DNA of 64,000 bases from Candidatus Schneewindia gallinarum (lineage in GTDB: Bacteria; Bacillota; Clostridia; Oscillospirales; Ruminococcaceae): NCBI GenBank assembly GCA_904420175.1, contig CAJFUF010000023.1, forward strand, positions 62,001 through 126,000, given 5' to 3'. The translations under genes and the position numbers were made by a program. Below the pieces are notes generated by a model. That model was given only the letters and a program-made list of their open reading frames with translations. It searched no databases and had not been told where the DNA came from. This document shows, piece after piece, positions 1 to 64,000 of the stretch (position 1 is its first letter; each line of letters starts with the position of its first letter).

Positions 1-741
1 ACCGAACTCCGCAGCGGTCAGGCCGCTGGCGTTGATTTTAATAAGGGCAAGGTCGGTAAAGCTGTCGCTTCCCACAACTGTGGCCTCATACTGCGTGCCG
101 TCATAGAGGATGACGTTCAGCGCTTGGGCGCCGTCCACCACATGGGCGTTGGTGATGATGTAGCCGTCCTCCGACATGATGATGCCGGAACCCTCACTGC
201 TGACGGAGGGTTCAGAATCCCTGCCGGAGCCGGTCAGGTTCTGAATGCACACCACAGAGGGCAGTACCTTGGCGGCAGCCTGCTGTTTTGTCAGCTTTTC
301 GCCGGTGTTCACCTGTGTGGTGGAAGAACCTTCGTCGCCGTTTTGGTTAATTGTAAAGGCCTGGCCACCGCTGGAAGAGCCGCCCACATCAACAATGCCT
401 GCGTTAATCAGGGCGACAAACCCGCCCACAGAAGCGGCGCTTATCATCACCACAGCCAGTACCGCTGCGATGATGCGCACGCTTGCGCGCTTCGTAAATT
501 TCTTTTTCGGTTTCTTTTCTTTTTTCTTCGGCGGCTCCTGCCTTGTATATGCGGCGTAGTAGGCGTCTGCCTCACTGCCTGCACGGAAGGGCGCCTGCCA
601 TGAGGAGGTGCTTCCGCTGCTTGCACCTGCGCCTTCTGTCGAACTGTTCTGCGCTGTCCCGGCGGCGTCCTGTGCGCTGCTTTGACGGAACGCATCCTTT
701 GCTTTATTTACAAAGAGATCAAACTCGTTTTCTCTGTTCAT
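1..741 (-). CDS. htrA: HtrA/DegP-type serine protease, N-terminal part (cut by window edge)
   Basis: Not in the ORF track because the frame runs off the left edge; I read it directly from the minus strand. It starts at ATG 741 behind AAAGGA and stays open for 247 codons. Residues 1-85 are a polar, low-complexity cytoplasmic segment ending in a lysine-rich stretch; residues about 88-116 form one membrane anchor; then the trypsin-like domain begins. The catalytic His lies in ITNAHVVDG and the catalytic Asp in TDLALIKI. The Ser and any PDZ domain would lie outside the window. This is the layout of surface quality-control proteases of Firmicutes (HtrA/YkdA/YyxA type), which degrade misfolded exported proteins. 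It is divergent from a two-component system, which often controls such a protease (inference). Confidence 0.9.
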   Translation of the reverse strand, partial: MNRENEFDLFVNKAKDAFRQSSAQDAAGTAQNSSTEGAGASSGSTSSWQAPFRAGSEADAYYAAYTRQEPPKKKEKKPKKKFTKRASVRIIAAVLAVVMISAASVGGFVALINAGIVDVGGSSSGGQAFTINQNGDEGSSTTQVNTGEKLTKQQAAAKVLPSVVCIQNLTGSGRDSEPSVSSEGSGIIMSEDGYIITNAHVVDGAQALNVILYDGTQYEATVVGSDSFTDLALIKINASGLTAAEFG

Positions 742-894
742 ATCGCAACATCCTTTCGCTTTATTGCCTTTAGTTTATCGCAGACCTACGTTAAAAGTAT
801 GACCTGTTTATTAAGTTTTTTTGCTTTTTTGGTGTTCCCTTTTTCATACTCGTTTCACGCGGTTATCACAAAAGAAATTTATCATATTTTATGG

Positions 895-900
895 TATAAT
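895..900 (+). promoter_or_regulatory. Extended -10 promoter for the two-component operon
   Basis: TGGTATAAT is a TGn-extended perfect -10 box, 72 bases before the response regulator start. No good -35 is visible, as is usual for extended -10 promoters. The sequence around it is much more AT-rich than its surroundings. Confidence 0.55.
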
Positions 901-971
901 ATTAAGAAGAATTTTGCAATGGCCGCCGGCCCGCGCAGTGCCGGGGGAAGCAGAAAGGGAGGGTCCGTCGG

Positions 972-1664
972 ATGAAACGTATCCTGGTTGTTGACGATGA
1001 AAAAAATATTCGTGAGGTGCTGCGCGAGTACGCTGAGTTTGAGGGCTACGCCGTGGAGGAGGCAGAGGACGGCATGCAGGCCATTAACCTGTGTAAGGAA
1101 AGGGACTACGACCTGATTATTATGGATGTGATGATGCCGAAAATTGACGGGTTTACCGCCTGCAAGGAAATCCGCAAGGTGAAAAGGATCCCGGTGCTGA
1201 TGCTGTCCGCCCGCGGGGAGGAGTATGACAAGCTGTTCGGCTTTGAAATGGGGATTGACGACTATGTGGTCAAGCCCTTCTCACCGAAGGAGGTAATGGC
1301 CCGCGTCCGCGTCATTATCAACCGGAACAGCAGTGGTTCCGCAAGGGAGGAGGCGTATCCCAAAATGCAGTACGACGGCCTGCTGATTGACACGGCCGCC
1401 CACAACATTTTTATCGACGGGCAGAAAATCGACTTCACCCCCAAGGAGTATGACCTGCTGGTCTACCTTGTTAAAAATGAGGGGATCGCCCTCTCAAGGG
1501 AGAAGCTGCTCAGCGACGTGTGGGGCTATGACTACTACGGGGACGACCGCACGGTGGACACCCATATCAAGATGCTGCGCGGGCATCTTGGAAAATACCG
1601 CGACTATATTGTGACCTTAAGGGGACTCGGCTATAAATTCGAAGTGCCGGGGAAAGAGCAATGA
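972..1664 (+). CDS. OmpR/PhoB-family response regulator
   Basis: A two-domain DNA-binding regulator of 230 residues, the usual family length. The receiver domain spans residues 1-115, with acidic residues DDE at 8-10, the phospho-acceptor Asp52 in IIMDVMMP and the conserved Lys in DDYVVKPF. The C-terminal winged helix (about 130-228) has the typical DRTVDTHIKMLR recognition helix. The start is ATG 972 behind AGGGAGGG. Its stop overlaps the start of the sensor kinase gene (ATGA), so the two are translationally coupled partners. The signal it answers to is not evident; the divergent htrA suggests envelope stress (inference). Confidence 0.95.
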   Translation: MKRILVVDDEKNIREVLREYAEFEGYAVEEAEDGMQAINLCKERDYDLIIMDVMMPKIDGFTACKEIRKVKRIPVLMLSARGEEYDKLFGFEMGIDDYVVKPFSPKEVMARVRVIINRNSSGSAREEAYPKMQYDGLLIDTAAHNIFIDGQKIDFTPKEYDLLVYLVKNEGIALSREKLLSDVWGYDYYGDDRTVDTHIKMLRGHLGKYRDYIVTLRGLGYKFEVPGKEQ

Positions 1665-3160
1665 AACGCCCCCATTTTAAAAATTTAAGAAGCATGAAGT
1701 ACAGAATGTGGCTGTACTTTGCGCTGTTTGCCGCCCTTACGCTGACGCTTGTCTGGCTTTTACAGGTGGTGTTTCTCGGCAATTATTATGAGCCGATGAA
1801 GCTGAATGAGATCACAAATATCGGCCGCCAGCTTGAGCAGGCCGCCCACCGGGAGGGGATTTTCTCCTTCGGCACGTACAGCTATCCCAGTGAAACCCTG
1901 CGGGAGATGATGCAGGAGCAGTCGTACAAAAACGGTGTAACGGTCATGATTATTAAAATTGACCTGTTGTCCGGAAAGGGGATGGCGGTCTATTCCCCCC
2001 AGCTGGAGAATGATACCCAATCGACTCCGGCAAGCATCATCACAAATGAGGATTATACCCGCTATGTGGATAAGCTGAATGCGGCCGATGGAACCTCCGT
2101 CAGCTACATCAATAAAAACACAAAATTCAACAGTAAAACTGCGGTGTTTGGCACAGTGCTTGCCAACAGCGGTATCTACCGTTACACGCTGTATGTAGGG
2201 GCGCCGCTGGCACCAATGCAGACGGCAGTGGACATTATTCAAGGGCAGCTGTACTATGTGATCATTGCCGTGCTGGCGTTGTCCTTCCTGCTAAGCTATT
2301 TCTTGTCCAAAAAAATCACCCGCCCCTTGACGGAGATCTCCCATACCGCTTCGCAGCTGGCGAAGGGTGACTACAACGTCTCCTTTTCCGGGTCCGGGTA
2401 CAAGGAAATTGACGAGCTGGCGGACACCCTCAACTATGCAACCGGCCAGCTTCAAAAAAGTGATGAGCTCAAGCGCGACATCATTGCCAACGTATCCCAC
2501 GACTTAAAAACACCGCTGACCATGATCCGCGCCTATGCGGAAATGATTCACGACCTGTCCGGTGAAAACCCACAGAAACGCGCCGCACATACGGAGATTA
2601 TCATGGAGGAGTCGGATCGTCTGACCCGCCTTGTCAACGATATTCTTGACTTGTCCAAGCTGCAGGCGGGCTCCGCCCAGCTGAGCCTGTCCCGCGTGGA
2701 TCTGGGCGAGCTTGCCGCCTCCATCCTGACGCGGTTCCAGTTTTTAAAAGAAAAAGAGGGTTACACCATTACAGAGTCACTGCAGGAAAACGTCTGTGTG
2801 CGCGCGGATGTGGCCAAGCTGGAGCAGGTCATTTACAACCTTGTGGGCAATGCAGCCAATTACACGGGGGACGACAGGACCATCGCCGTCCGCGTCTGGA
2901 AGGAGCCGGGCAAGGGCTGCTTCTCTGTCACTGATACGGGCAAGGGCATCCCGGAGGAGGAGAAGGAGGCCATCTGGGACCGTTACTACAAATCCAGCAA
3001 GACGCATAAACGCGGGGTGGTTGGAACAGGCCTTGGGTTGTCCATTGTCAAAAACATACTGGTTCTGCATGGGGCGGAATTCGGGGTGGACAGTACAGAA
3101 GGACAGGGCAGCACCTTCTGGTTCAAGCTGCCGGAGGAACAGAAAAAAGAGGAGGACTAG
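1661..3160 (+). CDS. Membrane sensor histidine kinase
   Basis: A 499-residue kinase partnering the preceding regulator. An N-terminal membrane helix (about 16-38) is followed by an extracellular domain to about residue 190, a second helix (about 193-215), a HAMP linker, the HisKA domain with His280 in NVSHDLKTP, and a HATPase domain with N box (YNLVGNAANYT), G1 (DTGKGIP) and G2 (GTGLGLSIVKNI). All catalytic parts are present. The 3' end is unusual: the last codons form one arm of a perfect palindrome shared with the convergent glycosyltransferase gene, and the two stop codons overlap in CTAG. Confidence 0.95.
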   Translation: MKRPHFKNLRSMKYRMWLYFALFAALTLTLVWLLQVVFLGNYYEPMKLNEITNIGRQLEQAAHREGIFSFGTYSYPSETLREMMQEQSYKNGVTVMIIKIDLLSGKGMAVYSPQLENDTQSTPASIITNEDYTRYVDKLNAADGTSVSYINKNTKFNSKTAVFGTVLANSGIYRYTLYVGAPLAPMQTAVDIIQGQLYYVIIAVLALSFLLSYFLSKKITRPLTEISHTASQLAKGDYNVSFSGSGYKEIDELADTLNYATGQLQKSDELKRDIIANVSHDLKTPLTMIRAYAEMIHDLSGENPQKRAAHTEIIMEESDRLTRLVNDILDLSKLQAGSAQLSLSRVDLGELAASILTRFQFLKEKEGYTITESLQENVCVRADVAKLEQVIYNLVGNAANYTGDDRTIAVRVWKEPGKGCFSVTDTGKGIPEEEKEAIWDRYYKSSKTHKRGVVGTGLGLSIVKNILVLHGAEFGVDSTEGQGSTFWFKLPEEQKKEED

Positions 3161-3174
3161 TCCTCCTCTTTTTT
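3143..3174. terminator. Bidirectional palindromic terminator spanning two stop codons
   Basis: A perfect 32-base palindrome whose centre is CTAG. The arms are A-rich on the left and T-rich on the right, so it reads as a terminator on either strand. The stop codons of the kinase (+) and glycosyltransferase (-) lie in the centre, so both proteins end in the same KKEED. Confidence 0.8.
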
Positions 3175-4437
3175 TCTTTCCAGTTTTTCGCGTACAGCCT
3201 TTTTCCTGCGTGCTCGTGCGCGGTCCCGCTCACGGCGGCTGCGCTCCTCCTTCTTGTTTAGGCGCAGTTTCAAATGCTCCGCCGCCTCGGCATACACATC
3301 AAGCAAGGTGCTGGCAAGCACCACGTCGCTGGCCCTGCGGACAAGGGCCAGAACCCGGGCCTTCATCTCGTCCAGATCCGCCTGGTTCATGTCGCGCAGC
3401 AGCCGCAGGTAGTGGCCGAACTGCTCCGCATTTTCATAGATGTAACCATTGACACCGTGCACCACCTGGCCCTTGTTCAGCTCGTCCTTGATGTGGACAA
3501 CCGGCAGGCCGGCAGCCATCCCTTCCTTCATGGAAATGGAGTTGGTGTCCGACAGGGAGGCAGTCACATAAATGCTGCAAATGGAATAGTAAGGCGGCAG
3601 CTCGTCGTGCATGATTTTCCCGGTAAAGGTCACCATGTTTTCAATCCCAAGCTCCTTTGCCAAAGCCATCAGTTCCTGCCGGGCGGGTCCCTCTCCGATA
3701 ATCAGCAGATGCAGGTTGTCCTCCGGACGGATACTCTGCTGCCAGTACTTTAACAGCACGTCCACGCTTTTTTCCGTACCGAGCCTGCCCACAAAACAGG
3801 CGATGGTTTTGTCGCGGCCAATGCCCAGATCCCGGCGCAGCTGAATACGCGACTCGGCGGAGATACGTGACACGTCGAAGGTGTCCAATTCCACAGGGTT
3901 GGGAATGATGTGTACATTGCAGCTGACGCCGCCGCGCTCCTCCAGATATTTTTTTACCTTGTCCGAAGGGCCGGTAATGGCATCGGCCTTTTTCATGATG
4001 AATTTAAAATATTTGTGGGACGCGCTTTTAATCAGCTCCACAAATTTGGGAGGCGCCACATAGTAGATATACTCGTCATACATGGTGTGCATGGTCCAGA
4101 CCAGCGGCTTCTTCAAGCTTTTTGCAAGCAGGGCGCCGGACACGCCAATGAAAAATTCCGTGTGGATGTGGATGATATCGGGATTGAACTTTTTAATGAT
4201 CCGCGCCCGCTCGTTGCTGATGGGCCATGCTGCGCCGAAGCCGTAGATTTTTTTCATCTCCGTGGCGGGGCAGTGCAGCACCCCATCCTCGACATAGTGC
4301 TTTTTGGCTTTCGGGTCGGAAGAGACCACAAGCACCGTGTGTCCCAGTTTCTCCAGACCGTCCTTTAAAATTTTGACGTGGGTGACCACCCCGTTGATGT
4401 AGGGGAGATAAACCTCCGTAAACAAAGCGATTCTCAT
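3157..4437 (-). CDS. Glycosyltransferase family 4 (probable diacylglycerol glycosyltransferase)
   Basis: A 426-residue GT-B fold glycosyltransferase. The N-terminal Rossmann domain starts FTEVYLPYINGVVTHV, which is typical of enzymes that glycosylate diacylglycerol or phosphatidylinositol. The C-terminal domain has FVGRLGTEKSVDVL and the sugar-nucleotide region around KEGMAAGLPVV. The last 50 residues are a highly charged, Arg/Lys/Glu-rich helix. No membrane helix is evident; such enzymes act at the inner face of the membrane. The probable product is a membrane glycolipid or lipoteichoic-acid anchor (family-based inference; the substrate cannot be read from sequence). It is transcribed alone, divergently from hprK. 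Confidence 0.88.
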   Translation of the reverse strand: MRIALFTEVYLPYINGVVTHVKILKDGLEKLGHTVLVVSSDPKAKKHYVEDGVLHCPATEMKKIYGFGAAWPISNERARIIKKFNPDIIHIHTEFFIGVSGALLAKSLKKPLVWTMHTMYDEYIYYVAPPKFVELIKSASHKYFKFIMKKADAITGPSDKVKKYLEERGGVSCNVHIIPNPVELDTFDVSRISAESRIQLRRDLGIGRDKTIACFVGRLGTEKSVDVLLKYWQQSIRPEDNLHLLIIGEGPARQELMALAKELGIENMVTFTGKIMHDELPPYYSICSIYVTASLSDTNSISMKEGMAAGLPVVHIKDELNKGQVVHGVNGYIYENAEQFGHYLRLLRDMNQADLDEMKARVLALVRRASDVVLASTLLDVYAEAAEHLKLRLNKKEERSRRERDRARARRKKAVREKLERKKEED

Positions 4438-4581
4438 AACAGTACCCCCGTTGTTTTTTCATAATTACCGCACCGGTAAAATCCCTATCCGCCGTGTCCT
4501 GCCTCCAGGACCGGACCGGCGGCGCAATCCGGCAGGTATCCTGCATGCTGTACGCAGCTGCGGTGTTTTGCTTTTTTTAAT

Positions 4582-4610
4582 ATTATACCATACTTTGGCG
4601 TTTTGCAAAG
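4582..4610 (-). promoter_or_regulatory. Probable promoter of the glycosyltransferase gene
   Basis: On the minus strand a perfect TATAAT (4587-4582) lies 17 bases after CTTTGC, a poor -35. It is about 145 bases before the start codon. It sits back to back with the hprK promoter. Confidence 0.45.
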
Positions 4611-4614
4611 AGGA

Positions 4615-4644
4615 CTTTCAAAATAGGACCCGTTAGGGTATAAT
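4615..4644 (+). promoter_or_regulatory. Probable promoter of hprK
   Basis: TATAAT at 4639-4644 with a weak -35 (CTTTCA) 18 bases before it. It lies inside the start of the track ORF at 4645, which is one reason to prefer the downstream ATG 4690. Confidence 0.5.
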
Positions 4645-4689
4645 GTGGGTATGAGAATCCGTCCAACAGGACGTGAAGGAGGTTCCGCC

Positions 4690-5655
4690 ATGGAAACGCG
4701 GTATTATGTACGGCTGAAAAAAATCATTGATGACCAGAACCTGAAACCGGTGTACATGCCGGGTGACCCGGACAATATCCACATCCACACGGCGGACGTC
4801 AACCGCCCCGGCCTGCCGCTGGCCGGGTTTTACGAGCATTTTGACCCCACCAGAATCCAGCTTATCGGCATGACAGAGTACTCTTTTTTGGAGAACAACA
4901 ACCCGAACTTTGTACGTGCCTCTCTGGAGGATCTGTTTTCAAGAAAGCCGCCGGTTATCATCATTACAAGGGATCTTTCCCCCACGGCGGACATGCTGGA
5001 ATTTGCGGAGAAGTATGAGGTGCCGCTGCTAAAAACCAACCTGTCCACCTCGTCGTTCATGTCGGCGCTGATCTCCCTGCTGAATGTGGAGCTTGCCCCC
5101 CGGATTACCTGCCATGGCGTCCTGGTGGAGGTCTACGGCGAGGGTGTGCTGCTGATGGGGGAAAGCGGCGTTGGAAAAAGCGAAACGGCCATTGAACTGC
5201 TTAAGCGCGGCCACCGCCTGATTGCGGATGATGCGGTGGAAATCCGCCGCGTGTCGGAAAAGACGCTGGTGGGCAGCTCGCCCGAAAATATCCGCCATTT
5301 TGTGGAGCTGCGCGGCGTCGGTATCATTAACGTGCGGCGCATCTTCGGTATCGGCGCCATCAAATCCACCGAGAAAATCGACTACATCATTAATCTGGAG
5401 CTGTGGGATAAAAATAAGGAGTATGACCGGATGGGCCTTGTTAGTGAAACAAGCGAGATTCTGGGCATCGAGGTGCCCTCCACCCGGATCCCCGTGAAGC
5501 CGGGCCGTAACCTTGCCATTATCATTGAGGTGGCGGCCATGAACCACCGCCAGCGCAAGCTGGGCTACAACTCTGCGGAGGAGCTGCTCAACCGCCTCGG
5601 CCTTGACGAGGATTTTGTCAACCCCAACCCGGATGTGGATTGGAGCGCATTTTAA
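4690..5655 (+). CDS. hprK: HPr kinase/phosphorylase
   Basis: Phosphorylates Ser46 of HPr with ATP or PPi, and reverses it, to control carbon catabolite repression in Firmicutes. The 321-residue protein has an N-terminal substrate-like domain to about residue 130 and a kinase domain with Walker A GESGVGKSE at about 157 and the family signature ELRGVGIINVRRIFG. The track ORF begins at 4645, but ATG 4690 has AAGGAGG eight bases upstream and the promoter's -10 overlaps 4645. It heads the cluster hprK-murB-rapZ-whiA, common in this group. Confidence 0.96.
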   Translation: METRYYVRLKKIIDDQNLKPVYMPGDPDNIHIHTADVNRPGLPLAGFYEHFDPTRIQLIGMTEYSFLENNNPNFVRASLEDLFSRKPPVIIITRDLSPTADMLEFAEKYEVPLLKTNLSTSSFMSALISLLNVELAPRITCHGVLVEVYGEGVLLMGESGVGKSETAIELLKRGHRLIADDAVEIRRVSEKTLVGSSPENIRHFVELRGVGIINVRRIFGIGAIKSTEKIDYIINLELWDKNKEYDRMGLVSETSEILGIEVPSTRIPVKPGRNLAIIIEVAAMNHRQRKLGYNSAEELLNRLGLDEDFVNPNPDVDWSAF

Positions 5656-5721
5656 ACCGTATATTTTTCACCCGCCTGCCGTAAGCATGGCAGTAAGAAC
5701 GGCAGCAGGGAAGGAGAGGCT

Positions 5722-6636
5722 ATGTTGGACTTTCAGTTTGTCGCAGATTTCTGCACGGCGCAGCGCATTCCCTTTCAAAAAGAGGAGCCGTTGTGCAAAC
5801 ACACCACCTTTAAAATCGGCGGTCCGACTCCGCTGCTGATTTGCCCGGAAAGCGCGGCACAGTTTGAAACGGCGGCGGCTTTTCTTTTAAAAAGCGGCAC
5901 GCCCTTTTTCCTGCTGGGCAACGGCTCCAATCTGCTGTTTTTGGACGAGGGGTATCACGGCGTGGTACTTGCGGCCAATTTGAAGCGGCCGGAAATCGCA
6001 CTGGCTGGGGACGACTGTATCAGGGCGGAAAGCGGAGCCACGCTGTCCAGCGTGTGTGGCTTTGCGCGGGAACACAGTCTTTCCGGGTTGGAGTTTGCCT
6101 TTGGAATTCCCGGTTCGGTGGGCGGAGCAGTCTATATGAACGCAGGCGCCTACGGCGGGCAAATCAGCGATGTGTTTGAAAGCGCAGAGTATCTGGATGA
6201 GACGGGTACAAAGCGAACAATTACAAAGGCAGAGATGGGCTTTGGCTACCGGAAAAGCTTTTTTTCCGGGAAGCGCCTTCCCATTTTGTCCGCTACCTTC
6301 CGGCTTTGTCCCGGCAGGAAAGAAGAAATTTCGAAGGCCATGAAGGACTTCTATGCAAGAAGAAAGGAAAAACAGCCGCTGGAGTATCCCAGCGCCGGAA
6401 GCGTGTTCAAACGGCCGGAGGGCGCGTTTGCAGGGGCCTTGATTGAGCAGTGCGGCCTGAAGGGCACGGCGGTGGGCGGCGCAATGGTCAGCGAAAAGCA
6501 CGCAGGCTTTATCATCAATACGGGCGGCGCCACCTGCGAGGATGTGACACAGCTGATTTCCCTCATTCAGCGAACGGTTAAGGAACGCACCGGCTACACG
6601 CTGGAGTGCGAAGTGATGCGCATCGGAAAGGAGTAG
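5722..6636 (+). CDS. murB: UDP-N-acetylenolpyruvoylglucosamine reductase
   Basis: Reduces UDP-GlcNAc-enolpyruvate to UDP-MurNAc with NADPH and FAD in peptidoglycan synthesis. The 304 residues show the FAD-binding segment FFLLGNGSNLL, the central GLEFAFGIPGSVGGAVYMNAG and the C-terminal SAGSVFKRPEG with the proton-donor serine, so it is a type II (Bacillus-like) MurB. The start is ATG 5722 with AAGGAGAGG. The stop is eight bases before the start of rapZ. Confidence 0.96.
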   Translation: MLDFQFVADFCTAQRIPFQKEEPLCKHTTFKIGGPTPLLICPESAAQFETAAAFLLKSGTPFFLLGNGSNLLFLDEGYHGVVLAANLKRPEIALAGDDCIRAESGATLSSVCGFAREHSLSGLEFAFGIPGSVGGAVYMNAGAYGGQISDVFESAEYLDETGTKRTITKAEMGFGYRKSFFSGKRLPILSATFRLCPGRKEEISKAMKDFYARRKEKQPLEYPSAGSVFKRPEGAFAGALIEQCGLKGTAVGGAMVSEKHAGFIINTGGATCEDVTQLISLIQRTVKERTGYTLECEVMRIGKE

Positions 6637-6644
6637 GAAGAAAT

Positions 6645-7499
6645 ATGGAAATGGTCATTGTAACCGGTCTGTCCGGCGCAGGGAAATCCTGGGCCATTGA
6701 CGTGTTTGAGGACATCGGCTATTACTGTATTGACAATATGCCCCCGTTTTTAATCCCCAAATTTGCGGAACTGTCCGCCCAGTCGGACGGCGTCATCAGC
6801 AAAATTGCAATGGTGGTGGACATCCGCGGCGGCAGCCACTTCAACAGCTTTATCGATGTGCTGGACGAACTGGATGAAATCGGGATCAGCTACAAGATCC
6901 TGTATCTTGATGCGGACGATGCGGAACTGGTCCGCCGTTATAAGGAGACACGCCGCAAGCATCCGCTGCTGGACGAGTGCGGCTCGGTTCAGAAGGCCAT
7001 CGCGAAGGAGCGGAAGATACTGGAACAGGCGCGCAACCGTGCCAATTTTATCATCGATACCACCCACTTATCCAACGCCCAGCTGAAAGAGAACATCGTG
7101 GGGATTTTTATGGACGGCGGCGTGGAGGGCCTGCTTATTAACTGTGTATCCTTTGGGTTCAAGCACGGCCTGCCCATTGAATCGGACCTTGTGTTCGACG
7201 TGCGGTGCCTGCCCAATCCGTTTTATATTCCGGAGTTAAAGACCAGCACCGGCATGGACCAGCCGGTGGAGGACTATGTGATGCAGTTTCCCCAGTCAGT
7301 GGAGCTGTTCGACAAAATTAGGGATCTGCTGGACTTTTTAATTCCCCTGTACGTGGCGGAGGGGAAAAGTCAGCTGACTATCAGCTTCGGTTGCACCGGT
7401 GGCAAACACCGTTCGGTGGTGTTTGCGAAACTCATGCACCGACATTTGAAGGATAAGGGCTATCGGACCATCGTCAGCCACCGCGACGCGCTGAAATAG
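6645..7499 (+). CDS. rapZ: RNase adapter/nucleotide-binding protein RapZ (YvcJ)
   Basis: A P-loop protein of 284 residues. Walker A is GLSGAGKSWA at the N-terminus; the C-terminal domain has SFGCTGGKHRSV, the family signature. In E. coli RapZ targets GlmZ RNA to RNase E; in Bacillus YvcJ acts on nucleotide metabolites and competence, so the exact role here is open. The track starts at 6606 inside murB, but ATG 6645 follows AAGGAG and gives the standard N-terminus MEMVIVTGLSGAGKS. whiA follows directly. Confidence 0.93.
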   Translation: MEMVIVTGLSGAGKSWAIDVFEDIGYYCIDNMPPFLIPKFAELSAQSDGVISKIAMVVDIRGGSHFNSFIDVLDELDEIGISYKILYLDADDAELVRRYKETRRKHPLLDECGSVQKAIAKERKILEQARNRANFIIDTTHLSNAQLKENIVGIFMDGGVEGLLINCVSFGFKHGLPIESDLVFDVRCLPNPFYIPELKTSTGMDQPVEDYVMQFPQSVELFDKIRDLLDFLIPLYVAEGKSQLTISFGCTGGKHRSVVFAKLMHRHLKDKGYRTIVSHRDALK

Positions 7500-7511
7500 G
7501 GGGTGGCGGGG

Positions 7512-8390
7512 TTGTCGTTTTCCACCGACCTGAAGCGGGAAATCGCAGAACTGAAGTTGTCCGGAAAGGGCCGGAGGGCCCGGCTGAAGGGGATGCTGCT
7601 GTACTCGAAGGAAGCGGACAAAAAGGACGTGCTGTTTTCCTCCAGCCATGCATTTTTGTGTGAAACCCTGCAAAAGGACTGCGTACATCTGCTGCCGGAA
7701 GCCTCCGTGAAGCTGGAACAGGAGCAGCACGGCCGTAAAGTGAATTATCTTGTCACCGCTCCGGAGCAGCAGAAGGCCGCCCTGCTTGCCATGCTGGGAG
7801 CTGACGACCGCTTTTATCAAGAGCCGGCTTTGGGGGAACTGCTGGGCGGAATTTTTCTTGCCTGTGGAACCATGACGGACCCGAAAAAAGCCTATCTGCT
7901 GGAGTTTTCCTGCCGCAGCAACCGCCGCGCTGATGCCCTGTGCGAGCTGCTGCGGGAGCGCGGCATTTTCGCCACTGCCACCACAAGACAGGGGCAGCCC
8001 CTTGTATATGTCAAGGACAGCGAGAGTGTGGAGGACACGGTGACCCTTATGGGCGCGGTTAAAACCTCATTTGAAATAATGAACATTAAAATTTATAAGG
8101 ATATCCGCAACAAGGCCAACCGCATCACAAACTGCGAGACGGCCAACATTGAAAAAACGGTTGCAGCTGCGGCCCGCCAGACGCAGGCAATCCATTTCTT
8201 AATCAGCGAAAAAGGGGAGGATTTCCTGACACCGGAATTAAAGCAGGCTGCGCAGCTGCGGCTTGACAACCCGGAAGCTTCGCTGTCAGAGCTGCTTGCG
8301 GCTGCGGATTTTCCGGTCAGCAGGTCGGGACTGAACCACCGGCTGAACCGGCTGTGCCTGCTTGCAGACAGGCTGAAAGAGAAGCATTGA
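7512..8390 (+). CDS. whiA: WhiA DNA-binding regulator
   Basis: A homing-endonuclease-like domain fused to a C-terminal helix-turn-helix, known in Firmicutes to affect cell division and chromosome segregation and in actinomycetes to control sporulation. The N-terminal half carries the LAGLIDADG-like fold; the C-terminal part (NRITNCETANIEKTV onward) is the most conserved region. I choose TTG 7512 over the track GTG 7503: it gives the family N-terminus MSFSTDLKREI and sits about five bases after GGGGTGG. The gene normally between rapZ and whiA (yvcK) is missing here. Confidence 0.9.
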   Translation: MSFSTDLKREIAELKLSGKGRRARLKGMLLYSKEADKKDVLFSSSHAFLCETLQKDCVHLLPEASVKLEQEQHGRKVNYLVTAPEQQKAALLAMLGADDRFYQEPALGELLGGIFLACGTMTDPKKAYLLEFSCRSNRRADALCELLRERGIFATATTRQGQPLVYVKDSESVEDTVTLMGAVKTSFEIMNIKIYKDIRNKANRITNCETANIEKTVAAAARQTQAIHFLISEKGEDFLTPELKQAAQLRLDNPEASLSELLAAADFPVSRSGLNHRLNRLCLLADRLKEKH

Positions 8391-8408
8391 CGGGAAGGAG
8401 GAGCTACT

Positions 8409-11400
8409 TTGCCCAAACCATTTGTCCATTTACATGTCCATACGGAATACAGCCTGCTGGACGGCGCGTGCCGCCTTGACAAGCTGGTGGCCCATGCGAA
8501 GGAGCTGGGCCAAACTGCACTGGCCATCACCGACCACGGCGTGATGTACGGCGTGGTCGATTTTTATAAAGAGTGTAAAAAGCAGGGACTAAAGCCCATT
8601 ATCGGCTGCGAGGTGTATGTGGCGCCGAGAACCCGCTTTGACAAGGTGTACAAGACCGACTCGCACCCCTACCATCTTGTGCTGCTGTGCAAAAATTATG
8701 AGGGGTATCAGAACCTGATTCAGATGGTCTCTCTGTCCAATATCGAGGGGTTCTACAACCGTCCCCGCGTGGATATGGAGCTGCTGAAAAAATACAACGG
8801 CGGGCTTATCGCCCTGAGTGCCTGCCTTGCGGGGGAACTGCCGCGCCTGCTGATGGACGGCCGGTACGAGGATGCGAAACAGCTGGTGAACACCTACCGG
8901 GAGCTGTTCCCGGAGGGGTACTATATTGAAATGCAGGATCATGGCATTCCGGAGCAGAAGGAGCTGCTGCCCAAATTCATCCAGCTTTCTAAGGAGACGG
9001 GCGTGGGCCTTGTGGCCACAAACGATGTGCACTATGTGGAGAAGAAGGACCATGAGACGCAGCATGTGCTTGTCTGCCTGCAGACGGGAAAAACCGTGGA
9101 CGAGCCGGGCGGTCTTGAATTTTCCACGAATGAGTTTTATTTAAAAAGCGGGGAGGAGATGGCAGAGCTGTTCTCCTACGCCCCGGAGGCGATTGAGAAC
9201 ACAGTAAAAATTGCGGAGCAGTGCGGCTTTGATTTTGAGTTCGGCGTGACAAAGCTTCCGTATTTTTCCGCCCCCAACGGACAGGACAATACGGAATATT
9301 TTAAGGACTTATGCTATGCAGGCCTTCACAGGCACTACGGGGAGAATCCGCCGCAGGAAATTGTCGAACGGCTGGAGTACGAGATTTCCGTTGTTGAGAA
9401 GATGGGCTATGTGGAGTATTACCTCATCGTATTCGACTTTATCAACTACGCCAAACAGAACGGCATCCCGGTGGGGCCGGGACGCGGCTCCGGCGCAGGA
9501 AGCCTTGCCGCCTACTGCATGGGAATTACCAGCATCGATCCCATCAAATACAACCTGCTGTTTGAGCGCTTCCTCAACCCGGAGCGTGTCAGCATGCCGG
9601 ACTTTGACATTGACTTCTGCTTCGAGCGCAGGCAGGAGGTCATCGACTATGTGGTGCGGAAATACGGCAGCGACCATGTGGCGCAGATTATCACCTTTGG
9701 TACCATGGCTGCGCGCGGCGCCATTCGCGACGTGGGGCGGACGCTGGGCTTGAGCTATCAGCAGGTGGACGTCATTGCAAAGGCAGTGCCTTCGGGTCCT
9801 GCGGCGCTGCACATCACCCTCGACCGGGCACTGGAGGTTTCAAAGGAACTGCGTGACTTCTACGACAAGGACCCGCAGGCCAGAAAGCTGATTGATATGG
9901 CCCGGGCATTGGAGGGGATGCCGCGGCACGCCTCCACCCATGCAGCGGGCGTGGTCATTACAAGAGAGCCTGCCAGTAGCTATGTCCCGCTTCAGAAAAA
10001 CGGCGACGTCATCGTCACCCAGTTCCCAATGGGCACGCTGGAGGAACTGGGACTGCTGAAAATGGACTTCCTTGCACTGCGCAACCTGACGATTATTGAC
10101 GATGCGGTAAAGCAGGTTAAGCGCATGGAGCCGGACTTCTCCATTGATGCCATTCCTACGGACGACAAGGCGGTGTTCGAAATGCTGGGCGAGGGGCAGT
10201 CCACCGGTGTGTTCCAGTTCGAATCAGCGGGCATGCGCCGCGTCCTCAGCCAGTTCAAGCCGGAGTCCATTGAGGATCTCATCGCCATTGTGTCGCTGTA
10301 TCGCCCGGGTCCCATGGACAGTATTCCAACCTATATCCGGAACAAAAACAACCCCAGCCTTATCCGTTACAAGCACCCGCTGCTGGAACCGATTTTAAAG
10401 GTCACCTACGGTTGTATTGTCTATCAGGAGCAGGTCATGGAAATCTGCCGCAAGTTGGCGGGCTTCTCCCTGGGGCACGCGGACCTGGTGCGCCGCGCCA
10501 TGAGCAAAAAGAAGGCGGACGTCATGGAGAAGGAGCGGGCGAATTTTATCGCCGGATGTGAGAAAAACGGCGTCAGCAAAAACATCGCCACCGACATCTT
10601 CAATGAGATGAGCAGCTTTGCCTCCTACGCCTTCAATAAATCCCATGCGGCGGCCTATGCGCTGGTGTCCTACCAGACCGCCTATCTCAAGTGCCACTAC
10701 CCACAGCAGTACATGGCGTCGCTTTTGACCAGCGTCATCGACAACACGGATAAGATTATCGAGTACATCGGTGAGTGTACCCGCATCGGCATTAAGGTAC
10801 TGCAGCCGGACATTGAAAAGGGTGACTTAAACTTCACCGCTTATGGAAAGGACATTCTGTTCAGCCTGCTGGCCATTAAAAACGTGGGACGAAACGTGCT
10901 GGCGGATCTGCTGGCGGACCGGGACCAGAACGGGGAATTCACCAGCTTTTACGACTTCCTTAAACGGGCCACGGCCGCAGGCATTAACAAGCGCGCCATT
11001 GAAAACCTGATTAAAAGCGGCGCGCTGGACGGCTTTTCACTTGGACGTGCATCCATGATGCATAATTTTGAAAGCATGGTGGACAGCATCCAGGCGGAAA
11101 ACAAGCGCAACTTAACCGGCCAGATTGACTTTTTCGGCGGTTTGGACGAGGGGGAGACCGTCACCTTTACCGAGGTGCCGGAGTATGTGCAGAGTGAGCT
11201 GCTGAAGATGGAGAAAGAGACCATCGGCATCTATTTGTCGGGCCATCCGCTGGAGAAATACCGCGGCCTTTCCGCACGGCTGAAGGCCACGCCCATCCGC
11301 TTCATTCTTGAGGAAGAGGATCGGGACCGTCTTGACGGAAGAAGGGTAACGGTGTTGGTTGTGGTGCTGCAAAAGTCGGTGAGAATTACAAAATCCGGAA

Positions 11401-11870
11401 GCACCATGGCATTTTTAAACCTGGAGGACGAGACAGGCTCTATTGAAGCATTCGCTTTTCAGAACATGGTGGACCAGTACGGGCACCTGCTGGAGGAAAA
11501 CCAGGTGTTGGTAGTGAAGGGCCGCCTGAGCGCCCGGGAGGATGACCTGAAGCTTATCTGCGAGGAAATTGCTTCCGCGGAGGAGCGGCTGAACGGCCCG
11601 GAGATCATCGAACACGCCAAAAAAGCAAAGGGCGGTAAACGGCCGGCGGGCCTGTATCTGAAGGTGCGCTCCCGCTCGTCGGTGGAATTTGAAACGGTAA
11701 CCGAATTGCTGAAGGCCTATCCAGGGCAGCTGCCGGTTTTCGTCTATTTTGAAAACCAGAAGAAGCTGACAAGCGCGCCGCGCAGCCTGTGGGTCACGGG
11801 CGAGGAGGGCCTGTGCCGTAATCTGACCGGTGTACTGGGAGAAAATTCTGTCGTCCTCGAACGCGAATAG
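8409..11870 (+). CDS. dnaE: DNA polymerase III alpha subunit, DnaE type
   Basis: The 1153-residue replicative polymerase subunit. It has an N-terminal PHP domain (FVHLHVHTEYSLLDG), the palm with catalytic PDFDIDFC near residue 398 and the region around GPGRGSGAGS, the finger domain with RPGPMDSIP, the helix-hairpin-helix region, and a C-terminal OB fold from about residue 980. The start is TTG 8409 behind GGAAGGAGG. It has no 3'-5' exonuclease insertion, so it is DnaE rather than PolC. It is followed by pfkA, which has its own promoter. Confidence 0.96.
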   Translation: MPKPFVHLHVHTEYSLLDGACRLDKLVAHAKELGQTALAITDHGVMYGVVDFYKECKKQGLKPIIGCEVYVAPRTRFDKVYKTDSHPYHLVLLCKNYEGYQNLIQMVSLSNIEGFYNRPRVDMELLKKYNGGLIALSACLAGELPRLLMDGRYEDAKQLVNTYRELFPEGYYIEMQDHGIPEQKELLPKFIQLSKETGVGLVATNDVHYVEKKDHETQHVLVCLQTGKTVDEPGGLEFSTNEFYLKSGEEMAELFSYAPEAIENTVKIAEQCGFDFEFGVTKLPYFSAPNGQDNTEYFKDLCYAGLHRHYGENPPQEIVERLEYEISVVEKMGYVEYYLIVFDFINYAKQNGIPVGPGRGSGAGSLAAYCMGITSIDPIKYNLLFERFLNPERVSMPDFDIDFCFERRQEVIDYVVRKYGSDHVAQIITFGTMAARGAIRDVGRTLGLSYQQVDVIAKAVPSGPAALHITLDRALEVSKELRDFYDKDPQARKLIDMARALEGMPRHASTHAAGVVITREPASSYVPLQKNGDVIVTQFPMGTLEELGLLKMDFLALRNLTIIDDAVKQVKRMEPDFSIDAIPTDDKAVFEMLGEGQSTGVFQFESAGMRRVLSQFKPESIEDLIAIVSLYRPGPMDSIPTYIRNKNNPSLIRYKHPLLEPILKVTYGCIVYQEQVMEICRKLAGFSLGHADLVRRAMSKKKADVMEKERANFIAGCEKNGVSKNIATDIFNEMSSFASYAFNKSHAAAYALVSYQTAYLKCHYPQQYMASLLTSVIDNTDKIIEYIGECTRIGIKVLQPDIEKGDLNFTAYGKDILFSLLAIKNVGRNVLADLLADRDQNGEFTSFYDFLKRATAAGINKRAIENLIKSGALDGFSLGRASMMHNFESMVDSIQAENKRNLTGQIDFFGGLDEGETVTFTEVPEYVQSELLKMEKETIGIYLSGHPLEKYRGLSARLKATPIRFILEEEDRDRLDGRRVTVLVVVLQKSVRITKSGSTMAFLNLEDETGSIEAFAFQNMVDQYGHLLEENQVLVVKGRLSAREDDLKLICEEIASAEERLNGPEIIEHAKKAKGGKRPAGLYLKVRSRSSVEFETVTELLKAYPGQLPVFVYFENQKKLTSAPRSLWVTGEEGLCRNLTGVLGENSVVLERE

Positions 11871-11899
11871 TTGACCGAACGAAAATTAGGGTATATAAT
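11871..11899 (+). promoter_or_regulatory. Sigma-A promoter of pfkA
   Basis: TTGACC at 11871-11876, 17 bases, TATAAT at 11894-11899. The -35 starts directly after the dnaE stop codon, so pfkA can be transcribed independently. Confidence 0.8.
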
Positions 11900-11944
11900 G
11901 TTCATGTCTGCGAAAAAATCGAAGACTTTGGAGGGATTTGGATT

Positions 11945-12916
11945 ATGAAGAAAATCAAAGCGATTGGCGTTTTGACCAGCGGCGGCGATGCGCCGGGCAT
12001 GAATGCGGCCATTCGTGCGGTGGTCAGAACTGCAATTACCAACGGTATCAGGGTCTACGGCATTAAACGCGGGTATAACGGGCTGTACCACGGCGACATG
12101 TTTGAGATGAATCTGCGCAGCGTGTCCGACATTATCAACCGCGGCGGCACGATCCTCTATACCGCCAGAAGTAAGGAGTTTAACAGCCCGGAGGGCGTTT
12201 TAAAAGCAAAAGAGCAGTGTGAGAAGGCCGGCCTTGACGCCATTGTGTGCATCGGCGGCGACGGCACGTTCCGCGGCGCGCTGGATCTGTCGCGCGTCGG
12301 TGTTCCGTGCGTGGGCATTCCCGGCACCATCGACAATGACATCGGCTGCAGCGAGTACACTATCGGCTACGACACAGCGATGAACACTGCCATGGAAATG
12401 ATTGATAAGATTCGTGACACTGCACAGTCCCACGACCGGTGCAGCGTTATCGAGGTTATGGGCCGCCGTGCCGGCTACATTGCCGTAAACACCGGCATTG
12501 CCTGCGGCGCCTCTGCAATCTGCATTCCTGAGCATCCCTTCAGCTTGGAGAAGGACTTCCTTGAGAAGGTCCGCGCCAACCAGAAAACCGGCAAGCGCCA
12601 CTTCATTGTGCTGGTTGCGGAAGGTGTCGGCGGCGTCCAGCAGATGGCGGAAGAGATTGAAGCCAAAACCGGTATTGAGACACGTGCTACCATCCTTGGC
12701 CACGTGCAGCGCGGCGGCGCGCCGTCCCTTCGGGATCGCGTAGTGGCAAGCCAGATGGGCTACCATGCTGTGAAGCTGCTGCTGGACGGAAAAGGCGGAC
12801 GCATCGTCGCCATGCAGAGCGAGAAAATCATTGATTTGGACATTGAGGAGGCGCTGGCCACTAAGAAAACGCTGGATCCTGCGCTGATCGACATGAACGA
12901 CGAAATCTCAATCTAG
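11945..12916 (+). CDS. pfkA: ATP-dependent 6-phosphofructokinase
   Basis: Phosphorylates fructose-6-phosphate, the committed step of glycolysis. The 323 residues match the bacterial short form. Visible motifs are GGDAPGMNAAIR at the N-terminus, the ATP site IGGDGTFRGA (with GGDG near residue 103, ATP rather than PPi type), the catalytic GIPGTIDNDI, and GHVQRGGAPS for substrate binding. The start ATG 11945 is preceded by GGAGG. A strong terminator follows. Confidence 0.97.
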   Translation: MKKIKAIGVLTSGGDAPGMNAAIRAVVRTAITNGIRVYGIKRGYNGLYHGDMFEMNLRSVSDIINRGGTILYTARSKEFNSPEGVLKAKEQCEKAGLDAIVCIGGDGTFRGALDLSRVGVPCVGIPGTIDNDIGCSEYTIGYDTAMNTAMEMIDKIRDTAQSHDRCSVIEVMGRRAGYIAVNTGIACGASAICIPEHPFSLEKDFLEKVRANQKTGKRHFIVLVAEGVGGVQQMAEEIEAKTGIETRATILGHVQRGGAPSLRDRVVASQMGYHAVKLLLDGKGGRIVAMQSEKIIDLDIEEALATKKTLDPALIDMNDEISI

Positions 12917-12976
12917 CTTTATAAAAGGGCGGTTCCATTTCAGCATGCCCCTGCAGGAACAGCCGGCAGAATAGAT

Positions 12977-13016
12977 AAAAGAGGAAAACTCTGCTTTAAG
13001 AGTTTTCCTCTTTTTT
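12977..13016 (+). terminator. Terminator after pfkA
   Basis: A 16-base perfect stem (AAAAGAGGAAAACTCT and its complement) with a 6-base loop, ending in a T run. Confidence 0.9.
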
Positions 13017-13091
13017 GTGGCAGGAAATACCGGACGTTTAGCATGGTGCCCATTACAGTGCAGCCTTTGCCGCAGCCGCCGTTCCCGCTTT

Positions 13092-13120
13092 TCACATTCG
13101 CCCTTTTCTTTTCATATAGT
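13092..13120 (+). promoter_or_regulatory. Candidate sigma-E sporulation promoter of yunB
   Basis: TCACATT, 14 bases, CATATAGT. This resembles the mother-cell sigma-E consensus (KMATATT, about 14, CATACAHT) with one mismatch in the -35 and two in the -10. Bacillus yunB is sigma-E dependent, so the match fits the gene. Moderate evidence only. Confidence 0.4.
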
Positions 13121-13139
13121 GAAATAATGGGGTGATTCT

Positions 13140-13766
13140 ATGGGAAAAATAGCGTGGAGGAAGCGAATAATCAAAATTTGCGTTTTCCTTCTTTTCATTT
13201 CCGCCTGTATTGTTCTGCTGGACCGACAGGTGCGGCCCGTGGTAGAGGCCATGTCCATCAGCTATGCAAAAATTCTTGCAGAACAGGCAATTAACACCAC
13301 CGTGTCACAGATTTTGGAGGAAAACGACATCTCAGCGCAGGACCTTATCACCATTACCCGCAACAGCGAGGGGGACATCACAGACCTGCAGGTAAACAGC
13401 ATTTTGGCAAACCGGCTGAAAACCAGCCTCAGCGACGGGGTTTTAAACGGGCTATTGGCACTTGAAGAGCAGAAGTTAAGCATTCCGCTTGGCACCCTGT
13501 CCGGGATTCAGCTGTTCTCTGGCTGGGGACCGGATATCCACATCCGGGTTATCCCGGCCACCTATGTGGACACAAAAATCATCAGCACCTTCACCTCCGC
13601 GGGCGTTAACCAGACGGTTCACCGCATCGTGTTCCGTGTGGTAGTGGATATTTCGGCCATTGTTCCTGGCTATGTGTCCACCGGGCAGATTGAAAGCGAC
13701 ATGGTGTTTTCCGAAACAGTCATTGTGGGTTCCGTACCCAACTCCTTTGCGCAGATCACCTTGTAA
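13140..13766 (+). CDS. yunB: Sporulation protein YunB
   Basis: A 208-residue protein with one N-terminal membrane helix (about 10-27) and an extracytoplasmic remainder, similar in size and order of motifs to YunB (VRPVVEAMSISYAKILAEQAINT; the DITDLQVNSILANRL stretch). YunB is needed for proper spore formation in Bacillus; its molecular role is unknown. The start ATG 13140 follows GGGGTG. The gene stands alone between two terminators, with a possible sigma-E promoter. Confidence 0.85.
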   Translation: MGKIAWRKRIIKICVFLLFISACIVLLDRQVRPVVEAMSISYAKILAEQAINTTVSQILEENDISAQDLITITRNSEGDITDLQVNSILANRLKTSLSDGVLNGLLALEEQKLSIPLGTLSGIQLFSGWGPDIHIRVIPATYVDTKIISTFTSAGVNQTVHRIVFRVVVDISAIVPGYVSTGQIESDMVFSETVIVGSVPNSFAQITL

Positions 13767-13774
13767 GGGGATAG

Positions 13775-17334
<3,560 letters not shown>

Positions 17335-17511
17335 AGCACAAAACAGGGCAGATACGATGACGCCATCAAAAACCTAGTTAAGAAAACGCTTCCTCCTTCG
17401 ACAGACGTTCCTGCAACCGGTGATGCCGGCACCGTGGGCGGTTTCCTTGCCCTGGCCCTTGTCAGTGCAGGTGTGTTGGTAATTTCAGCAAAGAAGCAAA
17501 AAGAAAATTAA
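17335..17511 (+). pseudogene. Remnant of a sortase-anchored surface protein (C-terminal sorting signal)
   Basis: Directly after the gatB stop and in the same frame, 58 codons are open to a TAA at 17509-17511. They end in VPATGD, then a hydrophobic helix (VGGFLALALVSAGVLVIS), then a basic tail KKQKEN. That is the order of a cell-wall sorting signal (LPxTG-like motif, membrane helix, positive tail). There is no ATG, GTG or TTG in the frame before it, so it cannot be translated by itself; I take it as the leftover 3' end of a deleted gene. Read-through of the gatB stop would append it to GatB, which I think unlikely. Confidence 0.6.
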
Positions 17512-17520
17512 CCGCTGTTT

Positions 17521-17551
17521 TCCCACCCTTTTTAAAGGGTGGGATTTTTTT
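17521..17551 (+). terminator. Terminator after the gatB/remnant region
   Basis: Stem TCCCACCCTTT / AAAGGGTGGGA followed by seven Ts. Confidence 0.88.
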
Positions 17552-17588
17552 GTGATAATACCATGCAGGGGAAGCGGATTGCAGAGGT

Positions 17589-17620
17589 GCCGGGCAAAAG
17601 AAAACGCCCGGCCTTTTTCT
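17589..17620 (+). terminator. Second terminator before spoIIIA
   Basis: Stem GCCGGGC / GCCCGGC with a 10-base A-rich loop, followed by CTTTTTCTTT. Together with the previous one it isolates the sporulation operon from upstream transcription. Confidence 0.75.
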
Positions 17621-17676
17621 TTCTGTTCTAATCCTTGTCCACCCCGCGTATAGATAGGACAACAGAGGTGAAAAAA

Positions 17677-18579
17677 ATGACAGGAAACGAAAACAACATG
17701 CGGACAGCCTTCTGGGAGGCGGCGTCCTGCCTGCCGCGGGAGGCGCAGCGCGCCCTGATGCAGGACGATCAGCTTTGCAGCAAGGCGGTGGAAATCCGGC
17801 TGCGTCTCGGACAACCCCTGACGGTGGAATGGCCGTCCGGCAGGACGGCACTGCCCCAGGTTAGGGTAACACAGCGGCTGCTGGATGATGTCTTTCAAAG
17901 AATTTGCGATTACACGGTGCATGCCCATCTGGCAGAAATCAGGAACGGGTTCATCACCCTACCGGGCGGGCACCGGGCAGGCTTCTGCGGGACGGCGGTG
18001 CTGGATGGAGATGGCAAGCTGATCTCCGTTAAGGATATCACTTCCATCAATATCCGCGTGGCGAGGGACGTTCCGGTGGACCTGTCGGAAATCCTGTTGC
18101 ACGTCCCCCATCCGGAAGATGGGATTTTGGTGGCAGGCGCGCCGCTCAGTGGAAAAACCACCCTGCTGCGGGCGCTTGCAAAGGAGTATGCAAAGACGTG
18201 GAAGATAAGCATAATTGACGAACGCGGGGAACTTGGACTGAAGGGGGCGAAGCTGTTTCAAAATTGTGATTTGTTTGACGGCTATAAAAAAAGCACAGGG
18301 ATGGAAATTGCCCTTCGCACCATGTCGCCGCAGCTGATTGTATGTGACGAAATCGGCAATGAAGGGGAGCTGAAGGGCGTTTTGGACTGCCTTCAGGCGG
18401 GTGTGGGCATTGTCGCCAGCATCCACGCCAGGGATCGCCGCCAGCTGTGGGAACGGCCCATTGCAAAGCGGATGTTAAGCAGCGGTGCCATCCGGTATGT
18501 CATCCTGCTTACCCCGGACAGCGTGGGAAAAATTGCGGAAATCCTGACGCTGTCCGGTGGGGAACCGGTGCCATGCTGA
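17677..18579 (+). CDS. spoIIIAA: Stage III sporulation protein AA (secretion-type ATPase)
   Basis: The cytoplasmic ATPase of the SpoIIIA-SpoIIQ feeding channel between mother cell and forespore, related to type II/IV secretion ATPases. It has 300 residues, with Walker A GAPLSGKTTLL near residue 155, Walker B LIVCDEIG and the VASIHARD region. The track begins at TTG 17635; ATG 17677 with AGAGGTG six bases upstream is the better start. It is first of eight genes in standard order. I could not identify a convincing sigma-E promoter before it. Confidence 0.95.
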   Translation: MTGNENNMRTAFWEAASCLPREAQRALMQDDQLCSKAVEIRLRLGQPLTVEWPSGRTALPQVRVTQRLLDDVFQRICDYTVHAHLAEIRNGFITLPGGHRAGFCGTAVLDGDGKLISVKDITSINIRVARDVPVDLSEILLHVPHPEDGILVAGAPLSGKTTLLRALAKEYAKTWKISIIDERGELGLKGAKLFQNCDLFDGYKKSTGMEIALRTMSPQLIVCDEIGNEGELKGVLDCLQAGVGIVASIHARDRRQLWERPIAKRMLSSGAIRYVILLTPDSVGKIAEILTLSGGEPVPC

Positions 18580-19079
18580 AGCTGACGGGGGCGGTGCTCC
18601 TTTTCGGTGCATGTGCGCTGGCGGGCGTGCGGTACGGTATGCGGTGGCGGCGCAGGCAGGAGTATTATGAGCAGCTGGATGGCTGGCTGACGTTTTTGCA
18701 GTTGGAAATCAGCTATTCCCGCAGCAGTATGGTGGAACTGCTGAGGCAGGGTGGGAAGGAGTTCCCGGAACTGACCTTCCTGTCCGGCTGCGAGCAGCGC
18801 ATGGCGGAAGGGGAGAGCTTTGCGCATGCTCTGTCTGCGGCAGTCGCTGAAACTTCGAAGGAGCTTCCGGAGTTTGAAAAGGGGCTTGCCATTATTGGAG
18901 AACTGGCCTCCACCCTCGGTACAACGGACATGGAGGATCAGCAGAAGGTGCTGAGACTGGCGCAAAAGAAACTTTCCCTGCTGACAGCGGAGGCCAGGGA
19001 GGACAGAAAAAAGTACGAAAAGCTGTACCGCTCCCTGGGGGTGCTGGGGGGACTGGCCGCCATACTGGTCATACTTTAA
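18573..19079 (+). CDS. spoIIIAB: Stage III sporulation protein AB
   Basis: A 168-residue membrane protein related to GspF-type secretion components: an N-terminal helix (LTGAVLLFGACALAGV), a cytoplasmic helical domain, and a C-terminal helix (LGGLAAILVIL). The track ORF begins at 18447 inside spoIIIAA; ATG 18573, overlapping the upstream stop by seven bases, gives the normal length. Confidence 0.93.
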   Translation: MLKLTGAVLLFGACALAGVRYGMRWRRRQEYYEQLDGWLTFLQLEISYSRSSMVELLRQGGKEFPELTFLSGCEQRMAEGESFAHALSAAVAETSKELPEFEKGLAIIGELASTLGTTDMEDQQKVLRLAQKKLSLLTAEAREDRKKYEKLYRSLGVLGGLAAILVIL

Positions 19080-19098
19080 GGAAACGGAATGAAAAGCT

Positions 19099-19293
19099 AT
19101 GGACATTGATTTAATTTTTAAAATTGCGGCCATCGGCATTATTGTCGCCGTCCTCAACCAGGTGCTGATCCGTGCCGGCAGGGAGGAGCAGGCCATGCTG
19201 ACCACTCTGGCCGGCCTGATTGTGGTGCTGATGATGCTGATAGGGGAGATCAGCACCCTGTTTGAGACGGTGAAAACCGTCTTTGGGCTGTAG
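19099..19293 (+). CDS. spoIIIAC: Stage III sporulation protein AC
   Basis: A 64-residue protein with two membrane helices (IAAIGIIVAVLNQVLI and TLAGLIVVLMMLIGEI), the expected size and topology for SpoIIIAC. Part of the mother-cell membrane platform of the feeding channel. It starts at ATG 19099 and ends two bases before spoIIIAD. Confidence 0.93.
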   Translation: MDIDLIFKIAAIGIIVAVLNQVLIRAGREEQAMLTTLAGLIVVLMMLIGEISTLFETVKTVFGL

Positions 19294-19295
19294 TT

Positions 19296-19682
19296 ATGAA
19301 CATCATGACCGTGTGTGGGCTTGCCGTGACGGCGGCAGCATTTATCGTCCTGTTCCGGCAGCACAAGCCGGAGTACTCCCTGGCGCTGTCGCTGGTGGCA
19401 GGTGTGGGAATTCTGATTGCGGTGCTGGGGGCAGTAACGCCGGTGCTGGAACAGATTAACGCGTTCCTTTCGCAGGCGGGAATGGACAGCAGCATGCTGG
19501 AAGTTCTGTTCAAGGCGCTGGGAATCACCTTTGTGGGCAGCATGGCGGTGGATTTGTGCAAGGACGCAGGGGAGGGGATGATCGCCTCCAAGGTGGACTT
19601 TGCCACAAGGGTGGCAGTGCTGCTGTGCGCACTGCCCGCATTCCGCAAACTGCTGGACATGGTGGTAAAACTGATGAGCTAA
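19296..19682 (+). CDS. spoIIIAD: Stage III sporulation protein AD
   Basis: A 128-residue polytopic membrane protein homologous to SpoIIIAC in its first half (helices at about 4-20, 30-50, 70-90, 100-118), with GITFVGSMAVDLCKDAGEG in the conserved loop. Start ATG 19296 two bases after spoIIIAC, so it is translationally coupled. Confidence 0.93.
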   Translation: MNIMTVCGLAVTAAAFIVLFRQHKPEYSLALSLVAGVGILIAVLGAVTPVLEQINAFLSQAGMDSSMLEVLFKALGITFVGSMAVDLCKDAGEGMIASKVDFATRVAVLLCALPAFRKLLDMVVKLMS

Positions 19683-19695
19683 AGGAAAAAACAAG

Positions 19696-20799
19696 ATGAA
19701 AAAATGTTGCTTTCTTCTGTGCCTTTTTTTGTTGGCCGGTCTGTTCGCCCCGCCTGTTTGCGCGCAGGGCGAAACCGAGATGGACGAACAGACGCAGCAG
19801 TACTACAGCGACACGCTGGAACAGATCCGTCAGCTTGGAGAGGAGGCGGGGCTGACCGGCACGGTGGACACCCCTGTGGAGGAACTTACCGTGGGTACAA
19901 TTCTGGAGTCCGTCTTTGCATCCTTTATGCAGGCGATAAAATCCCCCTTCCGCCTGCTGCTTTACCTGTTGGCGGCTCTTATCGGCATGAAGCTGCTGTC
20001 CTCCTTTTCGGGGGAAAACGGCATGTCGCGTATCTATGCGACCGTGTCCATCGTGGTGGTGGCCGTGCTGATTCTTCAGCCGGTGCTGGAGCTTATCCAC
20101 CGGATGATTGACCTGACGGACCAGGTCGCCAATTTTGTGTATGGATTTGTCCCCGTTTTTACCGGTGTGGTGATTTCCACCGGGCAGATTGTGTCGGGCA
20201 CGGCGTACAGTGCCATCCTTATCGGCGCCGCACAGGTATTTTCCACCCTGATGAACACCACGCTGATGCCGTTTATCTGCGCCTTTACAAGTTTTGGTAT
20301 CGTGGGGGTGCTGCAGCCGGGGTTAAATCTCAAATCATTGCAGTCCACCATCAAAAACGGCGTGTCCTTTTGTCTTGTCCTGCTGACCACCATCTTTGTG
20401 GGGCTGTTCAGCCTTCAGAATATTGTGGGACAGGCCACCGACGCGCAGGCGCTTAAGGCGGCAAAGCTGGTGTTTTCCAGCGCCATCCCCATTGTGGGCA
20501 GCGCCATCTCGGATGCGGTGGGGACCATCAGCGGCTGCCTGCACGTTTTGAAAACCTCCGCCGGGGCGGTGGGAATTGGCAGCCTGATCCTGATTTTCGC
20601 CCCGACCTTGATTGAGGCGGTGGCCCTGAAATTTGTGCTGGCGCTGTCCACCATCGCCTCCGACATCACCGGAAGCAGTGAGGTGACGGGGGTGCTGAAA
20701 ACCATCTCCTCCGCACTGAGTATGCTGGTTGCAGTGCTGGTCTGCTATCTGCTGATTTTGATTGTCAGCACCGCGGTACTGATGAGTGTGGGAAGCTGA
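19696..20799 (+). CDS. spoIIIAE: Stage III sporulation protein AE
   Basis: A 367-residue polytopic membrane protein. It begins with a signal peptide (CFLLCLFLLAGLFAPPVCA), then a short extracytoplasmic region and about seven membrane helices, as in the SpoIIIAE family. The start ATG 19696 follows AAAGGA. Component of the mother-cell part of the feeding channel. Confidence 0.94.
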   Translation: MKKCCFLLCLFLLAGLFAPPVCAQGETEMDEQTQQYYSDTLEQIRQLGEEAGLTGTVDTPVEELTVGTILESVFASFMQAIKSPFRLLLYLLAALIGMKLLSSFSGENGMSRIYATVSIVVVAVLILQPVLELIHRMIDLTDQVANFVYGFVPVFTGVVISTGQIVSGTAYSAILIGAAQVFSTLMNTTLMPFICAFTSFGIVGVLQPGLNLKSLQSTIKNGVSFCLVLLTTIFVGLFSLQNIVGQATDAQALKAAKLVFSSAIPIVGSAISDAVGTISGCLHVLKTSAGAVGIGSLILIFAPTLIEAVALKFVLALSTIASDITGSSEVTGVLKTISSALSMLVAVLVCYLLILIVSTAVLMSVGS

Positions 20800-20817
20800 C
20801 GAAAGGAGGAAAAGGCC

Positions 20818-21291
20818 ATGAAGGAATGGGTGTTGTCGGTGTGCTTTGTCATAGCGGCCACCGGTCTGTATTCCTTCCTCTGCCCGGACAAGCGGTATGA
20901 GAAGGTGCTGAACCTTGTTGTGGCGGCGGTATTTTTACTGTGCTTAATATCCCCGGTACTGAAGCTGATGGGGGAGGACTTCTCCCTCGACCTGTCCGGG
21001 CTGGACGGTTCTGCTGTGACAGAGACGGAAAATCTGGAGCAGCAAAAGCAGGAACAACTGCTTAACGAGGTGACAGCGAAAACGGAGGTGCTTGTCGGCG
21101 AAAAACTGGCCGCAGCCGGAATAAATCCACTGCAGGTCCGAATAGATATAGATATTGAAGGGGAGGAGCTGACGGTGGAACATTGCACCGTTGTCCTCGC
21201 CAGCGAAGACACAGGACAGAGCGGCTCTGTAACGGACATTATCCGAAGCGAGCTGCAGATTACACCGGACATTAAGGTGGTAGCGTCATGA
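20818..21291 (+). CDS. spoIIIAF: Stage III sporulation protein AF
   Basis: A 157-residue protein with two N-terminal membrane helices (about 6-23 and 32-50) and an extracellular alpha/beta domain at the C-terminus, related to the ring-building motif of secretion systems. Start ATG 20818 after GGAGG. Its TGA overlaps the spoIIIAG start (ATGA). Confidence 0.92.
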   Translation: MKEWVLSVCFVIAATGLYSFLCPDKRYEKVLNLVVAAVFLLCLISPVLKLMGEDFSLDLSGLDGSAVTETENLEQQKQEQLLNEVTAKTEVLVGEKLAAAGINPLQVRIDIDIEGEELTVEHCTVVLASEDTGQSGSVTDIIRSELQITPDIKVVAS

Positions 21292-21851
21292 AAACAAATG
21301 GTCTGATAAAAGGGTTGGGGACCCTGTTCAGCAAAGAGAACCGGGTCAAGACAATTGTGGTGCTGGGGCTTCTCGGCATTGCGCTGATTCTGCTGAGCGA
21401 GCTTGTGCCTGTGGGCGGCGGCTCTGACACGCAGGCTGCCGGCAGCGCCTCCGTAGATGAGGAGGAGATGAGACGGCAGGTGGAGGAAAAGTTGGCCGAG
21501 CTCATCGGAAGCATTGCCGGCGTGGGAGAGTGCAAAATCATGGTCACCTACGAGAGCACGGTGCAGAATGTGTATGAAAGCGACACAAAAACAACCAGCG
21601 ATTCCTCCTCTTCAGAGGGCGGGAACAAGGATAAGACCACCAAAGAGGAGAATGTGATTATCCTTGAAAACAAGGACGGCACCAGGGAAGCGCTGCTGAA
21701 AACACAGCTGGGGCCGCAGATTAAGGGAGTCGTAATCGCCTGCGAGGGGGGAGAAGACGTTGCCGTAGAAAGCAGAATCATCGGGGTCGTAACAACGGCG
21801 TTTCAGCTGCCGACCAGCAAGGTATACGTAACAGTTTTAGAAAACAGATGA
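21288..21851 (+). CDS. spoIIIAG: Stage III sporulation protein AG
   Basis: A 187-residue protein with one membrane helix (about 25-42) and an extracellular ring-building domain that forms the large oligomeric ring of the feeding channel. A Ser/Thr/Lys-rich insert (TKTTSDSSSSEGGNKDKTT) sits in the domain, matching the beta-insertion of SpoIIIAG. It overlaps spoIIIAF by four bases. Confidence 0.93.
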   Translation: MKTNGLIKGLGTLFSKENRVKTIVVLGLLGIALILLSELVPVGGGSDTQAAGSASVDEEEMRRQVEEKLAELIGSIAGVGECKIMVTYESTVQNVYESDTKTTSDSSSSEGGNKDKTTKEENVIILENKDGTREALLKTQLGPQIKGVVIACEGGEDVAVESRIIGVVTTAFQLPTSKVYVTVLENR

Positions 21852-21861
21852 GGTGATAAAG

Positions 21862-22407
21862 ATGATTTTGGGTAAGAAACAAATCGTACTGACAACGCTT
21901 GTGTTCGCACTGGGCCTTGCCATTTATCTCAACTGGCAGTTTGCCACCAATTCGGAGGGCTTTGCCATGACGGGCAAGCCGACCGATACATCGGAGCAGG
22001 ACTCCTCCTCCAAAAACTACGGGGACGCTTCCTTCGTTTCCGGCAGCGATGTGGACGCAGAGACCTACTTTACACAGGCAAGGCTGGAGCGGCAAAAATC
22101 AAGGGATGAGGCCATTGAGACGATGAAAAGTGTGCTTGCCTCCACCACCATGAATGAGGAGGAGATTAACAAGGCCGTGGAGGACGCGGGTCAGATTGCA
22201 CAGAACATAGAAAACGAAAACACCATGGAGACGCTGATTAAGGCAAAGGGCTTCCAGGACTGCATGGTCTATATTGACGGCGAGACGGTCAGCGCCATGG
22301 TTCAAACCGAGGGCTTACTTCCCAGCGAGGCCGCACAGATTAAAGATGTCATTGTCAGCGTAACCGATGTGGCAAGTGAAAATATCCGCGTGATTGAAGT
22401 AAAATAG
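21862..22407 (+). CDS. spoIIIAH: Stage III sporulation protein AH
   Basis: A 181-residue protein with one N-terminal membrane helix (about 8-24), a linker and an extracellular ring-building domain that, in Bacillus, binds SpoIIQ of the forespore. The track starts at GTG 21853, but that GTG is part of the Shine-Dalgarno GAGGTG for ATG 21862, which I prefer. Last gene of the operon; a promoter for the next gene begins at its stop codon. Confidence 0.93.
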   Translation: MILGKKQIVLTTLVFALGLAIYLNWQFATNSEGFAMTGKPTDTSEQDSSSKNYGDASFVSGSDVDAETYFTQARLERQKSRDEAIETMKSVLASTTMNEEEINKAVEDAGQIAQNIENENTMETLIKAKGFQDCMVYIDGETVSAMVQTEGLLPSEAAQIKDVIVSVTDVASENIRVIEVK

Positions 22408-22435
22408 TTGTGGATTTCTTAATTTGTGGTATAAT
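22408..22435 (+). promoter_or_regulatory. Promoter of the Asp23 protein gene
   Basis: TTGTGG at 22408-22413, 16 bases, TATAAT at 22430-22435. The -35 begins directly after the spoIIIAH stop, which lets vegetative genes downstream be transcribed separately from the sporulation operon. Confidence 0.65.
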
Positions 22436-22492
22436 ACCATTGTAACGTTGTTGCAGTGGTATTTTTTTACCCATAAAGGAGGAGGATTGGTT

Positions 22493-22858
22493 TTGGATCC
22501 TAACTATAATAAAGACAGCATCGGCAGCTTGAAAATTTCGGAGGATGTCATTGCAAGCATTGCAAGATACGCCGCAAAGGAAATAGAGGGCGTGGCGGAC
22601 ATCGGTTTTAAAACGGCGCCCATCAAGGGCGTTTTCAAGACGGCGCTTCAGAATCCGGTCAAAATTATCCTCTCGGACGATGTGGCCACCATCAACCTGA
22701 ACGTAGTGGTGCGCTACGGCTTTAAACTGGATCAGATCGGCAAAGAGGTCCAGAAAAACGTGAAAAATGCAGTACAGAATATGACCGGTATCAACGTGGC
22801 GAAGGTCAACGTGATTATTTCCGGTGTGTCCTTTGAAGAGATGAATGAGGCTGAATAA
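22493..22858 (+). CDS. Asp23/Gls24-family envelope stress protein
   Basis: A 121-residue member of the Asp23/YloU family (ISEDVIASIARYAAKEIEGVADIG; VNVIISGVSFEE). Such proteins are linked to cell-envelope homeostasis or fatty-acid metabolism; the molecular role is unsettled. The track start at 22424 lies inside the promoter. I choose TTG 22493, seven bases after AAAGGAGGAGG; TTG 22487 is too close. This gene commonly precedes nusB in Firmicutes. Confidence 0.9.
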   Translation: MDPNYNKDSIGSLKISEDVIASIARYAAKEIEGVADIGFKTAPIKGVFKTALQNPVKIILSDDVATINLNVVVRYGFKLDQIGKEVQKNVKNAVQNMTGINVAKVNVIISGVSFEEMNEAE

Positions 22859-22865
22859 ACAGTAT

Positions 22866-22901
22866 CCCCTCCGGATATCAGCCGGAGGGGTCTGTTTTTT
22901 T
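22866..22901 (+). terminator. Terminator between the Asp23 gene and nusB
   Basis: Stem CCCCTCCGG / CCGGAGGGG with a 7-base loop, followed by TCTG and seven Ts. As nusB has no clear promoter of its own it may act as a partial terminator. Confidence 0.8.
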
Positions 22902-22926
22902 AGACTGGAGGGAACGGGGAAAAAAC

Positions 22927-23334
22927 ATGACAAGACATGAGCAGAGAGAGCAGGTCCTTTACCTGCTGTTTGAGCAGTGCTTTCGCCCGGATGAAAGCAT
23001 GGGCGACATTATCGATGCATCCATTGCCGCAAGGGAGCTGGAACCGACGGAGTACATCCTGAAGACCGCCCGCCTGACAAAGGCGCATGAGCAGGAACTG
23101 GACGGGCTGTTTGAAAAGCACCTGACCGGCTGGAAGAAGGAACGGCTGCCCAAAATCATCCTGTGCATTATCCGCCTGTCGGTGTATGAACTGCGCTACT
23201 GCGGGCAGGAAATTCCGGCCGCCGCCGCCATTAACGAGGCGGTGGAGCTTGCAAAAACATACGGCTCGGACGACGACTGGTCCTTTGTCAACGGCATTCT
23301 CAGCTCGGTTGCGAAGGATTTGGGCCTTTCCTGA
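22927..23334 (+). CDS. nusB: Transcription antitermination factor NusB
   Basis: A 135-residue all-helical RNA-binding protein that, with NusE, assembles antitermination complexes on rRNA operons. Recognised from TRHEQREQVLYLLFEQ at the N-terminus and INEAVELAKTYGSDDDWSFVNGIL at the C-terminus. Start ATG 22927 after GGAGGG. Its stop overlaps the next start (TGATG). Confidence 0.94.
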   Translation: MTRHEQREQVLYLLFEQCFRPDESMGDIIDASIAARELEPTEYILKTARLTKAHEQELDGLFEKHLTGWKKERLPKIILCIIRLSVYELRYCGQEIPAAAAINEAVELAKTYGSDDDWSFVNGILSSVAKDLGLS

Positions 23335-24272
23335 TGGTACTGGGCATTGACACCAGCAACTACAGCACCAGTGCAGCGCTGTACGACGCGGCGACGGGAC
23401 AGTGGCGGGGGGTAAAGCGGCTGCTGCCTGTCAAAGCGGGGGAGCGGGGCCTTCGGCAGAGCGATGCGCTGTTTTTACACAACCGTCAGCTGCCGGAGGT
23501 GCTGGATGAGCTGTTTTCGTTAGATACGCCGCAGGTGTCGGCCGTGGGGGTGTCCACGGCGCCGCGGGATGTGGAGGGCTCTTACATGCCCTGCTTCCTT
23601 GCAGGCAAGCTTGCCGCCACAGCTGCGGCCTGCGCGCTTGGGGCGCCGCTGTACTTCTGTTCGCACCAGCAGGGGCATGTGGCCGCGGCGCTGTTCGGCT
23701 GCGGCGCGCTGCACCTGTTAAAGACGGGGTGCTATGTGTTCCATGTCTCCGGCGGCACGACGGAACTGCTGTGGTGCCTGGACGACGGGCAGGGCGGTAT
23801 AAAAATCACGCGCCTCGCAGGGACAATGGATCTGAACGCCGGACAGCTGATTGACCGTGTCGGTGTGCGGCTGGGCCTGCCGTTTCCGGCCGGCCCGCAG
23901 CTGGAAAAATTGGCAGAAGCATACCGGGAGCCTGTCAGGGCCCGGGCGGTGCTGAAGGGGCTGAATCCCTGCCTGTCCGGATTTGAAAACAAGGCGGAGC
24001 AAATGCTGTCCAGTGGGCAGAGTGCGGAAAAAACGGCGAAATTTGTGCTGTGTGCGGTGTTGGAGACCGTGTCCGCCATGACGGCGGAGGTTTTCAGGCA
24101 GCACGGCAGGTATCCGGTGGTGTATGCAGGCGGCGTGATGAGCAACCGCTTTTTAAAGAACGAACTGCAAAACCGGTTCGACGGCCTGTTTTGTGAACCG
24201 CAGCTGTCCGCAGACAACGCCGTGGGCGTGGCGGTGCTTGCGGCGAGAAAGGAAGGGTCTTGTGGCAGATAA
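23334..24272 (+). CDS. TsaD/Kae1-like (M22 glycoprotease family) paralogue
   Basis: A 312-residue member of the ASKHA-fold family that includes TsaD, the threonylcarbamoyl transferase acting on tRNA A37. It keeps GIDTSNYSTS at the N-terminus, the metal-binding HxxxH (SHQQGHVAAA, His111/115), the nucleotide loop HVSGGTTELL and the C-terminal DNAVGVA. It is shorter than TsaD and lies between nusB and xseA, away from tsaB/tsaE, as seen in other Clostridia. I therefore call it a paralogue of unknown substrate, not the main TsaD. Overlaps nusB by one base. Confidence 0.85.
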   Translation: MVLGIDTSNYSTSAALYDAATGQWRGVKRLLPVKAGERGLRQSDALFLHNRQLPEVLDELFSLDTPQVSAVGVSTAPRDVEGSYMPCFLAGKLAATAAACALGAPLYFCSHQQGHVAAALFGCGALHLLKTGCYVFHVSGGTTELLWCLDDGQGGIKITRLAGTMDLNAGQLIDRVGVRLGLPFPAGPQLEKLAEAYREPVRARAVLKGLNPCLSGFENKAEQMLSSGQSAEKTAKFVLCAVLETVSAMTAEVFRQHGRYPVVYAGGVMSNRFLKNELQNRFDGLFCEPQLSADNAVGVAVLAARKEGSCGR

Positions 24273-25482
24273 TATTTTAAGCGTGTCACAGCTGAACACC
24301 TATCTCAAGTCTGTTGTGGACGGGCTTGCGCCGTTGCGCCGGGTGCTAATCCGCGGGGAGGTCAGCAACTTCGTCCGTTACTATAAAACAGGGCACGTCT
24401 ACCTGACGCTGAAGGACGACAAAAGTGCCATCAAAGTGGTGATTTTCAAGCGGTATGCCGACGCCCTGCGCTTCCCGATTGAAAATGGCATGGGGCTGAT
24501 CGTGGCCGGACAGGCCACCGTGTACGAGAAGGACGGCAACTGCCAGATTATCGGTTACGATGCCATGCCGGACGGGGCGGGCACAGCACACATCCGTTTA
24601 AAGCAGTTGGTTGACAAGCTGCGGGCGGAGGGCCTGTTCGATGAGGATCGAAAGAAACCCCTGCCGAGATTCCCGTCGGTAATCGGCGTCATAACCTCCC
24701 GGTCCGGCGCAGCGCTCTCGGACATCCGGAACACGGTGCGCACCCGCTGGCCGCTTGCAAAGTTGTTGCTGCTGCCGGTTATGGTTCAGGGAGAGCGGGC
24801 GCCGGGCGAAATCCGCCGCGCAATCCGGTATTTTTCCGGCAGGCAGGATGTGGATGCCCTGCTTATTTCCCGCGGCGGCGGTGCGTCGGAGGATTTGTCT
24901 GCCTTTAATGACGAGGGGGTCGCCCGCGCGGCGGCTGCATGTCCGCACCCGGTGATCTCGGCGGTGGGGCACGAGATTGATGTGACCGTGCTGGACATGG
25001 TCGCAGATGCGCGTGCCTCTACGCCGACATTCGGCGCCATGGTCGCCACACCGGACAGGGCGGAACTGGCAGAGCAGCTTCAGGGCTATCGTACAAGGCT
25101 TCTGAACGCACAGGTCGCCTTGCTGCAACGCTGTACAGTGCGTCTAAAAATGCTGAAGCAGCGTCCGGCCCTCGCCTCTGCCGATTACACGGTAAAGGAG
25201 TCGACGCACCGGCTGGACGGCCTGCGCCGCGCCATGCTGACCGGAATGGGGGAGCGACTGGCAAAGGAACAGAAGCGGCTTGGCACTGCGGCAGGCAAAC
25301 TGGACGCCATGAGCCCGCTGAAGGTGCTGGAGCGCGGCTATACGCTTGTGTTTGATGAAAAGGACGCGCTTGTCCCGCTGAGCCGGGACCTGACACAGGG
25401 ACAGACGGTGACCATCCGTTTTGCGGACGGCAGTGCGGACGGAACCATTACAAAGGTCATGACAGAAACGGAGGCAACATAA
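24262..25482 (+). CDS. xseA: Exodeoxyribonuclease VII large subunit
   Basis: Degrades single-stranded DNA together with XseB. The 406 residues have an N-terminal OB fold (LIRGEVSNFVRYYKTGHVYLTLKDD), the catalytic domain (GVITSRSGAALSDI; ISRGGGASEDLSAFNDE; ISAVGHEIDVTVLDMVADARASTPT) and a C-terminal coiled-coil. The track starts at 24193 in the upstream gene; GTG 24262 after GGAAGGG gives the normal N-terminus. It overlaps the upstream stop by 11 bases and xseB by one base. Confidence 0.95.
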   Translation: MADNILSVSQLNTYLKSVVDGLAPLRRVLIRGEVSNFVRYYKTGHVYLTLKDDKSAIKVVIFKRYADALRFPIENGMGLIVAGQATVYEKDGNCQIIGYDAMPDGAGTAHIRLKQLVDKLRAEGLFDEDRKKPLPRFPSVIGVITSRSGAALSDIRNTVRTRWPLAKLLLLPVMVQGERAPGEIRRAIRYFSGRQDVDALLISRGGGASEDLSAFNDEGVARAAAACPHPVISAVGHEIDVTVLDMVADARASTPTFGAMVATPDRAELAEQLQGYRTRLLNAQVALLQRCTVRLKMLKQRPALASADYTVKESTHRLDGLRRAMLTGMGERLAKEQKRLGTAAGKLDAMSPLKVLERGYTLVFDEKDALVPLSRDLTQGQTVTIRFADGSADGTITKVMTETEAT

Positions 25483-25694
25483 TGCCGGAGCAGAGCTTTG
25501 AGACGGCCATGAGCCGCCTGGAAGAAATTGTGGACACGCTGGAGGAAGGAAAACTCAGCCTTGAGGAGTCGCTTCAGCTGTTTAAGCAAGGATGCGACAC
25601 CATTGCAGTTTGTGACAAAAAGCTAAGGCAGGCGCAGCTTGTGGTGGAGGAACTGAAGGCTTCGCTTGCGGAGAAGGACGATGACGATGAATAG
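25482..25694 (+). CDS. xseB: Exodeoxyribonuclease VII small subunit
   Basis: A 70-residue helical protein (FETAMSRLEEIVDTLEEGKLSLEESLQLFKQG), the accessory subunit of exonuclease VII. It starts at ATG 25482, overlapping the xseA stop (TAATG), and ends with an acidic DDDDE tail that overlaps the start of ispA. Confidence 0.94.
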   Translation: MPEQSFETAMSRLEEIVDTLEEGKLSLEESLQLFKQGCDTIAVCDKKLRQAQLVVEELKASLAEKDDDDE

Positions 25695-26577
25695 ACGGCC
25701 GCCGGAATTTCTTATTGCGGACGCTGCCTTGCTGGAACAGACCCTGGACAGGGCCCTTCCCCAGACGGGGCAGGCGTATCAAGAGGTTTATGACGCAGCA
25801 CGCTACAGCCTGCTTGGCGGTGGAAAGCGCGTGCGGGGCAGTCTCTGCCTTTCCTTTGCGCGCCTGTGCGGTGCACAGCAGGAAACAGCGCTTCCCTTTG
25901 CCTGCGCGGTGGAGATGGCGCACTGCTACTCGCTGATTCATGACGATTTGCCGGCGATGGATAATGACGATTACCGCCGGGGCAAGCCTTCCTGCCATAA
26001 GGCGTTTGGGGAGGGAATTGCACTGTTGGCGGGCGATCTGCTGCTGACAGCGGCGTTTGAGACCATCAGCACAGCGCCTGGGCTGCCGGATACAAAGCGT
26101 GCGGCAGGCGTGGCGGCGCTGGCAAAGGCAGTGGGCGGCGCCGGGATGATTGGCGGCCAGGTTGTGGACTTGGCCAATGAAAACAATCCGGCGTTGACAG
26201 CAGAACAGCTGGATGAAATCAATTCTTTAAAAACCGGGAAACTACTGGCGGCATCCGCCGTGCTGGGCTGCATTGCGGCCGGCGCACAGGAAAGTGCGCT
26301 TGACGCAGCGGAACGGTTTGCCATGGATCTTGGCGCGGCGTTCCAAATTGTGGACGATATTTTAGATGTCACCGGGGACGAGCAGCTGCTTGGAAAGGCA
26401 GTCGGCAGCGATGCCAGGGAAGGAAAGCGCACCTATGCGGCGCTGCTGGGCATTGAAGGGGCCCGCCTGCGGGCCGCGGAACTGACCCAACGGGCAAAGG
26501 ACACGCTGCGCCGTACGTTTGCAAATCCCGGTCCGTTGGAAGAGCTGGCGGATTATCTCTTATACCGCGACAGATAA
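25681..26577 (+). CDS. ispA: Farnesyl/geranylgeranyl diphosphate synthase
   Basis: Condenses isopentenyl diphosphate onto allylic diphosphates to make C15/C20 isoprenoid chains. The 298 residues hold both Asp-rich motifs: HDDLPAMDNDDYRRG and FQIVDDILDVTGD. The residues before the first motif (CAVEMAHCYSLI) are of the short-chain type. Start: ATG 25681 (GGAG seven bases before) or ATG 25687; the track's 25666 TTG is less likely. It precedes dxs, so isoprenoid genes are grouped here. Confidence 0.94.
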   Translation: MTMNRRPPEFLIADAALLEQTLDRALPQTGQAYQEVYDAARYSLLGGGKRVRGSLCLSFARLCGAQQETALPFACAVEMAHCYSLIHDDLPAMDNDDYRRGKPSCHKAFGEGIALLAGDLLLTAAFETISTAPGLPDTKRAAGVAALAKAVGGAGMIGGQVVDLANENNPALTAEQLDEINSLKTGKLLAASAVLGCIAAGAQESALDAAERFAMDLGAAFQIVDDILDVTGDEQLLGKAVGSDAREGKRTYAALLGIEGARLRAAELTQRAKDTLRRTFANPGPLEELADYLLYRDR

Positions 26578-26593
26578 AGGAGGGGATTCACCA

Positions 26594-27091
26594 ATGGAAG
26601 ATCTGCAGGCCCTGTTTTCAAACTATGTGCTGCTGGTGGCCCTGCTCTCATGGGTGTTCGCGCAGATTACCAAGCTGATTGTCAACCTGGTAGGGACCAG
26701 AAAGCTTCAGTGGGAACGGCTGATTGGCGCCGGCGGTATGCCGAGCTGCCACACCGCCACAGTGTGCGGGCTTACCGTGGCCACCGCGCGGGTGGCTGGT
26801 GCGGATTCACCGATATTTGCCATTGCCTTTATTCTGGCAGTCATTGTGATTTACGATGCCACCGGCGTCCGGTATGAGGCCGGAGAACATGCCAAAATGC
26901 TCAACATCCTTGTGGAGGAACTGGAGCTCGACCGCGAGAAGCTCAAAGAAAAGGTGAAGGAAAAGGACTACGAGCATGAGGACGAGGCCATACCGGGAAA
27001 ACCGTTTAAGGAATTTCTTGGACATACGCCGCTGGAGGTGCTGGGCGGCGCGCTGGTGGGCATCATGACCGCCATGATCATTCCAATGTAA
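26594..27091 (+). CDS. Divergent PAP2-family membrane protein (DUF212, YuiD-like)
   Basis: A 165-residue membrane protein with about four helices and the acid-phosphatase-like motif GGMPSCHTATVCGL, plus a charged cytoplasmic loop (LEEKVKEKDYEHEDE type). The family is thought to be a phosphatase, perhaps of isoprenyl phosphates; its place between ispA and dxs supports that (inference). The track start 26519 is inside ispA; ATG 26594 after AGGAGGGG is correct. Confidence 0.88.
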   Translation: MEDLQALFSNYVLLVALLSWVFAQITKLIVNLVGTRKLQWERLIGAGGMPSCHTATVCGLTVATARVAGADSPIFAIAFILAVIVIYDATGVRYEAGEHAKMLNILVEELELDREKLKEKVKEKDYEHEDEAIPGKPFKEFLGHTPLEVLGGALVGIMTAMIIPM

Positions 27092-27107
27092 GGGGTGAGG
27101 CTTTACC

Positions 27108-28976
27108 ATGGAGACCAAGCTGCTAAACACGATTTCTGGTCCATCCGACGTGAAGGAGCTTTCCTATGCACAGCTGAACGTGTTGTGCTCTGAAATCCGC
27201 CAGACGCTGATTGACACTGTATCGAAAAATGGCGGCCATCTTGCCTCCAACCTGGGGGTGGTGGAGCTGACGGTGGCCCTGCACAAGGTGTTTGACTGCC
27301 CACAGGATGCACTGGTATGGGATGTGGGACACCAGTCCTATGTGCATAAGCTACTGACCGGCCGAAGGGACCGGTTCGGCACCATCCGGACACAGGGCGG
27401 CCTGTCCGGCTTCCCCAAGCATGAGGAGAGCGAGTATGACGCATTTCTTTCCGGCCATGCCAGTACCTCCATTTCCGTGGCCTGCGGCCTTGCCCGGGCA
27501 AAATCGCTTAAGCGGGAAAAGGGCAGCGTTGTGGCGGTTATCGGGGACGGCGCCATGACCGGCGGCATGGTATACGAGGGGTTAAACAACTGCGGCCGGG
27601 CAAAGGACCGGCTGATTATTGTCCTGAACGACAATGCCATGTCCATTTCCAAAAATGTGGGCGCGCTGTCCAAATACTTTTCCACCATCCGTAACGACCC
27701 GAACTATTTTAAGGCAAAAGACCGCGTGGGCGATTTTTTGGAACATGTCCCATTGGTGGGCGATCCGGCCATTCGGGCGATCAGGAAGGGGAAAAACCTG
27801 TTAAAGGACGCGCTTTATTCCCGCAGCACCCTGTTTGATGAGTTCGGATTTACGTACTTAGGGCCGGTGGACGGTCACGATTTGCACATGCTGTGCGATG
27901 TACTGTCCCGTGCCAAGTCCCTGCAGTGCCCGGTAGTTGTCAATGTGGTGACAACCAAGGGCAAAGGCTACCTGTATGCGGAGGAGAACCCGGGTGCCTT
28001 TCACGGCATCCCCAAATTTGACGTGATTACCGGCCACCCCGATGTGCAGAACAGCGACAGCTTTTCCCACGCCTTCGGGCTGAAACTTGCAGACATGGCA
28101 GACAGGGACAACCGCCTGTGCGCGGTGACGGCTGCCATGAAATACGGAACGGAGCTGCAGCATTTCGCTGCCCGGCACCGCTCCCACTTTTTTGACGTGG
28201 GAATTGCGGAGGAGCATGCCGTCACATTTTGCGGCGGCCTTGCGGCAGGCGGGATGAAGCCGGTTTTTGCCGTCTACTCCACCTTTTTGCAGCGCGGTTT
28301 CGACCAGATTATCCATGACCTGTCCATTGAGCGCCAGCATGTGGTGCTGGCGGTGGACCGCGCGGGTATCGTTGGTGAGGATGGCGAGACCCATCAGGGG
28401 ATCTTTGACGCGGCATACTTAAGCCTGATTCCGGGCATTACCGTCTTTTCTCCCACAAACTATCGGGAGCTGTCCCGCCAGCTGGAACGTGCTGTAAACG
28501 ATTATCCCGGCGTGGTGGCCATCCGCTACCCCAGAGGGGGCGAGGATGAAATTGTAAAGGGAAAAGATTTTACAGATGAGGACTATTATTTACAGGCAGG
28601 GGATGGCAATTCCAAAATTCTTCTGGTGTCCTATGGGCGGGAGTTTGCCGAGGTACTAAAAGGCGCCGTCCAGCTTCATAAGCGGCGCATCAGTGTGGAC
28701 TGCCTGAAACTGAACCGGATCACCCCCATTCCAAAGCAGGCGGTCGAGCTGGCATGCCGGTACGATTATGTCCTGTTTTTCGAGGAGGGAATCAGACAGG
28801 GTGGAATAGGCGAACAGTTCGCCTATCAGCTGACCCAGAAGCAGTTCCGGGAAACCTACCGCCTGCGCGCCATTGACAGCTTTGTCCCTCAGGGCAGGCA
28901 GGAAAGCCTGTTGGCTGAACTAAATCTGGACAGTGGCTCAATTGCGGAATTTGTGGGGCAGGTGATTACACAGTGA
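27108..28976 (+). CDS. dxs: 1-deoxy-D-xylulose-5-phosphate synthase
   Basis: First enzyme of the MEP isoprenoid pathway: pyruvate plus glyceraldehyde-3-phosphate to DXP, thiamine diphosphate dependent. The 622 residues show the cofactor motif GDGAMTGGMVYEGLNN, the TKT pyrimidine domain with VDRAGIVGEDGETHQG and the C-terminal transketolase domain. Start ATG 27108 after AGGGGTGAGG. Its TGA overlaps the tlyA GTG. Confidence 0.97.
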   Translation: METKLLNTISGPSDVKELSYAQLNVLCSEIRQTLIDTVSKNGGHLASNLGVVELTVALHKVFDCPQDALVWDVGHQSYVHKLLTGRRDRFGTIRTQGGLSGFPKHEESEYDAFLSGHASTSISVACGLARAKSLKREKGSVVAVIGDGAMTGGMVYEGLNNCGRAKDRLIIVLNDNAMSISKNVGALSKYFSTIRNDPNYFKAKDRVGDFLEHVPLVGDPAIRAIRKGKNLLKDALYSRSTLFDEFGFTYLGPVDGHDLHMLCDVLSRAKSLQCPVVVNVVTTKGKGYLYAEENPGAFHGIPKFDVITGHPDVQNSDSFSHAFGLKLADMADRDNRLCAVTAAMKYGTELQHFAARHRSHFFDVGIAEEHAVTFCGGLAAGGMKPVFAVYSTFLQRGFDQIIHDLSIERQHVVLAVDRAGIVGEDGETHQGIFDAAYLSLIPGITVFSPTNYRELSRQLERAVNDYPGVVAIRYPRGGEDEIVKGKDFTDEDYYLQAGDGNSKILLVSYGREFAEVLKGAVQLHKRRISVDCLKLNRITPIPKQAVELACRYDYVLFFEEGIRQGGIGEQFAYQLTQKQFRETYRLRAIDSFVPQGRQESLLAELNLDSGSIAEFVGQVITQ

Positions 28977-29791
28977 AGGAGGGCATGCGGCTGGATGCCG
29001 CGCTGACGGGCCTTCACCCGGAGCTGTCCCGGGAGAAGGCAAAGGCCCTGATTATGGCAGGACAGGTGTATGTGGACGGTCAGAAGGCGGACAAGGCGGG
29101 CCTGTTTGTAAAAGAGGGCCAAAAGGTAGAACTGCGGGGGGAGCCTCTGCGCTATGTCAGCAGGGGCGGCCTGAAGCTGGAGAAAGCCATGCAGCAGTTC
29201 CCCATTTGCCTGACAGACAGGGTGTGCATGGATATCGGCGCCTCTACCGGCGGCTTTACCGACTGTATGCTGCAAAACGGTGCAAGCAGGGTATATGCCA
29301 TCGATGTGGGATACGGCCAGCTTGCGTGGAAACTGCGCAGCGATAGTCGGGTTGTCAATTTGGAACGGAAGAATATCCGCTATCTGACGCAGGAGGACAT
29401 GCCGGAACAGGCGGATTTTGCAAGCATCGACGTATCATTTATTTCTTTAAAACTGGTGCTGCCGGTGGCCCACCGTTTTTTGAAACCGGACGGCAGCCTG
29501 GTGGCGCTGATTAAGCCCCAGTTCGAGGCGGGACGGGAAAACGTCGGGAAAAAGGGTGTGGTCCGGGACAAGGCGGTGCATCTGTCCGTCATTCTCGATG
29601 TGCTTCATTTTGCGCAGGAGGCCGGTTTTTTTCCGGCGGGGCTAACTTTTTCACCAGTAAAGGGACCGGAGGGAAACATTGAATACCTGCTGTACTTGAA
29701 AAAGCAGGTGGATGACACCATTGTGGACGGGGAAACGGCCCGCCAGGTTGTGGAACGCTCGCACAACAGACTGAACGGAGGACAAGCATGA
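28973..29791 (+). CDS. tlyA: TlyA-family rRNA 2'-O-methyltransferase / hemolysin-like
   Basis: A 272-residue protein with an N-terminal S4 RNA-binding domain (MRLDAALTGLHPELSREKAKALI) and an FtsJ-like SAM methyltransferase domain (DIGASTGGFTDCMLQNGA). TlyA methylates cytidines of 16S and 23S rRNA. I keep GTG 28973: AGGTGA lies eight bases before it, whereas the AGG near ATG 28985 is only two bases away. It overlaps dxs and nadK by four bases each. Confidence 0.92.
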   Translation: MKEGMRLDAALTGLHPELSREKAKALIMAGQVYVDGQKADKAGLFVKEGQKVELRGEPLRYVSRGGLKLEKAMQQFPICLTDRVCMDIGASTGGFTDCMLQNGASRVYAIDVGYGQLAWKLRSDSRVVNLERKNIRYLTQEDMPEQADFASIDVSFISLKLVLPVAHRFLKPDGSLVALIKPQFEAGRENVGKKGVVRDKAVHLSVILDVLHFAQEAGFFPAGLTFSPVKGPEGNIEYLLYLKKQVDDTIVDGETARQVVERSHNRLNGGQA

Positions 29792-30642
29792 AACTTTGCA
29801 TCATGGTCAACCGAAAGGACGAACGGATTGGCCCGGTATTGCACCACACCGCCGCGGCACTGCTGGAAATGGGCTTTTCCATTGTGCTTCACGACGCATA
29901 TGCCAAGCTTTACGGCCCTGTGAAAGGCGCGGTTTACGGACCGTTGGACGAATGTATTGCAGCATGTGACTGTGTGGTGGCGCTGGGAGGGGACGGTACC
30001 CTTATCCACAGCGCAAAACATGCCCTGAAAGCGGACAAGCCGGTGCTGGGTATCAATGCGGGCAATCTTGGCTTTCTTGCAGCGGTGGAGCAGTCGGAAC
30101 TGGACAAGCTGGCAGGGCTGCTGGAAGGGAATTATCAAATCCACGAGCGGGGTCTTTTGCAGGTAACGATTGTGGGCGCATCCGGCAGAAAGGATTTTCT
30201 GGCGGTAAACGATGCGGTGGTCTCCAAGGGGGCCTACTCCAAAATTGTGGAGCTGGATGTGACCTGTTCCGGCAAGCCGGTGGGCACCTACCGGTCGGAC
30301 GGGCTGATTTTTTCCACCGCCACGGGTTCCACGGCCTACTCCCTGTCGGCAGGCGGCCCGGTGGTGGATCCAAGCATCGACTCGATTATCATGACGCCTA
30401 TCTGCCCGCACTCCCTGGACTCCCGCAGTATCCTGTTCGGGGCGGATAAAAGCCTGATGGTACATGCGGGCAAGAAAAATGTCAACGAAATTTTTGTGAC
30501 GGTGGACGGCGATGAAACCGTGAAATTGGAGCCGGAACATGCTATAATGGTTGGGAAAGCGAAAAAGGCGCTGCGGTTTCTTTCCTTGGGCGGAAGCGAG
30601 TTTTATGAGGTGCTGAACAAAAAATTCAAGAACAGGGGGTAG
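29788..30642 (+). CDS. nadK: NAD kinase
   Basis: Phosphorylates NAD+ to NADP+. The 284 residues contain the GGDGTLIHSA motif, NAGNLGFLA, and the TGSTAYSLSAGGPVVDP region. The start ATG 29788 overlaps the tlyA stop (ATGA). tlyA-nadK-argR-recN is a widely conserved Firmicute order. Confidence 0.96.
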   Translation: MKLCIMVNRKDERIGPVLHHTAAALLEMGFSIVLHDAYAKLYGPVKGAVYGPLDECIAACDCVVALGGDGTLIHSAKHALKADKPVLGINAGNLGFLAAVEQSELDKLAGLLEGNYQIHERGLLQVTIVGASGRKDFLAVNDAVVSKGAYSKIVELDVTCSGKPVGTYRSDGLIFSTATGSTAYSLSAGGPVVDPSIDSIIMTPICPHSLDSRSILFGADKSLMVHAGKKNVNEIFVTVDGDETVKLEPEHAIMVGKAKKALRFLSLGGSEFYEVLNKKFKNRG

Positions 30643-30648
30643 AATGAT

Positions 30649-31101
30649 GTGAAATCCTCAAGACATGCCAAAATTCTGGAACTGATTGAACAGTATAATA
30701 TTGAAACACAGGACGAATTGATTGGCTATCTGAAGGACGCCGGTTTCCACGTCACACAGGCCACAGTTTCCCGGGACATTAAAGACCTTCGGCTTGCCAA
30801 AACGCTGGGCCCGGGCGGACGTTACCGCTACAGTATTGAGGCGTCGGCAGCCAAAGCGGAACGATCGGATAAATTCATCTCCCTGTTTACAGAGTCGGTG
30901 GTCAGCATTGACTACGCCGGCAACATTGTGGTGTTCAAGTGCCATACCGGCACGGCCAATGCGGCCTGCGCGGCGTTTGATACGATGAAAATGGACGGGG
31001 TAGTGGGCTCCATCTCCGGCGACGACACGTTTCTTGCCATTGTACGCACACCGGAGGACGCCGCACGCCTGTGCGAGGATATGAGGTTTATTCTGGGGTA
31101 G
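30649..31101 (+). CDS. argR: Arginine repressor ArgR/AhrC
   Basis: A 150-residue regulator. The N-terminal winged helix (TQDELIGYLKDAGF, VTQATVSRDIKDLRL) and the C-terminal arginine-binding, hexamer-forming domain with GSISGDDT are both clear. It starts at GTG 30649 behind AGGGGGT. It probably controls arginine biosynthesis and catabolism genes elsewhere; none is in this window. Confidence 0.95.
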   Translation: MKSSRHAKILELIEQYNIETQDELIGYLKDAGFHVTQATVSRDIKDLRLAKTLGPGGRYRYSIEASAAKAERSDKFISLFTESVVSIDYAGNIVVFKCHTGTANAACAAFDTMKMDGVVGSISGDDTFLAIVRTPEDAARLCEDMRFILG

Positions 31102-31111
31102 GTGAAGTGAC

Positions 31112-32785
31112 TTGCTGACAAGGCTGTACATTGAAAATGTGGCGGTGATTGAGAAAATTTCCGTCGAATTTACTGCGGGCTTCAATGTTCTGACGGGTGA
31201 GACCGGCGCGGGCAAGTCCATCATCATCGACTCCATCAATGCAGTTCTGGGAACCAGAACCTCAAAGGAACTGGTGCGTACCGGCGCAAAAAAGGCGCTG
31301 ATTAGTGCCGTGTTTGAGCCCATTCCGGACAGTACGGCTGCCGTGCTGGAAAGGCTGGGCTTCTCCTGCGAGGATGGTCAGCTGCTGCTGTCAAGGGAGC
31401 TGACGGCCGACGGGCGCAATACCTGCAAGGTATGCGGAATGCCTGCCACGGTGTCGATGCTCAGGGAAATTGGCCAGACATTGCTGGACATCCATGGGCA
31501 GAATGACAACCATCTTCTGCTTTCAGTGGATCAGCACCTGCACATTCTCGATTCCTTCGGGGACTTGGCCCCGCTGCTGGCGGACTACCGCACTAACTAT
31601 GAAAAGGGCCTTGCCATTAAAAAAGAGTTGTCCGCACTCAGCACGGATGAGGCGGAGAAAAACCGACGTCTTGACCTTCTGGGCTTCCAGATAAAGGAAC
31701 TGGAGGCGGCCGCGCTGACTCCCGGTGAGGAGGAGGAGCTTCTGGCCAAACGGGATATCTATAAAAATTCGGAGGAGATCGCGGAGAATATGGCCGCGGC
31801 CCGTACACTGATTTCCGGAACGGACGAGGGGGAGGGGGCACTGTCCCTGCTGTCCAGCCTGTCCGATGTGATGGGAAATATCAAACGTTACTATCCGGAG
31901 CTGGAACGTGCTTCCGGCATTGTCCGGGATTTCTATTATGAACTGGAGGAACTGAACGGAGAAATTGAGTCCCTTGCAGAGGCGGTGGAATTTGACCCCC
32001 GTGAACAGGACAGGGTGGAAAGCCGTCTTGACCAGCTGTTCCGGCTGAAGAAAAAATACGGAAACTCCGTGGAGGAAATGCTTCAGTATTACGACCGTAT
32101 TTCCGAGGAAATGAATGGTATTGAACACGCGGACGAGCGTATTGCGCAGCTGCAGGAGCAGCGCAGGCAGAACCTGCTGGTACTGAAGGAGAAGGCGACC
32201 CGTTTAAGCGATGCGCGAAAGAAGGCTGCCGCTCGGTTTGAAAAACTGCTGATGGAGGAACTTACCTTTCTGGACATGCCCTCCGCCCGGTTTGAAATCC
32301 ACATTGATAACGACCATTTCGGGCCAAATGGCGCCGACCGGGTGGAATTTTTTATTTCTACCAATGCTGGAGAGCCGCCGAAACCCATGGCAAAGGTCGC
32401 TTCCGGCGGCGAGCTGGCCCGGATTATGCTGAGTATTGAAAATGTACTGGCGGACCATGGCGGTGTCGGCACCATGATTTTCGATGAGGTTGACACCGGT
32501 GTCAGTGGCCGGGCGGGATACAAGATTGGCCTGAAGCTGCGCCAGGTAAGCCGGGGCAGGCAGGTGCTGTGCATCACCCATCTGGCGCCCATAGCGGCCC
32601 TCGGGCAAAACCACATCCGCATTGAAAAGCAGGAGAAGGACGGACGCACTTTTACTGCGGCATTGACCCTGTCGGGGGAGGAGCGCGTCCGGGAAATTGC
32701 ACGGATTACAACCGGCGAAAACATTACGGAGGCTGCCCTTGCAGGCGCCAGAGAGATGTTGGAAGCCGGCTGCAATATAGAATAA
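31112..32785 (+). CDS. recN: DNA repair protein RecN
   Basis: An SMC-like ATPase of double-strand break repair. The 557 residues have Walker [12 protein letters not shown], a central coiled-coil interrupted by a hinge, the ABC signature [15 protein letters not shown] and Walker [14 protein letters not shown]. It starts at TTG 31112 after TAGGTGA. Confidence 0.95.
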
Positions 32786-32804
32786 AGAAAAAAGGAGAAG
32801 ATCG

Positions 32805-34019
32805 ATGACAATTTTTGAAGAGTTGAAGAGACGTGGCCTGATTGCCCAGATGACCAACGAGGAAAAAATCAAGTATTATCTGGACCATGAGAAGGTCACC
32901 TTCTATATCGGCTTCGACGCAACGGCAGACAGCCTTCATGTGGGCCATTTTTTGCAGATCATGGTCATGAAGCGCCTGCAGGAAGCGGGTCATCGTCCCA
33001 TCGCGCTGCTTGGAACCGGTACCACCATGATTGGCGACCCCACCGGCAAAACAGACATGCGCAAGATGCTCAGCGTGGAGGAAATCGCGCACAATGCGGA
33101 GCGCTTCAAGCAGCAGATGTCCAAATTTATTGACTTTACGGATGATCGGGCCTTGGTGGTGCGCAATGGCGACTGGCTGATGAATTTAAGCTACATCCCA
33201 TTTTTAAGGGACATCGGTGTGCACTTCACTGTAAACAAAATGCTGTCGGCGGAATGCTTCAAGTCCCGTATGGAAAAGGGGCTCACCTTCATTGAGTTTA
33301 ACTACATGATTATGCAGAGTTACGACTTCTTAAAGCTGCATCAGGACTACGGCTGTCTGATGGAGCTGGGCGGAGACGATCAGTGGGCCAACATCCTTGG
33401 CGGAACCGATCTGGTGCGCCGGGTGATGGGGGATGAGGTGTACGGCATGACCTTCACCCTGCTGACCACCAAGGAAGGCAAGAAAATGGGCAAGACGGAG
33501 AAGGGGGCCCTGTGGCTGGATCCGGAAAAGACCTCTCCCTTCGAGTTCTTCCAGTACTGGCGTAATGTCTCCGATGATGACGTCATTAACTGCTTAAAGC
33601 TGCTGACCTTCCTGCCTATTGAGGAGATTGAAGCGATGGAATCATGGGAAGGTGGCCAGCTTAACAAAGCGAAAGAGATTCTTGCCTATGAGCTGACCAA
33701 GATGGTCCACTCCAAGGAGGATGCGGACAAGGCGCTGGAAGCGGCAAGGGCGCTGTTTGTCAGCGGCGGGGACAGCGAAAACATGCCCACCACAAATGTG
33801 GGGGACGCGCTGGACAATGAAAAAATCGGCCTGCTTGACCTAATGGTTTTTGTGGGCCTCTGCCCCTCCAAGTCGGAGGCGCGCCGGCTGGTGACACAGG
33901 GCGGCGTGTCGGTGGACGATGTGAAAATTACGGATCCCAACGCACAGGTTGACTTTTCCGACAAGAATCAGGTAATCATTAAAAAGGGTAAAAAGGTGTT
34001 CCACAAGGCGGTAAAATAA
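32805..34019 (+). CDS. tyrS: Tyrosyl-tRNA synthetase
   Basis: A class I synthetase of 404 residues, TyrS2 type. The HIGH-equivalent is [10 protein letters not shown], the KMSKS-equivalent [12 protein letters not shown], and the C-terminus is an S4 domain ([14 protein letters not shown]). Start ATG 32805 after AAAGGAG. There is no T-box between it and recN. A strong terminator follows. Confidence 0.96.
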
Positions 34020-34033
34020 AACAGATACGGTGC

Positions 34034-34066
34034 GGCCCCTCTTTCTTTTGAAAGAGGGGCCTTTTT
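34034..34066 (+). terminator. Terminator after tyrS
   Basis: Stem GGCCCCTCTTTC / GAAAGAGGGGCC with a 4-base loop, then five Ts. It closes the long housekeeping run. Confidence 0.92.
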
Positions 34067-34076
34067 GTGTTATACT
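34048..34076 (+). promoter_or_regulatory. Promoter of the ABC exporter operon, -35 inside the terminator
   Basis: TTGAAA at 34048-34053, 17 bases, TATACT at 34071-34076. The -35 occupies the loop and right arm of the tyrS terminator hairpin, so the two signals are interleaved. Confidence 0.6.
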
Positions 34077-34107
34077 ATCGGTGGCTGCCTGAAAGGAGGA
34101 GAGAGGA

Positions 34108-35859
34108 ATGAAACGGCTTTTTCGCGATTACTGCAAACCCTATACCGGTGTTTTTCTTGCTTCGGCACTGTGCATCCTGCTGTCCTCCGTGTTCAGCATG
34201 CTGGTGCCGCAGACCATGCGGTTCGCCATCGACAGCGTACTTGATGGTAAAGCTTCTTTCCTTGACAGCTTAAAAGGGACTTTTTCCAACATCCAGTTGC
34301 TGACACTGCTGGCATTGGCTGCCGTGGTCTTTGCCCTGCTGAATATGGTGTTTAGTTTTTTGTTCAAGTACCTTGTCAGCCTTGGCAGCGAAGGGGTGAT
34401 TAAGGACATGCGCGACGGGCTGTACCGCCACATTGCCGCGCTGCCCTACAGCTATTTCGGCCGGATTGAAACAGGAGAGCTCGTGCAAAAGTGCACTCTT
34501 GATGTGGATGTGGTGAAGGGCTTTTTAATCCGCCAACTGCCGGAGGTGCTGCGTACCGCCGCAGTTATTGTGACAAGCGTCTCTTTTATTTTTTATACGA
34601 ATGTGCTGTGCGGCGTTATCAGCGTCATCTTTATTCCGGTCATTGCACTGTATTCCGGCGTGTTTTTTAAAAAACTCAGCGTCCGTTTTCAAAAAGCGGA
34701 CGAGGCGGAGGGGATTTTATCCGGCCGTGTGCTGGAAAACCTGTCCGCTTTCCGCGTTGTGCGCGCTTTTGGAAAAGAGCGGGAGGAAGTGCGCCGCTTT
34801 GACGAAAAAAATGAAGAGTACTGCAACATCTGGGTTAAAATCGGCCGCCTGTTAGGCGCCTACTGGGGGGTCGGTGACTTTTTTGCCGCCCTGCAAATTC
34901 TGGCCGTTATGCTGGCCGGTATCTACGGGGCGCTGAACGGCACGCTTAGCAGTGGGGGCTTTGTGGCCATTCTGACTTACAGCGGCATGCTTATCTGGCC
35001 GGTCCGTTCCTTTGGACGTACCCTGTCGGAGTTCTCCAAATGTACCATCAGCCTTAAACGAATTCAGGACGTTATGGATGAGCCGCAGGAGCAGGATACC
35101 GGGACGTTGACCCCCGACATGACTGGGGATATTGTCTTTAACGAGATCCGTTTTACTTTTCCGGGCGGGGAGCCTTTGTTCGACGGGCTGACCTTCACGG
35201 TTAAAGGTGGCACGACCCTTGGTATTTTAGGCGGTGTGGGAAGCGGTAAAAGTACGCTGGGTGCACTGCTGCTTCGACTGTATCCGCTGAAGGATGGGGA
35301 GGGGACCATCACGGTCAGCGGGACGGACATCCGCGATATCCGTCTGGCACATCTGCGCGGACAGATTGGCTATACCACAGGGGAACCGTTCCTGTACAGC
35401 AAATCTATCAGTGAAAATATCAGCATTGCGGCGCGCAGCGCATCCATGACGGAAATCCGGGAAGCTGCGCAGGACGCAGATATTGCCCGGGCGGTTGAAA
35501 ACTTCCAAAAGGGATACGACACACTGGTGGGGGAACGTGGGGTTACCCTGTCTGGCGGCCAGCGCCAGCGTGTGGCTATCGCACGCACTTTTTTAAGAGG
35601 GACGCCCATTATGGTGTTTGACGACGCCCTTTCTGCGGTGGATAGTGAGACGGACAAACGCATCCGGGAAAACCTTGCACGCAGGACAAAGGAGACGACA
35701 ACAATCCTTATTTCGCACCGTATTTCCACCCTGATGGATGCGGATGCAATTCTGGTTTTAAAGGACGGGAAAATGGAACAGTACGGCAGCCATGCGCAGC
35801 TGATGCGCGAAGATGGGACATACCGCCGGATCGCGCTGGAGCAGGGGGTGGACGCATGA
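34108..35859 (+). CDS. Heterodimeric ABC exporter, degenerate-site subunit
   Basis: A 583-residue half-transporter with a six-helix exporter membrane domain (residues 1-300) and a nucleotide-binding domain: Walker A GGVGSGKST, signature LSGGQRQRVAIA, Walker B IMVFDDALSAVD. The residue after Walker B is Asp instead of the catalytic Glu, the mark of the degenerate-site partner in heterodimers such as BmrC/D or TM287/288. The start ATG 34108 follows AAAGGAGGAG. Its stop overlaps the next gene (ATGA). The substrate is unknown; multidrug or lipid export are the usual roles. Confidence 0.92.
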   Translation: MKRLFRDYCKPYTGVFLASALCILLSSVFSMLVPQTMRFAIDSVLDGKASFLDSLKGTFSNIQLLTLLALAAVVFALLNMVFSFLFKYLVSLGSEGVIKDMRDGLYRHIAALPYSYFGRIETGELVQKCTLDVDVVKGFLIRQLPEVLRTAAVIVTSVSFIFYTNVLCGVISVIFIPVIALYSGVFFKKLSVRFQKADEAEGILSGRVLENLSAFRVVRAFGKEREEVRRFDEKNEEYCNIWVKIGRLLGAYWGVGDFFAALQILAVMLAGIYGALNGTLSSGGFVAILTYSGMLIWPVRSFGRTLSEFSKCTISLKRIQDVMDEPQEQDTGTLTPDMTGDIVFNEIRFTFPGGEPLFDGLTFTVKGGTTLGILGGVGSGKSTLGALLLRLYPLKDGEGTITVSGTDIRDIRLAHLRGQIGYTTGEPFLYSKSISENISIAARSASMTEIREAAQDADIARAVENFQKGYDTLVGERGVTLSGGQRQRVAIARTFLRGTPIMVFDDALSAVDSETDKRIRENLARRTKETTTILISHRISTLMDADAILVLKDGKMEQYGSHAQLMREDGTYRRIALEQGVDA

Positions 35860-37658
35860 AAAAAAGGGGACAGAAACAATCTTTAAAGAAAATGGCCCGT
35901 TTTCTGCTTCCATACAAGCGGCAGCTTGCCACCGTGGGCATACTCATGGTGTTTCTGGCCTGCTTCGACTTAAGCCTGCCCCTGTTTAACGCCTACGCCA
36001 TTGACCACTTTATTGTGCCGCTTCAGTCCGGCGGCCTGCCGGTGTTTGCGCTTTGCTATGTGGGGGTGGTGCTGCTGTCCGCTGCCTGTACCTGGATTTT
36101 TGTGGAGCAGTCCACAGAAATTGAGATGAAAGTCGGCCGGGATTTAAAGCGGGCATGCTTTGTCCATCTGCAGCGCCTGGGGGCGGATTACTACAACAAG
36201 ACCTCTGTAGGATATATTCTGTCCCGCGTTATGAGTGACACTTCCCAAATCAGCGCTGTCATTGCGTGGAGTGCGGTGGATATGCTGTGGGCGGCGGCCT
36301 ACAGCATAGGGGTGCTGGTTTCTCTGTTTGTGCTGAATGCCACGCTGGGCCTGTTTGTGCTGTGCGCACTGCCAGTCCTGGTGGCCATTACGGTTTTCTT
36401 CCAGAAGCGAATTTTTCGGGTGGGCAGGGATGTCCGTCACCAAAACGCACTGATTAGCAGCGGTTTTTCTGAAGGGATTACCGGCGCAGTCACGGCAAAG
36501 ACGCTGGTGATTGAAAAAGAAAATTATCAGGAATTTCAGACTGTGACGGCGGCATATAAGAAAAAAGCAGTTTATTCCGCCATGCTCAGCGGAATTTATA
36601 CACCGCTTGCCGTGTTTATTACCAGCATCACAGCAGCGCTGATTCTACGTCAAGGCGGAATCTATGTGGAGTTTATGGGAATGCCGCTGGGCACCCTGTC
36701 TGCCGGCCTGGCCTATGCCTCCGGCCTGATTGACCCGATGATGAACCTTGCCCGCATTATTTCGGAAGGCGCCTCCGCACTGGTCAATGTGGAGCGTGTT
36801 CACAACCTGCTGACAGAGCCGGAACTGATTACAGACAGTGAAGCGGTACAGGCACACTATGGCACGCCGCTTGCACCGAAGGAGGAAAACTATCCCCCCA
36901 TGCGTGGCGAGGTGGAATTCCGCGACGTCAGTTTCCGCTATCCGGATGGGGATGATTACGTCTTAGAGCACTTTAACCTGAAGGTACCGGCCGGCACCAC
37001 CGTGGCGATTGTGGGGGAGACGGGTGCGGGAAAATCCACGCTGGTCAACTTGGTGTGCCGTTTCTTTGAACCCACCTCCGGCCAGCTTCTCATTGACGGG
37101 GAAGATTACCGCGCCCGCGGCCAAAACTGGCTGCACCACGGCATCGGTTACGTGCTGCAGACGCCGCATCTGCTGTCCGGGACCATTCTGGATAACCTGC
37201 GCTATGCGGCGGAAGATCTGCCGGATGAGGAGCTGAAGCGCCGGGCAAGTCTTGTGTATGCCGACCGTGTGGCAGACAGCCTGCCCGGAGGGTGGAACAC
37301 ACAGGTGGGCGAAGGGGGCGAACTGCTCAGCAGTGGCCAGCGGCAGATTATTTCCTTTGCAAGGGCAGTGGTGAAGAACCCGTCCATCCTTATTCTGGAC
37401 GAGGCCACCAGCTCCATCGATACGCAGACAGAGGCGCTGATTACCACAGCCACAAGGGAAATCCTGAAAGGAAGAACCAGCTTTGTTATTGCCCACCGCC
37501 TTTCAACCATTCGCCTCGCAGATTTGATTCTGGTTGTACAGGATGGTAAAATTGTGGAGCGGGGTACCCATGACCAGCTGATGCAGAGTGAGGGGGCCTA
37601 TTATCAGCTTTATACACTGCAATTCCGTTCGGAAAAAAGGAGCCACCATGAAGAATAA
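35856..37658 (+). CDS. Heterodimeric ABC exporter, catalytic subunit
   Basis: A 600-residue partner of the preceding protein: six membrane helices, then Walker [10 protein letters not shown], Walker B ILILDEATSSID with the catalytic Glu, and a non-canonical signature LLSSGQRQI (SSGQ for SGGQ). A normal Walker B with an altered signature here complements the opposite pattern in the first subunit, so the pair has one active and one degenerate ATP site. It overlaps the transglutaminase gene by 11 bases. Confidence 0.92.
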   Translation: MKKRGQKQSLKKMARFLLPYKRQLATVGILMVFLACFDLSLPLFNAYAIDHFIVPLQSGGLPVFALCYVGVVLLSAACTWIFVEQSTEIEMKVGRDLKRACFVHLQRLGADYYNKTSVGYILSRVMSDTSQISAVIAWSAVDMLWAAAYSIGVLVSLFVLNATLGLFVLCALPVLVAITVFFQKRIFRVGRDVRHQNALISSGFSEGITGAVTAKTLVIEKENYQEFQTVTAAYKKKAVYSAMLSGIYTPLAVFITSITAALILRQGGIYVEFMGMPLGTLSAGLAYASGLIDPMMNLARIISEGASALVNVERVHNLLTEPELITDSEAVQAHYGTPLAPKEENYPPMRGEVEFRDVSFRYPDGDDYVLEHFNLKVPAGTTVAIVGETGAGKSTLVNLVCRFFEPTSGQLLIDGEDYRARGQNWLHHGIGYVLQTPHLLSGTILDNLRYAAEDLPDEELKRRASLVYADRVADSLPGGWNTQVGEGGELLSSGQRQIISFARAVVKNPSILILDEATSSIDTQTEALITTATREILKGRTSFVIAHRLSTIRLADLILVVQDGKIVERGTHDQLMQSEGAYYQLYTLQFRSEKRSHHEE

Positions 37659-38907
37659 GAAAAAAATACTGTATGTCGTCACTGTCTGTTTTCTTTTGCT
37701 GTTCTCCCTTTGTGTGTTTTTTGCGACCAACGCACATGGACAGGCATTTGTCAAAACTGTTTGGAACGGGATGCAGAGTATCGCATATAAACTTCAGGAT
37801 ACGCTGTTCGGCTATCAGGAGCAGCCGCCGGAGCATACCGTCGAGGAGTGTTATGACTTTAACCTGAATACCTATGGTGAAAATTTCATGACTGGGCGGG
37901 AGAAAGAGATTGTTGCAGTGCTGAAAAATTTGGCAGAAAACATCAGCTCTGATGTTGTACCGGTCAGAAGCATCAGCGCCGAGCGGTTTGAGCAGCTGGT
38001 CAACATGTTCCTCTACCAGTATCCGGAGTATTTTTATGTCAAAAATGCATCCTACCTGAAGGACAGCAATGGGAATATCACGGCGGTGTCCCTCGGATAT
38101 GAGTACAGCCCGGAGGAAATTGCAGAGCGCAAACAGGGGGTGGAGGAGACGGCAGCAGGGGTAACGGCGGTCGCAGAAAAACTTGGAAGCGAGCGTGAGA
38201 AGGCCTACTTCCTGCATGATTATGTGGTGAAAAACACGGAATATCAGCTGGACAGCCCGGATAACCAGAACATGAGCTCCGTCTTTCTAAATGGAAAAAG
38301 CGCCTGTGCCGGCTATGCAAAAAGCCTTGTCTACCTGCTGCGGCAAAGCGGCATGGAGGCCATGTATGTCACAGGAACCACAGGCGGGGTGGCCCATGCT
38401 TTTGTCATGGCGCGTATCGATGGGGAATTGTACTACATCGACCCGACAATGGATGATCCGGTGTTTGAAGAGGGACAGAGCGATTTTACAACCTACGTCA
38501 ACAGCCCGTATCTTTGCGTGACAACCGAAATGCTAAAGGTTTCCCACACCATTGACGAGGACTACTATCCGCTGCCTGTCTGTGACAGCACCGATGCCAA
38601 CTACCATGCTGTGCAGGGGCTGCTGTTTAATGAAAACTCTGCTCAGACGCGGGATGCACTAAGAGAGGCGCTGCGGACTGCGGTGGAAAACAAGCAGGAG
38701 TTTTTCTCCTTCCGGTTTATGACGGATAAGGAAGCGTATGCCGCTTTCCGGGACACCTTTTTTTCAAGAAGGAACGCGGGCTCGGTGTTCAATATGCTGG
38801 AAAGCATCAACCGCACAGCGAGCCATCTGGTGAGGTATGATACAGTCAGCTATTTTTGCAGCGATGGGGCGCTTTACTGTGCGCTGAAGCTGAATTATCT
38901 TTCCTGA
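37648..38907 (+). CDS. Membrane-anchored transglutaminase-like protein
   Basis: 419 residues, starting at ATG 37648 after AAAAGGAG (the track's 37588 lies inside the transporter gene). An N-terminal membrane helix (ILYVVTVCFLLLFSLCVFF) is followed by an extracytoplasmic region with a transglutaminase/cysteine-protease core near the middle: Cys in GKSACAGYAK, His in GGVAHAFVMA, Asp in YYIDPTMDD. The triad is complete. The substrate is unknown; cell-wall or surface-protein cleavage or crosslinking is plausible. It is co-transcribed with the ABC exporter. Confidence 0.85.
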   Translation: MKNKKKILYVVTVCFLLLFSLCVFFATNAHGQAFVKTVWNGMQSIAYKLQDTLFGYQEQPPEHTVEECYDFNLNTYGENFMTGREKEIVAVLKNLAENISSDVVPVRSISAERFEQLVNMFLYQYPEYFYVKNASYLKDSNGNITAVSLGYEYSPEEIAERKQGVEETAAGVTAVAEKLGSEREKAYFLHDYVVKNTEYQLDSPDNQNMSSVFLNGKSACAGYAKSLVYLLRQSGMEAMYVTGTTGGVAHAFVMARIDGELYYIDPTMDDPVFEEGQSDFTTYVNSPYLCVTTEMLKVSHTIDEDYYPLPVCDSTDANYHAVQGLLFNENSAQTRDALREALRTAVENKQEFFSFRFMTDKEAYAAFRDTFFSRRNAGSVFNMLESINRTASHLVRYDTVSYFCSDGALYCALKLNYLS

Positions 38908-38982
38908 AGGCCTAGCGCTTGCCGGACGGGATGAAACATGATAGAATAGCGTTGGAGATTTGGGAAAGCAGGTGCAGAACAA

Positions 38983-39294
38983 GTGATTTGTAAGTACTGT
39001 GGGAAAGAAAACGACGATACAGTAAAGGTGTGTATGCACTGCGGGAAAAGCCTGTTGGAGGACACGCAGGAGTACAGCCCCAAAAAGAAAAAGACAGCGG
39101 GTCTGCTTGGAATTTTTCTTGGCTTTGTAGGGGCGCACCGGTTCTATCTTGGCTATGTGGGCAAAGGTGTCGCCCAAATTTATGTGACGGTGTTTACGTT
39201 GGGCCTTGGCGGGCTGTGGGGCCTTGTGGAAGGGATCCTGATTTTGACGGGCAAAAAGCTGACCACCGATTTTCAGGGCAGGCCGTTAAGGTAG
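38983..39294 (+). CDS. Zinc-ribbon and TM2 domain membrane protein
   Basis: A 103-residue protein. The N-terminus is a zinc ribbon (CKYCGKEN and CMHCGKS), followed by a lysine-rich linker and a TM2 domain with two membrane helices (LLGIFLGFVGAHRFYLGY; LGLGGLWGLVEGILIL). Its function is unknown. It starts at GTG 38983, eight bases after AGGTG. It ends three bases before mnmA. Confidence 0.85.
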   Translation: MICKYCGKENDDTVKVCMHCGKSLLEDTQEYSPKKKKTAGLLGIFLGFVGAHRFYLGYVGKGVAQIYVTVFTLGLGGLWGLVEGILILTGKKLTTDFQGRPLR

Positions 39295-39296
39295 AG

Positions 39297-40370
39297 ATGA
39301 AAAAGCGTGTTTTAGTGGCAATGAGCGGCGGAGTTGATTCCTCCGCCGCCCTGTTACTTTTGAAAAATGAGGGGTATGAGGTGACGGGCGCCACCTTCAG
39401 GCTGCATGACGCAGGAAGCGACCGGCAGACGCATACCTGCTGCAGTGTCGACGATGTGGACGACGCCCGCCGTGTCTGCATAAAATTGGGGGCTGACCAT
39501 CTCGTTTTCGGCTTCAAACAATTGTTTGAGCAGACGGTTATTTCCCATTTTGTGGAGGAGTATCTGGCAGGGAATACGCCCAATCCCTGCATCGACTGCA
39601 ATAAGTATATAAAATTTGGCCCTCTGCTGCAGCGTGCAGACCTGCTTGGCTATGATTATATCGCTACAGGGCACTATGTAGGCACCAGAGTGGACGAGTC
39701 TACGGGACGGGTTTTGCTGCTGCGCGGCAAGGACCGCAAAAAAGATCAAAGCTACGTGTTGTACTGTCTGACACAGCAGCAGCTGAAAAGGCTGAAATTC
39801 CCGCTGTACGGCTACGAAAAGCCGGAAATTCGTGCCCTTTGCGAGCAGGCGGGTCTTATCAACGCAAGAAAGCCGGACAGCCAGGACATCTGCTTTGTGC
39901 CGGATGGGGATTATGCCGCCTTTATTGAACGGTACACAGGCAAACCGGACAAGCCAGGTCATTTTATAGACTGTAAAGGGAAAATCCTTGGCAACCATCC
40001 CGGCCCAACACACTTTACAATTGGACAGCGCCGGGGCCTGAACTACAGCGCAGGCCGCAGAATGTTTGTTTTAAGCAAGGACATGGGGTCCGGTGATGTG
40101 GTGCTGGGGGAAAATGAGCAGCTGTTCCGCCGGGAATTGACGGCAAAGGATTTAAACTGGATTGCATTTGATTCGTTGCAGAACAGCCGGAGGTGCACTG
40201 CAAAGGTCCGCTACAGTGCCAAGGACGTGCCGTGCACCATTTTCCCGGAAGGGCAGGACCGGGTACGCGCCGTGTTTGATGAGCCTGTCAGGGCCATCAC
40301 ACCGGGCCAGGCCGTTGTTTTTTATGATGGGGACGTGGTCCTGGGCGGCGGTACAATCTGCAAGGAATAA
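39297..40370 (+). CDS. mnmA: tRNA-specific 2-thiouridylase MnmA
   Basis: Thiolates U34 of tRNA Lys, Glu and Gln. The 357 residues have the PP-loop AMSGGVDSSAAL, the catalytic cysteines in NPCIDCNKYIKF and DSQDICFV, and a C-terminal beta-barrel. The track ORF begins at 39030 inside the previous gene; ATG 39297 after AAGGT is right. Its stop lies in the arm of a palindrome shared with the convergent feoB. Confidence 0.95.
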   Translation: MKKRVLVAMSGGVDSSAALLLLKNEGYEVTGATFRLHDAGSDRQTHTCCSVDDVDDARRVCIKLGADHLVFGFKQLFEQTVISHFVEEYLAGNTPNPCIDCNKYIKFGPLLQRADLLGYDYIATGHYVGTRVDESTGRVLLLRGKDRKKDQSYVLYCLTQQQLKRLKFPLYGYEKPEIRALCEQAGLINARKPDSQDICFVPDGDYAAFIERYTGKPDKPGHFIDCKGKILGNHPGPTHFTIGQRRGLNYSAGRRMFVLSKDMGSGDVVLGENEQLFRRELTAKDLNWIAFDSLQNSRRCTAKVRYSAKDVPCTIFPEGQDRVRAVFDEPVRAITPGQAVVFYDGDVVLGGGTICKE

Positions 40371-40407
40371 AAAAGCGTGGGATGAATGCTTCATCCCACG
40401 CTTTTTT
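40369..40407. terminator. Bidirectional terminator shared by mnmA and feoB
   Basis: Perfect 18-base arms (AAAAAAGCGTGGGATGAA and its complement) with a 3-base loop. The mnmA stop and the feoB stop each overlap an outer end. Confidence 0.92.
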
Positions 40408-41131
40408 ATAGCGGCAGCAGGCTGAGCAGAAGGTTTGCCGCCATGCACGTGATCATTCCAACTGCGGTCGGGATAAGGATGGACAGCCCGGTCCATTTCC
40501 AGCTTCCCGTCTCTTTCCGGATGGTGAGACAGGTAGTTGAGCAGGGCCAGTGCAGCAGGGAAAACAGCATAAGGCACAGCGCAGTTTTGGCGGTCCAGCC
40601 ATTGGCGACCAGCAGTATTTTAAAGGCGCTCAGCTCGCCTATTGGCGCAATGGTGCCGCTGGCAACATAGATCATCATGATAATCGGCAGAACAATTTCA
40701 TTCGCAGGAAAGCCCAGCACAAAGGCGACAAGGATGGCACCATCCAGTCCCATCAGCTGGCCCAGAGGGTCCAGAAATGCAGAAAAATGGGCCAGCAGGC
40801 TTTGATCGCCTATTGTTACGGCGGCCAGCCCCCAAAGCAGCAGCCCGGCGGGCAGGGCCACGGCTGCTGCCCGGCCCAGTACAAACAGGGTGCGGTCAAA
40901 TATGGAACGTACCAGTACTTTACCGAACTGGGGACGCCGATAGGGAGGAAGCTCCAGCGTAAACGAGGAGGGAACCCCCTTTAGCAGCGTGGCAGATAAA
41001 AGACGTGACACCCAAAATGTCATGGCCACGCCGAACACGATAACACACACCAGCAGCAACGCCGACAGAAGGCTGGAAAACATACCATCCGCCACAAAAA
41101 ACATGGAGATCATTGCAATCATGGTTGGGAA
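40406..41131 (-). pseudogene. feoB: FeoB C-terminal part, separated from its 5' part by an inserted element
   Basis: The frame from FPTMIAMISMFF to the stop encodes the second half of the FeoB membrane domain (the Gate/nucleoside-recognition helices, including WVSRLL and VALPAGLLLWGL), about 240 residues. It has no native start; the track ORF of 265 residues begins inside the recombinase gene. Joined at the TT core with the 5' part (45756-47149) it gives a continuous 705-residue FeoB with the normal NGRFPT sequence at the join. As it stands no full FeoB can be made unless the element excises. Confidence 0.88.
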
Positions 41132-41153
41132 TGCGCCTCCATGCAAATGGCAA
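41115..41153. other. Attachment site junction at the recombinase end
   Basis: Read on the minus strand: the element arm TTGCCATTTGCATGGAGGCG (41153-41134), CA, core TT (41131-41130), then feoB sequence CCCAACCATG. The arm mirrors the one at the other junction at the same 2-bp distance from the core. Confidence 0.75.
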
Positions 41154-41163
41154 GTTTCAGCGC

Positions 41164-42777
41164 CTAGCAATTGAAAAACACAGTAAAAGTACCCTCCTTC
41201 CAAAGAATTTTGCGTACCACCAGCCGGACAAAGGCCTGTTTTTCAGGCAAGGTCAGCTCGGCAGACAGGTTTCCAAGACTGGACAGGGTTTCGGAGAACT
41301 TTGCCGGACCGCAACTGTCCGGCCACCGGTTTTCTTTAAGCTGCCGATGGGCCTTATCCAGCTTGGACAGCTCTTGCTCCAATTCATGAAGCCTGCCCTC
41401 AATGCGCCGGGCCAGCGTGGAACCGGGAACCTGAAGGGCCAGCGTGCGGATTAGGCGATCCATTTCCATGCCGCACCGCTTCCTGTCCGACTGGATTTTC
41501 TCCAAAGGGTCAACCGCCTCCGTCTTTGAAAGGCTTCTCTTTACCTTTTCCAGCAGTGGAACAATCCCGGCATCCCCTTTCACTTCGTTGATTAAACTGT
41601 CCCACAGCATGCTGTCTGCCTGCTGCCCACAGATATTTTGACCGCAGCACCGGCTTTTTCCTCCGTGCAGTTTTAAAGAACAGACATAATCAAAGGCCTC
41701 CGTATGACCCTCTGATGGGAGAGAACGGTGTTTGGCGAACATCCGGCTTCCACATTCGCCGCACACAATCAGGCCGGACAGCAGGGAATAGCGGCTGTGA
41801 ACGGATGGCGGAGTATGGACAGCGGGCCTGTTGCTTTCCAGAATTTGTTGTACGGACACCCACTGCCTGCCGGGAATACGGCCCCTGTGCAGCCCGGCCG
41901 CCACAATCCACTTGTCGATGGGGCGCCTCGGCGCCTGCTTTTTTGTGTAATCCCGCTTGTTGTAAGCCAGCAGGCCGCAGCCTTTCCCACCCTTTCTTTC
42001 AAAGCAGACGTCTGCATGCCGGGCTGTAAAAAAATCAAATGCCGCTTCATCCGCTGTGCAGTAGACGGGATTTTGCAGAATTTCCTTGACCCCGGAAGGG
42101 GAGTAGGGGCTTCCGCTGCGCGTTTTTATGCCGTGTGCCGTCAGGCGGTTGCATACGCCGGAAAGGCTGTGCAGTTCCAGATAGGAATCAAAGATCTTAT
42201 CGACAACGCGCAGCTCTTCCGGATTTTCTTTCAGCTTACAGGAAATTTTTCTTTTCCCGTCAAGAAACAGCTCCACGTGCTTTTCAGAGGTGTAACCGGT
42301 CGGTGTGGTCCCGCCAAGCCAGCGGCCGGTGCGCGCCAGCATCAGCATGTTATCCCGCACCCGCTCGGCAATGGTTTCCCGCTCCAGCTGGGCAAACACG
42401 GAAGCAATGTACATCATGGCCTTTCCCATGGGCTTTGACGTATCAAATTCCTCCTTCATGCAGATAAAGGATATTCCACGGCGGTTAAGCTCTTCGATTA
42501 GCAGGGAAAAGTCGCTTACACTGCGGCTGACCCGGTCAAGCCGGTAGCACACGACATAGTCGGGCTTATCAACCCGGAGATCTTTTAACATCTGCTGAAA
42601 CTGCGGCCGTTGTATGTTTTTTGCAGAAAACCCTTCGTCCTCGTAAATGGTGATGTCTCTTTCTGCCGTATCCGGAAATTTTGTAAGGATGTACTGCCTG
42701 CACATCTCAATTTGGTTTTCAATGCTTTCCCCCTTTCCGGTAAAAACGGACTTACGGCTGTAAATAAAAAATTTCAT
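41164..42777 (-). CDS. Large serine recombinase
   Basis: A 537-residue site-specific recombinase. The N-terminal resolvase domain has the nucleophile Ser10 in YSRKS and the conserved YRLDRVSRS; the recombinase domain follows (GYTSEKHVELF, GVKEILQNPVYC); then a zinc ribbon (CGECGSRM with later cysteines) and a coiled-coil near residues 430-490. The protein is full length and all key residues are present, so it should be active. It points towards its attachment site, as usual. The start ATG 42777 overlaps the stop of an 18-codon leader ORF; its own ribosome site is poor (AAAGGA directly next to the ATG), suggesting coupling. Confidence 0.93.
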   Translation of the reverse strand: MKFFIYSRKSVFTGKGESIENQIEMCRQYILTKFPDTAERDITIYEDEGFSAKNIQRPQFQQMLKDLRVDKPDYVVCYRLDRVSRSVSDFSLLIEELNRRGISFICMKEEFDTSKPMGKAMMYIASVFAQLERETIAERVRDNMLMLARTGRWLGGTTPTGYTSEKHVELFLDGKRKISCKLKENPEELRVVDKIFDSYLELHSLSGVCNRLTAHGIKTRSGSPYSPSGVKEILQNPVYCTADEAAFDFFTARHADVCFERKGGKGCGLLAYNKRDYTKKQAPRRPIDKWIVAAGLHRGRIPGRQWVSVQQILESNRPAVHTPPSVHSRYSLLSGLIVCGECGSRMFAKHRSLPSEGHTEAFDYVCSLKLHGGKSRCCGQNICGQQADSMLWDSLINEVKGDAGIVPLLEKVKRSLSKTEAVDPLEKIQSDRKRCGMEMDRLIRTLALQVPGSTLARRIEGRLHELEQELSKLDKAHRQLKENRWPDSCGPAKFSETLSSLGNLSAELTLPEKQAFVRLVVRKILWKEGTFTVFFNC

Positions 42778-42830
42778 TTCCTTTGGCCCCCGGCATGGGA
42801 CACCAAACGGGTGCAGATTTTATGAAGCAT
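42774..42830 (-). CDS. Leader peptide ORF coupled to the recombinase
   Basis: Too short for the ORF track. ATG 42830 follows GGGGAGGTG at a good distance and opens 18 codons (MLHKICTRLVSHAGGQRK). Its TGA overlaps the recombinase ATG as ATGA. The arrangement suggests that translation of the leader delivers ribosomes to the recombinase start; it may thus set or regulate the low dose of recombinase. No homologue is known to me. Confidence 0.5.
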   Translation of the reverse strand: MLHKICTRLVSHAGGQRK

Positions 42831-42898
42831 ATTGTAAACACCTCCCCAATAATCTATATTCCTGTTTTGGTGTTCCATATCTCCAAACTGTTGCAAGA

Positions 42899-42937
42899 AA
42901 AGCCGCCCATACAGTTTCCTGCATGGGCGGCTTTTTT
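42899..42937. terminator. Terminator between malic enzyme and recombinase genes
   Basis: Stem AAAGCCGCCCAT / ATGGGCGGCTTT around a 12-base loop, with T runs on the plus strand and a weaker one on the minus strand. It ends the ldh-malic enzyme transcript, so the recombinase needs its own promoter downstream of it; none with clear boxes was found. Confidence 0.8.
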
Positions 42938-42967
42938 GTTTGCTAAGTGTAAAATTTTCTTAATCGC

Positions 42968-44140
42968 TTAGATGCGGGCAACGCCGGACTTGCGGGCCGC
43001 TTCTGCCACAGCTTCTGCCACAGCCTTAGCGACACTGCGATCCAGAGCGCTGGGAATGATGTAGTCCGCAGACAGCTTGTCGTCTGTGACGAAGGAAGCA
43101 ATGGCCTTGGCGGCGGCAATCTTCATCTCGTCGTTGATATCGCTGGCGCGCACATCCAAAGCACCACGGAAAATACCAGGGAAAGCCAGAACATTGTTAA
43201 TCTGGTTGGGGAAGTCACTGCGTCCGGTTCCAACAACGGCAGCGCCAGCCTCTTTTGCCAGGTCGGGCATGATTTCCGGAACGGGGTTTGCCATGGGGAA
43301 CAGAATGGGGTTGGGCGCCATGGACTTGACCATCTCAGGGGTCACGCAGCCGGGGGCAGAAACACCGATGAACACATCGGCGCCCTTCAGCACATCGGCC
43401 AGGGTGCCTTTACGGCACTCTTTATTGGTGATGGCAGCCATCTCCATCTTTTCAGCATTGAGGTTTTCACGGCCCTGATAGATAGCGCCCTGCCGGTCGC
43501 AGAGAACCACGTCCTTCAGGCCCATGGCAATCAACAGACGAATGATGGCGATGCCTGCAGCGCCTGCGCCGCTGGTGACAACACGGATTTCATCCAGCTT
43601 TTTACCAGTCAGTTTCAGGGCATTCAGCATGGCAGCCAGGGTGACCACAGCAGTACCGTGCTGGTCGTCATGGAAAATCGGGATGTCGCAGCACTCTTTC
43701 AGACGGCGCTCGATCTCGAAGCAGCGGGGGGCGGAAATGTCCTCCAGGTTGACGCCGCCAAAGCTGCCGGCCAGCAGGCGGACAGTGTTGACAATGTCGT
43801 CCACCTCTTTGGAACGAATGCACAGCGGGATGGCATCTACATCACCGAAGGCCTTAAACAGGGCGCATTTTCCTTCCATAACCGGCATACCAGCCTCGGG
43901 GCCGATGTCTCCGAGACCCAGCACGGCGGTGCCGTCGGTTACTACGGCGACCAAATTGGAACGACGGGTCAGCTCGTAGCTTTGGTTGACATCCTTCTGG
44001 ATTTCCAGGCAGGGCTGGGCAACACCAGGCGTGTAGGCGAGGGAAAGGTCATCCCGCGTCTCCAGAGGGGCCCGGCAAATCACTTCGATTTTGCCTTTCC
44101 ATTCCTTGTGCTTTTTGAGAGATTCCACAGCGTAGTCCAT
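42968..44140 (-). CDS. NAD-type malic enzyme
   Basis: Oxidatively decarboxylates L-malate to pyruvate and CO2. The 390-residue short bacterial form has the malic domain (SLAYTPGVAQPCLEI; TDGTAVLGLGDIG; FHDDQHGTAVV) and an NAD-binding domain with SGAGAAGIAII and an acidic residue (VLCDRQG) at the end of the second strand, which favours NAD over NADP. The start ATG 44140 follows AAAGGAAG. It is 24 bases downstream of ldh in one operon, within the element that splits feoB. Confidence 0.93.
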   Translation of the reverse strand: MDYAVESLKKHKEWKGKIEVICRAPLETRDDLSLAYTPGVAQPCLEIQKDVNQSYELTRRSNLVAVVTDGTAVLGLGDIGPEAGMPVMEGKCALFKAFGDVDAIPLCIRSKEVDDIVNTVRLLAGSFGGVNLEDISAPRCFEIERRLKECCDIPIFHDDQHGTAVVTLAAMLNALKLTGKKLDEIRVVTSGAGAAGIAIIRLLIAMGLKDVVLCDRQGAIYQGRENLNAEKMEMAAITNKECRKGTLADVLKGADVFIGVSAPGCVTPEMVKSMAPNPILFPMANPVPEIMPDLAKEAGAAVVGTGRSDFPNQINNVLAFPGIFRGALDVRASDINDEMKIAAAKAIASFVTDDKLSADYIIPSALDRSVAKAVAEAVAEAARKSGVARI

Positions 44141-44164
44141 AATCGTTACTTCCTTTCTAAACTT

Positions 44165-45121
44165 TTATTTAATATTTAACTGGGAAATGACATTTTTTAA
44201 TGCGTCGGCACTTTTATGTAACAGCGCCTCTTCCTCCGGCAGCAGGGGAGGGACGATGGCACGGACAATGCCCTGTGCACCAACCACAAAAGGCAGGCTT
44301 AAGCACACGTCATTGATGCCGTACTGGTTATGAATCATGGCGGAAACGGTCATCACAGAATCTGTGTCACGGATAATGCACTCACAAATCCGGCGTACGG
44401 AAAGTGCAATGGCATAGAAGGTGGCCCCCTTCAGTGAAATGACCTGGGCGCCCGCCGTGCGGACATCCTCCTCGATGTCCTTCAACTCATCCTTGCCGCA
44501 ATGGTTGTGCCGGTCACAGATATAGGTGCAGTACTTGTTCATCTCCATTCCTGCGATGGTGGTTAAGGACCAGGGGATAAGGGAAGTGTCCCCGTGCTCT
44601 CCAAACACATAGGCATGAACGTTTTTAGAACTCAGGCCGACATGCTCGGCAAGACTGGAACGGAGCCGGGCGGAGTCCAGCATGGTGCCGGAGCCAAAGA
44701 CCTGACGCTCCGACAGATTGGTGTTTTTCAGAATAGCGTAAGTAATAATGTCCACCGGGTTGCTGACAACCACATATACCGCATCCGGAGCATATTTTGT
44801 AATCTGCGGCATAACCATTTTAATGATGTCAACGTTTGCCTGGGCAAGGTCAATACGGGTTTGTCCGGGCTTCCGTGCGAGGCCGACTGTGACAACCACC
44901 ACATCGGACTGGACCGCGTCCTCATATCCGCCGGCATGGATATTAACTGGAGCACAGAAGGGGGTACCCTGAAAAATGTCGAGCGCTTCTCCCTTTGCCT
45001 TGTTTTCGTTGATGTCAATCAACAGAATTTCGGAGGCCATCCCGTCCGCCGCCAGTGTGTAGGCAATTGTGGCACCCACATTGCCGGCCCCAAGAATCGT
45101 AATTTTTTTGCCTTTTTTCAT
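44165..45121 (-). CDS. ldh: L-lactate dehydrogenase
   Basis: Reduces pyruvate to L-lactate with NADH. The 318 residues show the nucleotide motif GAGNVGATIAY, the substrate-specificity loop LARKPGQTRID with Gln87 (Gln marks lactate, Arg would mark malate dehydrogenase), and the catalytic His in FGEHGDTS. The start ATG 45121 has GGAG ten bases upstream, after a leader of about 175 bases. It is first in the operon with malic enzyme; together they would run malate to lactate plus CO2 with NADH recycled between them. Confidence 0.93.
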   Translation of the reverse strand: MKKGKKITILGAGNVGATIAYTLAADGMASEILLIDINENKAKGEALDIFQGTPFCAPVNIHAGGYEDAVQSDVVVVTVGLARKPGQTRIDLAQANVDIIKMVMPQITKYAPDAVYVVVSNPVDIITYAILKNTNLSERQVFGSGTMLDSARLRSSLAEHVGLSSKNVHAYVFGEHGDTSLIPWSLTTIAGMEMNKYCTYICDRHNHCGKDELKDIEEDVRTAGAQVISLKGATFYAIALSVRRICECIIRDTDSVMTVSAMIHNQYGINDVCLSLPFVVGAQGIVRAIVPPLLPEEEALLHKSADALKNVISQLNIK

Positions 45122-45303
45122 ACAGTCTTATCTCCATTACTTGAAATCTATATAACGGCATAAAACTGCCGGCCGAAAGATAAACGGATTTTCCAAGTAG
45201 GGCACGAAAAACGCTCATCCAAACGATACGAAAAGCCTTAGCCGTTATACAGGGGAGAGGGCCTTATAAAAATTCGCCTTCTCCCCCTTATATCATATTC
45301 ATA

Positions 45304-45333
45304 AGTATATCATTTGGCAGGGGACTTTGTAAA
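45304..45333 (-). promoter_or_regulatory. Promoter of the ldh-malic enzyme operon
   Basis: On the minus strand TTTACA (45333-45328), 18 bases, TATACT (45309-45304) with a TGA extension before the -10. The -35 lies in the right arm of the CTTTGTAAA/TTTACAAAG inverted repeat, so a repressor bound there would block it. Confidence 0.65.
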
Positions 45334-45349
45334 GCCCCTTTACAAAGAA

Positions 45350-45370
45350 TTTGTGATATTAAAACACAAT
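45350..45370. promoter_or_regulatory. Rex-like inverted repeat upstream of ldh
   Basis: TTTGTG-N9-CACAAT, just upstream of the ldh promoter. It resembles the redox repressor Rex operator (TTGTG-N8-CACAA), which often controls ldh, but the spacing is one base too long, so this is a candidate only. Confidence 0.35.
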
Positions 45371-45469
45371 ATTTACGTAGAATAGATGACTTCCCGTCGG
45401 AAACGGGGAAACACTCGATAAATCTGAGTACGGCCAAGCGCCGGACGGCTCTTTGCAAAGCAAAGGGCT

Positions 45470-45499
45470 GAATAACGGGACGCTGCCATTCCATACAAT
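45470..45499 (+). promoter_or_regulatory. Candidate sigma-E promoter of the small element gene
   Basis: GAATAAC, 15 bases, CATACAAT. The -10 is an exact match to the sigma-E consensus CATACAHT; the -35 matches five of seven positions of KMATATT. No sigma-A boxes are seen at a suitable place. Confidence 0.45.
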
Positions 45500-45530
45500 T
45501 TTCTAAAAAAGAATTTGGGGGAGGATATAT

Positions 45531-45719
45531 GTGAAAAAAAACCATGTTCGGCGTGTCCTCTTTCAAGAACCGGAAAACAGTGCAGGGAATTTGTCGGGGA
45601 AGATTAATGAGTTTCACGCTGAAATAATCGAGCGCAGGATACGGCGCCTGGACCTTTCGGTTCGACAGAAGTCAGATATAATAGATAATATCATTCAGCA
45701 CATGAAATCTTCTGTCTGA
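45531..45719 (+). CDS. Small basic protein of the element, unknown function (candidate excision factor)
   Basis: A 62-residue protein, starting at GTG 45531 behind GGGGGAGG. It is charged, has no membrane helix, and its C-terminal half (EIIERRIRRLDLSVRQKSDI) looks like an amphipathic helix. I do not recognise a family. Its position, at the opposite end of the element from the recombinase and 37 bases from the attachment core, together with its size, fits a recombination directionality factor, but that is inference. It overlaps the 3' end of the truncated feoB ORF on the other strand by 25 bases. Confidence 0.6.
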   Translation: MKKNHVRRVLFQEPENSAGNLSGKINEFHAEIIERRIRRLDLSVRQKSDIIDNIIQHMKSSV

Positions 45720-47149
45720 ACTGCCCTGAAAGTTTGCCTTTTGCGTGGTGGCGGTAAACGCCCGTTGCAGGGCACAAAATTATTTGTCAGGATGGCAAGA
45801 AGCCGCTCTCTGGGGGAATCGATAATTCGACACCCCACAACCCCCGCGGCATTACAGCCAAAGCCCATACACATGGTAAGCGCCTGTTTGCCGCAGGCTT
45901 TTGCTTTTTGGAAAAAACGGTCAAGATTAAAAGCAATCCGTGGCAGATAGCCGGAATCCTCCAAAAGGGTAAACAGCGGGAAAAAGATGGCCATGGGTGG
46001 CAGCATAACAGAGATCACCCATGCCAGCACACGGTATCCGCCGTAGACAACCGCTTCACAAATAACAGCAGACACACCTAAAGAACGCAGAAAATGGAAG
46101 AGAGGCTCTTCGAATGAGGTCAGCAGTCCGCTGAGCAGTTCACTGGGTACATTGGCGCCGCTGATGGTGAGAAAGAAAATTCCGCATAACATTAGCAGCA
46201 TGATGGGGATCCCGGTCAGCTTGCTGGTCAAAATCCGGTCAATTTTTTGGTCCCTCTGCCTGGCTCTGCTTTCCTGAAGGCGGACACAATCTGTGGCGAT
46301 TCCTTCTGCCGTCAGAACAATCCCCGCCACCAGCTTGTCGGTTAAATCCACACCAGAGAGAACAGCGTGTGCTTCGTTGACTGCTTCCTGAACGGAGGCA
46401 TCCTCAGTCAGTGGATAGCCGAGATACTCTTCAAGTTTCAAAAGAAAGTCCACGGATCCGTCCAGCAGCCGCAGGGCAAGCCATCGGGGAGGAAGACCCT
46501 TCAACCGGTGCGCCTTCAGTGTGGGTACCACCTCGTTGATCGCCTGTTCAACCAGCACCGGGTAGTTTACGGAAAATCCGACCGGTTCCTGCGCACAGAC
46601 GCTGTCTACAGCCGCTATCAGCTCGTCTAGGCCCTTTCCGCTGCGTGCCACTGTCTCCACTACCGGGACATGAAGAAGCCGAGACAGGGCTGCTGTGTCC
46701 ACGACAATGCCCTTTTTTCTCGCCTCGTCACACAGATTGAGGCAGACAACAGTCCGGCTGGTGATTTCCATGGTTTGCAGTACAAGATTTAAATTGCGCT
46801 CAAGGCAGGTGGCGTCGCACACCACCACAACTGCGTCGGCACCGCCAAAACACAGGAAGTCCCGTGCAACTTCCTCCTCGGCAGAATGGGCAAACAGGGA
46901 ATAGGTGCCGGGCAGATCCACCAGTGTGTAATCGTTACTGCCGCGGCGAAAGCTTCCCTGCGCGCTGCAAACGGTTTTGCCGGGCCAGTTCCCGGTATGT
47001 TGATTCATTCCTGTCAGTTCATTAAACACCGTGCTTTTTCCCACGTTGGGGTTTCCTGCAAGAGCAATGATTTTTTCACCGTTTTTCCGGTGTAATACAA
47101 GCTCTCCTGAAGCAGTACCTTTTGACATGCTGCTGGCAGTCAGTCCCAT
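45695..47149 (-). CDS. feoB: FeoB N-terminal part (G domain and first membrane helices), truncated by the element
   Basis: Ferrous iron transporter, interrupted. Residues 1-464 are FeoB: G1 GNPNVGKST, G3 DLPGTYS, G4 NLCD, the GDI region, and the first half of the membrane domain up to NNFVPCNGR. Then the frame enters the inserted element and adds 20 foreign residues (LPPPRKRQTF...) before stopping at 45695. The track starts at TTG 47155; ATG 47149 with AGGGGG eight bases before it is better. The G domain is intact but the transport pore is incomplete, so it should not transport iron unless the element leaves. Confidence 0.9.
   Translation of the reverse strand: MGLTASSMSKGTASGELVLHRKNGEKIIALAGNPNVGKSTVFNELTGMNQHTGNWPGKTVCSAQGSFRRGSNDYTLVDLPGTYSLFAHSAEEEVARDFLCFGGADAVVVVCDATCLERNLNLVLQTMEITSRTVVCLNLCDEARKKGIVVDTAALSRLLHVPVVETVARSGKGLDELIAAVDSVCAQEPVGFSVNYPVLVEQAINEVVPTLKAHRLKGLPPRWLALRLLDGSVDFLLKLEEYLGYPLTEDASVQEAVNEAHAVLSGVDLTDKLVAGIVLTAEGIATDCVRLQESRARQRDQKIDRILTSKLTGIPIMLLMLCGIFFLTISGANVPSELLSGLLTSFEEPLFHFLRSLGVSAVICEAVVYGGYRVLAWVISVMLPPMAIFFPLFTLLEDSGYLPRIAFNLDRFFQKAKACGKQALTMCMGFGCNAAGVVGCRIIDSPRERLLAILTNNFVPCNGRLPPPRKRQTFRAVQTEDFMC
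45734..45775. other. Attachment site junction at the small-ORF end
   Basis: On the plus strand: element arm TTGCCTTTTGCGTGGTGGCG (45734-45753), GT, core AA (45756-45757), then feoB sequence ACGCCCGTTGCAG. The arm agrees with that of the other junction at 16 of 20 positions. Confidence 0.75.
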
Positions 47150-47172
47150 TGTCAAAGCCCCCTAATCGAAGC

Positions 47173-47210
47173 TTCTGCGCCGCTCCTAAGTGAAGGGATA
47201 CGGCGCAGAA
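47173..47210 (-). other. Hairpin between feoA and feoB
   Basis: TTCTGCGCCG / CGGCGCAGAA with an 18-base loop and no T run. It may stabilise or partly uncouple the feoA message from feoB. Confidence 0.5.
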
Positions 47211-47218
47211 ACGGAATT

Positions 47219-47449
47219 TCAGTTCAGCTGTATTTGTCTGGAGTCCTCGCACCGAAGCGCAATAACGGCCCCTCTGATTAAGTATGCGGCAGGATCCCCA
47301 AGCGGGCTTTTCAACACGCAGGTTACAGGGGTGCCCGGCGTCAAACCCAGATCCTGCAGCCTGCGCCGCATGGAGCTGTCCTCCCGTATTGATTTAACAA
47401 CTGCCTGCTGCCCGGGCTGCAAAGCAGACAACAACTGGTTTTCTTTCAT
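47219..47449 (-). CDS. feoA: Ferrous iron transport protein A
   Basis: A 76-residue SH3-like protein (LLSALQPGQQAVVKSI; RRRLQDLGLTPGTPV; ALRCEDSRQIQL), the cytoplasmic partner of FeoB. I use ATG 47449, nine bases after AAAGGAG; the track's TTG 47455 is too close to that site. It heads the feoAB operon. No clear Fur box was found upstream. Confidence 0.92.
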   Translation of the reverse strand: MKENQLLSALQPGQQAVVKSIREDSSMRRRLQDLGLTPGTPVTCVLKSPLGDPAAYLIRGAVIALRCEDSRQIQLN

Positions 47450-47536
47450 GCACAAAACTCCTTTGAGGATAATTGCTTACAGAAAGCTGGACTTTCTTAC
47501 TTCTATTCTATTAGCGGCTTTCTGCATTGGTGACAC

Positions 47537-47570
47537 AAAAAGGCCCGGCCGAATCCGGCCGGACCTTTTA
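47537..47570 (-). terminator. Terminator after hppA
   Basis: Stem AAAAGG-CCGGCC / GGCCGG-CCTTTT with one mismatch. It lies in the gap between the end of hppA and the region upstream of feoA; T-rich on the minus strand side. Confidence 0.8.
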
Positions 47571-47586
47571 AGCGCTTTATTGAAAT

Positions 47587-49617
47587 TTAGAACAGGGAAT
47601 AGAGCAGGAACAGCGTTGCCGACAGAGAACTGATGAGGGAGACAACGGTAATCTGTGTATTGATGGAGGGACCGGCTGTGTCCTTGAAGGGATCGCCGAC
47701 CGTATCGCCGATAACAGCGGCCTTATGGGCCTCGCTGCCTTTCCCACCGAAGTTGCCTGCCTCAATGAACTTTTTGGCATTGTCCCACAGGCCGCCTGCA
47801 TTACTCATAATCAGCGCAAGCAGCAGGCCGGAGATAATGTTGCCGGTCAAGAAGCCGCCAATGGCCTGCACCCCACCGATAAATCCGACGACCAGCGTAG
47901 CGACAATGGCCATAAGGCCGGCAGGGCTCAGCTCCCGGATGGCACCCACGGTAGAGATATCGATGCAGCGGGCGTAGTCCGGCTTCGCGGTGCCCTCTCT
48001 CAGTCCGGGAATGCTGTTGAACTGACGGTGGATTTCCTTTACCATCAGCTGAGAGTTCCGGTTGACGCCCATCATCAGCATGGCGGAGAACACAGCCGGA
48101 ATTGCCGCGCCCACCAGCATACCGAAGAAGACCAGCGGATCCATCAGGTCAAATGTAATTGTGACCCCAGCAGCGGCGACAACTTCCTGGAACGCGCCCA
48201 GCAGGGAGATAACCGTCAGGCCGGCGGCGCCAATAGAGAAGCCCTTGGTGATGGCTTTGGCAGTGTTGCCTGCCGCATCCAGCTCATCCGTAATGGTGAG
48301 GACCTCATCCCCGAGGTCAGCCATTTCCGCAACACCGCGGGCATTGTCCACGATGGGACCGTATGCGTCATTAGAAATAATCATTCCCACAATGGACAGC
48401 ATACCGATGGCTGCAAACGAGATACCCAGCATCTCATATCCGGGGCCAAGCGGTTCGCAGAGTTTGTAGGAAATCAGGGATGCAAGGCCAATTCCAATAA
48501 GGGCGGGCAGTGCGGAAAGAAGTCCATAGGAGAACCCGGACAAAATGGTGAAGGCGGGCCCGCTCTGGCAGGCCTCCGCCACCTTGGCAACCGGCTTCTT
48601 ATCGTCGCCGGTAAAGAAATCGGACGTGATGCCGATGATAACACCGGCGACCATCCCGATCATGGCTGCACCCCACAGGCGCAGCTCAAAATTCGACAGC
48701 AGGCATGCAACAAAAGTTAGAGCTGCAAAAATGGCACAGGTCAGATAGGTGCCGCCGTTCAGCGCCCTGGAAGGATTGCCTTTTTTACCCAGTCGGGAGC
48801 AGAGCACACCGATGATGGAGGCAAGCAGGCCCAAAGAAATCAGGCAGAACATGAACGGAACCTGCCCCAGCGACATTGCAATGACGATGGAGGCCGCCAT
48901 TGCCGCCACGTTGGAATCGAACAGGTCGGCGCCCATCCCGGCCACGTCACCCACATTGTCGCCCACATTATCTGCGATAACGGCGGGATTTCTTGGGTCA
49001 TCCTCCGGGATACCAAGTTCCACTTTACCGGTCAGGTCGGCCGCAATGTCAGCCGTTTTGGTGAAAATACCGCCGCCGGCCTTGGCGAACAGGGCAAGGG
49101 AACTGGCGCCGAAGCTAAAGGCCATAACAATGTTGGAATCCTGGAAAATCAGATAGATGATGGCTGCGCCTGCAAGGGAACTTCCAACCACGGCCATACC
49201 CATAACCGCACCGCCGCGGAAGCCGGCCATAAAGGACTTTTGGATGGACTCCCGGGCTGCGGTGGCGGCCTTCAGATTAGCAATGGTCGCAATGGAGATA
49301 CCAACATAGCCGGCGAGGCCGGAAAGCAGCGTGCCGAACAGATAGGCAACGCCGATAAGCAGGTTGGTGGTCACGCTGTTCGTCGTCCAGATGGGCTGGG
49401 GGAAGAACAGGACCAGCAGGACAACCACCACCGCAGAGAATAAGCCGAGAATCCGGTATTCCCGCTTTAAGAAGGTGAAGGCACCCTCCCGAATAAGCGT
49501 CCCCACTTCATCCAGCCGCGGATTCGCCGTAGGCAGGCGCTTAACCCAGCGGTAGAAATAGGCGGCGACAAGGAAAGACAACAGTGCAACGCCAAGTGAT
49601 ATGTAAATCCACAACAT
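47587..49617 (-). CDS. hppA: Membrane-bound proton-translocating pyrophosphatase
   Basis: Couples PPi hydrolysis to ion export across the membrane. It has 676 residues and about 16 membrane helices, with the catalytic motifs DIAADLTGKVE, DNVGDNVGDVAGMGADLF and GDTVGDPFKDTAGPS. The segment GNTAKAITKG has Lys where K+-dependent enzymes have Ala, so it is probably of the K+-independent, H+-pumping kind. ATG 49617 is nine bases after GGAGG; the track ATG 49623 is only three bases away. Confidence 0.95.
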   Translation of the reverse strand: MLWIYISLGVALLSFLVAAYFYRWVKRLPTANPRLDEVGTLIREGAFTFLKREYRILGLFSAVVVVLLVLFFPQPIWTTNSVTTNLLIGVAYLFGTLLSGLAGYVGISIATIANLKAATAARESIQKSFMAGFRGGAVMGMAVVGSSLAGAAIIYLIFQDSNIVMAFSFGASSLALFAKAGGGIFTKTADIAADLTGKVELGIPEDDPRNPAVIADNVGDNVGDVAGMGADLFDSNVAAMAASIVIAMSLGQVPFMFCLISLGLLASIIGVLCSRLGKKGNPSRALNGGTYLTCAIFAALTFVACLLSNFELRLWGAAMIGMVAGVIIGITSDFFTGDDKKPVAKVAEACQSGPAFTILSGFSYGLLSALPALIGIGLASLISYKLCEPLGPGYEMLGISFAAIGMLSIVGMIISNDAYGPIVDNARGVAEMADLGDEVLTITDELDAAGNTAKAITKGFSIGAAGLTVISLLGAFQEVVAAAGVTITFDLMDPLVFFGMLVGAAIPAVFSAMLMMGVNRNSQLMVKEIHRQFNSIPGLREGTAKPDYARCIDISTVGAIRELSPAGLMAIVATLVVGFIGGVQAIGGFLTGNIISGLLLALIMSNAGGLWDNAKKFIEAGNFGGKGSEAHKAAVIGDTVGDPFKDTAGPSINTQITVVSLISSLSATLFLLYSLF

Positions 49618-49641
49618 CAACATATACCTCCGTATTTTTTA

Positions 49642-50004
49642 TCAGAAAGCAGCGAGGGGAAGAGGCGGTGCATGTCCTCCCCGGTTGTCTGCAATCGGAC
49701 AGATTGGACAATTTCGATATAGCGCCGGAAGACGGGAGAACGACAAGCGCCCCCGGCCCCGGAAAGGCACAAGCGAAACAACGGCAGTTATGAGCAGGCG
49801 TAAAAGCCGTAGCCCGGAATGCGGTAGAAGAGGGGAATGTTGGTTCTTGACCGCAGGTGTGGAGCAGTAGTCAAGAGTTGCCCCGACACTGCGTACCTCC
49901 TGCAGGTTTTTTGCGGCATTTTCTTCCGGACGAAGGCCGTCCGCTATCCATAAAAAGGCAAAAAGGCAGACTACACACAACAACAGACAGTACGTCGTTC
50001 TCAT
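49642..50004 (-). CDS. Small hypothetical membrane or exported protein
   Basis: A 120-residue ORF between the ECF component and hppA. ATG 50004 follows AGAGGTGG at a good distance. It begins with a hydrophobic signal-like helix (YCLLLCVVCLFAFLWIA) and has a second hydrophobic stretch (LRLLRLLITAVVSLVP); the C-terminal half is Pro/Arg/Cys-rich and looks less protein-like. I know no family. The gap would otherwise be 460 bases, so a gene here is plausible but the true 3' end may differ. Confidence 0.4.
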   Translation of the reverse strand: MRTTYCLLLCVVCLFAFLWIADGLRPEENAAKNLQEVRSVGATLDYCSTPAVKNQHSPLLPHSGLRLLRLLITAVVSLVPFRGRGRLSFSRLPALYRNCPICPIADNRGGHAPPLPLAAF

Positions 50005-50078
50005 GATAGTCCACCTCTTCGTTCGTTATTTTAGGTTTTCTCTGCTTTAAAACTTACTTTATCATCTTCCAAGTATTG

Positions 50079-50717
50079 CTAAACACTTTTTTTCCTGTGT
50101 AACAGGGGGGTAACAACGGCAATGGTGATAATGGGGGTCACAATGGCCTCCGGGATTCCATTGTAAAGGATGGAGGCCCCCAGCAGCAGCCAGATGGTGG
50201 AATTTCCAACCGAGGCATACGGTGCAGCAAAGCACACAAGAATACCAAGCAGAACCAGCAGCGTGTTGACCAGAGAGCCTGCCACGCCTGCCACGCCTGC
50301 GGCAAGGGCAACCTTTCCTGTTTTTTTGTGGATTATGCGGAACAGCGGCCCAGAAACCGCGCCAATCAGCATCCTTGGGACAAAGCAGATAAGGAGGCTG
50401 CATACAGCATAAAGAATGGCCAGTCCCACGTTGCCGTTAGCCAACTGCGGGCTGTAGAACGGGCTGAACACAAATGCAGTCGGGGGCGCATACATGGTGA
50501 ACCAGAGCATACTGACGAAGCCAAACACTCCGCCGAGAAAAATGCCGGACTTGGTCCCCAGCAGAATCGCGCCGATTACGACGGGAATCTGTGCGAGAGT
50601 GGCCACAATCGGGCCGCCCAGCGGCAGTGAGCCCAGTGGAGTGAAGCCCATAATAAACAGGATTGCACTGAACAGAGCCAGCTGTGCCAATAGGGTTACG
50701 TTCGTTTTTTTTGTCAT
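50079..50717 (-). CDS. ECF transporter S component, probably for pantothenate
   Basis: A 212-residue membrane protein of five or six helices, of the ECF substrate-binding (S) type, with the N-terminal AQLALFSAILFIMGFTPLG that contacts the shared ECF-T subunit. It is directly downstream of coaX, the pantothenate kinase, so uptake of pantothenate (PanT) is the best guess; BioY- or thiamine-type substrates cannot be excluded. Ribosome site GGAG before ATG 50717. Confidence 0.82.
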   Translation of the reverse strand: MTKKTNVTLLAQLALFSAILFIMGFTPLGSLPLGGPIVATLAQIPVVIGAILLGTKSGIFLGGVFGFVSMLWFTMYAPPTAFVFSPFYSPQLANGNVGLAILYAVCSLLICFVPRMLIGAVSGPLFRIIHKKTGKVALAAGVAGVAGSLVNTLLVLLGILVCFAAPYASVGNSTIWLLLGASILYNGIPEAIVTPIITIAVVTPLLHRKKSV

Positions 50718-50803
50718 TTACTATCCAACTCCTTGCTGTCGCTCCCGAAACGGGATGCGGCGCATTTTATTCTTTAAAGGCGGAGAACCGCCTGAAAAGC
50801 GGA

Positions 50804-51568
50804 TTAACGGTTCTTTAAATACAGTTCATAAAGCCCATCCAGCAGCAGGGTCGGATCGATGGTGATCTGCTCGCTGCAATGGGGGATAATTGCGCCGACA
50901 AGTCCTCCGCAGGCAACGGCGGTGGTGTCCTCGCCAAGCTCCTGTTTATAACGGCGAACCATACCGTCAATCATACTGGCGGCGCCAAGAATAACGCCGG
51001 AGCGCATACAGTCCACGGTGTTTGCACCAATGACCGGCACTTCGCCGTCCAGACTGATATGTGGAAGTTGCGCAGAATGGCTGCTCATTGCATCCAGTCC
51101 AATCCGTACCCCGGGTGCAAGCGCACCGCCGATAAAGCTTCTATCCCGATCCAGTACGGTGATTTTGCTGACGGTGCCAAGGTCGATAATAATGGCGGGT
51201 GTGGTGTATTTTTTCAGGGTCCCCACAGCGGTGCACACAAGGTCGGCACCGGTCTGCCCGGGACTGTCGATTTTAATGTTGAGCCCGGTTTTGATTCCCG
51301 GCCCTACATGCAGCACCCGTACATTATATAATTCCTTTACGGCTGCATCCAGAATGGGGGACAGGGCAGGCACCACAGAGGAGATAATGGCCCCTTCCAT
51401 ACTGCCGGTATGAAACCCTTTAATGTGCAGTACGCTGCGGATTAAAACGGCATACTCCGCCTCTGTTTTCAGCACGTCTGTTTTCAAGCGCGAGATGAAG
51501 CGGGGGGCACCCTGTTCATACGCGGCAAAAACAATGTTGGAGTTTCCAATGTCAATGGTCAGTACCAT
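50804..51568 (-). CDS. coaX: Type III pantothenate kinase
   Basis: Phosphorylates pantothenate, the first step to coenzyme A. The 254 residues show the ASKHA-fold motifs DIGNSNIVFA, GQTGADLVC, IDLGTVSKI and GGALAPGVRIG. The track extends to 51625, but ATG 51568 follows GGAGG and gives the standard N-terminus MVLTIDIGNSN. Confidence 0.94.
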   Translation of the reverse strand: MVLTIDIGNSNIVFAAYEQGAPRFISRLKTDVLKTEAEYAVLIRSVLHIKGFHTGSMEGAIISSVVPALSPILDAAVKELYNVRVLHVGPGIKTGLNIKIDSPGQTGADLVCTAVGTLKKYTTPAIIIDLGTVSKITVLDRDRSFIGGALAPGVRIGLDAMSSHSAQLPHISLDGEVPVIGANTVDCMRSGVILGAASMIDGMVRRYKQELGEDTTAVACGGLVGAIIPHCSEQITIDPTLLLDGLYELYLKNR

Positions 51569-51636
51569 GTGCTGCCTCCTTATTCTTTCTGCTTTTATCA
51601 TACCGTCCGCCCGGCCGTCTGTCAAGTGCGGGATAT

Positions 51637-52716
51637 TTACATGGAGCCATATTCAAGCGCCCGTTGCTCTCCTCTCAGTACGGCGAGGGCCCCCTGTGCC
51701 ATGGCAAGCATCTCGTTTTCACCCGGATAGACGTAAACGGGTGCAATCAAATCAACATTGTGCCGGATGGCGCCCGTAAACCGGTTGCTGTAAGCAAGCC
51801 CGCCTGTCAGCACAATGGCGTCCACCCGTCCTTCCAGCACGGCAACCATGGCGCCAATCTGTTTGGACACCTGGTAGGCCATGCTTTCCAGGACCAGGGC
51901 TGCAAAGGAATCGCCGTTTTTAATCATTTTTTCGCATTTGCGCAGGTCATTTGTCCCTAGCAGGCCCTGCATGCCGCTTTCTGCAGTGACCATGGATACC
52001 ATTTCTTCCTTTGTGAACGCGCCGGAAAAGCACATCTCAATAATAGGGACAAGCGGCACTGCACCGGAGCGTTCCGGGGTGAAGGGGCCTTCGCCCATGA
52101 TGGCGTCATTTACGTCAACAACACGGCCGTAGGAGTGCGCGCCCACCGTGATCCCGCCGCCCATATGCGCCACGATCAACCTGCATGCCTCGTAATCCTT
52201 GCCCAGCTGTCTGGCTGCCCGCTTGGCCATGGCTTTTGCATTCAGTGCGTGGAAGATACTGCGGCGTTCAATTCCGGGAATTCCTGTCAGCTTGGCACGC
52301 GGATCCATCTCGTCCACCACAACCGGGTCGACAATGAAGGAGGGGATATGCAGCGAGTCGCCGATTTCCCTTGCAATCAGCCCGCCCAGAGAGGAGGCGT
52401 GCATGCTGGCTTCCCCCTCGGACAAGTCGCGCACCAGACAGTCGTCGATGCGGTATGTGCCGGACTCCAGCGGTTTAACCATCCCACAGCGGCCGACCAC
52501 AGCATCCAGCTCTTTTAAAGAAAAATGGTGGTTAACCAGTTCCTGCAAAATCAGGTTGAAGCGCAGCTCCTTTTGGCCCATTACACTGCCGCAGGCGCCG
52601 AGCTCCTCTCTTGTATGGTGCAATGTGGACTCAAACACCTGGCTGTCGTCACGGAAAACAGAAATTTTAGTGGAAGTGGAGCCGGGGTTAATTGTTAAAA
52701 TTTGAAAGGACGGCAT
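51637..52716 (-). CDS. buk: Butyrate kinase
   Basis: Interconverts butyryl phosphate plus ADP and butyrate plus ATP, the last step of butyrate fermentation. The 359 residues of the acetokinase family have INPGSTSTKISV, HMGGGITVGAHS and VLTGGLAYS. Length and the absence of acetate-kinase features support Buk (or a branched-chain kinase). Its usual partner, phosphotransbutyrylase (ptb), is not adjacent; buk is followed instead by coaX. Confidence 0.92.
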   Translation of the reverse strand: MPSFQILTINPGSTSTKISVFRDDSQVFESTLHHTREELGACGSVMGQKELRFNLILQELVNHHFSLKELDAVVGRCGMVKPLESGTYRIDDCLVRDLSEGEASMHASSLGGLIAREIGDSLHIPSFIVDPVVVDEMDPRAKLTGIPGIERRSIFHALNAKAMAKRAARQLGKDYEACRLIVAHMGGGITVGAHSYGRVVDVNDAIMGEGPFTPERSGAVPLVPIIEMCFSGAFTKEEMVSMVTAESGMQGLLGTNDLRKCEKMIKNGDSFAALVLESMAYQVSKQIGAMVAVLEGRVDAIVLTGGLAYSNRFTGAIRHNVDLIAPVYVYPGENEMLAMAQGALAVLRGEQRALEYGSM

Positions 52717-52728
52717 TTGGATTCCTCC

Positions 52729-53163
52729 TCAAGACAGGTAAATGGCGCCGGAGCGCATTAGTTCAATATGGCCGCGACTGCGGCAGGCGTCGATGAATTT
52801 TTCCACTTCATCTACAGTCCCGGCAAAGCGATAAATTCCTTCCCCGGCCGGTACCGCGCCGAACTGCCCGGCGACGGCCCCCACATCCCCTTTTATCAGT
52901 ACGAGCTCGTGTCCGCCGTCCGGTGTTTTGTCACTAATCTTCAGGTCTTTCACACAGTCCAGACGATGGAATTGCTCCGTCAGCAGACGAAGTGCCGCGT
53001 GCCCCTCAATGGTGAGAATCACACGGGTGCCGCCGTTCCACGGCTCCTCACAGGAGTGGATGGAGGTCACATTCCAGCCAGAGCGCCGAACCAAAATAGA
53101 AATCTGGTCCAGAACGCCGACCCGGTTTTCGACAAACAACTGCAACTGATGGGTTTCCCTCAT
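52729..53163 (-). CDS. ACT-domain protein, acetolactate synthase small-subunit-like
   Basis: A 144-residue protein starting at ATG 53163 after GGAGG (the track ORF runs back through the tRNA). The N-terminal ACT domain (HQLQLFVENRVGVLDQISILVRRSGWNV) resembles IlvN/IlvH, the feedback-sensing subunit of acetolactate synthase; a second regulatory segment follows. No catalytic subunit gene is in the window. It is 12 bases upstream of buk, so it may instead sense an amino acid for that operon. Confidence 0.7.
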   Translation of the reverse strand: MRETHQLQLFVENRVGVLDQISILVRRSGWNVTSIHSCEEPWNGGTRVILTIEGHAALRLLTEQFHRLDCVKDLKISDKTPDGGHELVLIKGDVGAVAGQFGAVPAGEGIYRFAGTVDEVEKFIDACRSRGHIELMRSGAIYLS

Positions 53164-53206
53164 CGGGCTATCCCTCCTAATCTTTAAAATTAGTATACCA
53201 CAAAAG

Positions 53207-53234
53207 AAAGGCCGCGGACATGTCCGCGGCCTTT
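53207..53234 (-). terminator. Terminator after tRNA-Pro
   Basis: Perfect palindrome AAAGGCCGCGGACA and its complement, followed on the minus strand by a CTTTT run. Confidence 0.88.
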
Positions 53235-53242
53235 GCAAGTGT

Positions 53243-53319
53243 TGGTCTGGGTGACGAGATTTGAACTCACGACCTCTACCACCCCAAGGTAGCGCTCTAC
53301 CAAGCTGAGCCACACCCAG
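53243..53319 (-). tRNA. tRNA-Pro (anticodon GGG)
   Basis: A full cloverleaf on the minus strand: acceptor CTGGGTG/CACCCAG, D arm GCTCAGCTTGGTAGAGC, anticodon stem CTACC/GGTAG with loop TTGGGGT (anticodon GGG), T arm with GTTCAAATC, and an encoded CCA. Confidence 0.96.
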
Positions 53320-53331
53320 AGAACGTTATCT

Positions 53332-53360
53332 ATTCTAGCATGTTTTAAACTGAAAATCAA
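53332..53360 (-). promoter_or_regulatory. Promoter of tRNA-Pro
   Basis: Minus strand TTGATT (53360-53355), 17 bases, TAGAAT (53337-53332) with a TGC extension, 13 bases before the tRNA. Confidence 0.75.
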
Positions 53361-53383
53361 GGGTAAAAATAAAAAAATAAGTG

Positions 53384-53421
53384 TTGACAAAACTAACTGT
53401 AATAATTATAATTACAGTTAG
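53384..53421 (+). promoter_or_regulatory. Consensus promoter overlapped by an Rrf2 operator
   Basis: TTGACA at 53384-53389, 17 bases, TATAAT at 53407-53412: a perfect sigma-A promoter. The inverted repeat CTAACTGTAAT-7-ATTACAGTTAG (53393-53421) covers the spacer and the -10, an ideal place for autorepression by the Rrf2 protein encoded downstream. Confidence 0.85.
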
Positions 53422-53432
53422 GAGGGATGCGG

Positions 53433-53846
53433 ATGACAAGTGAATTCGGCGTGGCCGTGCATGCACTGGTTTTTTTGGCGCAACAGCGTGCAACTGCATC
53501 CAGTGAACTGCTGGCCAAAAATATCTGCACCAACCCTGCGCGGGTCCGGAAGGTCATGGGGAAACTGAAAAAGGCCGGGCTGCTTTCAACAAAGGAAGGG
53601 GTGGACGGCGGTTACCGGTTGGCAGTCCCGCCGGGGGAAATTACCCTTCGGCAGGTCGGCGAGGCGGTGGATGCCCAGTTTGTCTCGTCCCGCTGGCACA
53701 GCGGCGACACGGATTTGCCATGTCTTGTGGCATCGGGCATGGCAGGCGTAATGGACACCCTGTACGGCCAACTGGACGATCTTTGCAAGACCCATTTGGA
53801 AGGCATTACGATCAACAGCGTTAAAGCAATGCTGCTCCATGAATAA
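53433..53846 (+). CDS. Rrf2-family transcriptional regulator
   Basis: A 137-residue winged-helix regulator (FGVAVHALVFLAQ; NPARVRKVMGKLKKAGLLSTKEGVDGGYRL). The cysteines (near residues 32, 94 and 115) are not in the C-x5-C-x5-C order of IscR, so an Fe-S cluster of that type is unlikely. ATG 53433 is seven bases after GGAGG; the track ATG 53427 is too close. It precedes thioredoxin and rubrerythrin, which suggests a redox-related role (inference). Confidence 0.92.
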   Translation: MTSEFGVAVHALVFLAQQRATASSELLAKNICTNPARVRKVMGKLKKAGLLSTKEGVDGGYRLAVPPGEITLRQVGEAVDAQFVSSRWHSGDTDLPCLVASGMAGVMDTLYGQLDDLCKTHLEGITINSVKAMLLHE

Positions 53847-53890
53847 ACAGGGGAGGAGAACCCTACACTGAACATAAGGAGGTTTTTGTG

Positions 53891-54208
53891 ATGGCAGTGA
53901 CAGTATTAACAAAGGCGAATTTCAATGAGGAGGCCGTTAAGACAAAGGACACGGTTTTGATTGATTTCTGGGCGGACTGGTGCGGCCCGTGCCGGATGCT
54001 TTCTCCCATTGTGGATGAAATTGCAAATGAGGCGCCGCAGGGCGTCAAGGTTTGCAAGGTCAACGTGGACGAACAGCCTGAACTTGCACAGCAGTTCCAG
54101 ATTATGAGTATTCCAACCCTGGTGGTGCTGAAGGACGGCAGGCTGGTCAATAAATCCGTTGGCGTCCAGCCCAAAGCGAACATTGTAAAAATGCTGGAAA
54201 ATGTCTAA
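53891..54208 (+). CDS. trxA: Thioredoxin
   Basis: A 105-residue disulfide reductant with the active site DWCGPCRM and the cis-Pro in SIPTLVV. ATG 53891 is eight bases after AAGGAGG (the track GTG 53888 is less likely). No thioredoxin reductase is next to it. It is probably transcribed with the Rrf2 gene, 44 bases upstream. Confidence 0.95.
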   Translation: MAVTVLTKANFNEEAVKTKDTVLIDFWADWCGPCRMLSPIVDEIANEAPQGVKVCKVNVDEQPELAQQFQIMSIPTLVVLKDGRLVNKSVGVQPKANIVKMLENV

Positions 54209-54210
54209 GT

Positions 54211-54247
54211 GGAAAGGGGAAGGTACAAATGTACCTTTCCCTTTTTT
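54211..54247 (+). terminator. Terminator after trxA
   Basis: Stem GGAAAGG(G)GAAGGTAC / GTACCTT-TCCC with six Ts. Confidence 0.85.
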
Positions 54248-54323
54248 GCACTTCAATTTTCATTACTCCGTGTATGAATTTCTCCCGCCCTGGCAATGCT
54301 AACAGTAAAGGAGGAATGAAATC

Positions 54324-54923
54324 ATGGCAGATTTTAAAAGCAGTCAGACCAAAGAAAACCTGATGAAGGCATTTGCCGGGGAGAGCCAGGCCAGAAACCG
54401 TTATACCTTCGCAGCAGGCCAGGCCAAAAAGCAAAACCTGCATGTGGTGGAGGCGGTGTTCACCTTCACAGCCGGACAGGAGAAAGAGCATGCGGAAGTA
54501 TTCTACAAACAGCTCAGCGAGCTTGCAGGGGAGAACCTGAAGGTAGAGGGGACGTATCCCATCGACATCAGTGACAGCGTGCAGGAACTTTTGAAGATGG
54601 CGCAGCACAATGAGTATGAGGAGCACGATCCGGTATACGCTACCTTTGGAAAACAGGCCCAGGAGGAGGGCTTCCCAAAAGTTGCAAACCTGTTCTACCA
54701 TATTGCGGAAATTGAAAAAATTCATGGGGACCGCTTTGGTCAGCTGGCTGACCTGATGGAGCAGGGGAAACTGTTTGTCTCCGATGTGTCCATCAAATGG
54801 ATGTGTTTAAACTGCGGATATGTCTTTGAGGGGACGGAAGCACCGCCCAAGTGTCCTGTATGTGAACACGACAGGGGCTATTTCATTCGTCTGGAACTCG
54901 CGCCCTACACCTCAGAAAAATAG
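54324..54923 (+). CDS. rbr: Rubrerythrin
   Basis: A peroxide-reducing non-haem iron protein of anaerobes. The 199 residues have a ferritin-like di-iron domain (FAGESQARNRYTF; EKEHAEVFY; EIEKIHGDRF with the ExxH ligands) and a C-terminal rubredoxin-like site (CLNCGYV and CPVCEHDRGYF). Start ATG 54324 after AAAGGAGG. It fits with thioredoxin and the Rrf2 regulator as an oxidative-stress group. Confidence 0.96.
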   Translation: MADFKSSQTKENLMKAFAGESQARNRYTFAAGQAKKQNLHVVEAVFTFTAGQEKEHAEVFYKQLSELAGENLKVEGTYPIDISDSVQELLKMAQHNEYEEHDPVYATFGKQAQEEGFPKVANLFYHIAEIEKIHGDRFGQLADLMEQGKLFVSDVSIKWMCLNCGYVFEGTEAPPKCPVCEHDRGYFIRLELAPYTSEK

Positions 54924-54958
54924 AAAAAGCGCCACGGTGTTTTACCGTGGCGCTTTTT
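54924..54958. terminator. Bidirectional terminator shared by rubrerythrin and yihY
   Basis: Perfect 15-base arms AAAAAGCGCCACGGT and complement, 5-base loop. The right side encodes the last residues (KKAPR) of the convergent membrane protein, whose stop is in the loop. Confidence 0.9.
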
Positions 54959-55808
54959 TGTCCTGAGTTGTCAGTGTAATCAGCGCGGCCAGATCCTTCT
55001 TACGGTTGTAAAGCGCCGCGTTGAAAATGGCGCCGACAAGAATAATATTGCTGCATAAATACAGCCACAGCATCATTATGATAATGGATGCCAGCGGGCC
55101 GTATACTAAGGAATAGCGGCTGGAAAGGCTGATGAACAGGGAAAACAGGATACTACCGGCAACCAGCACCGCTGTAATCAGCAGTGTTGTACGGAAAATG
55201 GGAGGACGGGTCTGCCGGTCATTGGGTGACACAAAGCGGTACAGGACGTACAACATGGCGAAAATGAAGAAAAACAGGACGATAAAGCGCAGCCATTGCC
55301 AATGGATAAGCAGGGTATCCACACCGAATCCGCGCTCCAGCAAGTCAAGGAACCATTTCCCTGTCACCATGACAATAATACTGATATAGACGGTCAGAAG
55401 GAAAATCAACGACAGCACACGGCTGAACAGATAGGAGAGAATCCCTCGCCTGCGCTGGCGCTCATATACTTCGTCCATGGTGCTGATAATGGCGCGGAAT
55501 GCGCCGGAGGAAGCAGTTATCATCAGCACCAGGCCACCAATGAGCAGCGCAACCGACGGATTGGCCACATATTCAAGGTAGGCGCTGAGGATGTCAAGCA
55601 GATTTCCGGGAATGATTTTTTCCAGCGGTTCCAGAAAGCTTTGGATGTCCAGGTTCAAAATGCCGACAAACCAGGAGATGCACAGCAAAAACGGAAAAAA
55701 AGAAAGCGTCAGAAAGTAGGAGAGGGAGGCGGCAGAACGGGAGATGTGATAGCGCAGGTACAACTCGACCGTCTCTTTAACAAGGGACAGCACATTATGG
55801 TTTTTCAC
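54942..55808 (-). CDS. YihY/BrkB-family membrane protein
   Basis: 288 residues, six membrane helices, with the family motifs AASLSYFLTLSFFPFLL and RFVSPNDRQTRP. Once annotated as ribonuclease BN by mistake; the role is unknown, perhaps transport or envelope maintenance. The track begins at 55880, but GTG 55808 follows GAGGAGG and gives the usual N-terminus. The last five codons are part of the terminator. Confidence 0.88.
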   Translation of the reverse strand: MKNHNVLSLVKETVELYLRYHISRSAASLSYFLTLSFFPFLLCISWFVGILNLDIQSFLEPLEKIIPGNLLDILSAYLEYVANPSVALLIGGLVLMITASSGAFRAIISTMDEVYERQRRRGILSYLFSRVLSLIFLLTVYISIIVMVTGKWFLDLLERGFGVDTLLIHWQWLRFIVLFFFIFAMLYVLYRFVSPNDRQTRPPIFRTTLLITAVLVAGSILFSLFISLSSRYSLVYGPLASIIIMMLWLYLCSNIILVGAIFNAALYNRKKDLAALITLTTQDKKAPR

Positions 55809-55884
55809 AGCCCGCCTCCTCTCTGACGTGTTGATATTAACATACCATATTTTGTGAAAAATAATCAAGCACCGGTTCACGAAA

Positions 55885-55921
55885 ACAGCCCGGCCTGCAA
55901 AAATATCACAGGCCAGGCTGT
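55885..55921 (-). terminator. Terminator after livF
   Basis: Stem ACAGCC-GGCCTG / CAGGCC-GGCTGT with one mismatched base per arm; T run on the minus-strand side. Confidence 0.8.
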
Positions 55922-55931
55922 CGTTTTTTCT

Positions 55932-56639
55932 TTAACTGCCAAGATAGGCGGCCTTGATGGCTTCGTCATCAAGCAGCGTTTTTGCGTCGCCTTCACTTAC
56001 AATTTTGCCGGTTTCCAGCACGTAAGCCCTGTCGGCAATAGAAAGCGCCTTGTTTGCATTCTGCTCCACCAGCAGCACCGTCACGCCGGAGTCGTTTACC
56101 TCCTTGATTATTTCAAAGATTTCATCCACCAGAATGGGGGAGAGACCCATGGAGGGCTCGTCCAGCAGCAGCATTTTCGGACGGGACATCAGAGCGCGGC
56201 CCATGGCAAGCATTTGCTGCTCGCCTCCCGACAGGGTGCCGGCAATTTGTCTGCGGCGCTCCTTCAGGCGGGGAAAGCGCTGAAAGACCATCTCAATGTC
56301 CTGCTGAATCCCCTCCTTATCCTTGCGGATGTAGGCGCCCATGGAGATGTTTTCCATAACGCTCAGATGGGAGAAAATGCGCCGTCCTTCCGGCACCTGG
56401 GCAAGGCCGAGCGCCACAATTTTGTGCGGCACCGTTTTGCGCAGGTCGTGCCCCAGGAAATGAATTTCGCCGCTTTTGGCAGGCAGCAGGCCGGAGATCG
56501 TCTGCAGAATAGTGGTTTTACCCGCTCCGTTTGCGCCAATCAGGGTTACAATTTCGCCTTCTTCCACAGAGAAGCTGATGTTTTTGATGGCATGGATGGA
56601 GTCGTAATAAACGTTCAGATCCTTTACGGTAAGCATCAT
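55932..56639 (-). CDS. livF: Branched-chain amino acid ABC transporter ATPase LivF
   Basis: 235 residues: Walker A GANGAGKTT, signature LSGGEQQML, Walker B LLLDEPSMGL. Together with LivG it powers the LivHM permease. The short length and the QTISGLLPAKSGEI region are typical of LivF. ATG 56639 after GGGAGGG. Confidence 0.94.
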   Translation of the reverse strand: MMLTVKDLNVYYDSIHAIKNISFSVEEGEIVTLIGANGAGKTTILQTISGLLPAKSGEIHFLGHDLRKTVPHKIVALGLAQVPEGRRIFSHLSVMENISMGAYIRKDKEGIQQDIEMVFQRFPRLKERRRQIAGTLSGGEQQMLAMGRALMSRPKMLLLDEPSMGLSPILVDEIFEIIKEVNDSGVTVLLVEQNANKALSIADRAYVLETGKIVSEGDAKTLLDDEAIKAAYLGS

Positions 56640-56654
56640 CTACTTTCCCTCCCA

Positions 56655-57425
56655 CTAACGTCCGAGATAGGCGCCGATGACCTTCTCGTTCTCTCTGATT
56701 TCCTTCGGTGTGCCGCTGGCAATCACCATGCCGTAATCAAGCACCACAATCTTTTCGCAAATCCCCATAACCAGATTCATATCATGCTCAATTAACAGAA
56801 TGGATACGCCAAACTTGTCACGCACAAAGGAGATGGTTTCCATCAGGCCCTTCGTCTCGGTATGGTTCATGCCCGCAGCCGGCTCGTCCAGCAGCAGCAG
56901 TTTGGGACCGGTGGCAAGTGCCCGGACAATTTCCAGCTTTCTCTGCTGGCCGTAGGGCAGGTTGGAAGCGGTGATGTCTGCAAGGCCGTCCAGGTCAAAG
57001 ACTTTCAGCAGTTCATGGGCTTTGGCAGTGGCGGCTTTTTCCTCTTTCCAGTACTTCGGCAAACGAAGTAAACCGGTCAGCGTACCGTAGCTCATTTCAT
57101 TGTTCAGTGCAATTTTTACATTATCAATGACGGACAGGCCTTTAAACAGCCGGATATTTTGAAAGGTACGGCCAATGCCGTATTTTACCACTTTGTAGGT
57201 TTTTTCCCCGTGCAGCAGTTTGCCGTCCAGGGTGATGGTGCCCTCGGTAGGGGTATAGACAGAGGTGAGCAGGTTGAACACCGTGGTTTTGCCCGCACCG
57301 TTTGGCCCAATCAGCCCCACAATCTGCTTTTCCAGCACATCAAAGGAAACGCCCTTCACCGCCTGCAGGCCGCCGAAGTTGATCCCAAGGTCTTTCACAG
57401 AAAGAATGGTTCTTTTTTCGCCCAT
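56655..57425 (-). CDS. livG: Branched-chain amino acid ABC transporter ATPase LivG
   Basis: 256 residues: Walker [10 protein letters not shown], the LivG marker [15 protein letters not shown], Walker [12 protein letters not shown], and the C-terminal extension [18 protein letters not shown]. One base overlap with livM. Confidence 0.95.
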
Positions 57426-58420
57426 TATTCAGCACCTCCATCCACAGTTTTGCGCCCTTTGAAAAAGAAGCGTTTGCAGCGGCTGAGGAACCGCGTCAGC
57501 GAAAACTCATATTTGCCAAGCAGGCCCTCCGGCTTAAAGATCATCATTGCGACCAGAAGGATTGAGTAGATAAGCAGGCGATAGTCATTAAATCCACGCA
57601 AAACCTCCGGCAGAAGGGTCAGCAGGGAAGCAGCCAGAATGGACCCGGTGAAGCTGCCCATGCCGCCCAGCACCACCATGACAAGAATTTCAATGGACAG
57701 GTTGAAGCCAAAGTAAGAGGGATCAATAATGGTAATGTAGTGTGCATACAACGCGCCGGCAATCCCCGCAAAGAAAGAGGAGATGACAAACGCCATAATT
57801 TTATATTTGGTGGTGTTGATACCAACAGAATCGGCAGCCACCTGATTCTCCCTCACAGAGAGGATGGCACGGCCCTGACGGGAACGGAACAGGGAGAACA
57901 GAATTGCCACAGTAAGAACCATGATAACAAACACCCAGTGGAAGTTTGTGTATTCCTCAATGCCGGAAAGTCCGCGCCCGCCACCGGTAAAGTCGAGGTT
58001 CAATAGGATGACACGGATAATTTCACCAAAGCCCAGGGTGATGATGGCAAGGTAATCTCCACGCAGACGCAGTGCCGGAATCCCGATCAACAGTCCAAAG
58101 AAAGCGGCGCACAGCCCCGCCAGCAGGATACCGACAGGGAACTCCAGACCGGCAGGCAGCGGCACGGCCTTGGTAAACAGGGCGGCTGTGTATGCACCCA
58201 CGGACATAAAGCCCGCATGACCCAGCACCAGCTCGCCAAGGCAGCCGGTGGACAGGTTCAGCGAGGTGGCGAGAATAATGTTGATACACACAGTGATGAG
58301 AATTCCCTGATAGTAGGAGGTGATGACACCGGTCTGCATCAGGGTAATAAACAGCAGGTAAATGATAAGGATGGAAAGGAAATTGACGCCGTAGGATACC
58401 AGATTTTTTTTCATCATCAT
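57425..58420 (-). CDS. livM: Branched-chain amino acid ABC permease LivM
   Basis: 331 residues, about nine membrane helices, with the permease coupling motif in IEEYTNFHW... and [16 protein letters not shown]; the GYHAFFSLGAA equivalent is [14 protein letters not shown]. It lies between livH and livG, separated from livH by four bases. Confidence 0.94.
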
Positions 58421-58424
58421 TCAC

Positions 58425-59303
58425 CTACACTTTCTCTTTCACGTTTTTGCCAAGCAGGCCCGCAGGCTTGACCAGCAGAACGATAATTAAAATACCAAAT
58501 ACAAAGGCGTCGGTCAGGGTGGAAGAGATGTAGCCCTTAATCAATGCCTCGGCAATGCCGATAATAAAACCGCCGCACATGGCGCCCGGAATGATTCCGA
58601 TGCCGCCGACCACCGCAGCCACAAAGACCTTGATACCCAGCGCAGAGCCCATGTAGGGGTTGATCAGCGGATAGGTAGAGCTGTACAGCACCGCTGCAAT
58701 GGCAGCCAGAGCAGAGCCGATGGCAAAAGTGACGGAGATTGTGGTGTTGACATTAATTCCCATCAGTTTGGCCGCACCGTCATCCTCCGACACGGCGCGC
58801 ATGGCGGTGCCGAGCTTTGTCTTGTTGACAAACAGGCTGAGGACTACCATGATGATAATGGTGATAACAATGGTGGCAACTGTCAAAAAGCTGATGGTCA
58901 TCTCGCCGATAGTGAAGCTGATATCCGGGAACATGTTGGGATAGGGCCTTGGATCGGAGGAGAACAGCAGCAGGAACAGGTTTTCCAGCAAAAGGCTGAC
59001 ACCGATGGCAGTAATCAGCGCAGACATCCTGGAGGAGCCGCGCAACGGTTTGTAGGCGACGCGCTCAATCAATACGCCGAGCACCGCACAGAAAACCGCA
59101 ATGACAATAAAGGTGGCCCAAAGCGGCAGCCCCAGGGTGGACAGGCAGATAAGCGACATGTACGCGCCGACCATGATGATGTCGCCGTGCGCAAAATTAA
59201 TCAGCTTGGCGATACCATAAACCATGGTGTACCCCAGCGCAATCAATGCATACACGCTGCCCAGCTGAATGCCGTTGATGAGCTGTTGAATGAAGTTTAG
59301 CAT
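58425..59303 (-). CDS. livH: Branched-chain amino acid ABC permease LivH
   Basis: 293 residues, eight membrane helices, with ALIALGYTMVYGIAKLINFAHGD and GGIGIIPGAMCGGFIIGIAE typical of LivH. The track ORF starts at 59375, within an intergenic hairpin; ATG 59303 is eight bases after GGAGGG. Confidence 0.95.
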   Translation of the reverse strand: MLNFIQQLINGIQLGSVYALIALGYTMVYGIAKLINFAHGDIIMVGAYMSLICLSTLGLPLWATFIVIAVFCAVLGVLIERVAYKPLRGSSRMSALITAIGVSLLLENLFLLLFSSDPRPYPNMFPDISFTIGEMTISFLTVATIVITIIIMVVLSLFVNKTKLGTAMRAVSEDDGAAKLMGINVNTTISVTFAIGSALAAIAAVLYSSTYPLINPYMGSALGIKVFVAAVVGGIGIIPGAMCGGFIIGIAEALIKGYISSTLTDAFVFGILIIVLLVKPAGLLGKNVKEKV

Positions 59304-59341
59304 TTCATTTTCCCTCCTCAAATTTTCACACCAAATGGAAA

Positions 59342-59368
59342 GCGGCAAATGAAAAAACGGTTTGCCGC
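59342..59368 (-). other. Hairpin upstream of livH
   Basis: Inverted repeat GCGGCAAA-11-TTTGCCGC, between the large livJ-livH stem-loop and livH. A T-rich loop, no T run after it. Confidence 0.55.
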
Positions 59369-59372
59369 CTCC

Positions 59373-59445
59373 CATTCAGTTTGAAAAGCACAATCTGGTA
59401 GGGGCATGAAAGTGCCCCTACCAGTTGTGACATTGAAACTGAATG
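59373..59445 (-). repeat. 73-base stem-loop between livJ and livH
   Basis: Nested inverted repeats: CATTCAGTTT / AAACTGAATG outside, CACAA / TTGTG, and CTGGTAGGGGCA / TGCCCCTACCAG inside with a 6-base loop. Between livJ and the permease genes it may protect the livJ message or stop part of transcription, so the binding protein is made in excess. A MITE-type repeat is the alternative. Confidence 0.7.
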
Positions 59446-59460
59446 CGAAAAAATCAGCAC

Positions 59461-60636
59461 TTATTTCTTGACGGTATAGCCTTTTTCAGACAGGGTATAC
59501 TCGCCATTTTCAATTTTGATGATGGTCACGCTCTTGACAGGATCGCCACTGCCGTCATACTGGATGTTTCCAGTTACGCCGTTGTAGTCCGTCTCATTCA
59601 GCGCCTTGATAATCGCGTCCTTGTCGGTGGAGCCGGCCTTTTCAATGGCGTTGATTAACACCATGGCTGCATCGTAACCGAGCGCTGCGAAAGAGTTGGG
59701 GTCCGTGCCGTAAATTTCCTTGTAGTTCTTAAAGAAATTGCTGACAACCTCATCGGTATCCCCGGAGTAGTAGTGGTTGGCGAAAATGGCGCCATCCGCA
59801 TTGGTCTTTTTCCCGTCGGCCAGTGCGCCAAGCACACCGTCCCAACCGTCGCCGCCTAAGAAGGTGGTCTCAATTCCAAGGTCCTTCGCCTGGGAGACGA
59901 TAAGGGCAATGGTGTTGTAGTAGGAGGGGACGCACAGCACGTCAGGCTTTTCAGCGCCGATTTTGGTCAGCTGGCTTTTGAAATCCTTGTCGCCCTCTCC
60001 GAAGGCCTCATATGCAACAACCTGAATGCCGTAGGCCTCGGCATGCTCCTTAAAGGACTCCGCAATGCCGATGGAGTAGTCGTCCGAGGAGTCATACAGT
60101 ACGGCAGCAGTTTTTGCAGACAGCTTTTCATTTGCATAGCTTGCAAGAATTTCACCCTGATAGGGATCAAGGAAGCAGGCGCGGAAGACGTTGCTGCCGT
60201 AAGTGGTGACCTCTGCCGCGGTAGCGGTAGGCGTCACCATGGGCAGATTATCCTTCGCGGATTTCTGCGCAACCGACATGGTGGGCTTGCTGGTGACATC
60301 GCCGATCAGCGCGACAATCCCTTCACCGACCAGCTTGTTGTAAGCGTTGACGGCTTTGGTGGCGTCGCCTTCCTCGTCCTCCAGCAAAAATTCGATCTTT
60401 TTACCGCCGAGGATGCCGCCGTTGGCATTTACTTCATCAATTGCCATCTTTGCACCGTTGGATGCGGCCACGCCGTAGACGGATACCTCGCCGGTCAGCG
60501 GTGCCAGGCCACCAATTTTGATGGTGTCGCCGGTGTCGGCAGTGCTGCCGGAAGAGCCGCCGCTTTCACCGCCGCAGGCGGCCAAAACGGTTACGGCCAT
60601 GGCAAGAACCAGCGCCAGGGCAATAAACTTTTTCAT
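59461..60636 (-). CDS. livJ: Branched-chain amino acid-binding lipoprotein LivJ
   Basis: The extracellular substrate-binding protein of the Liv transporter. It has 391 residues, a lipoprotein signal peptide with lipobox LAACGG, a Ser/Gly linker, and a type I periplasmic fold (KIGGLAPLTGEVSVYG; ALIGDVTSKPTMSVAQ; AALGYDAAMVLINAI). ATG 60636 after GGAGG; the track start 60672 is upstream of that site. First gene of livJHMGF. It probably binds Leu/Ile/Val, but other ligands are possible in this family. Confidence 0.94.
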   Translation of the reverse strand: MKKFIALALVLAMAVTVLAACGGESGGSSGSTADTGDTIKIGGLAPLTGEVSVYGVAASNGAKMAIDEVNANGGILGGKKIEFLLEDEEGDATKAVNAYNKLVGEGIVALIGDVTSKPTMSVAQKSAKDNLPMVTPTATAAEVTTYGSNVFRACFLDPYQGEILASYANEKLSAKTAAVLYDSSDDYSIGIAESFKEHAEAYGIQVVAYEAFGEGDKDFKSQLTKIGAEKPDVLCVPSYYNTIALIVSQAKDLGIETTFLGGDGWDGVLGALADGKKTNADGAIFANHYYSGDTDEVVSNFFKNYKEIYGTDPNSFAALGYDAAMVLINAIEKAGSTDKDAIIKALNETDYNGVTGNIQYDGSGDPVKSVTIIKIENGEYTLSEKGYTVKK

Positions 60637-60675
60637 TTTCCTTACCTCCAATTTTTTAGTTACTGATTTCACTTT

Positions 60676-60704
60676 ATTATATAGCGACCAAGTAGGGATA
60701 TCAA
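60676..60704 (-). promoter_or_regulatory. Promoter of the liv operon
   Basis: Minus strand TTGATA (60704-60699), 17 bases, TATAAT (60681-60676), 40 bases before livJ. Confidence 0.78.
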
Positions 60705-60775
60705 TTCTTAAAGTGAAAAATGCAGAAATATGATAGAACTTCTCTTAATTTAGTAAAAATGCATAAGTTAGAGAG

Positions 60776-60798
60776 CCAAAAATTGGTGGATTTCACCA
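60776..60798 (-). terminator. Weak terminator after the mrp gene
   Basis: Minus strand TGGTG-5-CACCA followed by ATTTTT. Short stem, so low efficiency is likely. Confidence 0.4.
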
Positions 60799-60803
60799 CA
60801 GGA

Positions 60804-61637
60804 TTACTCCCCAAGCTGCTCCAGCCTGTCGGCCACAGGCTCAAGATAGTCCCCTTCGAACAGTTCAATTAAGCCACTGTCGCAGTTGCTGGCCAGCTGG
60901 GGATCAATCGGTACCTTTGCAAGAACGGGCAGACCATATTCCGCGGCAATTTCATCCACATGGCTTTCACCAAACACGTGGATTTCCTTGCCACAGTCCG
61001 GGCACTTCAGGTAGCTCATGTTCTCCACAATGCCGAGAACCGGGATATCCATTTTCTGGGCCATGCCAACAGCCTTGGAGACGATCATGGATACCAGCTC
61101 CTGCGGGGAGGTGACAACCAGAATACCGTCTACAGGCAGGGACTGAAACACCGTCAGCGGAACGTCCCCGGTTCCCGGAGGCATGTCCACAAACAAAAAG
61201 TCCACATCGGACCAGATCACATCCGTCCAAAACTGCTTGACCACACCGGCAATAATGGGCCCGCGCCAGATAACAGGGTCCGTTTCATTCTCCAGCAGGA
61301 GATTGACAGACATGATGTCGATTCCGGTCTTGCTTTTGGCGGGCAGCAGCCCCCACTCGTTGCTCATGGCCTTCTCATGGATGCCGAAAAGCTTCGGAAT
61401 GGACGGGCCGGTAATATCCGCGTCCAAAATGCCCGCGGCATACCCGCGCCGGTTCATGGTGACGGCGGACATGGCGGTGACAAGGCTTTTGCCCACACCG
61501 CCCTTGCCACTGACAACACCAATGACCTTCTTGATGCTGCTCATGGTGTGGGGCTTCTCGATGAAGTCCACAGGGTTTTGACGGGACTCGCAGTTCTCAC
61601 TGCACGATCCACAGTCATGGTTACAGGTTTCACTCAT
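60804..61637 (-). CDS. Mrp/NBP35-family Fe-S carrier ATPase
   Basis: 277 residues of the ParA-like Mrp/ApbC family that carries and delivers iron-sulfur clusters. It has a Cys-rich N-terminus (CNHDCGSCSENC), the deviant Walker A SGKGGVGKS near residue 43, and a CPDCGKE pair that binds the bridging cluster. Start ATG 61637 after GGAGG; it overlaps the MATE gene by four bases, so the two are co-transcribed. Confidence 0.92.
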   Translation of the reverse strand: MSETCNHDCGSCSENCESRQNPVDFIEKPHTMSSIKKVIGVVSGKGGVGKSLVTAMSAVTMNRRGYAAGILDADITGPSIPKLFGIHEKAMSNEWGLLPAKSKTGIDIMSVNLLLENETDPVIWRGPIIAGVVKQFWTDVIWSDVDFLFVDMPPGTGDVPLTVFQSLPVDGILVVTSPQELVSMIVSKAVGMAQKMDIPVLGIVENMSYLKCPDCGKEIHVFGESHVDEIAAEYGLPVLAKVPIDPQLASNCDSGLIELFEGDYLEPVADRLEQLGE

Positions 61638-63007
61638 AATATATTTGCCTCCTTCGAATTTCCTAAAGGTTGGATAACTGTTTTATAGATATAGCGGTAC
61701 AGGAAAATACTGATGGTTGTCGCGACAATTTCCGAAAGCGGAAAGGCGAACCATACTGCAGACCCGCCAAAAACGGACTTCAGTATGTAAGCGGCGGGGA
61801 GAATCACCAGCAGCTGCCGGATGATGGACAGCGCCATGCTGAGAAAACCGTGCCCTAACGCCTGATAGACCGCAGAAAAAATAATGGCAATTCCTGCAAA
61901 GACAAAGCAGGTGGCAATGATACGAAGCGCCGGAACTCCAAGGGAAAGCATATCCCCCTTTGCGTTAAACAGCAGCAGAAGCTTGTCGGGAATCAGCTGG
62001 AACAGGATGGTGCCGGCCGCCATAATACCGACGGAAATCACAAGGCCAAGCTTGATGGTGCCCATAATCCTCTCCCGGTTTTTTGCGCCGAAGTTGTAGC
62101 CGATAATGGGGACCATGGCGTTAGTCAGGCCGAATATTGGCATGAAAACAAAGGTCTGCAATTTATAGTATACCCCATAGACGGAAATCGCAGTGGGCAG
62201 GGAGAGGATAAAGTTTAATCCCACCGTCATGATAGATGAGATGGACTGCATAATGATGGAAGGAAAGCCAACAGAGTAAATTTCCTTTATAATGCGTCCG
62301 TGCGGCTTAAAGTGTGCCAGGGTAATGCGAACCTCTTTGTTTTTAAAATGGTTCAGGACAGCACCGAGAATCATTGCAACAATCTGCCCGATAACCGTTG
62401 CCCAGGCGGCACCTGCAACACCCATGGCGGGGCAGCCGAAATAACCGAAAATCATAATCGGGTCAAGGATGATGTTGGTGACGGCGCCAACCCCCTGAAT
62501 AAACATGTGGTAAATGGTGTTGCCAGTGGACTGCATAATCCGCTCAAAGGCGACCTGAACAAACACACCGAAGGAAAAAATCGTGCAGATGGAAACATAC
62601 TCCGTACCCATCTCAATAATTTCCGGAATGTTGGTAAATGCGGCAATAAACATTCTGGAGAAGAAAATACCGAACAAAAGGAACACAAGCCAACTTGCAA
62701 CAGACAGCAGCAGGCCCTGTGCAGCAACTGTGTTTGCCTCCTCCTGCTGCTTTTCACCCAACCGGCGGGAGAGCAGCGCGTTAATGCCGACGCCGGTACC
62801 AACTGAAACGGCAATCATCAGCGTCTGAATCGGAAGCGCCAGGGACACGGCGGTCAGCGCATTTTCACTGATCTGTGCGACGAAAATGCTGTCCACAACA
62901 TTGTACAGCGCCTGGACAAGCATGGATGCCATAATTGGCAAAGACATGGTGACAAGCAGCCTTGGGACCGGCATAACTCCCATTTTGTTTTCTTTTCTTT
63001 TTTCCAT
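61634..63007 (-). CDS. MATE-family efflux protein
   Basis: 457 residues, twelve membrane helices, with the N-terminal VTMSLPIMASMLVQALYNVVDSIFV and the repeat-related IIMQSISSIMTVGLNFILS. A Na+- or H+-driven antiporter of drugs or metabolites; the substrate is unknown. ATG 63007 after GGGGGGAAG. Confidence 0.92.
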   Translation of the reverse strand: MEKRKENKMGVMPVPRLLVTMSLPIMASMLVQALYNVVDSIFVAQISENALTAVSLALPIQTLMIAVSVGTGVGINALLSRRLGEKQQEEANTVAAQGLLLSVASWLVFLLFGIFFSRMFIAAFTNIPEIIEMGTEYVSICTIFSFGVFVQVAFERIMQSTGNTIYHMFIQGVGAVTNIILDPIMIFGYFGCPAMGVAGAAWATVIGQIVAMILGAVLNHFKNKEVRITLAHFKPHGRIIKEIYSVGFPSIIMQSISSIMTVGLNFILSLPTAISVYGVYYKLQTFVFMPIFGLTNAMVPIIGYNFGAKNRERIMGTIKLGLVISVGIMAAGTILFQLIPDKLLLLFNAKGDMLSLGVPALRIIATCFVFAGIAIIFSAVYQALGHGFLSMALSIIRQLLVILPAAYILKSVFGGSAVWFAFPLSEIVATTISIFLYRYIYKTVIQPLGNSKEANIL

Positions 63008-63082
63008 TTAATAAACTTCCCCCCGCTTAAAATTTCGCCGTTTTCGCCAGAAAAAACGGCAAAACATTGTCAAAACATACAA

Positions 63083-63111
63083 TTTACATTTTATCACAAT
63101 TACCTTATACT
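63083..63111 (+). promoter_or_regulatory. Promoter of the cytidylate-kinase-like gene
   Basis: TTTACA, 17 bases, TATACT in an AT-rich stretch, 43 bases before ATG 63154. Confidence 0.7.
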
Positions 63112-63153
63112 GTAAATAGAAAGATCATACTTTAATTAAAGGAGGACAGGACC

Positions 63154-63768
63154 ATGAAAAACACCATCATTACCATCAGCCGACAGCATGGAAGCGGGGG
63201 ACGGGAGATTGGCAGAAAACTTGCCGGACAGCTTGGTATTCCCTTCTACGATAATGAAATTATCACTGCTGCGGCAAAGGCCTCCGGCTATGCGGAGGAA
63301 ATTTTCCACAATGCGGAGCAGCAGGGGGCGGGCAGTTTGCTGTTTTCACTGTCCATGTTCTCTTCTTCCGGCGGCTCCGCCGGGATGCCGTTAAGCGACC
63401 GGGTGTTTCTCATCCAGTCGGACGTCATTAAGAAGATGGCGGCAGAGGGGGACGGCATCTTTGTGGGCCGGTGCGCCGACTATGTACTGGGCGACTCAAA
63501 AGAGCTGAATTGCATCAACCTGTACGTCTACTCGGACTTTGACAAGCGGGTGGCGCGCGCCATTGAAGAGTATCACCTCGACAAGTCCAAGGCAGCAGAT
63601 ACCGTCAGGAAAATGGATAAAAAACGTGCCGCCTATTATGAATACTACACCGGAAATAAATGGGGAAGGGCGGAAAATTACCATCTGTCCATTAACAGCG
63701 GTATCATTGGCACGGAAAATTCGGTCAGCCTAATCAAAAGCTTCGTGGAACTGATTAAAGATAAATAG
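63154..63768 (+). CDS. Cytidylate kinase-like protein
   Basis: A 204-residue P-loop protein of the cytidylate-kinase-like family: ITISRQHGSGGREIGRKLA (the P-loop is GSGGREIG, different from true Cmk), VGRCADYVL and DKKRAAYYEYYTGNKWG. Common in Clostridia; the real substrate is unknown. ATG 63154 after AAAGGAGG. A terminator follows. Confidence 0.88.
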   Translation: MKNTIITISRQHGSGGREIGRKLAGQLGIPFYDNEIITAAAKASGYAEEIFHNAEQQGAGSLLFSLSMFSSSGGSAGMPLSDRVFLIQSDVIKKMAAEGDGIFVGRCADYVLGDSKELNCINLYVYSDFDKRVARAIEEYHLDKSKAADTVRKMDKKRAAYYEYYTGNKWGRAENYHLSINSGIIGTENSVSLIKSFVELIKDK

Positions 63769-63775
63769 GGGGCAA

Positions 63776-63815
63776 AAAACAAAGCCGGGTGTTGGCTGCC
63801 CGGCTTTGTTTTTTT
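63776..63815 (+). terminator. Terminator after the cytidylate-kinase-like gene
   Basis: Stem AAAGCCGGG / CCCGGCTTT with a 9-base loop, extended by ACA/TGT pairs, then seven Ts. Confidence 0.9.
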
Positions 63816-63833
63816 ATTTTTGAAAATTGGGGG

Positions 63834-63862
63834 TTGATTTTACTACACATTTACGGTATAAT
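63834..63862 (+). promoter_or_regulatory. Promoter of tRNA-Ser
   Basis: TTGATT, 17 bases, TATAAT, 30 bases before the tRNA. Confidence 0.8.
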
Positions 63863-63892
63863 AGCTATCGGCTCAATAAAAATTGAACAGAT

Positions 63893-63984
63893 GGAAAGAT
63901 GGCTGAGCTGGTCTAAGGCGCACGACTGGAAATCGTGTATGGGCTAATACCCCATCGAGGGTTCGAATCCCTCTCTTTCCGCCA
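63893..63984 (+). tRNA. tRNA-Ser (anticodon GGA)
   Basis: Class II tRNA with acceptor GGAAAGA/TCTTTCC, anticodon stem CACGA/TCGTG with loop CTGGAAA (anticodon GGA), a long variable arm (GTATGGGCTAATACCCCATC), T loop GTTCGAATCC, and an encoded CCA. Confidence 0.96.
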
Positions 63985-64000
63985 CACCTGCGGTGAGCAA

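Follow-up and report, generated by a model that had tools for sequence, protein, structure and literature searches.

A gene of 62 codons, ORF62, lies at one end of a 4.6-kb element that interrupts the gene of the ferrous-iron transporter FeoB, and it probably encodes the recombination directionality factor (RDF) of this element, that is, its excision factor. This reading follows from the association of the gene with related recombinases, the layout of the element, the kinship of the recombinase and the promoter, which together suggest that ORF62 works like an RDF. The earlier note had proposed an excision factor, and the relatives of ORF62 in elements with related recombinases support that proposal well; the small-protein family proved to be common to sigK and feoB elements, which is wider than was claimed at first. 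It is further put forward, with somewhat more doubt than confidence, that a programmed rearrangement rebuilds FeoB in the sporulating mother cell through an undescribed RDF family serving both sigK and feoB elements. If this were true, the system would resemble skin but act on the gene of a metabolic transporter and not on a known sporulation gene. The features of the window, i.e., the whole stretch of 64,000 nucleotides that was analysed, are collected in Table 1.

Table 1. Features of the feoB-interrupting element and its surroundings (positions in the window).
Feature	Position	Strand	Basis or detail
feoB-interrupting element	41130..45757		4626 bp between cores; junctions compared with intact feoB of relatives
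Attachment core at FeoB C-half junction	41130..41131		AA on +, TT in feoB orientation; element arm 41132-41155
Attachment core at FeoB N-half junction	45756..45757		element arm 45732-45755; reconstructed attP dyad
Large serine recombinase, 537 aa	41164..42777	-	PF00239, PF07508, PF13408; 3′ end ~33 bp from core
Malic enzyme (cargo)	42968..44140	-	domain matches
L-lactate/malate dehydrogenase (cargo)	44165..45121	-	domain matches
feoB 5′ part, residues 1-468	45756..47155	-	PF02421, TIGR00437; frame continues into element to 45695
feoB 3′ part	40406..41131	-	PF07664, PF07670
feoA, upstream of feoB	47219..47455	-	PF04023
ORF62, candidate recombination directionality (excision) factor	45531..45719	+	ORF with ribosome binding site; homologues in feoB and sigK elements
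Ribosome binding site GGGGGAGG of ORF62	45517..45524	+	read from sequence
Sigma-E-type promoter of ORF62	45470..45499	+	GAATAAC 45470-45476, 15 bp, CATACAAT 45492-45499

In the window, feoB is interrupted at NNFVPCNGR/F (the slash marks the junction); the attB of intact relatives reads CCCTGCAACGGGCG-TT-TCCCAC and is located in a conserved codon (NGR/FP). The reconstructed attP arms form a dyad in which 17 of 24 positions are matched, against a mean of 6.4 after shuffling. After precise excision the predicted product reads CGT TTC CCA ACC (R F P T), and feoB is restored in frame as a gene of 707 codons. The rejoined protein of 707 aa can be aligned nearly end to end with intact FeoB proteins (at most 63% identity), its conservation is about that of intact orthologues, and the motifs GNPNVGKS, DLPG and NLCDE are kept. 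Among the open-access papers searched, none described an element that interrupts feoB.

A small gene at the element end with a promoter-like sequence upstream had been pointed out in the earlier note, and the reading frame with its start and position was recovered as claimed, as was the motif: ORF62 has a GTG start and a good ribosome binding site, its stop codon is 36 bp from the right attachment core, and the description "basic" agrees with the computed pI of 10.1 and charge of +3.8. The statement that the element contains no other candidate for an excision factor also holds, the rest consisting of the recombinase, the malic enzyme and the L-lactate/malate dehydrogenase, with ORF62 the sole small gene of this minimal element. 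A single-sequence fold prediction of ORF62 was mediocre (pLDDT 73). ORF62 has no match in Pfam or NCBIfam and only chance-level matches in PHROGs, while the wider family gives scattered sub-threshold matches in these libraries; on these searches, ORF62 founds a family that is absent from all three. Likewise, no match was obtained by tblastn against phages or by the profile against four C. difficile genomes. Several other identities were considered and rejected. A tautomerase-like function was set aside, as a few family members match 4-oxalocrotonate tautomerase weakly (best 0.00056, below the cut-off) and ORF62 itself has no match in Pfam or NCBIfam; a known small transposon protein such as TnpW was not matched in the same searches; and the PDB profile matches of ORF62 are designed helical repeats and unrelated chains.

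A first search of 299 genomes of the family gave a few relatives of ORF62 (28-39% identity), three of which share a contig with a related recombinase, and the loci of the recombinase relatives have either feoB, at the same codon, or sigK as their target. When the profile was run against 394 genomes of the order, a match was found in 36 of them. Among the 35 family places that were inspected, 23 are in sigK-splitting elements (22 recognised by tblastn and one, L038, by reading the locus) and four in feoB-splitting elements, i.e., 27/35, whereas the chance that a 20-kb stretch holds sigK is about 1%, as estimated from genome size. As for the remaining places, L111 is beside an intact sigK, L135 is beside a serine recombinase without a visible target, and six are unassigned, some at contig ends. 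The sigK elements of the order split sigK at CIEN/EILM. The profile search which the earlier note had proposed shows that, in feoB as well as sigK elements, relatives of the 62-residue protein adjoin related serine recombinases or are placed at the other end of the element from them.

The layout of the window element places the 3′ end of the recombinase at one junction and the small gene close to the other, and it is repeated in the complete sigK elements L118, L125, L127 and L128 and in the feoB element L031. In the four sigK elements, it is the C-half junction into which the recombinase runs and the N-half junction near which the small gene is found. The earlier note had counted absence of the gene from sister elements that excise as a result against its proposal; most sister feoB elements do have the gene, but in three it was not found or gave a weak match: no member of the family was found in the feoB elements of G119 and G100, and that of G116 gives a weak match only. 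In a blind test for a small gene next to FeoB-N, G116 was weakly positive, on the strand opposite to the layout prediction, and G119 was negative.

The kinship of the recombinases was examined in a maximum-likelihood tree of 29 sequences (10 from feoB elements, 16 from sigK elements and three first labelled "other"). The 10 feoB-element recombinases are on one side of a branch with support 100/100, and the 16 sigK-element recombinases are one clade (100/98), so that the window recombinase belongs to the sister clade of the sigK-element recombinases. The three "others" group with the sigK side, and L038, which shares its genome with one of them, was later read as a sigK element. On this tree, the feoB elements are sisters of the sigK (skin-type) elements by descent, beyond analogy. 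The view of the earlier note that this is a skin-like system with a new target gene agrees with gene content, layout and recombinase ancestry, and precise excision would restore the gene in frame as in a skin-type element; the part of that view which concerns sporulation fares less well, because no sigma-E-type promoter precedes feoAB and a search of this incomplete genome did not recover sigE.

The sigma-E −35 consensus is kmATATT, and the −35 box upstream of ORF62 has the ATA core and matches at 5/7 positions, while the −10 box matches CATACANT; the whole motif, GAATAAC-15-CATACAAT, is 31 nt upstream of the gene. It has been reported that the ATA core belongs to the −35 of sigma-E, whereas the −10 is common to sigma-E and sigma-K (PMC3789822), and the ATA core here points to sigma-E in preference to sigma-K. 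Counting both strands, the window has just two sites at which the CATANNNT box and an ATA −35 core stand 14-16 bp apart, one of them being that of ORF62. The other (63105-63133, TTATACT-14-CATACTTT) precedes a cytidylate-kinase-like gene (63154-63768) by about 20 nt.

For the promoter count, the CATANNNT box was sought 12-60 nt upstream of the genes, with 424 control genes. The box precedes 12/17 non-redundant small genes of sigK elements, against 25/424 controls (5.9%; binomial P ~8e-12), and 3/9 members from feoB elements (P = 0.013). With the ATA −35 core added, the counts are 7/17, 2/9 and 3/424 (0.7%), respectively. The enrichment of sigma-E/K-type promoters in front of the sigK-element small genes is what one would predict if they encode skin excision factors; the RDF gene CD1234 of C. 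difficile is read in the mother cell (PMC5025042). Upstream regions of spoIVA were of no use as a positive control for the motif because spoIVA is apparently downstream in an operon there; those of sigK served as a partial control, with CATANNNT in 10/16 against 2.5 expected. No clear sigma-E-type site was seen at spoIIIAA in the window. Thus the sigma-E promoter claimed earlier is supported for ORF62 itself, where it is probably real, and for the sigK-element family; among the feoB-element members, of which ORF62 is the only one with a strict CATACANT box, the 3/9 suggest but weakly that such a promoter is general.

From these data a working scheme may be drawn. With the recombinase on its own, the element would stay integrated, and ORF62, once made, would bind the recombinase and thereby allow recombination of attL with attR, freeing a 4.6-kb circle and rejoining feoB in frame. 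ORF62 is probably transcribed from the mother-cell promoter in front of it (sigma-E, possibly sigma-K), and excision would then occur nowhere but in the sporulating mother cell, with loss of the cargo limited to a cell that is dying. That excision is timed to sporulation in this way seems to us a possibility just short of even. Among the sporulation genes of the host, the spoIIIA operon is in the window (17.6-22.4 kb), and the bacterium's own genome has sigK in intact form together with a sigF-like gene. Searches of this genome recovered neither sigE nor spoIVA, but their absence is not decisive because the genome is 86.65% complete; spoIVA is present in 36/41 genomes searched.

ORF62 may also be the RDF of an ordinary mobile element whose excision takes place in vegetative cells and serves its spread, the promoter motif being a relic of a sigK-type ancestor or due to chance. 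We regard this as improbable on balance, although the possibility is a considerable one. It would agree with the 6/9 feoB-element members that have no motif at the right place, with the sigE that was not found and with cargo that varies widely between elements. It would also agree with feoAB, which has no sigma-E-type promoter upstream, either in the window or in 25 intact relatives, and for this reason it may be doubted what the sporulating cell gains from FeoB. Against vegetative excision are the rarity and correct placement of the ORF62 site, the strong enrichment of the motif in the sigK-element family, and the window element itself, among whose genes there is none for transfer.

The excision-factor reading can be compared with known systems. 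The C. difficile skin element also combines a serine recombinase (CD1231) with one small protein gene and splits a gene, and its RDF gene CD1234 has a mother-cell sigma-E promoter, as ORF62 has a sigma-E-type motif; it differs in that its target is sigK instead of feoB (PMC5025042). Moreover, the ORF62 family occurs in the sigK elements of the order. In SPbeta, which is inserted in spsM and uses SprA/SprB, the RDF gene is likewise at the element end with its 3′ end towards att, and the mother-cell promoter of sprB has a perfect −10 and an imperfect −35 (PMC4191935). The distance from the SprB stop to att (~40 bp) is a close geometric match to that of ORF62; however, SPbeta is a large functional phage and SprB is unrelated in sequence to ORF62. 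The nearest likeness is to the sigK (skin) elements of the Oscillospirales type (L118, L125, L127, L128 and others), which have a homologous small gene, sister recombinases and the same layout, and differ in their target and in sigma-E/K-type promoters that are much more consistent. The gin element in gerE (Bacillus cereus) and the yin element in yabG (Clostridium botulinum) are also gene-splitting and linked to sporulation (PMC5595907, PMC10747680), in other target genes; these two are likened by description.

By sequence homology, ORF62 is not a member of the CD1234 or SprB protein family: hhalign of its family gave 0.4% for the CD1234 candidate (L161:5473-5691, 72 codons, GTG start, identified in the C. 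difficile sigK element by size, start and place) and 0.1% for SprB, i.e., no similarity. It is in this respect that ORF62 might be a transcriptional or other accessory regulator borne by such elements, acting for instance on the recombinase gene, and in several loci (L030, L038 and L039) the family gene is divergent from the recombinase and adjoins it. A regulator in place of an RDF is nevertheless unlikely: no DNA-binding domain was recognised in ORF62 or its family in the domain-library searches, the minimal window element has no other small gene, and where sigK elements have a helix-turn-helix regulator it is a separate gene. ORF62 lies inside the element of its cognate recombinase, and the association of its family with one recombinase lineage is kept across genomes, as would be expected of an RDF. 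That feoB is simply broken and ORF62 a remnant of a dead island is very doubtful, since, in spite of a second, intact feoB paralogue in the same genome (G000:C10:17022-18986) and of the small size and ordinary metabolic cargo of the element, the recombinase and ORF62 are intact, as are the attP dyad and the two parts of feoB, the FeoB halves show no sign of decay, and feoB elements recur at the same feoB codon across many genera.

To our knowledge, the RDFs of serine recombinases described so far are unrelated to each other, and so RDFs cannot be predicted by homology. The present family, with about 40 members, is new and alignable and occurs in two kinds of gene-splitting elements. A sigK element must be excised for a complete sigma-K to be made, and the ORF62 family supplies a candidate RDF for the sigK elements of the order, and also testable sets of recombinase, RDF and att. 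A further question it raises is for what reason excision of DNA would serve to turn on an iron transporter.

Some further observations concern the elements themselves. The cargo of the window element (42968-45121, malic enzyme and L-lactate/malate dehydrogenase) belongs to C4-acid metabolism, as does that of the feoB element of G116 (L032, L187), which has a homologue of the lactate/malate dehydrogenase (54%), a fumarase, a CCG-domain protein and an FAD-binding protein resembling fumarate reductase. Some 40 codons further upstream (residue ~430), the same feoB has another hot spot for insertion, in L190 (G114) and also in G005, G066, G082 and G091; the serine recombinase that uses it in G114 is only distantly related. 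In L130 (10142-10309), a feoB fragment of about codons 430-470 only is apparently placed between two different insertions, in which case feoB would be split in three.

As for sigK, many genomes carry such elements, an order-wide set of the skin type whose recombinases are sister to those of the feoB elements, and the split at CIEN/EILM is seen in L112, L114, L115, L117-L121, L123-L128, L131-L133, L137, L138, L141-L143 and L038, i.e., at residue ~114, while in the C. difficile sigK elements L161 and L162 it is at about residue 140 of the order's numbering. In L111, the ORF62-family gene (10018-10317) precedes an unsplit sigK of full length (11972-12649) by about 1.7 kb. The sigK element at L038 (5507-8148) contains genes related to biotin, one for a radical SAM protein like BioB and one for a protein of the biotin ligase family. 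In many sigK elements, a conserved gene directly follows the sigK N-half (L112:7255-7851, L117:8171-8803, L118:11523-12149, L119:8348-8917, L123:9616-10191 and L132:8607-9245), and the copy in L112 is a helix-turn-helix protein.
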